DNA from: Duodenibacillus sp.
Lineage (GTDB): Bacteria > Pseudomonadota > Gammaproteobacteria > Burkholderiales > Burkholderiaceae_F
DNA: 40,204 bases
Direction of reading: 5' to 3'
Assembly: GCA_017628205.1 (NCBI GenBank)
Contig: JAGBZO010000010.1
Span: 1 to 40,204 of the forward strand
In this document: positions 1-40,204 of the stretch, one piece after another
How the letters are laid out: every line of letters starts with the position of its first letter
Numbering within the stretch: position 1 is the first letter of the stretch
Made by a program: the position numbers and the translations under genes
Notes under the pieces: model-generated
Database searches by the model: none
What the model was told of the DNA's origin: nothing
Seen by the model: the letters and a program-made list of their open reading frames with translations, nothing else

Positions 1-1289
1 ATGACCAAAATACCGGGAATCACGAACGGATGATTGAAGACCAACTGGCCGATACGTGTGGTGCCCGTATAGTCCATTTCGACGGCGGCGATCACGGTCG
101 GATAGGTCGGCAAAATGAAGATGGCCGAAACGGCGGAGAACGACGCCACCAGCATATAGGAATCGCCGGGGTTGGCGGCGGTAATGCCCAAGGCGGCGAC
201 GACGGCCGGTGTAATGGCTTTGGCCGTTGCGGCATGCGAGTAAAGCAACATGGACGCAAAGAAGAAGACGAGGGCCAAGAGCGCCGGAGCCGACGTCACG
301 GTGTGCGAGGCAAACGACTTGATTTCACCGATGTGACCGGAAACGAACGTGTTGCCGAGCCAGGCGACGCCAAGAACGCAAACGCAGGCAATCATACCGC
401 TCTTAAAAACGGACGACGTGCTGATCTGATTGGTTTTGAGTTTGCATGTGACCGTAATGAGCATGGCGACCGACAGCATCAATGCCATGATCGCGTCGCC
501 GCGAGGCACGATCACCGGTTTGATCAGACCGATGGCCGGCGAAATGGCCGAAGCGTAGAGAACCACGAAAATCACGCCGGTGAGGAAAATGGCGACCGAG
601 CGTTTGGCATAGGGTTGCAACTCTTTGGCGGCGCTGCCTTTGGAGGGTTTCAAGATGCCCTTGGCCAAACGATCCAGATAGACGGGATCGGTCGAGAGAT
701 CCATCTTGCAGCAGATCGTCATGATTAACGAGGTGATCATCACGGCAGCGAACGTGGTGGTCAACCAAATGCACAACAAGGTCGGATAGCTCCATCCGAA
801 GTTTTCCAAGACGCCCGACCTATAAATGACGGCGGCTGACACCGGCGAGGCCGTAATGGCAATCGTCGAAGAAACGATCGCGATCGAGAGCGGGACGACG
901 GGGCGGATGTTTTGTTCTTTAGCCACTTCGACGATGACGGGCATCATCGAGTAAGACGTATGACTCGTACCGGCAAAAATCGTTAACGCGTAAGTAACGA
1001 TGGGGGCGAGAAAGTTGATGTGTTTGGGGTTGCGTCTCAGAATGCCTTCGGCGATTTTCACCAAATAGTCCAAGCCGCCGGCCAGTTGCATGGTCGAAAT
1101 GGCGGCGATCACGGAAGCAATGATCAAAATGACGTCCCACGGGATATTGCCCGGTTTCATCCCCAGCCCCAAGCCGAGAATCAAAACCCCCGCGCCACCG
1201 GCAAAACCGATGCCGATGCCGCCGAGACGAATCCCATAAAAAATGGCTCCCAAGACCACGACGATTTGAAGTATGAATTGAACATCCAT
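1..1289 (-). CDS. dcuA: Anaerobic C4-dicarboxylate transporter DcuA (3' end cut by window edge)
   Basis: Translating the minus strand from the ATG at 1289 gives an open frame that runs off the left edge, about 429 residues. It opens with MDVQFILQIVVVLGAIFYG and contains IAAISTMQLAGGLDYLV, LTIFAGTSHTSYSMMPVI, ITASPVSAAVIY and, near the end, FILPTYPTVIAAVEMD and GTTRIGQLVFNHPFVIPG. These are the DcuA/DcuB family signatures, and the C-terminal third reads closer to E. coli DcuA (433 aa) than DcuB. Only about the last 20 residues (the final membrane segment) should be missing. The family exchanges fumarate, malate or aspartate for succinate across the inner membrane during anaerobic fumarate respiration. 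A good Shine-Dalgarno (GGAG, 8 nt before ATG) supports the start. It fits the reductase and cytochrome genes at 24.7-26.6 kb. Confidence 0.93.
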   Translation of the reverse strand, partial: MDVQFILQIVVVLGAIFYGIRLGGIGIGFAGGAGVLILGLGLGMKPGNIPWDVILIIASVIAAISTMQLAGGLDYLVKIAEGILRRNPKHINFLAPIVTYALTIFAGTSHTSYSMMPVIVEVAKEQNIRPVVPLSIAIVSSTIAITASPVSAAVIYRSGVLENFGWSYPTLLCIWLTTTFAAVMITSLIMTICCKMDLSTDPVYLDRLAKGILKPSKGSAAKELQPYAKRSVAIFLTGVIFVVLYASAISPAIGLIKPVIVPRGDAIMALMLSVAMLITVTCKLKTNQISTSSVFKSGMIACVCVLGVAWLGNTFVSGHIGEIKSFASHTVTSAPALLALVFFFASMLLYSHAATAKAITPAVVAALGITAANPGDSYMLVASFSAVSAIFILPTYPTVIAAVEMDYTGTTRIGQLVFNHPFVIPGILV

Positions 1290-1633
1290 GACTGTTCTCC
1301 AACGAAAACATACGTGAGACAGCAATCGGTATCGGGACTTGTTGTTCGGCGGCCCTACGGTCGTCCTCCCGAGACGGTTGTGCCAATTCCGTATCAGTAA
1401 AGACACTAGGGATTTTACTATCGGCGTGAAAACCTTGGTATGCCAATGGGTTTGTTTTTACAGCGGAGCGTTTGGACGTCGTGTTTTAGGTGACAGACCG
1501 CCTGCAATCGAGAGGAACGGGAGTTGTCGACGTCTTCGTTTCGTAACGGACCGACGCAACGCGAATCGCAATCTCGCTTGTGACGGCGTGTCGGATGTCG
1601 CTGTTTTCACCGGCGGCGCAAGACGTCGGCGCT
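1290..1633. other. Intergenic region upstream of dcuA
   Basis: About 340 bases between the start of dcuA and the end of the next minus-strand lipoprotein gene. It must hold the dcuA promoter, but I see no convincing -35/-10 pair or FNR/CRP palindrome. The open frames crossing it have unconvincing, Arg-rich composition. Confidence 0.5.
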
Positions 1634-2068
1634 TTAGTCGCGCTGCAAAGTCATTTCACGATATAAAGCCGCGTCCAATCGGTCGATCCAGCCGTTGTAG
1701 TCGTCGCGAATGCAAACGACGAAAGGATCGTCGGGACAGTGTTGCTTTTCAAGACCGAAGTCGCTGACGTGAACGATCTTGTAAGTGCGAGAACCGTATT
1801 CGACGCGCACGATGGCATGTACGTTTTGATATCGGCGATTCCACTGTTGGGGATAGCATAGGGTGACGCTGCCGGGGCGTGCTTCCAAGACTTGCCAGCC
1901 CAAAGGTCCCGCAGCACGCGAAATCGAGCTCATCATGAGACTGTCGTTCGGCGTTCCGGTAAGGGGGATGCGGGAAGGTTCGTCGATTAACATCGGTTCG
2001 ATCGAAGAACAACCGGTGAGCGTCAGTGCGCCGAAGGATGCGAGCAGTGCCAGTGTCTTGATGTGCAT
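1634..2068 (-). CDS. Small outer-membrane-type lipoprotein, function unknown
   Basis: A 144-residue protein with a lipoprotein signal peptide: Lys near the N-terminus, a hydrophobic stretch, and the lipobox LTGC with the acylated Cys at residue 20. The mature part is about 125 residues, contains three further cysteines and a hydrophilic acidic C-terminus, with no motif I recognise. The segment SRAAGPLGWQV followed by VTLCYPQQWNRRYQ suggests a small globular alpha/beta domain. It lies alone between dcuA and the helicase gene. It is expected to be lipid-anchored in the envelope; no enzyme role can be assigned. Confidence 0.8.
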   Translation of the reverse strand: MHIKTLALLASFGALTLTGCSSIEPMLIDEPSRIPLTGTPNDSLMMSSISRAAGPLGWQVLEARPGSVTLCYPQQWNRRYQNVHAIVRVEYGSRTYKIVHVSDFGLEKQHCPDDPFVVCIRDDYNGWIDRLDAALYREMTLQRD

Positions 2069-2273
2069 GCTTAGTCTCCTGAAATCGTCAAACGCCCTCG
2101 CGGTGCGTGTCTTGATCGTTTATTGTACGTGCCTTACCTTGCTAACGAGGTGAGCGGAAAGAATCTAGACAAATGTCTGTCAAGGATTAGCCACACGATC
2201 ATCTTCAACCAAGATGGAGTGAAAGACGGTTTATGCTCCCAATGCAACGGCCTCCTTTGGTGTTGGCCCTGAA

Positions 2274-2316
2274 AAGGAGGTAGAGTATGCAGCGAACATC
2301 GTCTTTCTTTTGTTGA
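2274..2316 (+). other. Possible nine-codon leader ORF with ideal ribosome binding site
   Basis: A perfect Shine-Dalgarno AAGGAGG (2274-2280) sits 6 nt before an ATG at 2287, which opens only nine codons (MQRTSSFFC) before TGA at 2314-2316. That stop overlaps the TTG at 2310/2313 that could start the helicase frame. It may be a translational-coupling leader, or a sign that the true helicase start was shifted out of frame by a one-base change. Confidence 0.35.
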
Positions 2317-5138
2317 AGACCTTCCCGATGAAAAGAACTTGGTCACCTTCCTTTGTCGCGCGACTGTTAACCGCATCCGAACGATGGTGTTTGACGTACG
2401 CCGACAATCGTCTGATGCTCACGCCCGGTGCGTGTGGGGTAGAAGGTGTTGTCAAAGACTTGACTGTGACGAGGGGAGTACTTTGGGCGCGATTGAACGT
2501 TGTCGATACACGAGGCAACGCGTGCCTTCTCAAAGGACTGAGTAACGGAGAGGCTGCCGATCTACTGGAATGGCTTCGTTCGGTATACGAAACCCCGGCG
2601 CAAAAACAGTGGCTGCGGTCTGTTTGTCTCTGGGTGCGTCGGGTTCGAGTGCGGGTTCGGGAATCCATTAAACACCATGGGTGGATCGAGCGTGAACTCA
2701 TTGAGACGTTAGCCGCGGAGCAACCGAGTCCTTTAATCAACATTCAAACGCGAACGGCGTTTGTCGGGTTGGATACGCTTGACTCCCCGAGCCTTCCTAT
2801 CGATTTGCCCGATCCGCTGACATCGGAATCCGACTTGGCAAGTCAAACCCCGACGTCATACATACCTCTTTTAAAGGCTACGCAACGTTTTCCGGATGCC
2901 TTGAACTGGGAGGCGTTTGTCGGTTCACTCAATTGCGGTCAGTTGCAAGCGCTTTGCCTTTGGACACAACCGCTGGAGACGCTTTTTCATGAGGAAAACA
3001 AGCGGTGCATGCAAAAAGCGTTCCTAGAATCGGAACGATTTTTCGACACGGTGGAGAAGTGTCCTTTGACTCGGGAACAACGAGAAGCTGTCATCACCTG
3101 CGACAATCGGATGTTGTTGGTGGCGGCGGCGGGCTCGGGCAAAACGTCCGTCATCGTTGCCAAGACCGGTTATGTCTTGACGCAAGGATTTTTTGATCCT
3201 GAAAAGCTCCTCATATTGGCGTTTAATACCGATGCGGCCGAGGAGGTGGCCGCCCGGCTCGTGCAACGATTGAAACCGTTTGTGCCTAACGTCGATCGCG
3301 TCAAATTCAAAACTTTTCATGCTCTGGCACTGGAAACCATTGGATTGGCAACCGGTAAAAAGCCCTCGGCACCGTCCTGGATTGTCGAAGATCGCAAGGC
3401 GATCGACAAGCTGGTCGAAATCATCAACAGTCTGTGTGAAACGAGCTCGGAATTTCGTAAAAATTGGAATCTGTTTTGTCACGTTCTCGCCGATGAGTTG
3501 CCGTCGTTGGAGGAGGATTCGGACAATCCCGACGTCTGCGACAGCACAACCGGGCGTGTCGGTTTTTCCACTGCCAAAGGCGACTTGGTGAAAAGCCGCT
3601 CCGAAGCCGTATTAGCCGATTGGTTGCATTGTCATGGGATTGAGTATCGGTACGAAGAACCGTATCCGATCGACACGCGCGATTCGATGCATTCCCAATA
3701 CCGTCCGGATTTTTACCTGCCTGCCGCCAACGCCTACCTTGAGTTATATGCGGTGGATCAAAACGGTCGTTCGCCCTTTGGCGATGCCTATCTCGAGAGC
3801 ATGAAGTGGAAAGAAGCGCTGCATCGACAACATAAAACGACCCTGTTGTCCGTTACGGTTCACGCGATTAGAACCGGTGAAGCGTTCGAGTATCTGACGC
3901 GGGAGTTGCCCAAACGCGGTGTGCGACTCGGTTCGGCACTTGAAAAAGCGCTGTCGTCACGGAATTTAACGAAGAAAGAAGCGGTCATTCTGCGTACGTT
4001 CCGTACGTTCTTAACGCATATGAAGAACAATCGATTGACCGCGCAGGACGTTCAAGTTCGACTGCAAGAGGTGGAGGTCTCGTCGTTCAAGCTACGTCAC
4101 CGAATTTTTCTCAGCCTCTTTGATGCCGTACGAACGCGCTGGGACGCTGAACTCAAGGCGGAGGGAGGAGTTGATTTCGAGGACATGCTCAATCAAGCGG
4201 CCAACATATTGCAGGCAGGCCGTTGGAAGTCTCCCTACGAGATGGTGCTGGTCGATGAGTTTCAGGACGCCAGTCAAGCCCGTGCCCGTCTTGTCAACGA
4301 ACTGGTACGTGAGAAGGGGCGATTTCTTTTTGCCGTCGGAGACGACTGGCAGAGCATCAATCGTTTTGCCGGTGCCGACGTAGGCGTCATGCAATCGTTC
4401 GAGACGTTGTTTGGCAAAGGAACCGTTTTAAAGTTGGAAACAACGTTTCGTTGTCCTCAAACGCTCTGCGATATTGCCGGCGGGTTTGTCAGCAAGAATC
4501 CTGCGCAATTGAATAAACGCGTCCGCTCACAAGCCCAAAATACGGCTCTACCGGTGGTTCTCTTGGCGGTCAAACGGGAAGATGGAATCGCTTCGGCCGT
4601 AGCTTCTTACATCGCGTCCTTGCCACTCGGGAGTCATGGAAAAAGACGCGTCCTGATCTTGGGACGGTATCGATTTGAAAGACAAATCCTTTCGGTTCTC
4701 TCGGTCGATTCTATGACGGAGGTACGGTTCTCAACAGTCCATGCGGCCAAGGGGTTGGAGGCCGATTACATTGTCATCCCACGATTAATTGCGGGAACAA
4801 TGGGTTTTCCTTGTCGGATTCACGAAGATCCCGTGCTTCGTTTGGCCATGCCAACGGCCGATACGTATGAATTGTCCGAAGAGCGTCGGCTTTTTTACGT
4901 TGCGTTGACGCGAGCGAAAAAACAGGTTTGTTTGGTCACCGTCGAGGGCAATACCTCCGTTTTTGTGACCGAACTGATCGACGAATTCGGTATCAAGGTA
5001 CGGACGTCGTCGGGCCAAATGGCTGAATCGGTATGCCCGCGTTGTGGCAAAGGCTTTCTCGTACCGCGAAAAGGCCCTTACGGCAGTTTTTGGGGATGCT
5101 CGTGCTACCCGAACTGTCACTTCACGCGTCCACTCTGA
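2310..5138 (+). CDS. helD: HelD/UvrD-type superfamily 1 helicase with inserted nuclease-like domain and C-terminal zinc finger
   Basis: A 942-residue SF1 helicase. Residues 1-110 resemble the N-terminal module of E. coli DNA helicase IV. Walker A is AAAGSGKTSVIVAK (GSGKT 275-279), motif II VLVDEFQDAS (D649-E650), motif III GDDWQSINRFAGAD, motif IV TTFRCPQ, motif V FSTVHAAKGLEADY and motif VI RLFYVALTRAK. Between motifs Ia and II lies an insert around residues 425-520 with YRPDFYLP (D467) and LELYAVD (E478), the layout of a PD-(D/E)xK nuclease fold, although the usual Lys after E478 is Tyr. The C-terminus has a topoisomerase-type zinc finger (C909, C912, C930/C932, C936). E. coli HelD is 684 aa, so the insert and finger account for the extra length. 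It should act on DNA in repair or recombination. The start is uncertain: TTG 2310 or ATG 2328, neither with a good ribosome site. Confidence 0.88.
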   Translation: MLKTFPMKRTWSPSFVARLLTASERWCLTYADNRLMLTPGACGVEGVVKDLTVTRGVLWARLNVVDTRGNACLLKGLSNGEAADLLEWLRSVYETPAQKQWLRSVCLWVRRVRVRVRESIKHHGWIERELIETLAAEQPSPLINIQTRTAFVGLDTLDSPSLPIDLPDPLTSESDLASQTPTSYIPLLKATQRFPDALNWEAFVGSLNCGQLQALCLWTQPLETLFHEENKRCMQKAFLESERFFDTVEKCPLTREQREAVITCDNRMLLVAAAGSGKTSVIVAKTGYVLTQGFFDPEKLLILAFNTDAAEEVAARLVQRLKPFVPNVDRVKFKTFHALALETIGLATGKKPSAPSWIVEDRKAIDKLVEIINSLCETSSEFRKNWNLFCHVLADELPSLEEDSDNPDVCDSTTGRVGFSTAKGDLVKSRSEAVLADWLHCHGIEYRYEEPYPIDTRDSMHSQYRPDFYLPAANAYLELYAVDQNGRSPFGDAYLESMKWKEALHRQHKTTLLSVTVHAIRTGEAFEYLTRELPKRGVRLGSALEKALSSRNLTKKEAVILRTFRTFLTHMKNNRLTAQDVQVRLQEVEVSSFKLRHRIFLSLFDAVRTRWDAELKAEGGVDFEDMLNQAANILQAGRWKSPYEMVLVDEFQDASQARARLVNELVREKGRFLFAVGDDWQSINRFAGADVGVMQSFETLFGKGTVLKLETTFRCPQTLCDIAGGFVSKNPAQLNKRVRSQAQNTALPVVLLAVKREDGIASAVASYIASLPLGSHGKRRVLILGRYRFERQILSVLSVDSMTEVRFSTVHAAKGLEADYIVIPRLIAGTMGFPCRIHEDPVLRLAMPTADTYELSEERRLFYVALTRAKKQVCLVTVEGNTSVFVTELIDEFGIKVRTSSGQMAESVCPRCGKGFLVPRKGPYGSFWGCSCYPNCHFTRPL

Positions 5139-5225
5139 TGGAACGGAATTCGCCACGCGCGAAATGGCCAACAACTCGTAGCTGATATACTCAACGCACC
5201 CAACCAATCCGAGAGGAGTCCGATC

Positions 5226-6131
5226 GTGAAACTGATGCCCGTGATGACGACATCGTTTTTGATGGCGGTCGGTCTGTCAAATGCGCCGGCCGAGCCGCTC
5301 GATTGGCGTTTTCGCTCGGATGGAACGATAAGTTATCTGGACCAAGGGCTCGAACATTATTTTGGCGAAAACGGCAAGCCCGTCGATTACGTCAAGGCCG
5401 AACATTATTTTGCCAAGGCGTGCGAAGTCAACATGGCGGCCGGTTGTTGGCATCTTGGGTACATGCTCAAACAAGGCGAGGGGATGACGAAAGATCCGAA
5501 GCGCGCTACGCGCCTGTTCGATCGAAGTTGCTCCATGGGCTATGCCCCCGCCTGCAACGATTTGGGCGTGCAATTTGAGCACGGTCACGGGGTGAAAGCG
5601 GATCGGGCACGAGCCGCCGTCCTTTATGAAACGGCGTGTGAAGGCAAGGATGGAAACGGCTGCGTGAACTTGGGCTTGCTGTTGACAACCACGGCCCGAA
5701 CCGCTAGCGAGACGGCACGCGTTCGGCAGCTCTTTGAAACGGCATGCGTCTTGGAAAACGGTCGCGGATGCGACCGTACGGCACAATTGTATTTCCATGG
5801 AGTAGGCGTCGAAAAAGACCGCTTGAAAGCGGCCGAGTTGTGGGAGCGCGGTTGTGCGTTCAACGAAAAAGAGGCGTGTTATCGCTTGGCTTTGGTGAGC
5901 TATCGTGGTTGGGGGATTGAGAAGGACCGAGCCGGCGCCGTCGAACATTTCGACAAAGCTTGCCGTTTGGGACACGCCGCGGCGTGTGGCGATCTGGCCG
6001 CACTCTATCGTAACGGCGACGGCGTAAAGAAAAACAAACGTGTTGCGCGTCGGTATGCCGAAACAGCCTGTGCGTTAGGCCACAGCCGGGCTTGTGCGGA
6101 CTACGGTCTATCCGAAAAAAACACGCGTTGA
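5226..6131 (+). CDS. Exported Hcp-like Sel1-repeat protein with seven Cys pairs
   Basis: A 301-residue protein starting at GTG 5226, chosen because GAGAGGAG lies just upstream. A short signal peptide (to about residue 22) precedes six or seven Sel1-like repeats of about 36 residues, each with the A-x-x-LG...G.GV.KD pattern. Every repeat carries a C-x7-C pair, for example CSMGYAPAC, CAFNEKEAC and CALGHSRAC; seven such pairs are visible. This is the arrangement of Helicobacter cysteine-rich proteins (Hcp), where each pair forms an intra-repeat disulfide in an exported alpha-solenoid. Such proteins usually mediate protein-protein interactions in the periplasm or outside the cell; Hcp proteins have been linked to peptidoglycan or beta-lactam binding, which cannot be read from this sequence. 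It seems monocistronic. Confidence 0.87.
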   Translation: MKLMPVMTTSFLMAVGLSNAPAEPLDWRFRSDGTISYLDQGLEHYFGENGKPVDYVKAEHYFAKACEVNMAAGCWHLGYMLKQGEGMTKDPKRATRLFDRSCSMGYAPACNDLGVQFEHGHGVKADRARAAVLYETACEGKDGNGCVNLGLLLTTTARTASETARVRQLFETACVLENGRGCDRTAQLYFHGVGVEKDRLKAAELWERGCAFNEKEACYRLALVSYRGWGIEKDRAGAVEHFDKACRLGHAAACGDLAALYRNGDGVKKNKRVARRYAETACALGHSRACADYGLSEKNTR

Positions 6132-6322
6132 TACGCACGGACGGCGCCCTGAGTAAACGGCGATTTTTGCTCCGTTTCGTAGCCGATATGACGACAAAAG
6201 CATCGCGAAACCCTCCGACTTTTGAACCAAAGCGCAGGGGATAAAGCCCGCTTTGATAAAATTTATTTATTGGAATGCAGACAATGTCGACACGCCAAAC
6301 GCGGCATTGAATCGAGGATCTC

Positions 6323-6787
6323 ATGTTTAACACGCTTACGAAAGAACTGGGCGACGTCATCGGTTTGGATCAGTTGGGGCCGGATGAAACGGGGGCGTTG
6401 ACGCTGAGCGTCGACGGCATGACGTTCACGTTGCAATACTATGAGAGCGGAGAAGAGATCTACATCATTCATCGCATCGGTCCGTTGCCCGAAGACGATG
6501 CGTCCCTCTTGGCCTTGCAGGGGTATTTGCTCGAGAGCAATTGCTTTTTCCGACACGTGGGGCCGGGGACCCTGGGGATTGAGGGTCGAGACGTCTTTTA
6601 TACCGTACGCGTTGCCTGTCGCGATCGATCCGGCCAACGACTCTCCGGTGCCGAACTCGAGGTCCTGTTGCGCGGCGTGGTCGATACGTGCAGACTGTTG
6701 CGTGAAGGATCCGACGAGGTGATCAATCGAGTCCTCACACAGTCTGATCCGATCGACGCGGATTATCTGTCCATGCTTAAGGTATAA
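6323..6787 (+). CDS. CesT/Tir-family type III secretion chaperone
   Basis: A 154-residue acidic protein. The pattern (N-terminal amphipathic helix LTKELGDVIGLDQL, then strands ALTLSVDGMTFTLQYY and IYIIHRIGPLPED, a helix LLALQGYLLESNCFF, strands GTLGIEGRDVFYTVRV, and a C-terminal helix LEVLLRGVVDTCRLLRE) is that of class I type III secretion chaperones of the CesT family, which run 130-160 residues, dimerise and bind the N-terminal region of one effector. The adjacent downstream gene starts 30 nt later with a good AAGGA ribosome site and is the obvious partner, as effector and chaperone genes are usually paired. No type III apparatus gene is present in this window, so the export machine must lie elsewhere or be absent. 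Confidence 0.75.
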   Translation: MFNTLTKELGDVIGLDQLGPDETGALTLSVDGMTFTLQYYESGEEIYIIHRIGPLPEDDASLLALQGYLLESNCFFRHVGPGTLGIEGRDVFYTVRVACRDRSGQRLSGAELEVLLRGVVDTCRLLREGSDEVINRVLTQSDPIDADYLSMLKV

Positions 6788-6817
6788 GCTTCAATTGAAT
6801 CACAAAAAGGAATCGCC

Positions 6818-8224
6818 ATGCCGCCGGTTGAAATGATCGACTTAGTGAAAACCGCCCGCGCCTTTGAAGAAGTGGGCGACGCCCCCGTCGTTCAAAAGAC
6901 GGAGGTCGGGAAAATGGGTTCGGCCGACGTCACTGTCGTCGCCGACGCACGCGCCAAGGCCGACGCCGACATGGCACGTAATGTCATCGAACACATTCGT
7001 CAAACCAAGGGGATGGAGGCGAAAAACGTCACGGAAGCCGAACGACTCTTCGGCGCTTTGCTCACGTCGGGAAAGCCGCTGAGCGGCCGCGAGGTGGCGG
7101 CCGTCATTACGACGACGATTCGCAGCGTGCAGGTCGAATGCGATCCCGAAACCGCCGCCCAAACCTTGGAAGAATTTGCCCGAACGGTCCAAGACATTCC
7201 TTTGCATTATCTCAAGGAAGAACATTTGCCGCCGCGCCTGGCCCAGGTCAATCCGGCGCAAGTGCAAGCCTTCGTTGAGGAGCGCATCGTTGAAAATCAG
7301 CCTCCCGTCGATACTCGACAGCCTGTATTGCGGGCGACGCCGACTATCGATGCGGCTCGCCAAGATCTCGAGCAGTTTCGTACCGAACTGGGCGGATCGC
7401 CTCATTTCCCCGACGGCAACCCGACATACAGTCTTAAAACCAAGAAGTTTTTCGGTATTCCTCTGGAAGCCTGTCAGGCGTGGTGTCAGAAACAGATCGA
7501 CAACAGCACGATTTTGAAAGGCTTTTGGAAAGCGGTCGGTCGCGCTTTCGGGTTGTCCGACGTTCAACAGACGCAGTTTGAAACCGCCGCCCTGTTTATC
7601 GAAAGTATGCGTTTGTTGTCGGCCAATCGCGATCGCATTGCCGAGGCCTTCCGTCGCAGTACGGCCGAAGGTCAGGCGCTGATGGGCGAGACGGCTCGAC
7701 TGGCTTGTCACCCGAGCTTGAACGGCGGAGCCGAAGGGATGATTCGCAATATCGACAGCAGCCTCGAGATGTTTGAAACGCAGTACGCCAATGCCAAGAG
7801 CCGAGGCGAACTGTTGGATTTCTTCCAAGCATTGCAGGGCGTTTGCTTTGAAAACCGCATGACAATGCTCACCGAGTATGCCATGGCGCACGTCGATCTG
7901 AATCCGGTAAACGAAGAGGTGCAAAACCAAGGCGGTTTGAATCTTAAGCGTGAGATGGTCGACCATCTGTCGACCGATACGATGGCAACCGCACTTATGA
8001 AGGAAATCGGGGCGATTATCAACACGAACCCCGACGTGAAAATGACATGGGACGTCATTTCCACCCACCTGAAGGACTACTGCGTCGGCATGTTGCGTCC
8101 CGCCACTGACAATGAGGGCAACGTCTTGCTTGATGAAAACGGCCAACTGGTCGTTCGTGCCATTACGCCGGAAGACGTCGACAATTTGCGTGAGTACATG
8201 AATTTGATGCTTTGCTTCGAATGA
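6818..8224 (+). CDS. Candidate type III secreted protein, partner of upstream chaperone
   Basis: A 468-residue, mostly alpha-helical soluble protein with no signal peptide or membrane segment. I do not recognise a family. Residues 1-190 are acidic and probably partly disordered (Val/Ala/Glu/Pro rich, with linker-like stretches around ENQPPVDTRQP), as expected for a secretion signal plus chaperone-binding region. From about residue 190 a globular helical domain follows (FFGIPLEACQAWCQKQID, FWKAVGRAFGLSD, LLDFFQALQGVCFENRM), with a short beta-hairpin-like tail before the end. It is preceded at 30 nt by a CesT-type chaperone and followed by a strong terminator, so the two make a closed two-gene unit. 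Alternatives are a gatekeeper-like or regulatory protein. The assignment as an effector is inference from the neighbour only. Confidence 0.5.
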   Translation: MPPVEMIDLVKTARAFEEVGDAPVVQKTEVGKMGSADVTVVADARAKADADMARNVIEHIRQTKGMEAKNVTEAERLFGALLTSGKPLSGREVAAVITTTIRSVQVECDPETAAQTLEEFARTVQDIPLHYLKEEHLPPRLAQVNPAQVQAFVEERIVENQPPVDTRQPVLRATPTIDAARQDLEQFRTELGGSPHFPDGNPTYSLKTKKFFGIPLEACQAWCQKQIDNSTILKGFWKAVGRAFGLSDVQQTQFETAALFIESMRLLSANRDRIAEAFRRSTAEGQALMGETARLACHPSLNGGAEGMIRNIDSSLEMFETQYANAKSRGELLDFFQALQGVCFENRMTMLTEYAMAHVDLNPVNEEVQNQGGLNLKREMVDHLSTDTMATALMKEIGAIINTNPDVKMTWDVISTHLKDYCVGMLRPATDNEGNVLLDENGQLVVRAITPEDVDNLREYMNLMLCFE

Positions 8225-8271
8225 TCGACGTTTGAATCGGTGCCTTCTGAAAATACGACGTTTTCAGGATG

Positions 8272-8310
8272 CGCTCTCCGTTTCTGTCACAGATACGGAG
8301 AGCGTTTTTT
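8272..8310 (+). terminator. Rho-independent terminator after the chaperone/effector pair
   Basis: A perfect 10-bp stem, CGCTCTCCGT (8272-8281) with ACGGAGAGCG (8295-8304), is followed by TTTTTT. Confidence 0.9.
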
Positions 8311-8347
8311 CATACATACCTGAAACTGAGGAGCAAGACGAGACGAC

Positions 8348-9508
8348 TCAATGGCCGCGTGCGTGAACGAGTCCGTAGTGCTCGAATTGACGCGAATCGG
8401 CGCAGACCACATAGAAACGCTTCTCGATGTCATGCAACAGCTCGATACGGGCTATGCGTTGCCGATCGTCAAGGTGGATGCAAATGGCCGCGTCAATGTT
8501 GCCGTTCGGCGTGGTATGTAAAAGACAGGGGATCGAAGCGGGCAAACGGCACCCTGTCTCGTCATGCGTCAAGTGGGCGTAATGAAGCGCGCCGTTACCG
8601 AAAAGCCGAGCCGTTTCGCCAAGCGCACGACGAGCATCGATCGGTTGCGCATCGGACGGGAATCCGGCCCCGTGCAACACGACGCAGGGCGCCATATGGG
8701 CGGCCGTTCGCATCGGACGACGAGTCGTCAGGCCGTCTTTAATCAGGCGTAGCAGATGCACGCGATCCAAGAGCGGGCCGTCCAGATAGGGTTCAAGAGC
8801 GACGTCGCCGACAAGAAGCCCCGTCACGTCGATCGTATTGCCGATGCGTACGCGTTCTTGCTGTTCACAAGAGAGTTCGTCCCAAAGGTGTACGACGCTC
8901 AGAGCTCCCATGCGCGTCAAGATTTCAACGCAACAGGTAGGGCCCGTCATGGCGCTTGACTCCAGCAGTTGCACGTCGCGAACGAGACCAAGCACTTGAA
9001 CGTGACCTGCCGTTCTAGCGTCGAGCCGATCAATCTCACGCAAGGGGCGGATTGGGGCGGGAGCTTGCCAGGCCATGGCAACCTCTTCGTCGTTTTCGAT
9101 GTACTCGACGGTATCGGCGAGCAACGTCACTTGCATCGTGATGACGTCGTCCGAGAGCAAACTCGGCAATACGTCCGCGTGATGCAACTCCACCGGAACA
9201 CAACGGACGTCGGACTCAAGCGGACTCACCCAAACGGGCGTACGCAAGGCCGACGCCGTCGTGCCGTAATGCGGTGCGGCCGCAATGCGTACCGTCCAAA
9301 CGGTATCGCTCGCATGCCCGACGCTTTGGGTGTGATTGAGAAACACCTCGTCTTGCGACTCGGGACGCACGCGAGAGTATTCCCACTGTCCTTCACGCAC
9401 GTAGTCGTACTCTTTGGCATAGCCTCGAATCGTAGCGTCGGGGTGGGCAAAACGTGCGTCGGCGTCGGTTAAGGTCGGTTTGGAAATGCGGGTAACGGTT
9501 GCGGTCAT
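8348..9508 (-). CDS. Protein of unknown function with OB-fold-like region
   Basis: I use the ATG at 9508 (386 aa), because GGAGAG lies 6 nt upstream; a longer frame opens at 9571 without a ribosome site. No family is recognised. The central part, about residues 165-250, reads HVQVLGLVRDVQLLES, then CVEILTRMGALSVVHLWDEL and VRIGNTIDVTGLLVGDVALEPYLDG, an alternating strand pattern typical of OB-fold nucleic-acid-binding modules. The C-terminal region (HGAGFPSDAQPIDARRALGETARLF) is also unassigned. There is no signal peptide or membrane segment, so it should be cytoplasmic. It faces away from the gene at 9894 across a 385-base gap containing inverted repeats. It could be a replication- or plasmid-like nucleic-acid-binding protein; the function is unknown. 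Confidence 0.7.
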   Translation of the reverse strand: MTATVTRISKPTLTDADARFAHPDATIRGYAKEYDYVREGQWEYSRVRPESQDEVFLNHTQSVGHASDTVWTVRIAAAPHYGTTASALRTPVWVSPLESDVRCVPVELHHADVLPSLLSDDVITMQVTLLADTVEYIENDEEVAMAWQAPAPIRPLREIDRLDARTAGHVQVLGLVRDVQLLESSAMTGPTCCVEILTRMGALSVVHLWDELSCEQQERVRIGNTIDVTGLLVGDVALEPYLDGPLLDRVHLLRLIKDGLTTRRPMRTAAHMAPCVVLHGAGFPSDAQPIDARRALGETARLFGNGALHYAHLTHDETGCRLPASIPCLLHTTPNGNIDAAICIHLDDRQRIARIELLHDIEKRFYVVCADSRQFEHYGLVHARGH

Positions 9509-9893
9509 GGTTCTCTCCGTCTCGTTTGGCGTGTCTTCAATGTCAGTCGTCGACTGAACCGTTTGTTTCATGAGGCAGTGTAAAAAGAGGGTGCGTCAAA
9601 TTCTGACGCAGGAAAATCCTATGAAATCAGATGCTTGAAAGAAAATGAGCCCCATTGACAGGATGCGATCCAAGAGACGAATGAAAGGTTGGGGTCAATT
9701 GAATTTTTGATTCGAAAAAAAACACGTTACGTTCGGCGTTTGCAGTCGAATCGGGGCGCTTGGGGCGTCACGCGATGGATCGAGGCACAGAAGTCGTTTT
9801 TTGTTGACTTATGACGTAATACCTTCTTGTCCACGTCAAAGTTTGTCGTTGCAACCGCATAGAATCCCTCACACTTTACGTAGGAGTGCGTTC
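9509..9893. promoter_or_regulatory. Divergent intergenic region with two inverted repeats
   Basis: A 385-base gap between two divergent unknown genes. It holds TCAGTCG-T-CGACTGA (9543-9557) and TGCGTCA-AATTC-TGACGCA (9592-9610), both perfect inverted repeats that could be operators for the minus-strand gene at 9508. An A-rich stretch lies near 9713-9725. No clear promoter hexamers were seen. The ribosome site TAGGAG lies just before the ATG at 9894. Confidence 0.4.
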
Positions 9894-10628
9894 ATGAACA
9901 CCTTTTATCGCAATGACACGAATCGTGAGGTGCGATTTTTGTTCGGCTCTCTTTTGTGTCGCCTGTGGCTTGATCGTCGGGCCATTGACGACGCCAACGA
10001 ACGGGACGACGTCTGCGGCGTTGAGGCAAGCGACGCTTACCAAGGTTTCGTTCGGTTGTTTGAAGAAAGGCGTTGGGAAAGGAGCGTGGACGCTGTGTTC
10101 GGCTTGCAGTGGAAGCCGTTTCTGATCTGTGACGCCACTGTTGTGCATCATGTTTTCGAGAGCCGTTGGTACGGCGGCTGGCCGCGCTTTGATCGACCGG
10201 GAGATGCCGGACGATTGGATTTCAATCCGTTAATGGTTGAGTGCGTGGACAACGCCCGCTGTGAAGCCGATGTGGTGGACATCCTTGTCCAAGGATGGGG
10301 GTTTGCGCCCCTTTATGCCCACGTTTTATTGGAAATGATGCGATGGTCCGTCAACAACCCGCAACCTGTCGAATGCGGCTGTGTTCCCTTGCCGACGCCG
10401 TTGCCGGAGATGAGCCGTTTTTGGAGCGAAGCGCAACGTCGATCCGGCCAAACGGTTCTATGCGAGTTGAGCGACAAGATCAAGCGGTGCGTCGTCTGCG
10501 GACACTCGACGTTTGCGATCGATGATACGACAACCCCCAGGCGATACCGTTGCGCGCATTGCGATGCGCCGTACGGAATGAAAAAGAAGAAAACGTCCGT
10601 GGACCCTCGTAACGCAACGAAGGCGTAA
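9894..10628 (+). CDS. Protein of unknown function with C-terminal zinc ribbon
   Basis: A 244-residue protein starting at ATG 9894, chosen over an upstream TTG because TAGGAG sits 7 nt before it. The N-terminal 190 residues are Trp/Asp/Arg rich (RWERSVDAVFGLQWKPF, SRWYGGWPRFDRPGD) and not recognised. The C-terminus has a four-Cys zinc ribbon: C199-x2-C202 and C220-x2-C223 (CVVCG and CAHCD), followed by a Lys-rich tail, suggesting nucleic-acid or protein contact. No signal peptide or membrane segment is visible. It lies just upstream of the yggL-like gene in the same direction, 73 nt apart, and may be co-transcribed. Confidence 0.7.
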   Translation: MNTFYRNDTNREVRFLFGSLLCRLWLDRRAIDDANERDDVCGVEASDAYQGFVRLFEERRWERSVDAVFGLQWKPFLICDATVVHHVFESRWYGGWPRFDRPGDAGRLDFNPLMVECVDNARCEADVVDILVQGWGFAPLYAHVLLEMMRWSVNNPQPVECGCVPLPTPLPEMSRFWSEAQRRSGQTVLCELSDKIKRCVVCGHSTFAIDDTTTPRRYRCAHCDAPYGMKKKKTSVDPRNATKA

Positions 10629-10701
10629 ACGCCTCGACACGGACGACCCCATCTATGCAGGAGAGAGGTGACGGACGCCCCCGAGTCCGAAGCCGCATAC
10701 C

Positions 10702-11211
10702 ATGACAAACAACAAAAACCTTATTGGAACCCGCCGTCGACGGCGTTTGACGAACCGACAATTAAAAAAGCGTTGTTTGGGTCCCTGGCGTGCCGTCGGC
10801 ATCGATTTGTCATTCGATTTGATCGCGCCGATCGACGGGCTCGATTACGCCGGCGGAGAAAAGAACACCGATCACACGCCTCACGATCATTTGATCGATT
10901 GGATGATCGAGCTGAGCGAAAGTCGCGACTCGTACGTCACTTTCGGCGTAAGCGACATCGAGCCCGTCGTCCAAACCCACGAACTTGTTTGGCAGGGCAA
11001 AGGACATTCCCTCTCGAAGATCGAGAGGTTGCTCGATTGCCTGCAAGCGCTGAGCGAACATCCCAAAGTCGGGGAAGTGCGTTGGCACTTTGTCGATTTG
11101 TCGATTGAGGACGAAGAGGCAAGCCGCCTTACCTTTTGCCAAATCGCGGGGGATCGAACGCTCGACAAAGCGATGTGGCTCAAAGCGGCCCGGCGATGGT
11201 TTGAGGTCTAA
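10702..11211 (+). CDS. YggL-like (DUF469, 50S-ribosome-associated family) protein with C-terminal extension
   Basis: A 169-residue protein. The basic start RRRRRLTNRQLKKRCLG followed by VGIDLSFDLIAPID, the helix HDHLIDWMIELSES, strand DSYVTFGVSD and the later helix IERLLDCLQALSEHPKVGEV match the order of E. coli YggL (108 aa: RSRRLRKK, FQELGFSVAW, a helix, then KWLEERKLEEVRTS). YggL-family proteins associate with the 50S subunit, so a role in ribosome assembly or translation is likely. About 40 extra C-terminal residues (SRLTFCQIAGDRTLDK, MWLKAARRWFEV) are not in YggL. The ATG at 10702 has a weak ribosome site, while a GTG at 10668 with a strong GGAGAG lies in another frame. The match is by eye and moderate. 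Confidence 0.6.
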   Translation: MTNNKNLIGTRRRRRLTNRQLKKRCLGPWRAVGIDLSFDLIAPIDGLDYAGGEKNTDHTPHDHLIDWMIELSESRDSYVTFGVSDIEPVVQTHELVWQGKGHSLSKIERLLDCLQALSEHPKVGEVRWHFVDLSIEDEEASRLTFCQIAGDRTLDKAMWLKAARRWFEV

Positions 11212-11215
11212 AAAC

Positions 11216-11250
11216 GAAAAGCGGCGCGAGAGGGCCTCGCGCCGTTTGCA
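11216..11250. terminator. Bidirectional terminator between convergent genes
   Basis: A perfect 9-bp stem, CGGCGCGAG (11222-11230) with CTCGCGCCG (11236-11244), is flanked by AAAACGAAAAG on the left and GTTT on the right. It can serve the yggL-like gene and the convergent lipoprotein gene. Confidence 0.75.
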
Positions 11251-11264
11251 TGACCGCAGTTCGT

Positions 11265-11690
11265 TTATTTGGCCTGATTGCGAATTTTTTCGATCGAGGC
11301 TTGAGAAGGATCTTTCGTACAAACGAAAACGATCTCGACGCGCGCCTTGCGGAAGACCTGCTCGTCCACCGGGCGTTTGCTCGGATAAAAGCCGTCTTGT
11401 CCGACATATTTGCGGATTAAACGATAGTGGCCTTCGCCGCGGCGCTGACAGAATTGTTGAGCGTTTCTGCCCAACCAATTTTCCAGTCGATGAACATAGC
11501 CGCCACCCGTACGGGCCTGACGGCAGGAACGGTATTCCTGCAGGCCGTCCGTGTTTTTGTTAACGATCACTTCCGTGGTGTCTTCAAAACACCGTTGGTT
11601 GTCCGTATCGGTTGAGTCGGGGGCATGATAGGCCGTAGTGCAACCGCCCAGAGCCAGTGCCGAACCGATGAATAGAATCCATTTGCGCAT
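11265..11690 (-). CDS. Lipoprotein of unknown function, Cys-containing
   Basis: A 141-residue protein with a typical lipoprotein signal: MRKWILFIGSALALGGC, acylated Cys at residue 17. The mature domain of about 125 residues contains four Cys (in QRCFED, RSCRQ, FCQRRG, FVCTKD), consistent with two disulfides in the periplasm. The segment RKYVGQDGFYPSKRPVDEQVFRKARVEIVFV resembles the end of a small alpha/beta fold. I do not recognise the family. It stands alone, convergent with the yggL-like gene, with which it shares the terminator. Confidence 0.78.
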   Translation of the reverse strand: MRKWILFIGSALALGGCTTAYHAPDSTDTDNQRCFEDTTEVIVNKNTDGLQEYRSCRQARTGGGYVHRLENWLGRNAQQFCQRRGEGHYRLIRKYVGQDGFYPSKRPVDEQVFRKARVEIVFVCTKDPSQASIEKIRNQAK

Positions 11691-11873
11691 CTCGTTTCCT
11701 CCATTGCGGTGCGTTTATCTTACGCCTTCCTCGCGATAAATCGAGAACGTCGCCGCTTGGCCCCGTTGCCGTTTGTGGTCGCATAGGAACGCGACGGCAA
11801 GGCGCGGGACACGAACGGCGTCTTTCGATTTTTGTGATAGGATCTGAAACCTGTCTTTTTTAGAACGTTTTCG

Positions 11874-12764
11874 ATGAAATCCTTCGAGCGCAACGCGTCG
11901 TCCCCCGTCAACCGAGGCAAGCCCCGGCGCGTCGTCGTGCTCGCCGTCTTGTTGGCGGCCATCGCCTGCCTGCCGCTGTTTTCCGAAAAGGATCCTCCCG
12001 AGGCGCCCGCCGTAACGGCGCTCGCACCGACCGATACCGCCGTCTCGGCGAGGCCGACGTCGGCTGCGCAAGAGGAGAAAACCGTCGTCCCACTCGTTTC
12101 ATCCGCCAATCGACAAGAACCGACGCTCGAGCCCTCGCCATCCGCGCAGCCGTCGGCAACGGTACCGAACGCATCGAGTCCGGCACCCGCCGAGGCGCTG
12201 AGCCGCGCCCCCTTGATGGATCGGAGAGAACGCGAAGCCGCGGATCGGCGTGTGCTTGAAAAACTGGCTCGGACGAAAACGCTCGTTCCCCGCTATCAAA
12301 TGCCAGTCACGCTTTTGGCACCCGAGGTGCGCAAGCGCTTGAGTCAAGAGCGTGCGTTTCGCGATGCCGTTCTCGACGTTGCCTTGGCGTTCAATCATTC
12401 GGTTGAAATCAAAGCCTCCGAACGGCTGGAGCTCGGGCTTTATCGTGAGGAGGCGATGCGCGCCGACACCGAGCTGCCGATCTTTTACAAGCGATTGAGC
12501 GTGCCTAGGCACGAGACCTTGTCGCGGGAACGGATCGAAGCGATCAAAGCAAACGAACATCACGGCATCTGCGGCGTGTTCGGTGAGTTGTTCGAGCTGG
12601 GGTATCTCGTCGTTTACGAGGTGTACTTCAAAAATCCCTATCGTCCGCCGATGTACTTCAAAATGGATCGCACGAGTTGTCGAAAAGAAGAGGAAAATCG
12701 ACTCGAGCTGCCCGCACTCGATTCGCTCGAAGCCACCTTGCACGGTCCCTCGAGCGGGTTTTGA
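11874..12764 (+). CDS. Single-pass membrane protein with Pro/Ala-rich linker, function unknown
   Basis: A 296-residue protein: a basic N-terminus, one transmembrane helix at about residues 19-36 (RVVVLAVLLAAIACLPLF), a Pro/Ala/Thr-rich linker from about 40 to 110, a basic-acidic helix (LMDRREREAADRRVLEKLA), and a C-terminal periplasmic domain. The topology (positive side in, long flexible linker, soluble end) is like TonB- or cell-division-type envelope proteins, but the C-terminal domain has no TonB motif and I do not recognise it. There are two Cys in that domain (GICGVF, TSCRK). No ribosome site is obvious before the ATG at 11874; no alternative start nearby looks better. Monocistronic, ended by a strong terminator. 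Confidence 0.7.
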   Translation: MKSFERNASSPVNRGKPRRVVVLAVLLAAIACLPLFSEKDPPEAPAVTALAPTDTAVSARPTSAAQEEKTVVPLVSSANRQEPTLEPSPSAQPSATVPNASSPAPAEALSRAPLMDRREREAADRRVLEKLARTKTLVPRYQMPVTLLAPEVRKRLSQERAFRDAVLDVALAFNHSVEIKASERLELGLYREEAMRADTELPIFYKRLSVPRHETLSRERIEAIKANEHHGICGVFGELFELGYLVVYEVYFKNPYRPPMYFKMDRTSCRKEEENRLELPALDSLEATLHGPSSGF

Positions 12765-12782
12765 GACGCAAAGGTTCATTGC

Positions 12783-12823
12783 AAAAGACGTTGAGACGCC
12801 CACGGCGTTTCAACGTCTTTTTT
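12783..12823. terminator. Bidirectional terminator between convergent genes
   Basis: A 15-bp stem with one wobble: AAGACGTTGAGACGC pairs with GCGTTTCAACGTCTT around a short loop, followed by TTTT on the plus strand and TTTT on the minus strand. Confidence 0.88.
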
Positions 12824-12828
12824 CTTCG

Positions 12829-13617
12829 TTACCATCCGTAGAAAGTTTTGACCGTTTCCCAGGCAACGCGTTGCAAATGCAAGGCATCCGCGTCGTCGAG
12901 CGGTTTTTCACACCACCCGCGCGCCTTCATGCCTTCGGGATTGCGTTTGAACAGGGCGGCGAAGGTCGTCGCCGCGTACAGATAAGACCCCTCAGCCGTC
13001 GGATGACGTCGATCGGACATGTGTAGCTTCAAATCCGGGCGTTCTTTCAGACTCTTGGCAAAAGCCAGGCCGACCGGAATGACGGCCATGTCGTTGGCCT
13101 TGGCAACGGCCATCGTGCTGCCGTGCAACACCCCCAATTTGTCCATGCGGTGCGAGCGTGGCCACATGCCGATCAAGACGGGCTCGGCTCCTGCCGAACG
13201 CGCGGCACGGGCGTGTTTGGCAACGGCTTGGGCAAAGGCTTCGCGACGCTTGGGAGAAATCGCCCCAACGCTTTGCGCTTGCAACAACACGACGTCGAAC
13301 ATCGGGGTGCGGCGGGCAAAGCGATCCAACGGTTTGTCATTTTTCAGATACTCCCGCACGTTGTGTTGATCCAGGCCGACTCCGCCGATGGTGATCATGC
13401 GGGCCTTCCAAGGCACGCCCGCTTCTCGAGTCAATTGCGCGATGTAGTTGTTGACGCCGCAGTTGTAGTAACTGTGCGAATTGCCGACGATCAGCCCGGT
13501 CTGAGGTGTGACGCCGATCGCTCGTGCCGCGGGAGGTATGACGTCAGCCGATGTCGCGCCGGCGGCATACAGTCCCGTCAGGCCCGTGACGGCCAGGGCG
13601 ATGAGGGTTGATCGCAT
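12829..13617 (-). CDS. Exported SGNH/GDSL-type hydrolase
   Basis: A 262-residue protein with a Sec signal peptide (MRSTLIALAVTGLTGLYAAG, cleavage near ATSA-D25). Block I is LIVGNSHSYYNCG with the nucleophile Ser47, a Gly-Gly motif is seen in ITIGGVGLDQH, and the C-terminal block is MSDRRHPTAEGSYLYA, giving the D202-x-x-H205 catalytic pair. This is the SGNH hydrolase fold used by esterases, acetylhydrolases and some carbohydrate-active enzymes; DUF4886-like exported members look similar. Its substrate is not predictable. Location is periplasmic or extracellular. It is divergent from umuC and convergent with the membrane protein gene, so probably a single transcription unit. Confidence 0.8.
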   Translation of the reverse strand: MRSTLIALAVTGLTGLYAAGATSADVIPPAARAIGVTPQTGLIVGNSHSYYNCGVNNYIAQLTREAGVPWKARMITIGGVGLDQHNVREYLKNDKPLDRFARRTPMFDVVLLQAQSVGAISPKRREAFAQAVAKHARAARSAGAEPVLIGMWPRSHRMDKLGVLHGSTMAVAKANDMAVIPVGLAFAKSLKERPDLKLHMSDRRHPTAEGSYLYAATTFAALFKRNPEGMKARGWCEKPLDDADALHLQRVAWETVKTFYGW

Positions 13618-13742
13618 GGTGTTCTCCTGATAGTGCTAATCGACAGGTCCTTGAGCAAGGGCAGTTTATACCCCTCGATACCGTCTGTCTTCGGCCTAAC
13701 GGACTATTTTTCTTTGACCACATCGAAATCGGGGATTCGCTC

Positions 13743-15059
13743 ATGTATGCATTGATCGACGGCAATACGTTTTACGCCTCGTGCGAGCGGGTGTTTCAAC
13801 CCGAACTCAACGGCAAACCCGTGGTTGTTCTGAGCAACAACGACGGGTGCATCGTGACGTTGACCAAAGAGGCCAAGATCTTGGGGTTGAGGCGCGGTAC
13901 GCCGATTTTCAAGGTGCGCGACCTGATAGAAGCCAACGACGTACGGGTCTTTTCCAGCAATTACGAACTGTACGGCGACATGTCGGCGCGCATGATGAAG
14001 ACGATCGCTTCGTTGGTGCCTGCGATCGAACCCTATTCGATCGACGAATGCTTTGCGGACGTGGCAGGGATGCCAAACCTCACGCAACTCGGTTTGGCCA
14101 TCAGACAACGGGTGGCGCAATGGACGGGCATACCGACGTGTGTCGGCATTGCGCCGACCAAAACGCTGGCGAAATTTTGCAACCATTTGGCCAAACGTTA
14201 TCCGAAACTCGAGGGCGTACTCAATTGGAACGACTTGACGCCCGAGCGTCGGATGAAAGCGCTGGCAAGCGAACCAGTATCCGAAGTCTGGGGTATCGGC
14301 TCGCGTTTAACCGAACGACTCAATCGGCTGGGCGTTCGTACGGCGGCTGACTTGGCGAGATGTTCGCTCGAGCGTCTGGCAGCACACTTTCCCGTGACGC
14401 TGCTGAAAACGGTACGGGAATTGCAAGGCGTTGAGTCGATCGATTTCGTTCCCGAGCCCGAGGTGCGGCAGCAAATCGTGCGAAGCCGCAGTTTCGCGGC
14501 GGACGTGAGCGATCGGGACGCCGTTCGTGCAGCCGTGATCGAACACGCGCACGAAGCGGCGGCGGTCTTGCGCCGCGAAGGGCTTGTGGCGCATACGCTC
14601 TCGGTCTTTCTGTACTCCAACCCTTTCAAGCCGGAAGCGGGCGTACATTTCGGCCAAGACGCCGTCGCGTTCGGTTGCGCTATCAACGACACGACCTCGA
14701 TCGTGCGCGAGGCGGCCCGGCTGGTCAAACGGATTCACAAGGCGGGCGTCGGCTATAAAAAGGCGGGGGTGATGCTCGGGGGAATCGAACCGACCGAGCA
14801 AGCCACGCGCGATCTCTTCGCCTCGATCGAGTGCGAACGCAACGATCGCCTGTCGGCAACCTTGGATCGCATCAACGCGCGATGGGGCAAAGGCGCCGTA
14901 TGCGCCGGTATCGTGCGGCTGTCCGATCAATCTTGGCGCATGAAACGCGATCGTTTGAGTCGGGCTTACACCACACGGTTGTCGGATTTGTTGCAAGTAG
15001 GAGAATTGAAACGGGAAAAAGCAGTCGCTCGATCGCCGAAAGACCCAGTAAAGCAATAG
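13743..15059 (+). CDS. umuC: Translesion DNA polymerase V catalytic subunit UmuC
   Basis: A 438-residue Y-family polymerase (E. coli UmuC 422 aa), starting MYALIDGNTFYASCERVF at ATG 13743 with GGGGA upstream. The metal-binding acidic residues are present: Asp6 and the SIDE motif with D101-E102 (IDECFADVAG). VVLSNNDGCIVTLT and GTPIFKVRDLI are UmuC-type, as is the thumb and little-finger region through the C-terminal DLLQVGELKR. Residues between are consistent with an intact enzyme. It replicates across DNA lesions in the SOS response, normally together with UmuD'. No umuD is adjacent: the neighbours are an SGNH hydrolase (divergent) and, 213 nt downstream, the envelope cluster. I could not find a clear LexA box (CTGT-N8-ACAG) in the 125-nt upstream gap. 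Confidence 0.95.
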   Translation: MYALIDGNTFYASCERVFQPELNGKPVVVLSNNDGCIVTLTKEAKILGLRRGTPIFKVRDLIEANDVRVFSSNYELYGDMSARMMKTIASLVPAIEPYSIDECFADVAGMPNLTQLGLAIRQRVAQWTGIPTCVGIAPTKTLAKFCNHLAKRYPKLEGVLNWNDLTPERRMKALASEPVSEVWGIGSRLTERLNRLGVRTAADLARCSLERLAAHFPVTLLKTVRELQGVESIDFVPEPEVRQQIVRSRSFAADVSDRDAVRAAVIEHAHEAAAVLRREGLVAHTLSVFLYSNPFKPEAGVHFGQDAVAFGCAINDTTSIVREAARLVKRIHKAGVGYKKAGVMLGGIEPTEQATRDLFASIECERNDRLSATLDRINARWGKGAVCAGIVRLSDQSWRMKRDRLSRAYTTRLSDLLQVGELKREKAVARSPKDPVKQ

Positions 15060-15272
15060 GCGACAAACCCAATAAAATCAGACACAAAGAGGGATCTGAA
15101 GGCGTTGTGAATGTGGCTAAAAGTTGACAAGACGGAGATGAAAAAAGCACAAAACAAGTTCGAACGGTCGTTACGCTAGAAAAAAGCGTCGGACACGGAG
15201 ATAATGGCAGAAAATGGGGGGAAGTCCGTAAAAAAGAACCCCTATTAAAAAAGAGAAAGAAGGAGAGTCATT
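15060..15272. other. Gap before the envelope-protein cluster
   Basis: Contains a TTGACA (15124-15129) without a good -10 at the correct distance, and A-rich runs. The ribosome site AAGGAG (15259-15264) precedes the ATG at 15273. The cluster promoter presumably lies here but cannot be pinpointed. Confidence 0.35.
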
Positions 15273-15908
15273 ATGTTGTCGATTAAAAAGACGTTGACGG
15301 CCTTGGCTGTTTGCAGCGCTTTGGTATTGGGCGGTTGTGCGACGACCGAAACCGAACAACAAACGACCCAAGAGGCGGTCGGCGTTTACGAACAGTTCGT
15401 GCGCTCGGCCCCGAGCTTTGAACCGCACAGCGTCGGTCATCCCGAAATCGACCGCCTGTTTGCCGCCGTCGCCGCTTACGCGCAAGCGCAGTACAACGCG
15501 ATGAAACTCTTGAATGAATCCAACGTTGAAGGCCGTCAGTTGCATGAAACGCTGGAAGCGGCCGCCAAGGCCAAGGGCGTTCCCTTTGACGCCAATTTCA
15601 TTCGTTCCGCCAATCTCGCCCCGGCCGATGTAGCTCATTTGCGCGCCTTCTACACGGACGTCGAGCGCATCTCTCGCCAGCAGGTCGCTCAGAGCGAAGC
15701 CGGTCAGGAAGTCGTTGCCGGCGTTTTCAAGCTGTACAAGCAGCGCAAAAAAATCTTCCGCGGTATGAGCACGATGGAAAAGATCGTCGTGGGCGCGGCC
15801 TTCATGGGAGCGTTGAACCAGGCCGGCTACGGGAACCGTTGCAACGAGTACTTCCAGCAGAGCTTGGCCATGTTTGAAAACGCTCGAAACGCGACAGGTC
15901 AACGATAA
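15273..15908 (+). CDS. Lipoprotein, first gene of the CsgG/LPP20/FlgT-like cluster
   Basis: A 211-residue lipoprotein with signal MLSIKKTLTALAVCSALVLGGC and acylated Cys at 22. The rest is largely helical (QEAVGVYEQFVRSAP, FAAVAAYAQAQYNAMKLLN, GRQLHETLEAAAKAKG) with no enzyme motif. I do not recognise a family. It opens a run of five exported proteins on one strand, with 88 nt to the next gene containing a strong RNA hairpin. The gaps after that are 31, 10 and 22 nt, so an operon is likely. In clusters of this kind the small lipoproteins usually sit at the outer membrane beside the CsgG-like pore or ring component. A helical scaffold role is possible but unproven. Confidence 0.8.
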   Translation: MLSIKKTLTALAVCSALVLGGCATTETEQQTTQEAVGVYEQFVRSAPSFEPHSVGHPEIDRLFAAVAAYAQAQYNAMKLLNESNVEGRQLHETLEAAAKAKGVPFDANFIRSANLAPADVAHLRAFYTDVERISRQQVAQSEAGQEVVAGVFKLYKQRKKIFRGMSTMEKIVVGAAFMGALNQAGYGNRCNEYFQQSLAMFENARNATGQR

Positions 15909-15948
15909 CAGAGTAAACTTTTAAAGAGGTGTATTGAATTTTCTACTA

Positions 15949-15976
15949 TCGAATGCCTCCCTTGGGAGGCGTTCGA
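15949..15976 (+). ncRNA. Strong CUUG-tetraloop hairpin in the intergenic leader
   Basis: TCGAATGCCTCC (15949-15960) pairs with GGAGGCGTTCGA (15965-15976), with one G-U wobble and a CUUG loop, an exceptionally stable tetraloop class. No T-run follows, so it is not a classical terminator. It ends about 10 nt before the ribosome site of the CsgG-like gene and may stabilise, process or attenuate the mRNA. Confidence 0.55.
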
Positions 15977-15996
15977 CATAAAAGGAGCGAATATTT

Positions 15997-17043
15997 ATGC
16001 AACGTCGTACTTTGTTTGCCGGCATGCTCGGCGCCGGTTTTTTAGCAGGTTGCGCCAACCCCTACGTGCGTTCCGTTGAGGAAAACGAAGAGCGCAAGGC
16101 GGCCATGAGTCCGAAGTTGGGTACCTTTACGGCTGAAGACGCCGAAGCCAACGACATCGAATTGCCGGCCAATTACAGTGCGGAAAACTACAAGCAAATG
16201 AAGTTGGCCGTGAGCTTCCGTACGCTCGACGTCAAGAGCGTCGATAAGTTCGCCATCGAACGCTCGCAGACGCTCTCGGCCATGTTCGAATCGGAAATGA
16301 CCAAACTCGGTCGTTTCAAGATCCTGTCTCGTTCCGACTTGGGTCAGCTCGCTTTGGCCGATGAAAAACGTTTCCAGGACACGAGCAACATCGATTCGAC
16401 CACGCGCATGCGTCTGAAGCAATTCGGCGCCGACTACGTTCTCACGGCCGGCATCACGCTCAAGACTGAAAACTACAACCGCGTCAAGCACGCCGAATTG
16501 ATGGTCGAAGTCTTGGTGACCTATCAGTTGATCAACGTTTCGACGGGTGAAATCGAAGACGCCGACTCGGCCAAGGGTTTGGCCTTGCGTCAGTACTTCA
16601 TGACGCCGTCGGGTCGCTACATCGGCGGCTTCAACATCAACGATCCGCGTCAGGGCGACAGCGTGGTGAACGAAGCGGCCGTACGCGCCTTGATTTCGTT
16701 GGCCAACAAGCTCGGCAACAAGTTCCCGGTCGGCGGTCGCGTGATCGGCGGCTTCGGTGACATGTTGCAGGTTGACGGCGGTCGCAACGCCGGTATCGTC
16801 GACAGTCAGGTCGGCGTGCTGTACTCCAACGTTTACGGCGTGGACGTCGGTTTGGCTTACGTCAATCTCGTCCCCGGCAAGACCAGTACTCAGGGCAAGA
16901 TCATCAAGTGGACCAATAACAGCGACGCCAAGCGTCTTGTTCAGCAGTACAAGAAGGATCCCGCCGCTTTCGCGCGCGAATTCGAAACGTACGTGGTCAC
17001 CAAGTCCATGCCCATGCCCAAGGATTGGCAAAAGTACATGTAA
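15997..17043 (+). CDS. CsgG/FlgO-like outer-membrane lipoprotein with FlgT_C-like tail
   Basis: A 348-residue lipoprotein (lipobox LAGC, Cys19; ribosome site AAGGAG). Residues about 60-230 have the CsgG/TolB-N-like pattern: LAVSFRTLDV, then SAMFESEMTKLGRFKILSRS, a helix with FGADYVLTAGITLK, and VLVTYQLINVSTGEIEDAD. The tail, from about residue 245, reads GRVIGGFGDMLQVDGGR, NAGIVDSQVGVLYSN and then GKTSTQGKIIKWTNN, which looks like the small beta domain at the end of Vibrio FlgT. CsgG family members form outer-membrane secretion pores; the FlgO/FlgT relatives build rings around the flagellar basal body. No curli (csgA/csgE/csgF) or flagellar genes are near. It is the key gene of the five-gene cluster. 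Confidence 0.75.
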   Translation: MQRRTLFAGMLGAGFLAGCANPYVRSVEENEERKAAMSPKLGTFTAEDAEANDIELPANYSAENYKQMKLAVSFRTLDVKSVDKFAIERSQTLSAMFESEMTKLGRFKILSRSDLGQLALADEKRFQDTSNIDSTTRMRLKQFGADYVLTAGITLKTENYNRVKHAELMVEVLVTYQLINVSTGEIEDADSAKGLALRQYFMTPSGRYIGGFNINDPRQGDSVVNEAAVRALISLANKLGNKFPVGGRVIGGFGDMLQVDGGRNAGIVDSQVGVLYSNVYGVDVGLAYVNLVPGKTSTQGKIIKWTNNSDAKRLVQQYKKDPAAFAREFETYVVTKSMPMPKDWQKYM

Positions 17044-17074
17044 CGGCACGTTCCCGACGTAAAGGACGAGGTCT

Positions 17075-18268
17075 ATGAAACAACTTTCGCGGCACGTACG
17101 TGCCATGCTCGCGACTTGGGCCGCCCTGGGCGTCATGACGGCCGTGGCCGCGCCGGTCGAGGATAGGGCGAGTGCCGCCATGCAAGCCGGCGCGCTTTTC
17201 GAAGCCTGGCGAGCATTGAACCTGCAAGGCACGACTCTGGTCGAAGACAAGGGCGTGTACTTCGCGCAAGTGACTTTGCAACGTCAGGGCCGCTTGCCGC
17301 AAGAGTTGCGCCGGCAGGCCCTGATCGAACTGAATCGACTGTGGGCCTCGCACCTGAGTGCCGACTGCACGACGCTCACCGACGACATGCATAAAAAAGC
17401 GGTCGCCTTGGGGCATTGGCAGTTGGACGTGAAGGGCAACGTGCTTTACGCCGCCGAAAAGGGCGATGATTTCGTCATGGCGTTCGCCGCAAAGGCGGAC
17501 GCCGTCGACGCCAAACGCGAAGAGGCGTGTCGGGCTATGAAAAATCCGGCCGCATTCAAAGCGATCGCCAAGGATCTTCTGACGCATCCCGAACGTTATC
17601 GCACGTGGTTGCGTGCGAACGGCGCGCGCGAGTTGGCCCTCTTGGCCGATTTGAAGAGCTACGAAGGGTCGCTCGACAACGTCACGACTCCCGTCAATCC
17701 GATGCCGTCGCTCGTGAAGATCCTCGTCAAACAACACGAAGTGCGGGCCGAGTTGGCCGAAATCGATCCGATGAACGGTTGCGTCACGCCCGAACTCGTT
17801 CTGGTGTTATTGGATCAATCCGACAAACCCGATCTCGTCAAGTTGTTGATCGACAACGAGATCGACACCTTCGACGTGCAGCCCTCGGGAGCCGTGTCGC
17901 ATTACGGCATTCTCAATCAGGTCAATCGCGTCAACGGCTTTGCCCGTTTCGACACGCGATTGAATGCGGGCGAGCCCGTCATGATGCCCCGCATCAAGCA
18001 ACTTTTTGCCGCCGGCAAAGACATCGAATTGGCCACGTATTTGCTCGAGCGTGCGGTGGAAGAATCCCCCCGCAATCCTGTCGTTTGGGAACACCTGACG
18101 GCGGCCTACGATTTTGCCGGTAAAACCGAACAGGCACGCATCGCGCGTCGTGCATGGTTCATGACCGAAACGCGCGACGTCGGCACCGTGGTGCGTGAAA
18201 TCCTGTCGCTCGACTCGCGTTCGGGCGCCAAGGCACTGACCGCTTTCATCAACAAATACATTCAATAG
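17075..18268 (+). CDS. Exported protein of the envelope cluster, TPR-like C-terminus
   Basis: A 397-residue protein with a Sec signal peptide (hydrophobic MLATWAALGVMTAVAA, cleavage near residue 26). After it, RRQALIELNRLWASHL and later LGHWQLDVKGNVLYAAEKGDD show a helix-strand pattern loosely like the LPP20 family; this is weak. The C-terminal 100 residues contain two helix pairs, including LATYLLERAVEESPRNPVVWEHLTAAYDFAGKTEQARIA in two pieces, like TPR motifs for protein-protein contact. Expected in the periplasm. It starts 31 nt after the CsgG-like gene and ends 10 nt before the next, so it is almost certainly co-transcribed. Function unknown. Confidence 0.72.
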   Translation: MKQLSRHVRAMLATWAALGVMTAVAAPVEDRASAAMQAGALFEAWRALNLQGTTLVEDKGVYFAQVTLQRQGRLPQELRRQALIELNRLWASHLSADCTTLTDDMHKKAVALGHWQLDVKGNVLYAAEKGDDFVMAFAAKADAVDAKREEACRAMKNPAAFKAIAKDLLTHPERYRTWLRANGARELALLADLKSYEGSLDNVTTPVNPMPSLVKILVKQHEVRAELAEIDPMNGCVTPELVLVLLDQSDKPDLVKLLIDNEIDTFDVQPSGAVSHYGILNQVNRVNGFARFDTRLNAGEPVMMPRIKQLFAAGKDIELATYLLERAVEESPRNPVVWEHLTAAYDFAGKTEQARIARRAWFMTETRDVGTVVREILSLDSRSGAKALTAFINKYIQ

Positions 18269-18278
18269 GAAGTCGATT

Positions 18279-19976
18279 ATGTTTAAGCCCCATCTCGTCG
18301 CCTTGGCGATCCTCTCCGCGTTTGCCGTAGCGCCCGTCGGCGCAGCCCAATTCGGTCAAGCACCGGCCGCCGAAACCGCCGCCGTCGCCGTTCAAGAACA
18401 GGCCGATACCGCGCAAGAAGCGCAAGAAAACGCCCAAGTGATCAACTCGGCACAGGCCGCGGCACAAAAAGCGCCGACGATCGATGAAGTGCGCGACGCC
18501 GACACGTTGGCTTCGGACTTCATCAAAAGTTTGATCGACGACGGCACGCTCGAAGCCGGTTTGGGGTGGAACGACGAACGCGAAACGTACGTCGTCAAGT
18601 CGGTCGCTCAATACGAAGTCAAGGATTTGACCGATCCCAACTTCATTCGCATTCGCTCCATGAAGGCCATTGAAGCGGGCTTGAACGCCAAGCGCGACAT
18701 CATTCAATTCATCCGCACTGAATTGAGCGTTGAAAACTTGTTGACCTTGCCCGAAACCGGTTTGACGACCGAATTCGATCAACAAAAGGCCAAGATCCAG
18801 CGTCTCATCGAGGCCAAGAGCAAGGAATACGCCAAGTTGCTCAAGGAAATCGATGCGGAAAAGGCTGCCACGTTTGCCGGCATCGATCTCAACATGGTGT
18901 TGCGCCAAGGCATGAGCGTCGCTCTACAGCGTATCGGGAGCGTGATCAATCTGGAAAAGCTAGACGCTGACAAGCGCGCTCGCATTGAAAAATTGAATGC
19001 CGATTTGACCGCCATGCAAACCCAGATCGACAGCCTCAAGGCCGAAGCCGAACGTTTGCGCAACGCCGTGTTGCAAGAATCGACTTCGAGCACCGAAACC
19101 TTCGCAGCCATGCCGTTGAGCGGCGTTTTCACCATGGCTCAATTCGAAAGCTACAAGGACGGCGTCTATCAAGTCTCGCTCGTGAGCACCTGGTCGCCCA
19201 AGCAAGAAGCCTTCGTGCGCGATCTCTTTGCCAAGAATGAAACCCGCGCCCCGATGAAAGGCGCTATGACCATGGGCCAGTACATCAACAACACCGACTG
19301 GTCCAACGCCGTGGGTACCCGCAAGTTCTTGGATAAGCGTGGCGTACTCTCGATCGTCGCCATCGGCTCATGGCCCATTGCCGGCAACGGCTCCGCCGCG
19401 CGTCGCACGGCCGAAGGTATGGCCGTGAGCATGGCCCAGAACCAGTTGGCCGTCGCATTGCACGGTGACGTCAAGAGTCAAGAAATGGCTCGCGTCAAGA
19501 CTCAGGAAATCAAGGGTGAAATGGGCAAGAATGAAACCCAGGTCGTTGAAAACTTCGCCGAACAGTTGAGTGAAACGGTCAAGAACATGCCGTTGCAGGG
19601 CGTACAGCGCCGTTTGCTCAGCCCGATGACACACGGTTTGTCGGGACAAAAGATGATGGTCGCCGTTTTGTCGGTCAGCGTCAACGACGCCAAGGTCGCC
19701 GCCATGATGGAAAAATCGAGCTATGACTCGGCCAAAGCAATTGAATCCTCAGCCGCTCGTTCCAAGGGCATGAAGCAGGGCTATGAAGACGGTTTGAACG
19801 CCGTGCGACGTGACAAGACCCAATTTGAACAGGGCCGTGCCGACGCCATGGGCGTAAAGAAGCAGGTTCAGCAGAAGGTCGACGCCGTACGTCAGCAGAC
19901 CGGTGCCAAGCCGGCAGCCCCGAGCAACAAGTCCGTTCAGGGTGGCGGTTCTTCCCGCGATGCCTTCTTCTACTAA
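18279..19976 (+). CDS. Exported coiled-coil protein with LPP20-like domain
   Basis: A 565-residue exported protein (signal MFKPHLVALAILSAFAVAPV, cleavage near GAA-Q). An Ala/Gln-rich stretch follows, then a helical region and a coiled coil at about residues 225-270 (DADKRARIEKLNADLTAMQ, QIDSLKAEAERLRNAVLQE). About residues 370-465 have a pattern (ARRTAEGMAVSMAQNQLAVA, FAEQLSETVKNMPLQGVQR, KMMVAVLSVSV) like the LPP20/SHS2-type fold of lipoproteins such as FlgP. The C-terminus is Lys/Gln/Gly rich and ends in RDAFFY. It sits 10 nt after the preceding gene. A long coiled coil plus a ring-forming-type module suits a scaffold that spans the periplasm; this is inference. Confidence 0.7.
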   Translation: MFKPHLVALAILSAFAVAPVGAAQFGQAPAAETAAVAVQEQADTAQEAQENAQVINSAQAAAQKAPTIDEVRDADTLASDFIKSLIDDGTLEAGLGWNDERETYVVKSVAQYEVKDLTDPNFIRIRSMKAIEAGLNAKRDIIQFIRTELSVENLLTLPETGLTTEFDQQKAKIQRLIEAKSKEYAKLLKEIDAEKAATFAGIDLNMVLRQGMSVALQRIGSVINLEKLDADKRARIEKLNADLTAMQTQIDSLKAEAERLRNAVLQESTSSTETFAAMPLSGVFTMAQFESYKDGVYQVSLVSTWSPKQEAFVRDLFAKNETRAPMKGAMTMGQYINNTDWSNAVGTRKFLDKRGVLSIVAIGSWPIAGNGSAARRTAEGMAVSMAQNQLAVALHGDVKSQEMARVKTQEIKGEMGKNETQVVENFAEQLSETVKNMPLQGVQRRLLSPMTHGLSGQKMMVAVLSVSVNDAKVAAMMEKSSYDSAKAIESSAARSKGMKQGYEDGLNAVRRDKTQFEQGRADAMGVKKQVQQKVDAVRQQTGAKPAAPSNKSVQGGGSSRDAFFY

Positions 19977-19998
19977 TGTGTGAAGGACGGAGGGTGTG

Positions 19999-21411
19999 AT
20001 GTCCGACAAACTGCGACTCACTGCGGTAGCGATTGTGCTAGGGTTGCTCTCCGGCTCGGTCGCTGCCGTCGACGTGGACGCCATGCTCGACAAGAACGAA
20101 GCGTTGGTGATCTTTGAAGAAGAGGGGCGCGGCATGTGCGTCGGCAGCCTCGCTGCGAGCGAAACGAAAGGGCGAGCCGCTAATGCCCAAGAGTCGGCTC
20201 GTGTGAAGGCCGAAGAGCAACTGGCCGCTTACATCAAGGGCCGCAGCGTCTCTTCCACTACGGACGTAAGCGTTCGCAACGAAGCCGGCAAGGTCAGCGA
20301 ATCGTATATGTCGACGATTTCGACCGAGCTGTCCGCCAACTTGCGTTCGATCGAAGTCAAGCAGGTGGGACAAGACGGGGATCGAACTTTCGTGTTGGTG
20401 CAGTTGTGCCAGAAGAACCCGTCGTTCGATCGCACCGATGCGGTCATGCTTGACGACAACACCGTGCGCGCCTACGGCTTTGCCGCCATCGAAGACGGTG
20501 TCGAAAAAGCCTATCAGCGCGCGACCAACGAAGCGCTTCGCAACGCCGTATCGCAGTACAACGGGGTCAACACCGCCGCGCAATCCACGCTCGAAGACGG
20601 CGAGCGTTTGCGCAGCAAGGTGGCCTCGCGCACAAGCGGCGTAATCGAAAGCTTCCGTGTCGTCAAGCAAGAAAAGGTCGATGCCGGCACGGTGCGCGTC
20701 GAAGTCGTCGCGCGTATCGGCAAGAAGTCGCAAAGCAAGGCCGAATTGCATCAAGCCGTTCGCGAAGGCTTGGGGCGTCCCTCGATTTTCATCGATTCGG
20801 ACAACGCCGAAGCCACGCGTCAGTTTGAGGCGATGTTGCGCAAGAACGCCTTCGACATCACCCGTCAAAAGGATCAAGCGCGCTTCGTCTTGAAGATCAC
20901 GAGTCAATTCGAAGACTTCAAGTCGAGTATGGGCGGCATGCCGGCGCGTCGCACGACGCTCAATCTCTCGCTCAAGGATCGCCTGTCGGCCGACAACGCG
21001 ATCATTCTCACGAACGATCCCATGAGCACCATGGAAGCGAGCGACGTGAAGGCCTTGCGCGAGCGTCATTCCATGGAATATGCGGTGGCGGATCTCGAGC
21101 GTCCGTTGATCGAAGGACTAAAAAACGAGTTCTCCGAGCAGTTTAACAACGGGGCCAAAATTCTCGTCACCTTCGATAACTTCGCTCGTTTGCGCGAGGT
21201 CGAAGCCTTCGTCGAACTGTTGGAAAGTCTACCGCAGGTGAAATCCGCCAAGATGCGTCCCTTACAAGGCGGTAAGGCGTACGTCGACGTCTTGTGTACG
21301 GGAGATCCTCATGAGTTGCAGATGCAAGTGGTCAAGCGCGCCGGCAAGTTCCGCTTGAACGGGTTAAAACTCAAGAACCAAAAGGGCACGGGATTCGATT
21401 TCACGTTCTGA
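19999..21411 (+). CDS. Exported FlgT_N/LPP20-like domain protein, last gene of the cluster
   Basis: A 470-residue protein starting at ATG 19999 (GGACGGAGGG lies upstream; a GTG directly before it is too close). A signal peptide is followed by two modules. The first reads SARVKAEEQLAAYIKGRSVS, then SANLRSIEVKQVGQDGDRTFV. The second is a clear FlgT_N-type stretch: RATNEALRNAVSQYNGV, EDGERLRSKVASRTSGVIES, FRVVKQEKVDAGTVRVEVVA. In Vibrio FlgT this domain makes rings in the outer part of the flagellar basal body. Later regions (FVLKITSQFEDFKSS, VEAFVELLESLPQVKSAKM) have further alpha/beta folds, with an apparent SHS2-like domain near the end. Nothing flagellar is nearby. A hairpin terminator follows. 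Confidence 0.72.
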   Translation: MSDKLRLTAVAIVLGLLSGSVAAVDVDAMLDKNEALVIFEEEGRGMCVGSLAASETKGRAANAQESARVKAEEQLAAYIKGRSVSSTTDVSVRNEAGKVSESYMSTISTELSANLRSIEVKQVGQDGDRTFVLVQLCQKNPSFDRTDAVMLDDNTVRAYGFAAIEDGVEKAYQRATNEALRNAVSQYNGVNTAAQSTLEDGERLRSKVASRTSGVIESFRVVKQEKVDAGTVRVEVVARIGKKSQSKAELHQAVREGLGRPSIFIDSDNAEATRQFEAMLRKNAFDITRQKDQARFVLKITSQFEDFKSSMGGMPARRTTLNLSLKDRLSADNAIILTNDPMSTMEASDVKALRERHSMEYAVADLERPLIEGLKNEFSEQFNNGAKILVTFDNFARLREVEAFVELLESLPQVKSAKMRPLQGGKAYVDVLCTGDPHELQMQVVKRAGKFRLNGLKLKNQKGTGFDFTF

Positions 21412-21426
21412 CGGCGTGTAGGTGCC

Positions 21427-21457
21427 AAGGGATCGACGATGAGTCGATCCCTTTTTT
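21427..21457 (+). terminator. Terminator of the envelope cluster
   Basis: An 11-bp stem, AAGGGATCGAC (21427-21437) with GTCGATCCCTT (21443-21453), and a T-run. Confidence 0.9.
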
Positions 21458-21464
21458 AACGCGC

Positions 21465-21496
21465 AAAAAAGGCGACGGCTTTGAAACCGTCGCCTT
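21465..21496 (-). terminator. Terminator of purC-purF
   Basis: GGCGACGG (21471-21478) pairs with CCGTCGCC (21488-21495); on the minus strand the stem is followed by TTTTTTG, just after purF. Confidence 0.85.
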
Positions 21497-21517
21497 GCGT
21501 CGAATCCGGATTGGACG

Positions 21518-22942
21518 TTATTCCTTACCGGTCCAGCAATAGGTGCAGATCTTTTCCCGATCGATGCCGATGGCTTCGATCAAGCCGTCGATCGACTGGA
21601 AGCCCAACGAATCGAAGCCGAGCTTTTCGCAAATGCGCTTGACCAAGCACTGGCCGCGACACGTACGAATATCCGAGTATTCGTTCAAGTGCTTGTGGCC
21701 TTCGTCACCTTCAAGCTCCTGGACGATACGACGGGCAATGAGCTCCATATCGTTGTTGCTGCGAGAGAAGTTCAAGTACTTGCAACCGAACATGATCGGC
21801 GGGCAAGCCGAGCGCATGTGCACTTCCTTGGCACCGGAGTTGTAGAGGAAATCCACCGTTTCCTGCAACTGCGTGCCGCGAACGATCGAGTCATCCACCA
21901 ACAGCAACTTCTTGTCCTTGATGAGTTCGGGCAGAGGAATCTGCTTCATCTTGGCCACTTGGTTGCGTACGGCCTGATTGGTCGGCGTAAAGGAACGCGA
22001 CCACGTCGGCGTGTATTTGATGAAGGGACGAGCGAACGCCTTCTTGCTCTGGTTCGCGTAGCCGATACCATGCGGGATACCCGAATCGGGGACGCCGGCA
22101 ATGTAGTCGACGTCGGGCAGGGTGCCGGCTTGCGCTTCGTCGCGCGCCATGATTTCGCCGTTGCGATAGCGCATCATTTCGACGTTGCGACCCTGATAGT
22201 TCGAGTTGGGGTAGCCGTAATACGACCACATGAATGCGCAGATCTTGAGCTGTTCGGGCTTGGATTCGCTCAGCGTTTCGATCGCCTCGGGCGTGACGCG
22301 CAGAATTTCCTGCGGTCCGAGCTCGTAATGATCGACGTAGCCCAACTTCTGATACACGAACGATTCGAAGGACACGCAGTAGCCGTCGTCGCACTTGCCG
22401 ACGAGGATCGGCAGGCGGCCGAACTTGTCGCGGGTGACGATCAGTTCATTTTGCGTCATGATCATGATCGTGATCGAGCCCTCGACGAGATCCTGTACGT
22501 GACGAATCCCCTCAACGAACGAATCCTTTTCATTGATCATGGCGGCCACGAGTTCGGTGGAACTGACGCGACCGCTGCCGCTGGTCATGAATTGGCTGTT
22601 GTTGAGGCTGAAGTAACGTTGAATCAGCGCTTCGGCATTGCGAATCAAGCCCACCGTGGTGATGGCGAAAATCCCCAGGTGCGACCGGACGATCAGCGGT
22701 TGCGGATCGTCGTCACTGATACAGCCTATGCCCAAATTACCCGTTAGCGTGGGTAAATCGTTTTCAAACTTGGTGCGAAACGGCGTGTTGGTAATGTTGT
22801 GAATCTGACGGGTAAAGCCCTTGTCTTTCCCGTACGTGCACATGCCGCCGTAACGCGTACCCAAGTGGGAGTGATAGTCCACCCCGAAGAAAACGTCAAG
22901 CGAACAGTCTCGCTTGGTCGCCGCTCCGAAAAAACCGCCCAT
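21518..22942 (-). CDS. purF: Amidophosphoribosyltransferase-like PurF lacking the N-terminal Cys nucleophile
   Basis: A 474-residue protein of the PurF architecture. The PRPP-binding loop is intact: KKLLLVDDSIVRGTQL (D350-D351). The N-terminus is MGGFFGAATKRDCSLDVFF: where active PurF has Cys1 in a C-G-I/V-x-G motif, this has Gly2, so glutamine hydrolysis by the usual mechanism is not possible. C13 is nearby but not in the nucleophile position. Cysteines that could hold an iron-sulfur cluster or disulfides occur at the C-terminus (C428, C432, C438, C466, C469, as CTYCW). PurF makes phosphoribosylamine, the first step of purine synthesis. I recall such GGFFG-type PurF homologues in gut Bacteroides and Clostridia. 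It may use free ammonia or have another role. It is 8 nt downstream of purC. Confidence 0.88.
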   Translation of the reverse strand: MGGFFGAATKRDCSLDVFFGVDYHSHLGTRYGGMCTYGKDKGFTRQIHNITNTPFRTKFENDLPTLTGNLGIGCISDDDPQPLIVRSHLGIFAITTVGLIRNAEALIQRYFSLNNSQFMTSGSGRVSSTELVAAMINEKDSFVEGIRHVQDLVEGSITIMIMTQNELIVTRDKFGRLPILVGKCDDGYCVSFESFVYQKLGYVDHYELGPQEILRVTPEAIETLSESKPEQLKICAFMWSYYGYPNSNYQGRNVEMMRYRNGEIMARDEAQAGTLPDVDYIAGVPDSGIPHGIGYANQSKKAFARPFIKYTPTWSRSFTPTNQAVRNQVAKMKQIPLPELIKDKKLLLVDDSIVRGTQLQETVDFLYNSGAKEVHMRSACPPIMFGCKYLNFSRSNNDMELIARRIVQELEGDEGHKHLNEYSDIRTCRGQCLVKRICEKLGFDSLGFQSIDGLIEAIGIDREKICTYCWTGKE

Positions 22943-22950
22943 GACGCCTC

Positions 22951-23631
22951 TTATGCGAAGAAGAGCTTGGACAAGGTCATCGGATCGATGTATTCGCCGT
23001 CCTTGTAGACGCGCATGTTACCCGAGGCGATTTCGTCGATCAGGATGACGTTGCCGTCGGCATCGTAACCGTATTCGAACTTGATGTCGTAAAGGACGAG
23101 ACCCTTTTCCTTGAGATCGTCGGCAACGATCTGGGTGATCTTCTGGGTCATTTCCTTGATGGTGTCGTACTGTTCGGCGCTCAATACGCCCAAAGCGACG
23201 AGAGCGTCCTTCGTGACGAGGGGATCGCCCAAGGCGTCGTTCTTGAAAGTCGTTTCAACGTAAGCGGGCAAATCGGCGCCGAGTTCGATGTAGTCGGCGT
23301 AACGGCGGTGGAAGCTGCCCACGGCCTTGTGACGGCAGATCACTTCCATGCCCTTGCCGAAGGGCTTGCAGGGCAACACTTCCATCGTGGTCTTTTCGAG
23401 GTCGGCGCTGACGTAGTGCGTCTTGATACCGGCGGCGTTGATCTTTTCGAAGAAATAGATCGACATGCGCAGGTTGACGTCGCCGACACCTTCGATGGTC
23501 AAGCCAACGCTGTTTTCACCCGGATCGAAAACGCCGTCCTTGCCGGTGCAGTCGTCCTTGAACTCGAGCATGTAGTTGCCGTTGTCCATAGCGAAAACGT
23601 TCTTGGTCTTGCCCGTATATACGAGTTGCAT
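22951..23631 (-). CDS. purC: SAICAR synthase (phosphoribosylaminoimidazole-succinocarboxamide synthase)
   Basis: A 226-residue protein with a strong ribosome site (AGGAG). Signatures include [68 protein letters not shown], and [20 protein letters not shown] with a following [11 protein letters not shown]. These match PurC, which ligates aspartate to CAIR in purine synthesis in the cytoplasm. It is the short bacterial type, close to the forms of gut anaerobes. It is the first gene of a two-gene unit with purF. The 358-base region upstream holds its promoter, which I could not define. Confidence 0.95.
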
Positions 23632-23989
23632 TGCTGTCTCCTAAAAGGATAAATGTGGATATGTCAAAAATTCTTCTCAAATACGCTTTGACTCGTTTTG
23701 GAACGCACAAACGGCACGCGCCCTCGACGGATTTGACGCATGCCTCTGTCTCGTTTTAACCAACGAGTCCGTTGGGTGGAAGTTTAACGCCGTCAAAGCG
23801 TTGGGGAAATACCCCCGAGAAAAAAAAGATGGAAAAAAATTGCCCGAAGTCAAGAAAAAAAGCGCTGTCCAACGGCTTGATCGGGATAAAACCCGACGAA
23901 AAAAGGGATTGACTTTTGCCTTTGCCTTCAGGGGAAAAACGAAAATCCCCCTTGGCACGGCGGTGTCAAGGGGGAGGGTAGGGGTAATC
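23632..23989. other. Gap upstream of purC
   Basis: About 358 bases. It holds the terminator of the next minus-strand gene (23937-23974), A-rich runs near 23820-23905 and the purC ribosome site. No gene, riboswitch consensus or confident promoter was recognised. Confidence 0.4.
23937..23974 (-). terminator. Terminator of the BOF-family gene
   Basis: CCCCCTTG (23947-23954) pairs with CAAGGGGG (23967-23974); on the minus strand the stem is followed by ATTTTCGTTTTT. Confidence 0.88.
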
Positions 23990-24349
23990 TTAGGGGTTGA
24001 CGGTAAGGCGTTCGACGTCGACCTTGTTCTCGCCGACGAGTTCCGAATCGACTTCGCCTTCAATGCGAACGCGCGTGTCGGGTGTCACTTTCTGGCCTTT
24101 GAAATCGTCCTCGTCGATGTCGACCGTGAGGGTGCCGGTCTTGTCCTTGAAACGATAGTCGTCGCCCTTGACGTGTTCGACGATAAAGCCTTCAAGCACG
24201 ACGCGTTGATCGTCCTTGCCGTTTTCGAGCACGCTCTTGACGCTCGTGTGCGTCGTGGTTGTCGCGGCGGGAGCCGAGGGATTGACAAACTGGGCGGCGG
24301 CGACGCCGGACAAAGAAAGGGCGGCGGCAAACAATACGAACTTGCGCAT
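23990..24349 (-). CDS. Periplasmic BOF (bacterial OB-fold) family protein, YgiW/YdeI-like
   Basis: A 119-residue protein; I choose the ATG at 24349 (MRKFVLFAAALSLSGVAAAQ), which has GAAGGA upstream and begins a clear Sec signal peptide with cleavage at AAA-Q. The mature part is the BOF fold: SVKSVLENGKDDQRVVLEGF, then VKGDDYRFKDKTGTLTVDID, DDFKGQKVTPDTRVRIEGEV. E. coli YgiW and YdeI are the same family, periplasmic small proteins linked to stress and cation or peptide resistance. A single OB-fold domain with no catalytic residues suggests binding rather than catalysis. It is divergent from the cytochrome gene at 24735. Confidence 0.85.
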   Translation of the reverse strand: MRKFVLFAAALSLSGVAAAQFVNPSAPAATTTTHTSVKSVLENGKDDQRVVLEGFIVEHVKGDDYRFKDKTGTLTVDIDEDDFKGQKVTPDTRVRIEGEVDSELVGENKVDVERLTVNP

Positions 24350-24576
24350 GGCGATGTGTCCTTCAGATGAATGATTTTCAATGCAATGGGATTCTAATGC
24401 GATAAGGGACCGCCCGAGTGTATGCGTGTGTTTCGGGGTGTTACGGGGGCGAGCCGAGGCGACGTGTTGTAAAAACGATCCCACGCCCGTCCCCTTCATG
24501 GAAAAGCTCGGGCAACGTGACGCGAAAAGCCAAATGACGTCATCACCGATATCAAAAAGCAAAACGGGCTAATAAA

Positions 24577-24602
24577 TTGATAAATCGATTGATTTTTGAT
24601 AA
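24577..24602. promoter_or_regulatory. TTGAT direct-repeat element
   Basis: Three TTGAT copies (24577-24581, 24589-24593, 24596-24600) in an A/T-rich stretch, including the partial palindrome AAATC-GATT-GATTT. It may bind a regulator of the cytochrome or BOF gene. No partner ATCAA half-site is present, so it is not a standard FNR box. Confidence 0.3.
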
Positions 24603-24680
24603 TCGCGGCATTGGGGACCTTAGGTAAAAGTGCTCTTGGTAAAACCCAGATGAGGGAAAGTGACGGGGCGGTTTTTGCTT

Positions 24681-24712
24681 CAAGCGCTTGCGTTAGACCT
24701 ATAATTTCGGTA
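24681..24712 (+). promoter_or_regulatory. Likely promoter of the cytochrome/flavoprotein unit
   Basis: A perfect -10 TATAAT (24700-24705) lies 30 nt before the cytochrome ATG. A perfect 10-bp palindrome CAAGCGCTTG (24681-24690) sits between it and the -35 area, with no good -35 hexamer; this could be an activator or repressor site. Confidence 0.5.
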
Positions 24713-24734
24713 GGTAATGAGAAGGAGAAGCACT

Positions 24735-25091
24735 ATGCAAAAACGCAGTCTCTTACTGATCGGCTTGACCGTTTTCGGTTTCATTCAAGCGGCACAAGCC
24801 GCTCCTTCGGCCACGCCCCTGGCCGACCGCCACGTTGCCAAAGGTATAACGTGCGCCATCTGTCACGGTACGGACAAGCCCGAGCCGTTTGCCGAAGTGC
24901 CCAACACCACCTGCTTCCAATGCCACGGCTCCTTGGATTCGCTCAAAGCCAAGTTCAAGCACATGGGCAAGCAAAATCCCCATGACAACCATCTGGGCGA
25001 CGTTGCCTGCAACATTTGCCACAAGGGCCACGAACCGTCTTCCGTGTATTGCGAGAAGTGCCACAAAAACTTCAAGCTCAACATTCGATGA
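24735..25091 (+). CDS. Small periplasmic tetraheme cytochrome c
   Basis: A 118-residue protein from ATG 24735 (GAAGGAGAAG upstream). A Sec signal peptide (LLLIGLTVFGFIQAAQAAP) precedes four CxxCH heme sites: CAICH (40-44), CFQCH (60-64), CNICH (92-96) and CEKCH (106-110), with extra His (H33, H76, H83, H86, H99) as candidate axial ligands. This is like the heme domain of Shewanella-type flavocytochrome c and the small tetraheme cytochromes of that family. It is followed 39 nt later by the flavoprotein gene, so together they form a split flavocytochrome c in which this protein passes electrons from the membrane to the reductase. Confidence 0.93.
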   Translation: MQKRSLLLIGLTVFGFIQAAQAAPSATPLADRHVAKGITCAICHGTDKPEPFAEVPNTTCFQCHGSLDSLKAKFKHMGKQNPHDNHLGDVACNICHKGHEPSSVYCEKCHKNFKLNIR

Positions 25092-25130
25092 GTTTTGTTG
25101 TGATTCCCATCCTTGTTTAAGGAGAATATT

Positions 25131-26621
25131 ATGACCGCTATGAATCGTCGTCATTTCCTGTCCGCCGGCGCAGCCCTTACGGCTGGCGCATTGGCCGCTC
25201 CGGCCATGGCCGTTCCTCTGAACGCTCCCGCCAAATGGGACGCCGAGTATGACATCGTGATCGTCGGTGCCGGCGGCGCCGGGTTGGCCGGCGCTTGCGA
25301 AGCCGTTCAGCGCGGCCTGAAGGTCGCCGTTTTGGAAAAAGAACCGATTGTGGGCGGCTCCTCCACGATTTGCGGCGGTCAGTGGGCCGTCGGCGGTTCG
25401 GCCGAACAAGAAAAACGCGGCATCAAGGACAGTGAAGATCAATTCGTTAAAGACATGCTCACGACGGGCAAGAATGAAAACGATCCCGACTTGGTACGCG
25501 CTTTCGTTCAGGAATCCAAACGCATGTACGAATGGGTGACCAAGGAACTCGGCGTCAAGCCCTTCACGGTCACGTTGGCCGCCGGCATGAGCGTGCCGCG
25601 CGCCCACACCTTCAATCCGTCCGAAATTATTCAGGCTCTGCGCAAATACAGCGAATCCAAGGGTGCCAAGATCCTGCTCAACACCAAGGCCGAACGCCTG
25701 CTGTGGGATCCGAACAAGCAGGAAATCGCCGGCGTGCAGATCGTTCGCAAAGGCAAGAAGGTCAACATCCGCGCGGCCAAGGGCGTTTTGTTGGCGGCCG
25801 GCGGCTTCTCTCGCAACCCGAAGATGCTCAAGAAGTACGCTCCTTTGCTTGAAAAGGCTGGCGTTATCGCCGGTTTGGGCACGCAGGGCGACGGTATCTT
25901 GATGGCTCAGGCTTACGGCGCCGACATGATCGACACGCCGTACGTCAAGGCCTCCTACGGCTTCTCTTTGACGGCTTCGACCATTCAGGACATGTCCTTG
26001 ATCTACTACAAGGGCGCCATCATGGTCAACAACACCGGCAAGCGCTTCGTGGACGAATCGATTTCCTACAAGGTTTTGGCCGACATCGCCTTTGCTCAGC
26101 CCGAAGGCAAGAGCTGGTTGGTCTTTGACGACTCGATCCGTCAGCGCGCCATGAAGGAAGACCCGAAGCAAGACGGCATCATGTGGAAGTCCATCGACTC
26201 GGGTAAGGTTCCTGACTTCGTCTTCCAGGGCAAGACCATTGAAGAAGCCGCCCAGAAGGCCGGTCTCGATCCCAAGGCCGTGGCCGACACCGTCAAGCGC
26301 TACAACGGCTTTGTCGACGCCGGCAAGGATGACGAATTCGGTCGCAAGGGCCTGTCCTCCGGTTACGGCAAGCTCGTCAAGATCGAAAAGGGTCCGTTCT
26401 ACGTCTTCCCGTCCGTCGGCGCCATGATCGGCACGTATTGCGGTCTGCGCATCAAACCCGACGGCCAGGTTCTCGACGTCTTCGGCGAGCCGATCAAGCG
26501 CTTGTTCGCGGCAGGCGAAATGACCGGCGGCGTGCACGGTGCCGCTTACATGACGGGTACCGCTTTCGGTAAGGCGCTCTCCTTCGGTCGCTTGGCCGCC
26601 CGCGCCATCGCCAAGAGCTGA
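25131..26621 (+). CDS. Tat-exported FAD-dependent reductase, flavocytochrome c / fumarate-reductase family; substrate unknown
   Basis: A 496-residue protein (AAGGAG upstream of ATG 25131) with a twin-arginine signal NRRHFLSAGAAL. The FAD-binding motif DIVIVGAGGAGLAG (41-54) and GGSSTICGGQWAVGG identify the flavoprotein subunit family of FccA and urocanate reductase. The substrate-site picture differs: the catalytic Arg in a KRFVDE context is kept (R305), but the FccA HHTMGG His is replaced by GAMIGTYCG and the C-terminal HGANRLGG Arg is replaced in HGAAYMTG (H469). The protein should therefore reduce a different unsaturated or oxidised acceptor. Its electron donor is the adjacent tetraheme cytochrome. 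Such reductases let gut anaerobes respire diet- or host-derived compounds. Confidence 0.88.
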   Translation: MTAMNRRHFLSAGAALTAGALAAPAMAVPLNAPAKWDAEYDIVIVGAGGAGLAGACEAVQRGLKVAVLEKEPIVGGSSTICGGQWAVGGSAEQEKRGIKDSEDQFVKDMLTTGKNENDPDLVRAFVQESKRMYEWVTKELGVKPFTVTLAAGMSVPRAHTFNPSEIIQALRKYSESKGAKILLNTKAERLLWDPNKQEIAGVQIVRKGKKVNIRAAKGVLLAAGGFSRNPKMLKKYAPLLEKAGVIAGLGTQGDGILMAQAYGADMIDTPYVKASYGFSLTASTIQDMSLIYYKGAIMVNNTGKRFVDESISYKVLADIAFAQPEGKSWLVFDDSIRQRAMKEDPKQDGIMWKSIDSGKVPDFVFQGKTIEEAAQKAGLDPKAVADTVKRYNGFVDAGKDDEFGRKGLSSGYGKLVKIEKGPFYVFPSVGAMIGTYCGLRIKPDGQVLDVFGEPIKRLFAAGEMTGGVHGAAYMTGTAFGKALSFGRLAARAIAKS

Positions 26622-26662
26622 CAGCGTTAAAACGCATCGTCTGATGCGTTGAGTCGATCACA

Positions 26663-26697
26663 CGCCGTGAAGTTCGTTTCGGACTTCACGGCGTTTT
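26663..26697 (+). terminator. Terminator of the cytochrome/flavoprotein unit
   Basis: CGCCGTGAAGT (26663-26673) pairs with ACTTCACGGCG (26683-26693), followed by TTTT. Confidence 0.9.
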
Positions 26698-26725
26698 CAT
26701 TGGAGCGTGTTTCGGCCGACGTCCG

Positions 26726-27664
26726 TCAGGGAAGGCGTCCGATGCAATCGAACGCCAAATCCCAGAAGCGATCGACCGCCAGTTGCGTTGCGACGAACGT
26801 GGTGGCGCCTGCAGCACGATCGGGGCGGCGATCGGCGACCGTCATGCCGCGCGTTGCGCCTCCGTGCAACTCGACCGTCACAGGAGCCGGCTCGCACGCG
26901 ACGAGCGAGGGATCGGCAACGAGCGCGACCGCACAGGCGTCGTGCACGGGAGGCCCGTCCATGCGGCGCAAACGGCGATAGGTGTCGGCAAAGTTCGTCA
27001 AAATTTCGCGGGTCATGCGACCGGCCGCCGAGTCGAGATCGTTAAAGCGTCGGCGAATCGGCTCGTAGGCGCGCGCTTGGTGCGTGAGATCCAAACCGAC
27101 CATGGTGACCTTCCAGCCCGCGTCAAAAACGATGTGGGCGGCTTCGGGGTCGGTAAAGACGTTGAATTCGGCCACGGGCGAAGCGTTGCCCATAGCATAA
27201 GCGCCGCCCATCAAAACGACTTCCTTGACGCGCTCGACGATCCGAGGTTCGAGGCGCACGGCCAAGGCGATGTTGGTGAGCGGTCCCGTGGGCACCAACG
27301 TGACCGTTCCCGCGGGCTCTTGCATGACGGTGTCGATAATGACGTTGACGGCGTGACGCGAATCAAGCAACGCAAAGTCGGGAGCGGGCAACGCAACGCC
27401 GTCGAGTCCCGTTGCGCCGTGAATAAAGGAGGCGTCGCGCAAGGGCTCGACCAGGGGACGATCCGCGCCCCGCGCAATCGGAATGTGCGTCTTTCCCAAC
27501 GCCTGCGCAATCGACAGGGCGTTGGCGGTCACTTTGTCAAGCGATTGGTTGCCGCCCACCGTCGTGACGGCCAACAGTTCGAGCTCGGGGTGGGCGTAAG
27601 CAAGCATCAACGCAATCGCGTCGTCGTATCCGGGATCGCAGTCAAGCAAGAGTTTGGTGGTCAT
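26726..27664 (-). CDS. Inosine/uridine-preferring nucleoside hydrolase
   Basis: A 312-residue nucleoside N-ribohydrolase. The Ca-binding signature is LLLDCDPGYDDAIALML (D10, D14, D15). Also present: TTVGGNQSLDKVTANALSI, TLVPTGPLTNIALAV, NVFTDPEAAHIVFD and DGPPVHDACAVALV with the catalytic-site His and Asp. It cleaves ribonucleosides into base and ribose in the cytoplasm. Specificity (pyrimidine or purine; RihA/B/C types) cannot be decided by eye. The start overlaps the end of the ribokinase gene by 23 nt, a tight coupling: the freed ribose is then phosphorylated by the neighbour. Confidence 0.93.
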   Translation of the reverse strand: MTTKLLLDCDPGYDDAIALMLAYAHPELELLAVTTVGGNQSLDKVTANALSIAQALGKTHIPIARGADRPLVEPLRDASFIHGATGLDGVALPAPDFALLDSRHAVNVIIDTVMQEPAGTVTLVPTGPLTNIALAVRLEPRIVERVKEVVLMGGAYAMGNASPVAEFNVFTDPEAAHIVFDAGWKVTMVGLDLTHQARAYEPIRRRFNDLDSAAGRMTREILTNFADTYRRLRRMDGPPVHDACAVALVADPSLVACEPAPVTVELHGGATRGMTVADRRPDRAAGATTFVATQLAVDRFWDLAFDCIGRLP

Positions 27665-28574
27665 GGTGGAATTCTCCGTTCAAGGCGTCGACTTCGTCGC
27701 GGGTGGGGATGCTCGGGGCGGCACCGGCTCTGGTGACGGCAATGGAAGCGGCCAGACACCCGCGCTCGACGCAGTCGCCTACGGTGCGTCCCTCAAGACG
27801 CGCCGCCACGAAATACCCGGTAAACGTGTCACCCGCCGCCGTCGTGTCGATCGCCGCAACCGATCGGGCGTTTACGCGAGCGACGGCCTGGCAAGGCGAC
27901 GCAAAAAGAGCGCCCTTGTCGCCCAACGTCATGACGATCGTCACGTCGGGCCATCGGGCGTGCAGTTGCTCCAAGACGGCTTCGTCGCTCAACTGCTCCT
28001 TGCTCGCCAGCAGCTCCCTTGCTTCGTGTTCGTTCACAAGCAGGCAATCGAAGCGATCGAGCGGCAGCGTAAAAAGCGTCGGCGTCATGGGAGAGGGATT
28101 GAAGACGATCTTGAGATCCAGCGCGAGAGCGCGCTCGACGATTGTCTCGAGCGCATTGATTTCATTTTGCAGGATCACCGTGGAGCCGGGTGCGACGCCC
28201 TCAAACGCCGCCTCGATGTCGTCGGAGCCGATCGTGGCGTTGGTGCCGGGATAAACGACGATGGCGTTGCTCCCGTTATCGCTCACTTGAATGACGGCGT
28301 GTCCCGAAGGACGGGCGGGATTCATGCGAACGCAAGACGTGTCGACGCCCGCTTCACGCAACGCGTCGACCAAAGGGACGCCGTCGGCTCCGACGACGCC
28401 GGCATGACGCACCTTGCAACCGGCACGAGCCAAAGCGACGCTTTGATTGAGACCTTTGCCGCCGACATGCACGGTGCGATCCGACGCGGCCAGCGTCTGT
28501 CCGGCCGAAACGACGGCGGGCACGCGATACACAAGATCAAGATTGAGTGAGCCGAAACACAAAACGTCGCTCAT
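27642..28574 (-). CDS. rbsK: Ribokinase
   Basis: A 310-residue PfkB-family sugar kinase. I choose the ATG at 28574 (MSDVLCFGSLNLD), with GGAGG 5 nt upstream, rather than one 11 codons further up. Signatures: VGGKGLNQSVALARAG (GGKGLNQ 38-44), YPGTNATI, DCLLVNEHEARELL and DTTAAGDTFTGYF with the catalytic base D249. Ribokinase makes ribose 5-phosphate from ribose. It precedes the nucleoside hydrolase with a 23-nt overlap, which makes a salvage route nucleoside to ribose to ribose 5-phosphate. No ABC or RbsD gene is adjacent. Confidence 0.92.
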   Translation of the reverse strand: MSDVLCFGSLNLDLVYRVPAVVSAGQTLAASDRTVHVGGKGLNQSVALARAGCKVRHAGVVGADGVPLVDALREAGVDTSCVRMNPARPSGHAVIQVSDNGSNAIVVYPGTNATIGSDDIEAAFEGVAPGSTVILQNEINALETIVERALALDLKIVFNPSPMTPTLFTLPLDRFDCLLVNEHEARELLASKEQLSDEAVLEQLHARWPDVTIVMTLGDKGALFASPCQAVARVNARSVAAIDTTAAGDTFTGYFVAARLEGRTVGDCVERGCLAASIAVTRAGAAPSIPTRDEVDALNGEFHHDHQTLA

Positions 28575-28660
28575 GAAATCCTCCGAAAGAGACGTCGCGA
28601 GAGACACTCTAACATAAGGCGGGCGGCCGATCGCTCAGGCAGCGGTGTTTCGGGCGCGCG

Positions 28661-30358
28661 TCATGAAACCGGCGCCGCCACGGTAAAGGACCACAAGGCG
28701 ATCAAAATCAACTGTCCCGAGACGATGCGCAGGAACATCGTGAGCGGATAGACGGTCGAGTAGGCGATGGCCGACGAATTGTTGTCCGTCACGCTGCCCG
28801 CATAGGCCAGTGCCGGCGGGTTCGTCGTCGTGCCCGCCAACAGCCCCATGATCGAGTGGTAATTCATGTTGTAAACGTGACGCGCCACGTAACCGACGAT
28901 CAGCAACGGCACGATCGTGATGACGAGTCCGAGCCCCATGTACAAGGGGCCGTTGCCGTGCACGACGGCTTCGACAAAGGGCGTGCCCGCCGCCAATCCC
29001 ACGCTCGCCAAGAAAAGCGCCATTCCAAGTTCGCGCAGCATCAGATTGACGGAGCTCGTCGTGTAAGTCACGAGATGCAACTGCGAGCCGTAACGACCGA
29101 GCAAAATGGCGACGATCAAAGGCCCGCCAGCCAGCCCCAACTTGACGGGAACCGGCATGCCCGGGATGGCCAAAGGAAGGCTCCCGAACACGATCCCCAA
29201 CGCGATGCCGATGAAGATCATAATGAGATTGGGCATTTCAAGGCGCTTGACCTGATTGCCGAGACGCCGTTCCAAACGCTTGAGCTGGCTTTCCGGGCCG
29301 ACGGTGTGCACCGTATCGCCCACTTGCAAGTGCAGGTTCGAATACGGAAAGAGTTCCATGCCGGCACGGTAGACGCGGGTGATGTTGGCACCTTCGTAAT
29401 GACTTAAATGCAAATCGGCGATCGTCATGCCGTTGACGTCATGACGCGAAATCAAAATGCGGCGGCTCATGAGGCGCGACGAGTCGGTCGTCGTCAAGTC
29501 GACGTCGTCGCGTTCGGCGCCGAAAAAGGCGACGATGGCTTCTTTATGTTCTTCTTGCGTCACGATGCGCAAAACGTCGCCCTGGCACACCGACGTATCG
29601 CCCGAAACGGACGTGATTTCACCGTTGCGCATCAAACGAGAGCCGACGAAGGCTCGCCCGATAAAGTTGCGAATGTCCCCGAGGGTACGGCCCTCGAGCG
29701 CTCGATTCGCCACTTCGACGTGAAAATAAATCGGCGCGTGGCTGTGGGCTTTTTCGTCTTCGTCCCAGTGGCGATCTTCCTCCGCCAAATCGATGTCGAA
29801 CCAACGACGCAGGAAAACGGCCGTTCCAATGATGGAGACGACGGCCAGCGGATAGGCGCAGGCGTAAGCCACGGCAATATTCTCACCCGTGTAATTCAAT
29901 TGCGCGAGCGCTTCTTGCGTGGCCCCGAGCCCGGGCGTATTGGTGACGGCGCCGTAGTGGATCCCCAAAAACTGGGGTAAAGACAACGTGTCGGAAAAAA
30001 TGAAATACAAAATCACCGTGACGAGCAAGCTCAAGCCCACGCCCGTGATCGCGAGTTTGTTCAGGAGCACGCCGCCGCTTTTAAAGGAGGAGAAAAAGCT
30101 CGGTCCGACCTGCAGCCCGATAAAAAAGACAAAGAGGATGAGACCGAACTCGCGGATGAACTGCAGGACCTGCGGGTTGACGTCGAACCCCGCGTAATTG
30201 ACGGCGAGCCCCACAAAGAGCACGCAGGTCAACCCCAACGACACGCCGGCCACCTTGATGTGTCCGATGGCAACGCCCGCCGCAATGACGAACGAATACA
30301 CTAACAAGACGTGAGCGATCGAATTGGAATCGAATAACAGGGGAGTGAGCCAGTCCAT
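28661..30358 (-). CDS. AspT/YidE/YbjL-family membrane transporter with two TrkA-C domains
   Basis: A 565-residue integral membrane protein. Around 5-6 transmembrane segments come first (e.g. VLLVYSFVIAAGVAIGHI, FGLILFVFFIGLQVGPSFF), then a cytoplasmic loop with two TrkA-C type domains (LEGRTLGDIRNF..FVGSRLM, and HLQVGDTVHTVGPESQLKRL), then five or six more helices ending LRIVSGQLILIALWSF. The motif NTPGLGATQEALAQL is typical of the family. Members include the aspartate:alanine exchanger AspT and the uncharacterised E. coli YidE and YbjL, so aspartate or a related dicarboxylic acid is a reasonable guess. It is divergent from the fez cluster across a 425-base gap. Confidence 0.85.
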   Translation of the reverse strand: MDWLTPLLFDSNSIAHVLLVYSFVIAAGVAIGHIKVAGVSLGLTCVLFVGLAVNYAGFDVNPQVLQFIREFGLILFVFFIGLQVGPSFFSSFKSGGVLLNKLAITGVGLSLLVTVILYFIFSDTLSLPQFLGIHYGAVTNTPGLGATQEALAQLNYTGENIAVAYACAYPLAVVSIIGTAVFLRRWFDIDLAEEDRHWDEDEKAHSHAPIYFHVEVANRALEGRTLGDIRNFIGRAFVGSRLMRNGEITSVSGDTSVCQGDVLRIVTQEEHKEAIVAFFGAERDDVDLTTTDSSRLMSRRILISRHDVNGMTIADLHLSHYEGANITRVYRAGMELFPYSNLHLQVGDTVHTVGPESQLKRLERRLGNQVKRLEMPNLIMIFIGIALGIVFGSLPLAIPGMPVPVKLGLAGGPLIVAILLGRYGSQLHLVTYTTSSVNLMLRELGMALFLASVGLAAGTPFVEAVVHGNGPLYMGLGLVITIVPLLIVGYVARHVYNMNYHSIMGLLAGTTTNPPALAYAGSVTDNNSSAIAYSTVYPLTMFLRIVSGQLILIALWSFTVAAPVS

Positions 30359-30702
30359 GAAAAAAGCCTAACAAGCGGTGCGTCAATCGTACCGAGAAGT
30401 TTAGACCCGTTGTCGTCAAATCACGTCGACTTGCGCGTCGTTGGATGTCATGCCCGACTCAAGAAGCGGTACAAACGCAACAAGGATCCCGCTTGGATCA
30501 CCGGAGATTCACCCGAATAAGGGTATTTACGAAGCGGTTAATACGACACCCCGACAATTGAAAAAACCGCAGTTCGTGGGCGCGAGAAATGGTCACGAGT
30601 TAGAATAAATCAAACCGACATATGCCATTTGTCATAAGCTCGTCTTTGAATGCTTCATTGCTTCGCCGGGCGTGGCGATGCCTGCAGATAACGGACAAAT
30701 GA
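30359..30702. other. Gap between the AspT-like gene and the fez promoter
   Basis: No gene or RNA recognised. The AspT-like promoter is presumably here but no confident hexamers were seen. Confidence 0.4.
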
Positions 30703-30731
30703 TTGCTAATGAGACTCATTCTCGTTAAAAT
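30703..30731 (+). promoter_or_regulatory. Fur-repressed promoter of the fez cluster
   Basis: A -35 TTGCTA (30703-30708), a 17-bp spacer and a -10 TAAAAT (30726-30731). The Fur box GCTAATGAGACTCATTCTC (30705-30723) matches the 19-bp consensus GATAATGATAATCATTATC at 15 of 19 bases, with a perfect core AATGAG-A-CTCATT. It covers the spacer, the classical position for repression by Fur with iron. Confidence 0.78.
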
Positions 30732-30783
30732 GACATTATTCGGTTCCTATGATCGGAATCGTCTTACGTAAAAGGAGAAAAGA

Positions 30784-31089
30784 ATGAACAACACGACCAA
30801 ATACGGCCTGATCTTTTTGGGCGGCATTGCCTTGGGCGCATTGGGTGCCGTCGCACTGATGCGCGCCAAACCCGGTGCCAAGGATTTGGCCACCGATCTC
30901 ATCAGCGGCGGACTGGATCTGCGCGACAAGCTGATGAAGGGCATCGAAGGCGTCAAGGAAGACATTGCCGACGTCGTTGCCGAAGCCCAGCACAAGTCTC
31001 AGGAACGCAAGCAGGCTCAGGAACAAGCCGAAGTCGTCGTTCCGGCCGAACCCGTTGCGGCTGCCCCCGAAGCCAAACCTTCCGTTTAA
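30784..31089 (+). CDS. Small Gly-rich membrane protein, fezA-like / YtxH-like, first gene of ferrosome-type cluster
   Basis: A 101-residue protein (AAAGGAG upstream): one membrane helix at about residues 7-26 (YGLIFLGGIALGALGAVAL) with GxxxG spacing, then a Lys/Asp-rich amphipathic helix (DLRDKLMKGIEGVKEDIADV) and an Ala/Pro-rich acidic tail. YtxH-like small proteins look the same. In ferrosome (fez) clusters of Desulfovibrio magneticus, Rhodopseudomonas, Shewanella and Clostridioides difficile a small Gly-rich membrane protein precedes the P1B-6 ATPase and is thought to act at the ferrosome membrane. The match here is by size, topology and gene order. It ends 45 nt before the ATPase and follows the Fur box directly. 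Confidence 0.7.
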   Translation: MNNTTKYGLIFLGGIALGALGAVALMRAKPGAKDLATDLISGGLDLRDKLMKGIEGVKEDIADVVAEAQHKSQERKQAQEQAEVVVPAEPVAAAPEAKPSV

Positions 31090-31134
31090 TCGTTTGGAAG
31101 CGTCTCGAGTCGTCTCGGACGCGAAAGGTTGCTT

Positions 31135-33447
31135 ATGCAGTTTGCACTCGTGCATGAAATCGGTTTGCGTCAGCGTTGGAAAACGCGTCAGACCGTTTCC
31201 AAAGCGTCCGCCCGCGTGTTGGAAGCCGAAATGAGCGCCATCGACGGCGTCGATTCCGTTTCGGCCAATCCCGTTACCGGCTCGGTTGTCGTCATCATGA
31301 CCTCGGCCGCCGCCAAAGCGCGCGTTCTGGCGTATTTTGCAGGACTGGTCGCCGCGCCGCCCATTTTGCGCGTTGGTACGACCGGCGCCGTGACGTCGGT
31401 CAAGCCCGAACCGACGCGTCAAGAAGAAAAGCCCGACCTTTATACGCGTGCGTTTCAGAGCGCCCCGTTGGCCGCGATTTTCGACAAGGTGCGTTCGTTC
31501 GGCAGTGCCGGTTCGCGCAAAATCCGTGACGCGGTGCAAGAATCCTCCGAACTCGATTTCGCACCTCTCGTTCACTGGGTCGCCATTCGTCCCATTCAAC
31601 CGATGTTGGTTAACACGCTCAACACCTTGTTGGGCGCCGTTCCCTACGTCGTCAAAGGCATCAAATCCCTGTTTCAAGGCAAGCTCAACGTCGACGTCTT
31701 GGACGCGGCCGCCATCGGCCTTTCGATTCTGCGTCGCGATTTCAAAACCGCGAGCGTGGTGATGTTGATGCTCGGTTTGGGCGAAATGCTCGAACGCTAC
31801 ACCCGCAAAAAGACGCTCGAAGGCTTGACGGAACAGTTGGCCATTCGCGTTGACAAGGTTTGGGTGCGTCAGGGTGAAAACCTGCTCGAAATGCCGCTCA
31901 AAGACATCGGTCCCGACGATCGCGTGGTCGTGCGCGCGGGCGGCGTCATTCCCGTCGACGGTACGGTCGTCGGCGGCGATGCGGCCGTCAACCAGGCCAC
32001 GATGACGGGCGAACCGCTTGCCGTGCATCGCACGATCGGCTCGTCCGTCTTTGCCGGCACCGTTGTAGAGGACGGCGAAATCGACATTGCGCCTACTTCG
32101 ATCGGCGACGGCACGCGCTTGAATCAAATCGTCAAATTCATCGAAACGAGCGAACAGAGCAAAGCGGGCATTCAGGGCAAGGCCGAAAAGATCGCCGACG
32201 CCGTGGTGCCGTTCAACTTCGGTTTGGCCGCGCTCGTGTTCCTCGTCACGCGCGACTGGATGCGCGCCGCCTCCGTTTTGATGGTCGACTATTCCTGCGC
32301 CTTGCGTTTGGCCACGCCGTTGGCCATTCTCACCAGCATGAAGCAAGGCACGGAGCGCGGCATCGTGGTCAAGGGCGGCCGCTACCTCGAAGCGCTTGCC
32401 GAAGTCGACACCGTCGTCTTTGACAAGACGGGTACGCTGACCCATGCCTGTCCCCGTTTGACGGACGTGGTGGCTTTGGACGGCTCTTCGAGCGACGAGC
32501 TGCTTCGTTTGGCCGCCTGTCTTGAAGAACACTTCCCGCATCCGGTCTCGCGCGCCATCGTCGAACGCGCCCGCGAACTCGGGCTCGATCACGGCGACGA
32601 ACCGCACGACGCCTCCGTTCAGTACATCGTCGCGCACGGCATTTGCTCGAGCGTGGACGGTGAGAATGTTATTCTCGGCGGACGCCATTTCGTTGAAGAC
32701 GACGAGGGCGTCGACATGACGCCGGGCCTGTTGGCCGCACAACGCCTGGCCGAGCAGGGCAAGTCGATCCTTTACATGGCTCGCGGCGGACGTCTCGTCG
32801 GCGTACTCGGCATCGAAGATCCCGTCCGTGAAGAGGCCGCCCGTGTCATTCGCGCCTTGCGCGAACGCGGTGTCAAGCGCGTCGTGATGCTGACCGGGGA
32901 CGACGAGAAGACGGCAAGCGTCGTTGCCAACGCTTTGGACATCGACGACTATCGCTCGCAAGTCTTGCCCACCGACAAGGCCGCCTACGTGCACGAACTC
33001 AAGCGCCAAGGCGCCCGCGTTTTGATGGTCGGCGACGGTATCAACGACAGTCCCGCTTTGTCGGCCTCCGACGTTGCGGTGACGTTGAGCGACGGCAGCG
33101 CCATCGCTCAGGAAGTGGCCGACGTCGTGCTGACCAACAACGTGCTCAGCGATTTGCCCGAAGCCATCGATTTGGCCCGCGCCACCATGCGTCGCATTCG
33201 TCAGAACTTCGGTTTGTCCGTCGGTTTGAACTCCGCGTTCATGGCGGGCGGTTTGACCGGTCTGATGACGCCGGCCGTCGGCGCTCTGTTGCACAATGCG
33301 ACGACCATCGGCGTTTGCTTAAACGCCATGCGTTCCCCCACGTCGCAGGCGGCAAGCCCCGAACAATGGCTCTATGAAGTGTTGCAATCGCTCGAGCACG
33401 CCAAAGACACGTTGGGCGTGGAACGACTCGAGTACCAGGAGATTTAA
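31135..33447 (+). CDS. fezB: P1B-6-type heavy-metal ATPase, FezB-like (ferrosome iron transporter)
   Basis: A 770-residue P-type ATPase from ATG 31135 (GAAAGG upstream). Motifs: DYSCALRLATP in the sixth helix (S387-C388-A389), TGEP (291-294), the phosphorylation site DKTGT (D430), HP in EEHFPHPVSRA (H469-P470) and MVGDGINDSPAL (633-641). The SCA motif instead of CPC or SPC is the signature of the P1B-6 group, which includes FezB, needed for iron accumulation in ferrosomes. The N-terminal ~80 residues are an HMA2-like domain without CxxC. The preceding small membrane protein, the following HMA2 protein and the Fur promoter complete the fez arrangement. It should pump ferrous iron into an intracellular compartment; export from the cell is the alternative. 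Confidence 0.82.
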   Translation: MQFALVHEIGLRQRWKTRQTVSKASARVLEAEMSAIDGVDSVSANPVTGSVVVIMTSAAAKARVLAYFAGLVAAPPILRVGTTGAVTSVKPEPTRQEEKPDLYTRAFQSAPLAAIFDKVRSFGSAGSRKIRDAVQESSELDFAPLVHWVAIRPIQPMLVNTLNTLLGAVPYVVKGIKSLFQGKLNVDVLDAAAIGLSILRRDFKTASVVMLMLGLGEMLERYTRKKTLEGLTEQLAIRVDKVWVRQGENLLEMPLKDIGPDDRVVVRAGGVIPVDGTVVGGDAAVNQATMTGEPLAVHRTIGSSVFAGTVVEDGEIDIAPTSIGDGTRLNQIVKFIETSEQSKAGIQGKAEKIADAVVPFNFGLAALVFLVTRDWMRAASVLMVDYSCALRLATPLAILTSMKQGTERGIVVKGGRYLEALAEVDTVVFDKTGTLTHACPRLTDVVALDGSSSDELLRLAACLEEHFPHPVSRAIVERARELGLDHGDEPHDASVQYIVAHGICSSVDGENVILGGRHFVEDDEGVDMTPGLLAAQRLAEQGKSILYMARGGRLVGVLGIEDPVREEAARVIRALRERGVKRVVMLTGDDEKTASVVANALDIDDYRSQVLPTDKAAYVHELKRQGARVLMVGDGINDSPALSASDVAVTLSDGSAIAQEVADVVLTNNVLSDLPEAIDLARATMRRIRQNFGLSVGLNSAFMAGGLTGLMTPAVGALLHNATTIGVCLNAMRSPTSQAASPEQWLYEVLQSLEHAKDTLGVERLEYQEI

Positions 33448-33448
33448 C

Positions 33449-33976
33449 ATGCAAGACATGATTCGTTCGTTTGTTCCGGGGCGCTTGCGCGCCCGCCATC
33501 CGGGCTTGCTCGGCATGGACGCCGAGACCGTGGCGCAAACGACGGAAACCATTTTGGCTTTGGAAGGCATTACCGACGTCGCCATCAACCCCCGCGTCGG
33601 TTCGATCAAAATCGAATGGGATCCCAACGTCCTGTCCGAAGAGGATTTGGTCGGTTATCTGGCCATGTACGAAGCCATGTTGAACGTCGGAAGCGACGAG
33701 CAGCAAGAGTCATCCCCCGTCCAAGCGAACGCCGCCGACGCCAAAACGTGCGCCTGCATCGACTCGTTGTTGGAAAAGGGCGCCCGCTTGATCGCTCCGG
33801 GACAGAAAAACGCCAAGCGCGCCAAGCGCATGGCGCAAAACCGCCTGATGCTTGCCCTCTTGGGGGGCTCGGTGGCGTCGTTGGCCTCGGGCTGTTACCG
33901 CGTGCATGCGGTGTTGGGCTGGTCGTTCGTCGGCTTGCTGGCGCTGCACCTCTACCAGCATCGCAACGTCCTCTGA
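33449..33976 (+). CDS. HMA2-domain membrane protein, FezC-like
   Basis: A 175-residue protein from ATG 33449, one base after the fezB stop, with CAGGAGA upstream. Residues 1-80 (MIRSFVPGRLRARHPGLL, ETILALEGITDVAINPRVG, SIKIEWDPNVLSEEDLVGYL) have the HMA2 ferredoxin-like fold with the G-R-x-R start and no CxxC. A linker with CAC follows, a basic stretch (KNAKRAKRMAQNR), and a membrane segment pair at the C-terminus (LMLALLGGSVASLASG, VLGWSFVGLLALHLY). In the ferrosome clusters of Desulfovibrio and relatives a protein with an HMA-type domain (FezC) follows fezB. A role in passing iron to, or anchoring, the ATPase is likely. Confidence 0.72.
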   Translation: MQDMIRSFVPGRLRARHPGLLGMDAETVAQTTETILALEGITDVAINPRVGSIKIEWDPNVLSEEDLVGYLAMYEAMLNVGSDEQQESSPVQANAADAKTCACIDSLLEKGARLIAPGQKNAKRAKRMAQNRLMLALLGGSVASLASGCYRVHAVLGWSFVGLLALHLYQHRNVL

Positions 33977-33989
33977 TCGGGAGTCGGCT

Positions 33990-34337
33990 ATGGCGAAATC
34001 GTGGACGCAACGCATCTTGCGCGCTTTGTTGATTGCCATCGTCGTCATGTCGGCGGCAACGACGCTCTTTTTTGCTGCCGCCGTCTGTTTGGGCATGATC
34101 GTCGTGTTGGTGTCGCTGTTGGCGGTCGCCTGGGCGGCCAACCCCGCGGCGTTTCGTCGTACGGCCGCCGCACTGCGCGATCAGTTGAGCGCTTGGATCG
34201 ATCAGTTGACGCAACTCGTTTCGCACTTCATGACATGCGTGCGTACCGGGATCGATACGGCAATGAACGCCCGCGATGCGGCCGAGCCGCAACAAAAGGA
34301 TCCGTCCCGATCGGACGATACGCCGGCCAAACCCTAA
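33990..34337 (+). CDS. Small membrane protein, last gene of the fez-type cluster
   Basis: A 115-residue protein from ATG 33990 (GGGAG 6 nt upstream), beginning MAKSWTQRILRALLIAIVVM. Residues 10-50 form one or two hydrophobic helices (AATTLFFAAAVCLGMIVVLV, SLLAVAWAANPAAF), followed by an amphipathic helix and a charged tail (EPQQKDPSRSDDTP). I do not recognise a family. It starts 13 nt after the FezC-like gene and is followed directly by a terminator, so it belongs to the same Fur-controlled unit. It may be a ferrosome membrane accessory protein; this is inference from position alone. Confidence 0.65.
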   Translation: MAKSWTQRILRALLIAIVVMSAATTLFFAAAVCLGMIVVLVSLLAVAWAANPAAFRRTAAALRDQLSAWIDQLTQLVSHFMTCVRTGIDTAMNARDAAEPQQKDPSRSDDTPAKP

Positions 34338-34353
34338 CGCCGGGAGTCAAACG

Positions 34354-34385
34354 AATAAGCCCGCTTTCAAGAGCGGGCTTATTTT
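34354..34385. terminator. Terminator of the fez-type cluster
   Basis: A perfect 12-bp stem, AATAAGCCCGCT (34354-34365) with AGCGGGCTTATT (34372-34383), followed by TT. The next gene is convergent and can use it too. Confidence 0.88.
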
Positions 34386-34400
34386 GCACTTGGACGACGA

Positions 34401-34736
34401 TCAAGCGGCTTCATACCATTGACGCAAACGTCGGCTGAGCGGCATAAAGGCACTGATGCCGGTGAGCAGCGCAACACTTACCAGAATAATGGTAGCCGTC
34501 GTGTAAGGCATGCCATAAAGACGGCGCATTTCTACGAGAACCCAGGTCGTGCGCAACCATTCGGCGGCAAACGTCAAGAGCGCAACGCATTGAACCCACG
34601 GGATCGCGCGGTGGCGAATCAACAAGCCGGACAAAAGCATTGCCGGCAGTGCGATGAAGGCGTACAAGCCATGGAAATAACAGTGAGCCGCAAACAGCAC
34701 GTGGGCAAGGGCGGGAAGAATCAAACGCCACATCAT
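34401..34736 (-). CDS. Small multi-helix membrane protein, unknown
   Basis: A 111-residue hydrophobic protein with about four transmembrane segments (LILPALAHVLFAAHCYFHGL, FIALPAMLLSGLLI, WVQCVALLTFAAEWLRT, TATIILVSVALLTGISAF) and a basic C-terminal end (SRRLRQWYEAA). It resembles many small inner-membrane proteins and I do not recognise the family. It converges on the fez-type cluster and is not part of it. The ribosome site is a weak GGAGA before the ATG at 34736. Monocistronic. Confidence 0.72.
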   Translation of the reverse strand: MMWRLILPALAHVLFAAHCYFHGLYAFIALPAMLLSGLLIRHRAIPWVQCVALLTFAAEWLRTTWVLVEMRRLYGMPYTTATIILVSVALLTGISAFMPLSRRLRQWYEAA

Positions 34737-34889
34737 TACATCTCCTTCGTAAAGCGGACGATCTGAGTCTACTGATCGAGGCTTAGCCTTTCCTTAGGCC
34801 ATTTCTCAATTTATTGGTTGGATTATTTTTATTGGCCTGATTGGAAGGCAAAAAACACGCCGCAAGAGCGACGTGCAAAAGAAAAGGTC

Positions 34890-35771
34890 TCAGACGCGTA
34901 TCACGAGCAAGGGAATGTCGGTGTGCGAGACGAGGTGATTGGCGGTCGAGCCGGTAAAGGGCGCCTTAAAGCGACCGTCGCCGTGAGAACCCAAAATCAA
35001 CAGATCGAGTTTTTCTTCTGCGGCAAAGTCGGCGATGGCTTCGCCGGGCGTCCCCGTCAACGGCACGGTGCGCGGCACCACGTTGTAGTCGTCAAAAAGA
35101 CTGCGCACGCCCTTGGTGGCGCAGGCAAACTCCTTCATGCGCTGTTTCTTGATTTCGTTTTCTTCCAGTTGCGGCATACCCATCGGCATGATCACCTTGC
35201 GGATTTCGGGCGAAACGTGAATCAGGTAAAACAGGCACTTGCCGAACATCTTGCGGTTGGACAACGCGTAGGCGGAAGCCGCGATGCCTTGCTCGGAGCC
35301 GTCAAGCGCAATGCCGATCCGAATGGGCGAATGCTCGATGCGAGGCGAGGTGCGCAACACGAGAATGGGGACTTTGGTGCCCGACAGCACTTCGCGCGTG
35401 ACCGAACCGAGGAAAAGCCCCGAAAGGTCGGACTTGCCTTGCGACCCCATCACGATCAGGTCGGCGTCAAACGATTCTGCCTCGTGACAAATGTGGTGTC
35501 CTGGCGAGCCGATCGAGTAGACGGTCTGGACGTCGTAACCGACGGCGCTCAGGCGTTCGTACGCCGACGTGAGCAAAGGCTGTGCCTCGTCTTCGTAATA
35601 CGTGTGAACCTGATCCGTGTCGGTGACCAGAATCGCGCGTTGCGGCACGGCGGGTACGACGACGATGACGCGTACTTGAGGTTTCTCGCCCAAATTGCTC
35701 GCAATCGAGGCAAGAAAACTCACGGCCATATCACTGTAACGACTCCCGTCGATGGGGAGAAGAATTTTCAT
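34890..35771 (-). CDS. Tandem universal stress protein (UspA) domain protein
   Basis: A 293-residue protein with two Usp domains. Domain 1 starts MKILLPIDGSRYSDMAVSFL and ends with the nucleotide-binding motif GSQGKSDLSGLFLGSV (G-x2-G-x9-GS). Domain 2 starts IRIGIALDGSEQGIAASAYA and ends with GSHGDGRFKAPFTGST, the same motif, so both domains can probably bind ATP. Usp proteins act in the cytoplasm during starvation, oxidative and other stress, but the precise activity is unknown. It follows the BASS transporter gene in the same direction with a 41-nt gap, so they may be co-transcribed. Confidence 0.92.
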   Translation of the reverse strand: MKILLPIDGSRYSDMAVSFLASIASNLGEKPQVRVIVVVPAVPQRAILVTDTDQVHTYYEDEAQPLLTSAYERLSAVGYDVQTVYSIGSPGHHICHEAESFDADLIVMGSQGKSDLSGLFLGSVTREVLSGTKVPILVLRTSPRIEHSPIRIGIALDGSEQGIAASAYALSNRKMFGKCLFYLIHVSPEIRKVIMPMGMPQLEENEIKKQRMKEFACATKGVRSLFDDYNVVPRTVPLTGTPGEAIADFAAEEKLDLLILGSHGDGRFKAPFTGSTANHLVSHTDIPLLVIRV

Positions 35772-35812
35772 ACGAAAAACCCTTTCAATCCAAGAACCGA
35801 AAGCAAAACGCC

Positions 35813-36745
35813 TCAGTTGCGGATTCGGTGGTAAATGGTCGCGACGATCGGACCGGAAATGTTATGCCAGAAACTGAAGATGGCGCTCGGTACGGCGGCC
35901 AACGGCATGGCGGCGAAATGTGCCGCTGCCAGCGCAACGCCCAAGCCCGAGTTTTGCATCCCCACTTCGATGGACAGACACTTGCATTTGGCGGGCGGCA
36001 GCTTGAACAAGCGACCGAGCAGGAAGCCGAGCAACAGGCCGAACGCGTTGTGCAACACGACAACCGAGAAAATCAACAGACCGGTACTGGCCAAACGCGG
36101 CTGACTCACGGCCACGACCGCCGACACGATCATGACGATCCCCGTGACGGAGACAAGCGGCAGGGCCGTCGTCGCCACTTCAAGACGCTTGCCGAGCAAG
36201 GCGTGCAGGCCCACGCCCAAGGCGATCGGCAACAGAACGATCTGACAGATGGACCAGAACATGGCAAGCGGATCGATGTCGATCCACTGGTTGGCGAACA
36301 ACCAAATCAAAAACGGGGTGACGAGGGGAGCGAGCAGGGTCGTGCAACTCGTGATGGTGACGGACAGGGCGACGTCGCCGCGCGCCAAATAGGTAATGAC
36401 GTTGCTGGCGGTGCCGCCGGGGCAACAACCGACCAGGATCACGCCGACGGCGATTTCAGGCGGCAGATTCATGCCGAAGCATAACCCGTAAGCAACGACG
36501 GGCATGATGACGAACTGACCGACAATGCCGATCAATACGTCGCGGGGGCGGGTGAAAACGGCTTTGAAGTCGCGGGGCATCAAGGTAAGCCCCATGCCGA
36601 ACATGATCAGGCCCAACAAGGGCGTGATCCAGGCGACCATGGGCTTGAAGACGGGCGGATAGAGGTAAGCCAAGACGGCAAAAAGCAATACCCAGAAAGC
36701 GAAGGTTTTGCTGACAAACTGACTCAGTGCGGACAAAGCTTTCAT
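35813..36745 (-). CDS. BASS-family (bile acid:sodium symporter-like) transporter
   Basis: A 310-residue membrane protein. I use the ATG at 36745 (MKALSALSQFVSK), with TGAGG upstream, rather than 36757. About nine or ten helices are visible. Family motifs: GLIMFGMGLTLMPRDFK, VGCCPGGTASNVITYLA with ALSVTITSCTTLLAPLVTP, and VGMQNSGLGVALAAAHF. These are BASS/PanS/SBF signatures. Members import bile acids, pantoate/ketopantoate, pyruvate or other organic anions with sodium; the substrate cannot be assigned. It lies upstream of the usp gene on the same strand. Confidence 0.9.
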   Translation of the reverse strand: MKALSALSQFVSKTFAFWVLLFAVLAYLYPPVFKPMVAWITPLLGLIMFGMGLTLMPRDFKAVFTRPRDVLIGIVGQFVIMPVVAYGLCFGMNLPPEIAVGVILVGCCPGGTASNVITYLARGDVALSVTITSCTTLLAPLVTPFLIWLFANQWIDIDPLAMFWSICQIVLLPIALGVGLHALLGKRLEVATTALPLVSVTGIVMIVSAVVAVSQPRLASTGLLIFSVVVLHNAFGLLLGFLLGRLFKLPPAKCKCLSIEVGMQNSGLGVALAAAHFAAMPLAAVPSAIFSFWHNISGPIVATIYHRIRN

Positions 36746-36940
36746 CGACAACCTCATGAATCAAAACATATCGCCCGATTGGTACTTGGCCCTCATTATA
36801 GGTCTCGGTCCGATTAGGGGAAACCCAATCTGACCATCCTTTGCGTTCACTTGAACGGGGTAGGCCAAAGTGATTAGAGCGGAGAAAAGGATTCGATTTA
36901 AAGCTGAAAATCCTTGCTGAGGATGCGCGAAAAGCGAATG

Positions 36941-36973
36941 AAAAAGGGGATTTCCGAGACAGCGGAAATCCCC
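36941..36973 (-). terminator. Terminator of fabF
   Basis: On the minus strand GGGGATTTCCG pairs with CGGAAATCCCC (36946-36956 and 36963-36973), followed by TTTTT. Confidence 0.9.
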
Positions 36974-36994
36974 CGTAAACACAGGCGTTCGACC

Positions 36995-38227
36995 TTAATC
37001 CATGCGCTTGAAAATCAAGGTGCCGTTCGTGCCGCCAAAGCCGAAAGAGTTCTTCATGGCATAGCGGATCGTCATGGGACGGGCGCCTTCGGCACAGTAG
37101 TCCAAATCACAAGCTTCGTCCGGCGTCTTGATGTTGATGGTCGGAGGCGAAATCTGATTGTGAACGGCCAGAATCGTAAAGATGGACTCGATGCCGCCCG
37201 CACCGCCCAAAAGATGACCGGTCATCGACTTGGTCGAGTTAACGACCATTTTCTTGGCGTGTTCGCCGAAGGCGGCCTTGATGGCGCGCGTTTCATTGGC
37301 GTCGCCCGCCGGGGTCGAGGTGCCGTGAGCGTTGAGATAATCGATGTCTTCGGGACGAATGCCGGCGCGCTCGAGCGCGTCTTGCATGCAGTACATGGGG
37401 CCTTCCATACTGGGCATCGTCAGATGGTGCGCGTCGCCCGTCAAAGCGTAACCGACGAGTTCGGCGTAGATGGTCGCGCCGCGCGCCACGGCGTGTTCGT
37501 ATTCTTCAAGCACGACGACACCCGCGCCTTCGCCCATCACAAAGCCATCGCGGTCTTTGTCAAAGGGGCGCGAAGCGGTTGCCGGATCGTCGTTGCGATG
37601 ACTCAAGGCGTGCATGCTGTCGAACCCGGCCACGCCGCTCGGAACGATGGCGCCTTCGGAGCCGCCCGCCACCATCACGTCGGCGTCGCCGCGACGGATC
37701 ATCCAGGCGGCCTCGCCGATCGAGTGCAGCCCGGTCGAGCAGGCCGTCACGTGGCTGATGTTGGGGCCTTGCAAGCCGAAGCGAATGGAGATGAGACCCG
37801 AGCACATGTTGATGATGGCGCTCGGAACGAAGAAGGGCGATACGCGACGGGGGCCGCGTTCCATGCAGGTCACCACGTTGTCGGCGATGTTGCCCAAACC
37901 GCCCACGGCCGAACCGACGGCGATGCCGATACGGCGGCGGTTTTCTTTTTCAAGATCCAGACCCGAGTCGTCGATGGCCTGCTGTGCGGCGGCGATAGCA
38001 TACACGATGTCCAAATCGAAACGACGCACTTCCTTGGCGTCCATATACTGCAGCGGATCGAAATCCTTGAGTTCCCCGGCGATTTGGCAACCGAAAGCCG
38101 AAGCGTCGAAACGGGTGATCGGTCCGATCCCCGAGCGGCCTTCCAAGGCTGCGTTCCAAGAGCTCTTAACGTCGTTGCCGATCGGCGTAACCATGCCGAG
38201 CCCGGTGACTACTACACGTCGCATCAT
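36995..38227 (-). CDS. fabF: Beta-ketoacyl-ACP synthase II (KAS II)
   Basis: A 410-residue condensing enzyme starting MMRRVVVTGLGMVTPIGND (GAAGGA upstream; the second Met is equally possible). The catalytic Cys163 is in VTACSTGLHSIGEA; the two histidines are H301 in LNAHGTSTPAGD and H338 in MTGHLLGGAGG, with K333 in NSTKS. All catalytic residues are present. It condenses malonyl-ACP with acyl-ACP in fatty-acid elongation in the cytoplasm. No acpP is adjacent; the divergent neighbour is fabI, which catalyses a later step of the same cycle. Confidence 0.95.
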   Translation of the reverse strand: MMRRVVVTGLGMVTPIGNDVKSSWNAALEGRSGIGPITRFDASAFGCQIAGELKDFDPLQYMDAKEVRRFDLDIVYAIAAAQQAIDDSGLDLEKENRRRIGIAVGSAVGGLGNIADNVVTCMERGPRRVSPFFVPSAIINMCSGLISIRFGLQGPNISHVTACSTGLHSIGEAAWMIRRGDADVMVAGGSEGAIVPSGVAGFDSMHALSHRNDDPATASRPFDKDRDGFVMGEGAGVVVLEEYEHAVARGATIYAELVGYALTGDAHHLTMPSMEGPMYCMQDALERAGIRPEDIDYLNAHGTSTPAGDANETRAIKAAFGEHAKKMVVNSTKSMTGHLLGGAGGIESIFTILAVHNQISPPTINIKTPDEACDLDYCAEGARPMTIRYAMKNSFGFGGTNGTLIFKRMD

Positions 38228-38441
38228 GCGTTTTCCTTCGTCAAAATTCGTTCAGTGAGATGTTTTCAATCGGGTTTTTACCGATCAAAAACGCGGTGTA
38301 CGTTACTTTACACGGAAAAAACAGGGGAAATTTTGATCGAGTTTGGTGGAAAACACTCTCCGTCAAACGGATGAGATTCCAAAAAAATGCGATTTGGGTA
38401 AAATGAGCTAGTTAGTTTCCCCAAAAGCAGTAGGAGAAAAA
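38228..38441. promoter_or_regulatory. Divergent fabF-fabI promoter region with a palindrome
   Basis: A shared upstream region of 214 bases. The palindrome GTGTA-N8-TACAC (38296-38313) is a good operator candidate for a fatty-acid regulator controlling both genes. The fabI ribosome site TAGGAG is clear just before 38442. No confident -10/-35 pair was picked. Confidence 0.45.
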
Positions 38442-39242
38442 ATGGGTCTGTTAACCGGTAAGAAGTTGTTGATCACGGGTATCAATTCGCCTCGTTCGAT
38501 TGCGTACGGCGTCGCCGCCGCATGCTATCGCGAAGGCGCCGAATTGGTCTTGTCTTACAACAACGAACGTTTCAAGGAACGTCTGCACAAGTACGCCAAG
38601 GAGTTTGGCGATTGTCCGGTCATCACCTTGGACGTCGCCGAAGACGCCAGCCTCGAGGCCGCGGCCGAAACCCTCAAGAGCATTTGGCCCGACGGTTTCG
38701 ACGGTTTCGTGCATTCTATCGCTTGGGCTCCTCGCGAAGCGATCGAAGGTTCCTTCCTCGAAGGCTTGAGCCGCGAAGGTTATTTGCAGGCCATCAACAT
38801 TTCGGCCTATTCGTTTGCCGGCATGGCCAAGGCCTTCTTACCGCTCATGCAAGGCCACAAGGCCAGCTTGGTTTGCATGTCGTACCTTGGCGCCGAACGC
38901 GTTTGCCCGAATTACAACACCATGGGCGTTGCAAAGGCCGCTTTGGAAGCGACCACGCGTTATATGGCGTCCGACCTCGGTCCCAAGGGGATTCGCGTCA
39001 ACGCCTTGTCGAGCGGTCCGATCCGTACGCTGGCCGCCAGCGGCATCAAGGACTTCGTCAACCTCATGACGATGGCTCGCGACGCCAGCCCCTTACGCAC
39101 GAACGTCACGCTCGAAGACGTCGGCAACACCACCGCTTTCTTATTGTCCGATTACGCCGCCGGCATCACGGCCGAAACGCTCTATGTCGACGCCGGCTTC
39201 CATTCCATTGCCGCTGCGATTCCCGAAGCGACGCAAGCCTAA
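38442..39242 (+). CDS. fabI: Enoyl-ACP reductase (NADH)
   Basis: A 266-residue short-chain reductase. The cofactor motif is LITGINSPRSIAYGVA (residues 10-25) and the active site is MSYLGAERVCPNYNTMGVAK with Y148, Y158 and K165, the Y-x6-K pattern of FabI. Also DGFVHSIAWAPREAI and PIRTLAASGI, the triclosan-sensitive FabI type. It reduces trans-2-enoyl-ACP in the last step of each fatty-acid elongation cycle. Length is as for E. coli FabI (262). It is divergent from fabF, so the two steps share one regulatory region. Confidence 0.97.
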   Translation: MGLLTGKKLLITGINSPRSIAYGVAAACYREGAELVLSYNNERFKERLHKYAKEFGDCPVITLDVAEDASLEAAAETLKSIWPDGFDGFVHSIAWAPREAIEGSFLEGLSREGYLQAINISAYSFAGMAKAFLPLMQGHKASLVCMSYLGAERVCPNYNTMGVAKAALEATTRYMASDLGPKGIRVNALSSGPIRTLAASGIKDFVNLMTMARDASPLRTNVTLEDVGNTTAFLLSDYAAGITAETLYVDAGFHSIAAAIPEATQA

Positions 39243-39272
39243 ATCCACATGAATCGTCCCGACGAGGACGAC

Positions 39273-39310
39273 AAAGGCGATGCCGGAGAAGTCCGCGTAT
39301 CGCCTTTTTT
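39273..39310 (+). terminator. Terminator of fabI
   Basis: AAAGGCGAT (39273-39281) pairs with ATCGCCTTT (39299-39307), with an inner CGGA-GAAG-TCCG stem, followed by a T-run. Confidence 0.85.
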
Positions 39311-39331
39311 ATTTGTCGGGAAGAAAGAAGA

Positions 39332-39370
39332 AATAGTATTTTCAATCAATTGAGTTTTGCAAATACTATT
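39332..39370 (-). terminator. Inverted repeat at the end of the HipA-like gene
   Basis: AATAGTATTT (39332-39341) pairs with AAATACTATT (39361-39370) around 19 nt. On the minus strand a pyrimidine run (TTCTTCTTTC) follows, so it may be the terminator of that gene; it overlaps its stop codon. Confidence 0.45.
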
Positions 39371-40204
39371 CTTGGTTAAAGCTTGAAGCCATACGATTGA
39401 TTTGGATCGGGTCGGCGCCCAATCGAACGGCGACATCCTTCCAACGATAAAGCGTCTTTTGCATGCCGATCACCATCTGTTTGGCGTCGGATTTGCGCAG
39501 GCCGAAATACGAAGCCAACAAAATGGCCGTCTCGGTGTCGGCGACGGTGTCGTTCCCGTTCAGAGCGATCGGCAACAAACGGGTGCGAATCAATGTAGGC
39601 GAGACGCGCGGAGCCGAGAGGGGGGCAAGGTTCCAGCCGCCGTTGGCACGGTAAAACCAGATGTTTTCCGGTCGATTGTGCACGTTGCCGGTCAAACAAT
39701 CAAAGACCATGCGCCCGAACAACTCTTTCAAATCGCGCTTCGGTCGAACGCCTTCGGCATTGATGACGTCGGCCACGTCCAAATAGCTTAACGGCGTATG
39801 ACGCTCGGGATCCCGGCGACACAAGGTACGGGCCGAGAGGCAAAAGAGACGCTTGTCACCCGAACGATCAAATCGCGGTTCCAAATGCACCCCATCCGTA
39901 CCGATCGGCTCATAGCAAGAGGGCAAAACGGTCAAATCGCATGCGGCGGCTAAGGTCTGGGTCACCTGAGTCCACAACGGGACGTTGTAGTCGTCGGTAC
40001 GGTTTCGGACACGAAGGACATAGGTAGCCCGATCGGCACCATACGTCACGAGAGCCTTGGGGCGACGGCCGGGCAAGGGAAACACGCCCGCCGTCAACGT
40101 CGCCAACTCCGCTTCGCTGGCTTTTTGCAGTGCGTTCGGCAATCCCTCGAGCAAACGAACGAAATTCAAGGCGTTTTTTCTCTGCTTCAGATCGAAAGAA
40201 AAAA
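39366..40204 (-). CDS. HipA-like Ser/Thr kinase domain protein, partial at the window edge and lacking catalytic Asp residues
   Basis: The frame is open right through 40204, so the start lies beyond the window; about 279 residues are visible. The visible region matches the HipA kinase fold: GRRPKALVTYGADRATYVLR, DDYNVPLWTQVTQTLAAACD, EPRFDRSGDKRLFCLSAR, TPLSYLDVADVINAEG, LKELFGRMVFDCLTGN. Full HipA kinases are about 430 residues. The catalytic loop, normally GN-T/A-D-D/G-H-x-KN, is GNVHNRPENIWF, and the next motif, normally PAYD, is LAPLSAPRVSP; both Asp residues needed for phosphate transfer and magnesium are missing. HipA kinases are the toxins of HipBA modules and phosphorylate glutamyl-tRNA synthetase. 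This looks like a pseudokinase. A HipB-like partner would lie outside. Confidence 0.72.
   Translation of the reverse strand, partial: FSFDLKQRKNALNFVRLLEGLPNALQKASEAELATLTAGVFPLPGRRPKALVTYGADRATYVLRVRNRTDDYNVPLWTQVTQTLAAACDLTVLPSCYEPIGTDGVHLEPRFDRSGDKRLFCLSARTLCRRDPERHTPLSYLDVADVINAEGVRPKRDLKELFGRMVFDCLTGNVHNRPENIWFYRANGGWNLAPLSAPRVSPTLIRTRLLPIALNGNDTVADTETAILLASYFGLRKSDAKQMVIGMQKTLYRWKDVAVRLGADPIQINRMASSFNQE

Follow-up and report, generated by a model that had tools for sequence, protein, structure and literature searches.

Does the four-gene cluster at positions 30784 to 34337 of the 40,204-nucleotide stretch of Duodenibacillus sp. DNA analyzed here (the window) encode a fez system, and does its fourth gene belong to that system? 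The fez clusters of Desulfovibrio magneticus, Shewanella, and Rhodopseudomonas palustris are said to build ferrosomes (the work of Grant et al. in 2022), and fezXAB of Clostridioides difficile was reportedly described by Pi et al. in 2023. Judged by its predicted proteins and promoter, the locus in the window is a Fur-controlled operon of the ferrosome-building kind, plus an extra conserved membrane protein.

Results

The cluster consists of four co-directional open reading frames (ORFs) arranged head to tail on the + strand (30784 to 31089, 31135 to 33447, 33449 to 33976, and 33990 to 34337; here called genes A, B, C, and D), which recovers the gene set listed in an earlier note on this DNA. 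The intergenic gaps are 45, 1, and 13 nucleotides (nt), and the A-B-C order is conserved in 33 of the 34 relative loci that were fetched. A terminator-like hairpin (34353 to 34384, + strand; 14-bp stem, 4-nt loop, −21.8 kcal/mol, z = −5.4) closes the operon, and gene D lies 5′ of it. This hairpin was absent from the earlier note, and the terminator scan has no entry for it, probably because of its short T run. On the betaproteobacterial host proposed in that note, FabF is closest to Neisseria (58.9%) among records of a plasmid collection, a weak pointer.

A sigma-70-like promoter, TTGCTA-17-TAAAAT, precedes gene A (30703 to 30731, + strand; 17-nt spacer, 9/12 match), and the −35/−10 pair is not significant alone (2 found in the region versus 1.4 expected). 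Inside the promoter is a Fur box, AATGAGACTCATTCTCGTT (30708 to 30726, + strand). The score previously given for this box, 15/19 against the classical consensus, was reproduced, and 1 of 60 mononucleotide shuffles reached it. The site also has support from relatives: a de novo motif search, run without any Fur consensus, recovered the Fur palindrome in 20 of 30 regions upstream of gene A, with a log-likelihood gain of 134 versus 27 to 36 in eight mononucleotide-shuffled sets. This motif set held upstream bases only, with corrected starts, and left out L038, L058, L060, and L067; the palindrome scores below 11 bits in 10 of the 30 regions, including those of the close relatives L039 to L041. 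Within the organism's own 1.83-Mb genome, the same register occurs at three or fewer mismatches in 7 places (10 strand hits), compared with 0 for a reversed-pattern control, and the palindrome is found 33 nt 5′ of a TonB-receptor gene and about 330 nt 5′ of feoB. The genome has one Fur homologue. Collectively, the predicted site, the de novo motif, and this homologue point to Fur control of the operon, as in fez clusters.

Gene B (31135 to 33447, + strand; 770 amino acids from the ATG at 31135) encodes a protein with E1-E2 ATPase and hydrolase domains that we assign, from its motifs and relatives, as a probable FezB-type P1B-6 ATPase. The metal-site motif in transmembrane helix 4 (TM4) is SCA (residues 387 to 389; 32293 to 32301, + strand), which replaces CPC; the phosphorylation motif is DKTGT (residues 430 to 434; 32422 to 32436, + strand); and TM6 carries HN (residues 720 and 721; 33292 to 33297, + strand), a pair listed as a P1B6 feature in a published account (PMC9374683). 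The segment preceding the catalytic core contains no CxxC. These features bear out the P1B-6 assignment made earlier, whereas the HMA2-like N terminus that accompanied it amounts to a sub-cutoff match of residues 5 to 64 to HMA_2 (E = 0.003). SCA is present in all 36 fez-type ATPases from the family search (the window's own included), and HN was found in the window ATPase, in 33 fetched loci, and in two further ATPases that were read. Both motifs are missing from 15 of the 16 remaining pumps in the set; the sixteenth, from Methanobrevibacter, combines HN with CPC.

Phylogenetic trees place the window ATPase and the other fez-type pumps in one clade, with support of 100/100 in the first tree (47 of 55 rows, leaving out 7 near-copies and L041, which reads DKTGS) and 100/99 in the second (30 of 56 rows). 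The clade is separate from the Cu, Zn, and P1B-4 pumps represented by the P1B-1, P1B-2, and P1B-4 references, the last being a single sequence. Grouping with P1B-4 or P1B-1 exporters had been named beforehand as grounds for abandoning the ferrosome reading, and the ATPase does not group with those used here; it also has SCA in TM4 in place of the P1B-4 motif SPC, which the CzcP-like reference carries. The clade also takes in pumps from Azospirillum, Arcobacter, and Helicobacter (SCA), Deinococcus (SCV), and Cereibacter (ACP). The Deinococcus ATPases are preceded by a DUF6110 gene, the Azospirillum ATPase adjoins an iron ABC transporter, and that of Cereibacter lies near FeoA and TonB receptors. 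A contig scan with a single-protein query yielded two loci, neither from a strain with demonstrated ferrosomes; the tie to tested FezB proteins runs through motifs, published statements on the family, and named relatives.

The neighbors of gene B are those expected of a fez cluster. Gene A (30784 to 31089, + strand; 101 amino acids), noted earlier as a small Gly-rich membrane protein, matches DUF6110 above the cutoff (PF19605; E = 1.2e-7) and has relatives upstream of gene B in 33 of 34 loci, so that a FezA-like small membrane protein stands beside gene B. DUF6110 genes are reported usually to adjoin P1B6 ATPases, and their products are described as related to PacL's DUF1490 and proposed to assemble P1B6 platforms (PMC9374683). 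Gene C (33449 to 33976, + strand; 175 amino acids) is a FezC-type protein with an HMA_2 domain above the cutoff (PF19991; E = 2e-7) and a membrane helix, in agreement with its first description as an HMA2-domain membrane protein. Two histidines in its last membrane helix, His153 and His167, are invariant in 34 of 34 rows and are putative heme ligands; FezC is a heme b cytochrome (PMC11334425). HMA_2 is matched at E ≤ 0.1 in 21 of 21 gene C rows and DUF4405 in 7 of 21, the DUF4405 match of the window protein lying below the cutoff (E = 0.16).

A class-wide search with the FezC model found matches in 12 of 369 genomes (E ≤ 1e-6), all of which, other than the window's, fall within model positions 5 to 115 of 169, in the HMA part, leaving the His helix uncovered. 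Among the ORFs within about 1.5 kb on each side of these matches, three encode CPC pumps and none has an SCA motif, although pumps farther off or cut at a contig end are possible. These loci were not counted as fez clusters. The order-wide search (E ≤ 1e-8) gave 9 of 300 genomes, 7 of them in the host family; the other two cover model positions 4 to 82 only.

Gene D (33990 to 34337, + strand; 115 amino acids) belongs to a conserved family that, in the alignment of relatives, comprises about 40 uncharged residues (39 in the window protein), a proline (the invariant Pro52), and an amphipathic helix. The helix is moderately more amphipathic than shuffled versions (mean z = 1.8; above 1.6 in 10 of 21 rows); these statistics leave out L038, L052, L058, L060, and L067, and L056 also fitted no proline rule. 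In Pfam, the window protein matched nothing above the cutoff (best, the PspC transmembrane region, E = 0.0037), and across gene D rows the broadest matches cover 2 of 21, with one row reaching Reticulon at a nonsignificant E of 0.028. Four named fez-type loci supplied 16 small proteins for comparison, and hhalign probabilities did not exceed 1.3%. Profile matches to the PDB, the best of them to a designed three-helix bundle (E = 0.00038), were taken to reflect helix composition.

The earlier note had suggested that this gene may be a new fez component and proposed looking for it beside fezC in relatives. Of 33 fez loci, 26 carry it after gene C, one more has a broken copy, five lack it, and one (L064) is cut off, its contig ending 98 nt past gene C. 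The co-occurrence spans five genus groups, and three separately trained models run on 3,502 ORFs matched only gene D copies, a paralogue, and one broken copy. No gene D was found outside the host family among the 300 genomes of the order. Synteny and family thus strengthen the suggestion, with two cautions: the paralogue stands alone in the organism's own genome (G000:C43), and the five loci without gene D indicate that it is not required for every fez system. Together with L041, where 1,063 nt containing a transposase-like ORF separate genes C and D, these observations would fit a reading in which A-B-C form the fez system and gene D is carried along as a passenger that has some other, unrelated function in membranes. 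We consider this possible but somewhat unlikely; against it stand the position of gene D after gene C across the genus groups, the specificity of the three models, and the result that it was not found outside the family in the genomes searched.

Fez-type ATPases occur in 36 of the 67 genomes of the host family, L068 (a CPC pump) having been dropped from the fez loci before counting. A classical ferritin or bacterioferritin match (E ≤ 1e-25) is found in 1 of the 36 fez genomes versus 14 of the 31 others (Fisher P = 4.5e-5 by genome and 0.015 by genus, both ignoring ancestry and completeness). This contrast is confounded by ancestry. NCBIfam typing, which covered only 10 of the ferritin-search matches, returned 3 strong assignments (1 ferritin and 2 bacterioferritins), 4 Dps-like proteins, and 3 rubrerythrin-like proteins.

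Discussion

We give odds of roughly two in three that the operon is a fez (ferrosome) system, a Fur-repressed A-B-C-D unit that would supply an Fe(II) pump, a scaffold, a cytochrome, and a membrane-shaping protein. To judge from the Fur site, low iron would take Fur off the promoter, and the four genes would be transcribed up to the hairpin and their proteins made. Gene B would then pump ferrous iron across a membrane that is becoming, or already is, an intracellular vesicle, and the Gly-rich gene A protein may scaffold or cluster the pump. In gene C, a homodimer could bring the two histidines together around heme b and carry electrons across the vesicle membrane, allowing iron to be held as Fe(III) and let out as Fe(II). 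Gene D, whose predicted hydrophobic hairpin precedes an amphipathic helix, most likely gives the vesicle membrane its shape or stability, or else serves to dock the complex. We infer, as the earlier note did, that this organism builds ferrosomes when starved of iron.

The fez clusters of D. magneticus, Shewanella, and R. palustris likewise combine a P1B-6 ATPase, a small membrane protein, and a FezC with heme-ligand histidines; they differ in that the window has a compact A-B-C-D set under one Fur promoter. R. palustris is reported to have six fez genes (PMC12016538). C. difficile FezA and FezB are described as Fur repressed and needed for ferrosomes (PMC12574912), so that the membrane protein, the ATPase, and Fur repression would be common to both systems. 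The window operon adds the FezC-type gene and gene D, and no regulator gene, the counterpart of fezX, adjoins it in the window. A six-gene cluster on plasmid p3 of Azospirillum brasilense (L071) has an SCA ATPase 41.4% identical over residues 158 to 744, YtxH and other FezA-like small proteins, and an HMA2 protein that matches the gene C profile at 99.3%. It differs in placing the HMA2 gene first and the ATPase last, in an extra HMA_2 gene and other small genes, and in having no match to gene D.

A vesicle is not evident from sequence alone, and the operon might instead encode a P1B-6 efflux platform in the plasma membrane, in which A would gather B into clusters, as PacL1 does with CtpC in mycobacteria, and Fe, Mn, or Zn would be exported without any organelle. 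The mycobacterial zinc efflux platform also pairs a small one-helix protein with a P1B6-like ATPase, and the DUF6110-DUF1490 relationship and the proposed P1B6 platform assembly lean the same way; as set out in the part of the source available, however, it has a CPC pump, a metal-binding tail on PacL1, and a role in zinc resistance, with no mention there of a cytochrome gene or Fur control (PMC9374683). The window has an SCA ATPase and a DUF6110 partner, not DUF1490, and the gene A tail, read by eye, has no DLHDHDH-like motif. Because the Fur box implies expression when iron is low, the timing would be wrong for iron efflux, and the PacL model does not account for gene C, whose counterpart in fez clusters is a cytochrome. 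We therefore regard a platform without an organelle as unlikely. An ordinary Cu, Zn, or Co/Ni exporter (P1B-1, P1B-2, or P1B-4) with accessory genes is highly improbable, as those identities are rejected by motifs (SCA, not CPC or SPC, and HN in TM6) and by trees, the genome already has a single CPC pump in the Cu clade and another in the Zn clade, and the NCBIfam generic heavy-metal and cadmium subfamily models, which gene B passes above their cutoffs, are passed by the Azospirillum relative too.

Returning to the fez reading, it is conceivable, if doubtful, that in the host family the ferrosome replaced ferritin as the iron store and that a single gain added gene D to the operon, its product being a hairpin protein of putatively reticulon-like build devoted to shaping the membrane and helping to form or hold the vesicle. 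No fez protein is known to have a role in shaping the compartment membrane. Gene D would thus offer a concrete, single-gene, deletable candidate for ferrosome membrane formation, and the operon a compact four-gene set suited to tests in a laboratory host.

Organization of the fez unit

The earlier note had described four co-directional genes behind a promoter whose spacer contains a Fur box, and this arrangement is present as a single plus-strand unit at 30703 to 34384 of the window. A promoter-like pair (from 30703) holds the Fur box and is followed by genes A (30784 to 31089), B (31135 to 33447), C (33449 to 33976), and D (33990 to 34337), which are separated by 45, 1, and 13 nt, and then by a 14-bp hairpin that ends at 34384. 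A large ORF (28661 to 30358) and a small ORF (34401 to 34736) flank the unit on the minus strand, in the opposite orientation. The window is an entire contig of a 1.83-Mb draft genome with a completeness of 85.66%.

Gene A encodes a DUF6110 protein. Gene C encodes an HMA_2 domain and a final membrane helix bearing His153 and His167, both of which are kept in 34/34 aligned rows and are invariant in a 21-row alignment that includes an Azospirillum HMA2 protein. Heme b binding by FezC has been demonstrated (PMC11334425), and an AlphaFold model has the FezC homodimer making the heme sites.

Gene B is a fez-type P1B ATPase

Gene B carries SCA (residues 387 to 389, TM4) at the position where Cu and Zn pumps read CPC, together with HN in TM6 (720 to 721) and DKTGT (430 to 434). 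Fez-type ATPases occupy one side of a branch with support of 100/100 in a 47-row tree and 100/99 in a 30-row tree. Outside it, taking both trees together, lie CopA, CopF, a FixI-like pump, ZntA, PbrA, and a CzcP-like P1B-4 pump; names of Escherichia coli references are those of the database record, and the PbrA, CopF, CzcP, and FixI labels are putative assignments based on neighbors and motifs. The phylogeny thus sets gene B apart from the P1B-1 and P1B-2 references and the single P1B-4 reference, and together with SCA and HN agrees with the P1B-6 type proposed earlier. The same genome has two further matched P1B pumps, both CPC, one each in the Cu and Zn clades.

Within the fez-type clade, SCA occupies the TM4 site in pumps of Azospirillum, Arcobacter, and a Helicobacter draft genome. 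Because this site reads SCV in Deinococcus and ACP in Cereibacter, SCA is variable across the clade, yet it is fixed within the window's family. A Methanobrevibacter pump combines HN with CPC, resembling the P1B6-like CtpC described in PMC9374683.

The phosphorylation motif is DKTGS in one relative (L041) and D[KR]TGT in the window and the 32 remaining fez-type relatives that were fetched. In gene B of the window the E1-E2 domain begins at residue 240, compared with 243 in L037, 295 in L047, and 188 to 194 in L057, L062, and L064, so the stretch linking the HMA_2-like domain to the pump core is longer in some genera.

Fez loci in the family and the fourth gene

Searching 67 same-family genomes with the gene B ATPase (E ≤ 1e-90) gave a match in 37, and neighborhoods were taken for 34 of these (L035 to L068), a set that excludes the window's own genome, G002, and G054. 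One locus, L068, has a CPC pump and neither gene A nor gene C. Since SCA was read in the 33 other loci, the window, G002, and G054, a fez-type pump is present in 36/67 family genomes. A gene A homologue lies 5' of the ATPase in 33/34 fetched loci. These 33 also have a gene C homologue 3' of the ATPase, identified by BLAST in 32 and from its position and alignment in L061.

Beyond the family, fez-type operons occur on the Cereibacter azotoformans large plasmid pORIO2, typed as conjugative, with FeoA and TonB receptors nearby (L074), and on a large Azospirillum replicon, adjoining an iron ABC transporter (L071). The Arcobacter cluster has a DUF2202-annotated gene (L072, 1982 to 2665) among small genes 5' of the ATPase.

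The synteny check proposed for the gene at 33990 was positive in most relatives: gene D follows gene C in 26/33 fez loci from five genera. In a 27th, L055, whose contig has ambiguous bases, it is a broken ORF only. It is absent from L061, L062, L063, L065, and L066, in all of which the contig continues for at least 2.6 kb past gene C; L064, whose contig stops 98 nt past gene C, was counted apart. Three gene D models, built from the window's genus plus one allied genus, from genus g16, and from genus g2 alone, regained 19/19, 19/19, and 21/22 genes of the remaining loci, respectively. They also matched the window's gene D, where it lay outside training, and a stand-alone paralogue in its genome; two of the three matched the broken L055 copy, and none matched an unrelated ORF among 3502 ORFs. 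Across the order, gene D was found in 6/300 genomes, all of the same family and most among the model's training rows. The gene-D-less loci in the 47-row tree (L061, L062, L063, and L066) share one FezB clade (100/100), which also holds L064, so a single gain or a single loss of gene D would account for its presence and absence among the fez loci.

Gene D homologues are 16 to 26% identical to the window's copy. In the 21 measured rows of 22, an uncharged stretch of 38 to 44 residues precedes a proline, after which comes a moderately amphipathic helix; from this we infer a putative membrane hairpin plus surface helix. In build, gene D resembles reticulon-type proteins.

The stand-alone paralogue (L144, on contig C43 of the same genome; about 316 to 930, minus strand; about 205 aa) adjoins two ORFs, one acetyltransferase-like by eye and one with IDSQWL near the protein start. 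Relative G004 (L036) has this same ORF pair 5' of its fez operon, and a move of the operon may have left the L144 copy behind. In L041 (relative G001), 1063 nt (7866 to 8928) containing a transposase-like ORF, TnpB-like by eye, separate gene C from an intact gene D.

Among the literature matches listed, no paper described a fez cluster from a comparable organism or a gene-D-like gene, the two founding ferrosome papers being outside the search; the first of these contains a survey that may well cover comparable genomes. For ferrosome with Sutterella, Parasutterella, or Betaproteobacteria, none of the best 15 of 1,092 matches mentioned ferrosomes.

A Fur motif upstream of gene A

An expectation-maximization search, run without a Fur consensus on 30 regions (the window and 29 relatives) that each span at most 220 nt 5' of gene A, returned AATGAGAATcATTCTCATT with a gain of 134, versus 27 to 36 in eight shuffled sets. 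The motif scored at least 11 bits in 20/30 regions, the window's site being highest at 23.8 bits; ten scored lower, nine of them at 2.6 bits or less. Because its position relative to the start ranges between -32 and -183 among the 20, the motif is not merely an artefact of aligned flanks, though the regions still share descent. The examined upstream stretches of L039 to L041, L044, L047, L049 to L051, and L065 have no Fur palindrome, and fez control may differ there.

One Fur homologue was found in the window's genome, which has seven palindrome sites at up to three mismatches. One is 33 nt upstream of a TonB-receptor gene (plug domain above cutoff), another about 490 nt before that site, and a third about 330 nt upstream of feoB.

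Iron storage and proposed function

PF00210 matches in the family comprise ferritin/bacterioferritin (E ≤ 1e-25), Dps-like, and rubrerythrin-like classes, split as NCBIfam typed 10 sampled proteins. The strong ferritin/bacterioferritin class occurs in 15/67 genomes: 1/36 with a fez-type pump versus 14/31 without. Since this split tracks genera and genome size, ancestry may account for it. The genus-mate G009 has neither a fez-type pump nor a strong ferritin match. The window's incomplete genome has one Dps-like, one rubrerythrin-like, and one weak, untyped match.

The four-gene unit, its motifs, its Fur site, and their conservation are direct observations from the sequence. In Clostridioides difficile, FezA and FezB are repressed by Fur and required for ferrosomes (PMC12574912). 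The main rival, an efflux platform in the plasma membrane, is less likely, as both the predicted Fur repression and the putative gene C cytochrome argue against it. Under the favored ferrosome reading, Fe(II) would be the cargo of the gene B pump, gene C would perform redox cycling, gene D would act at the membrane, and vesicles would form in this organism.
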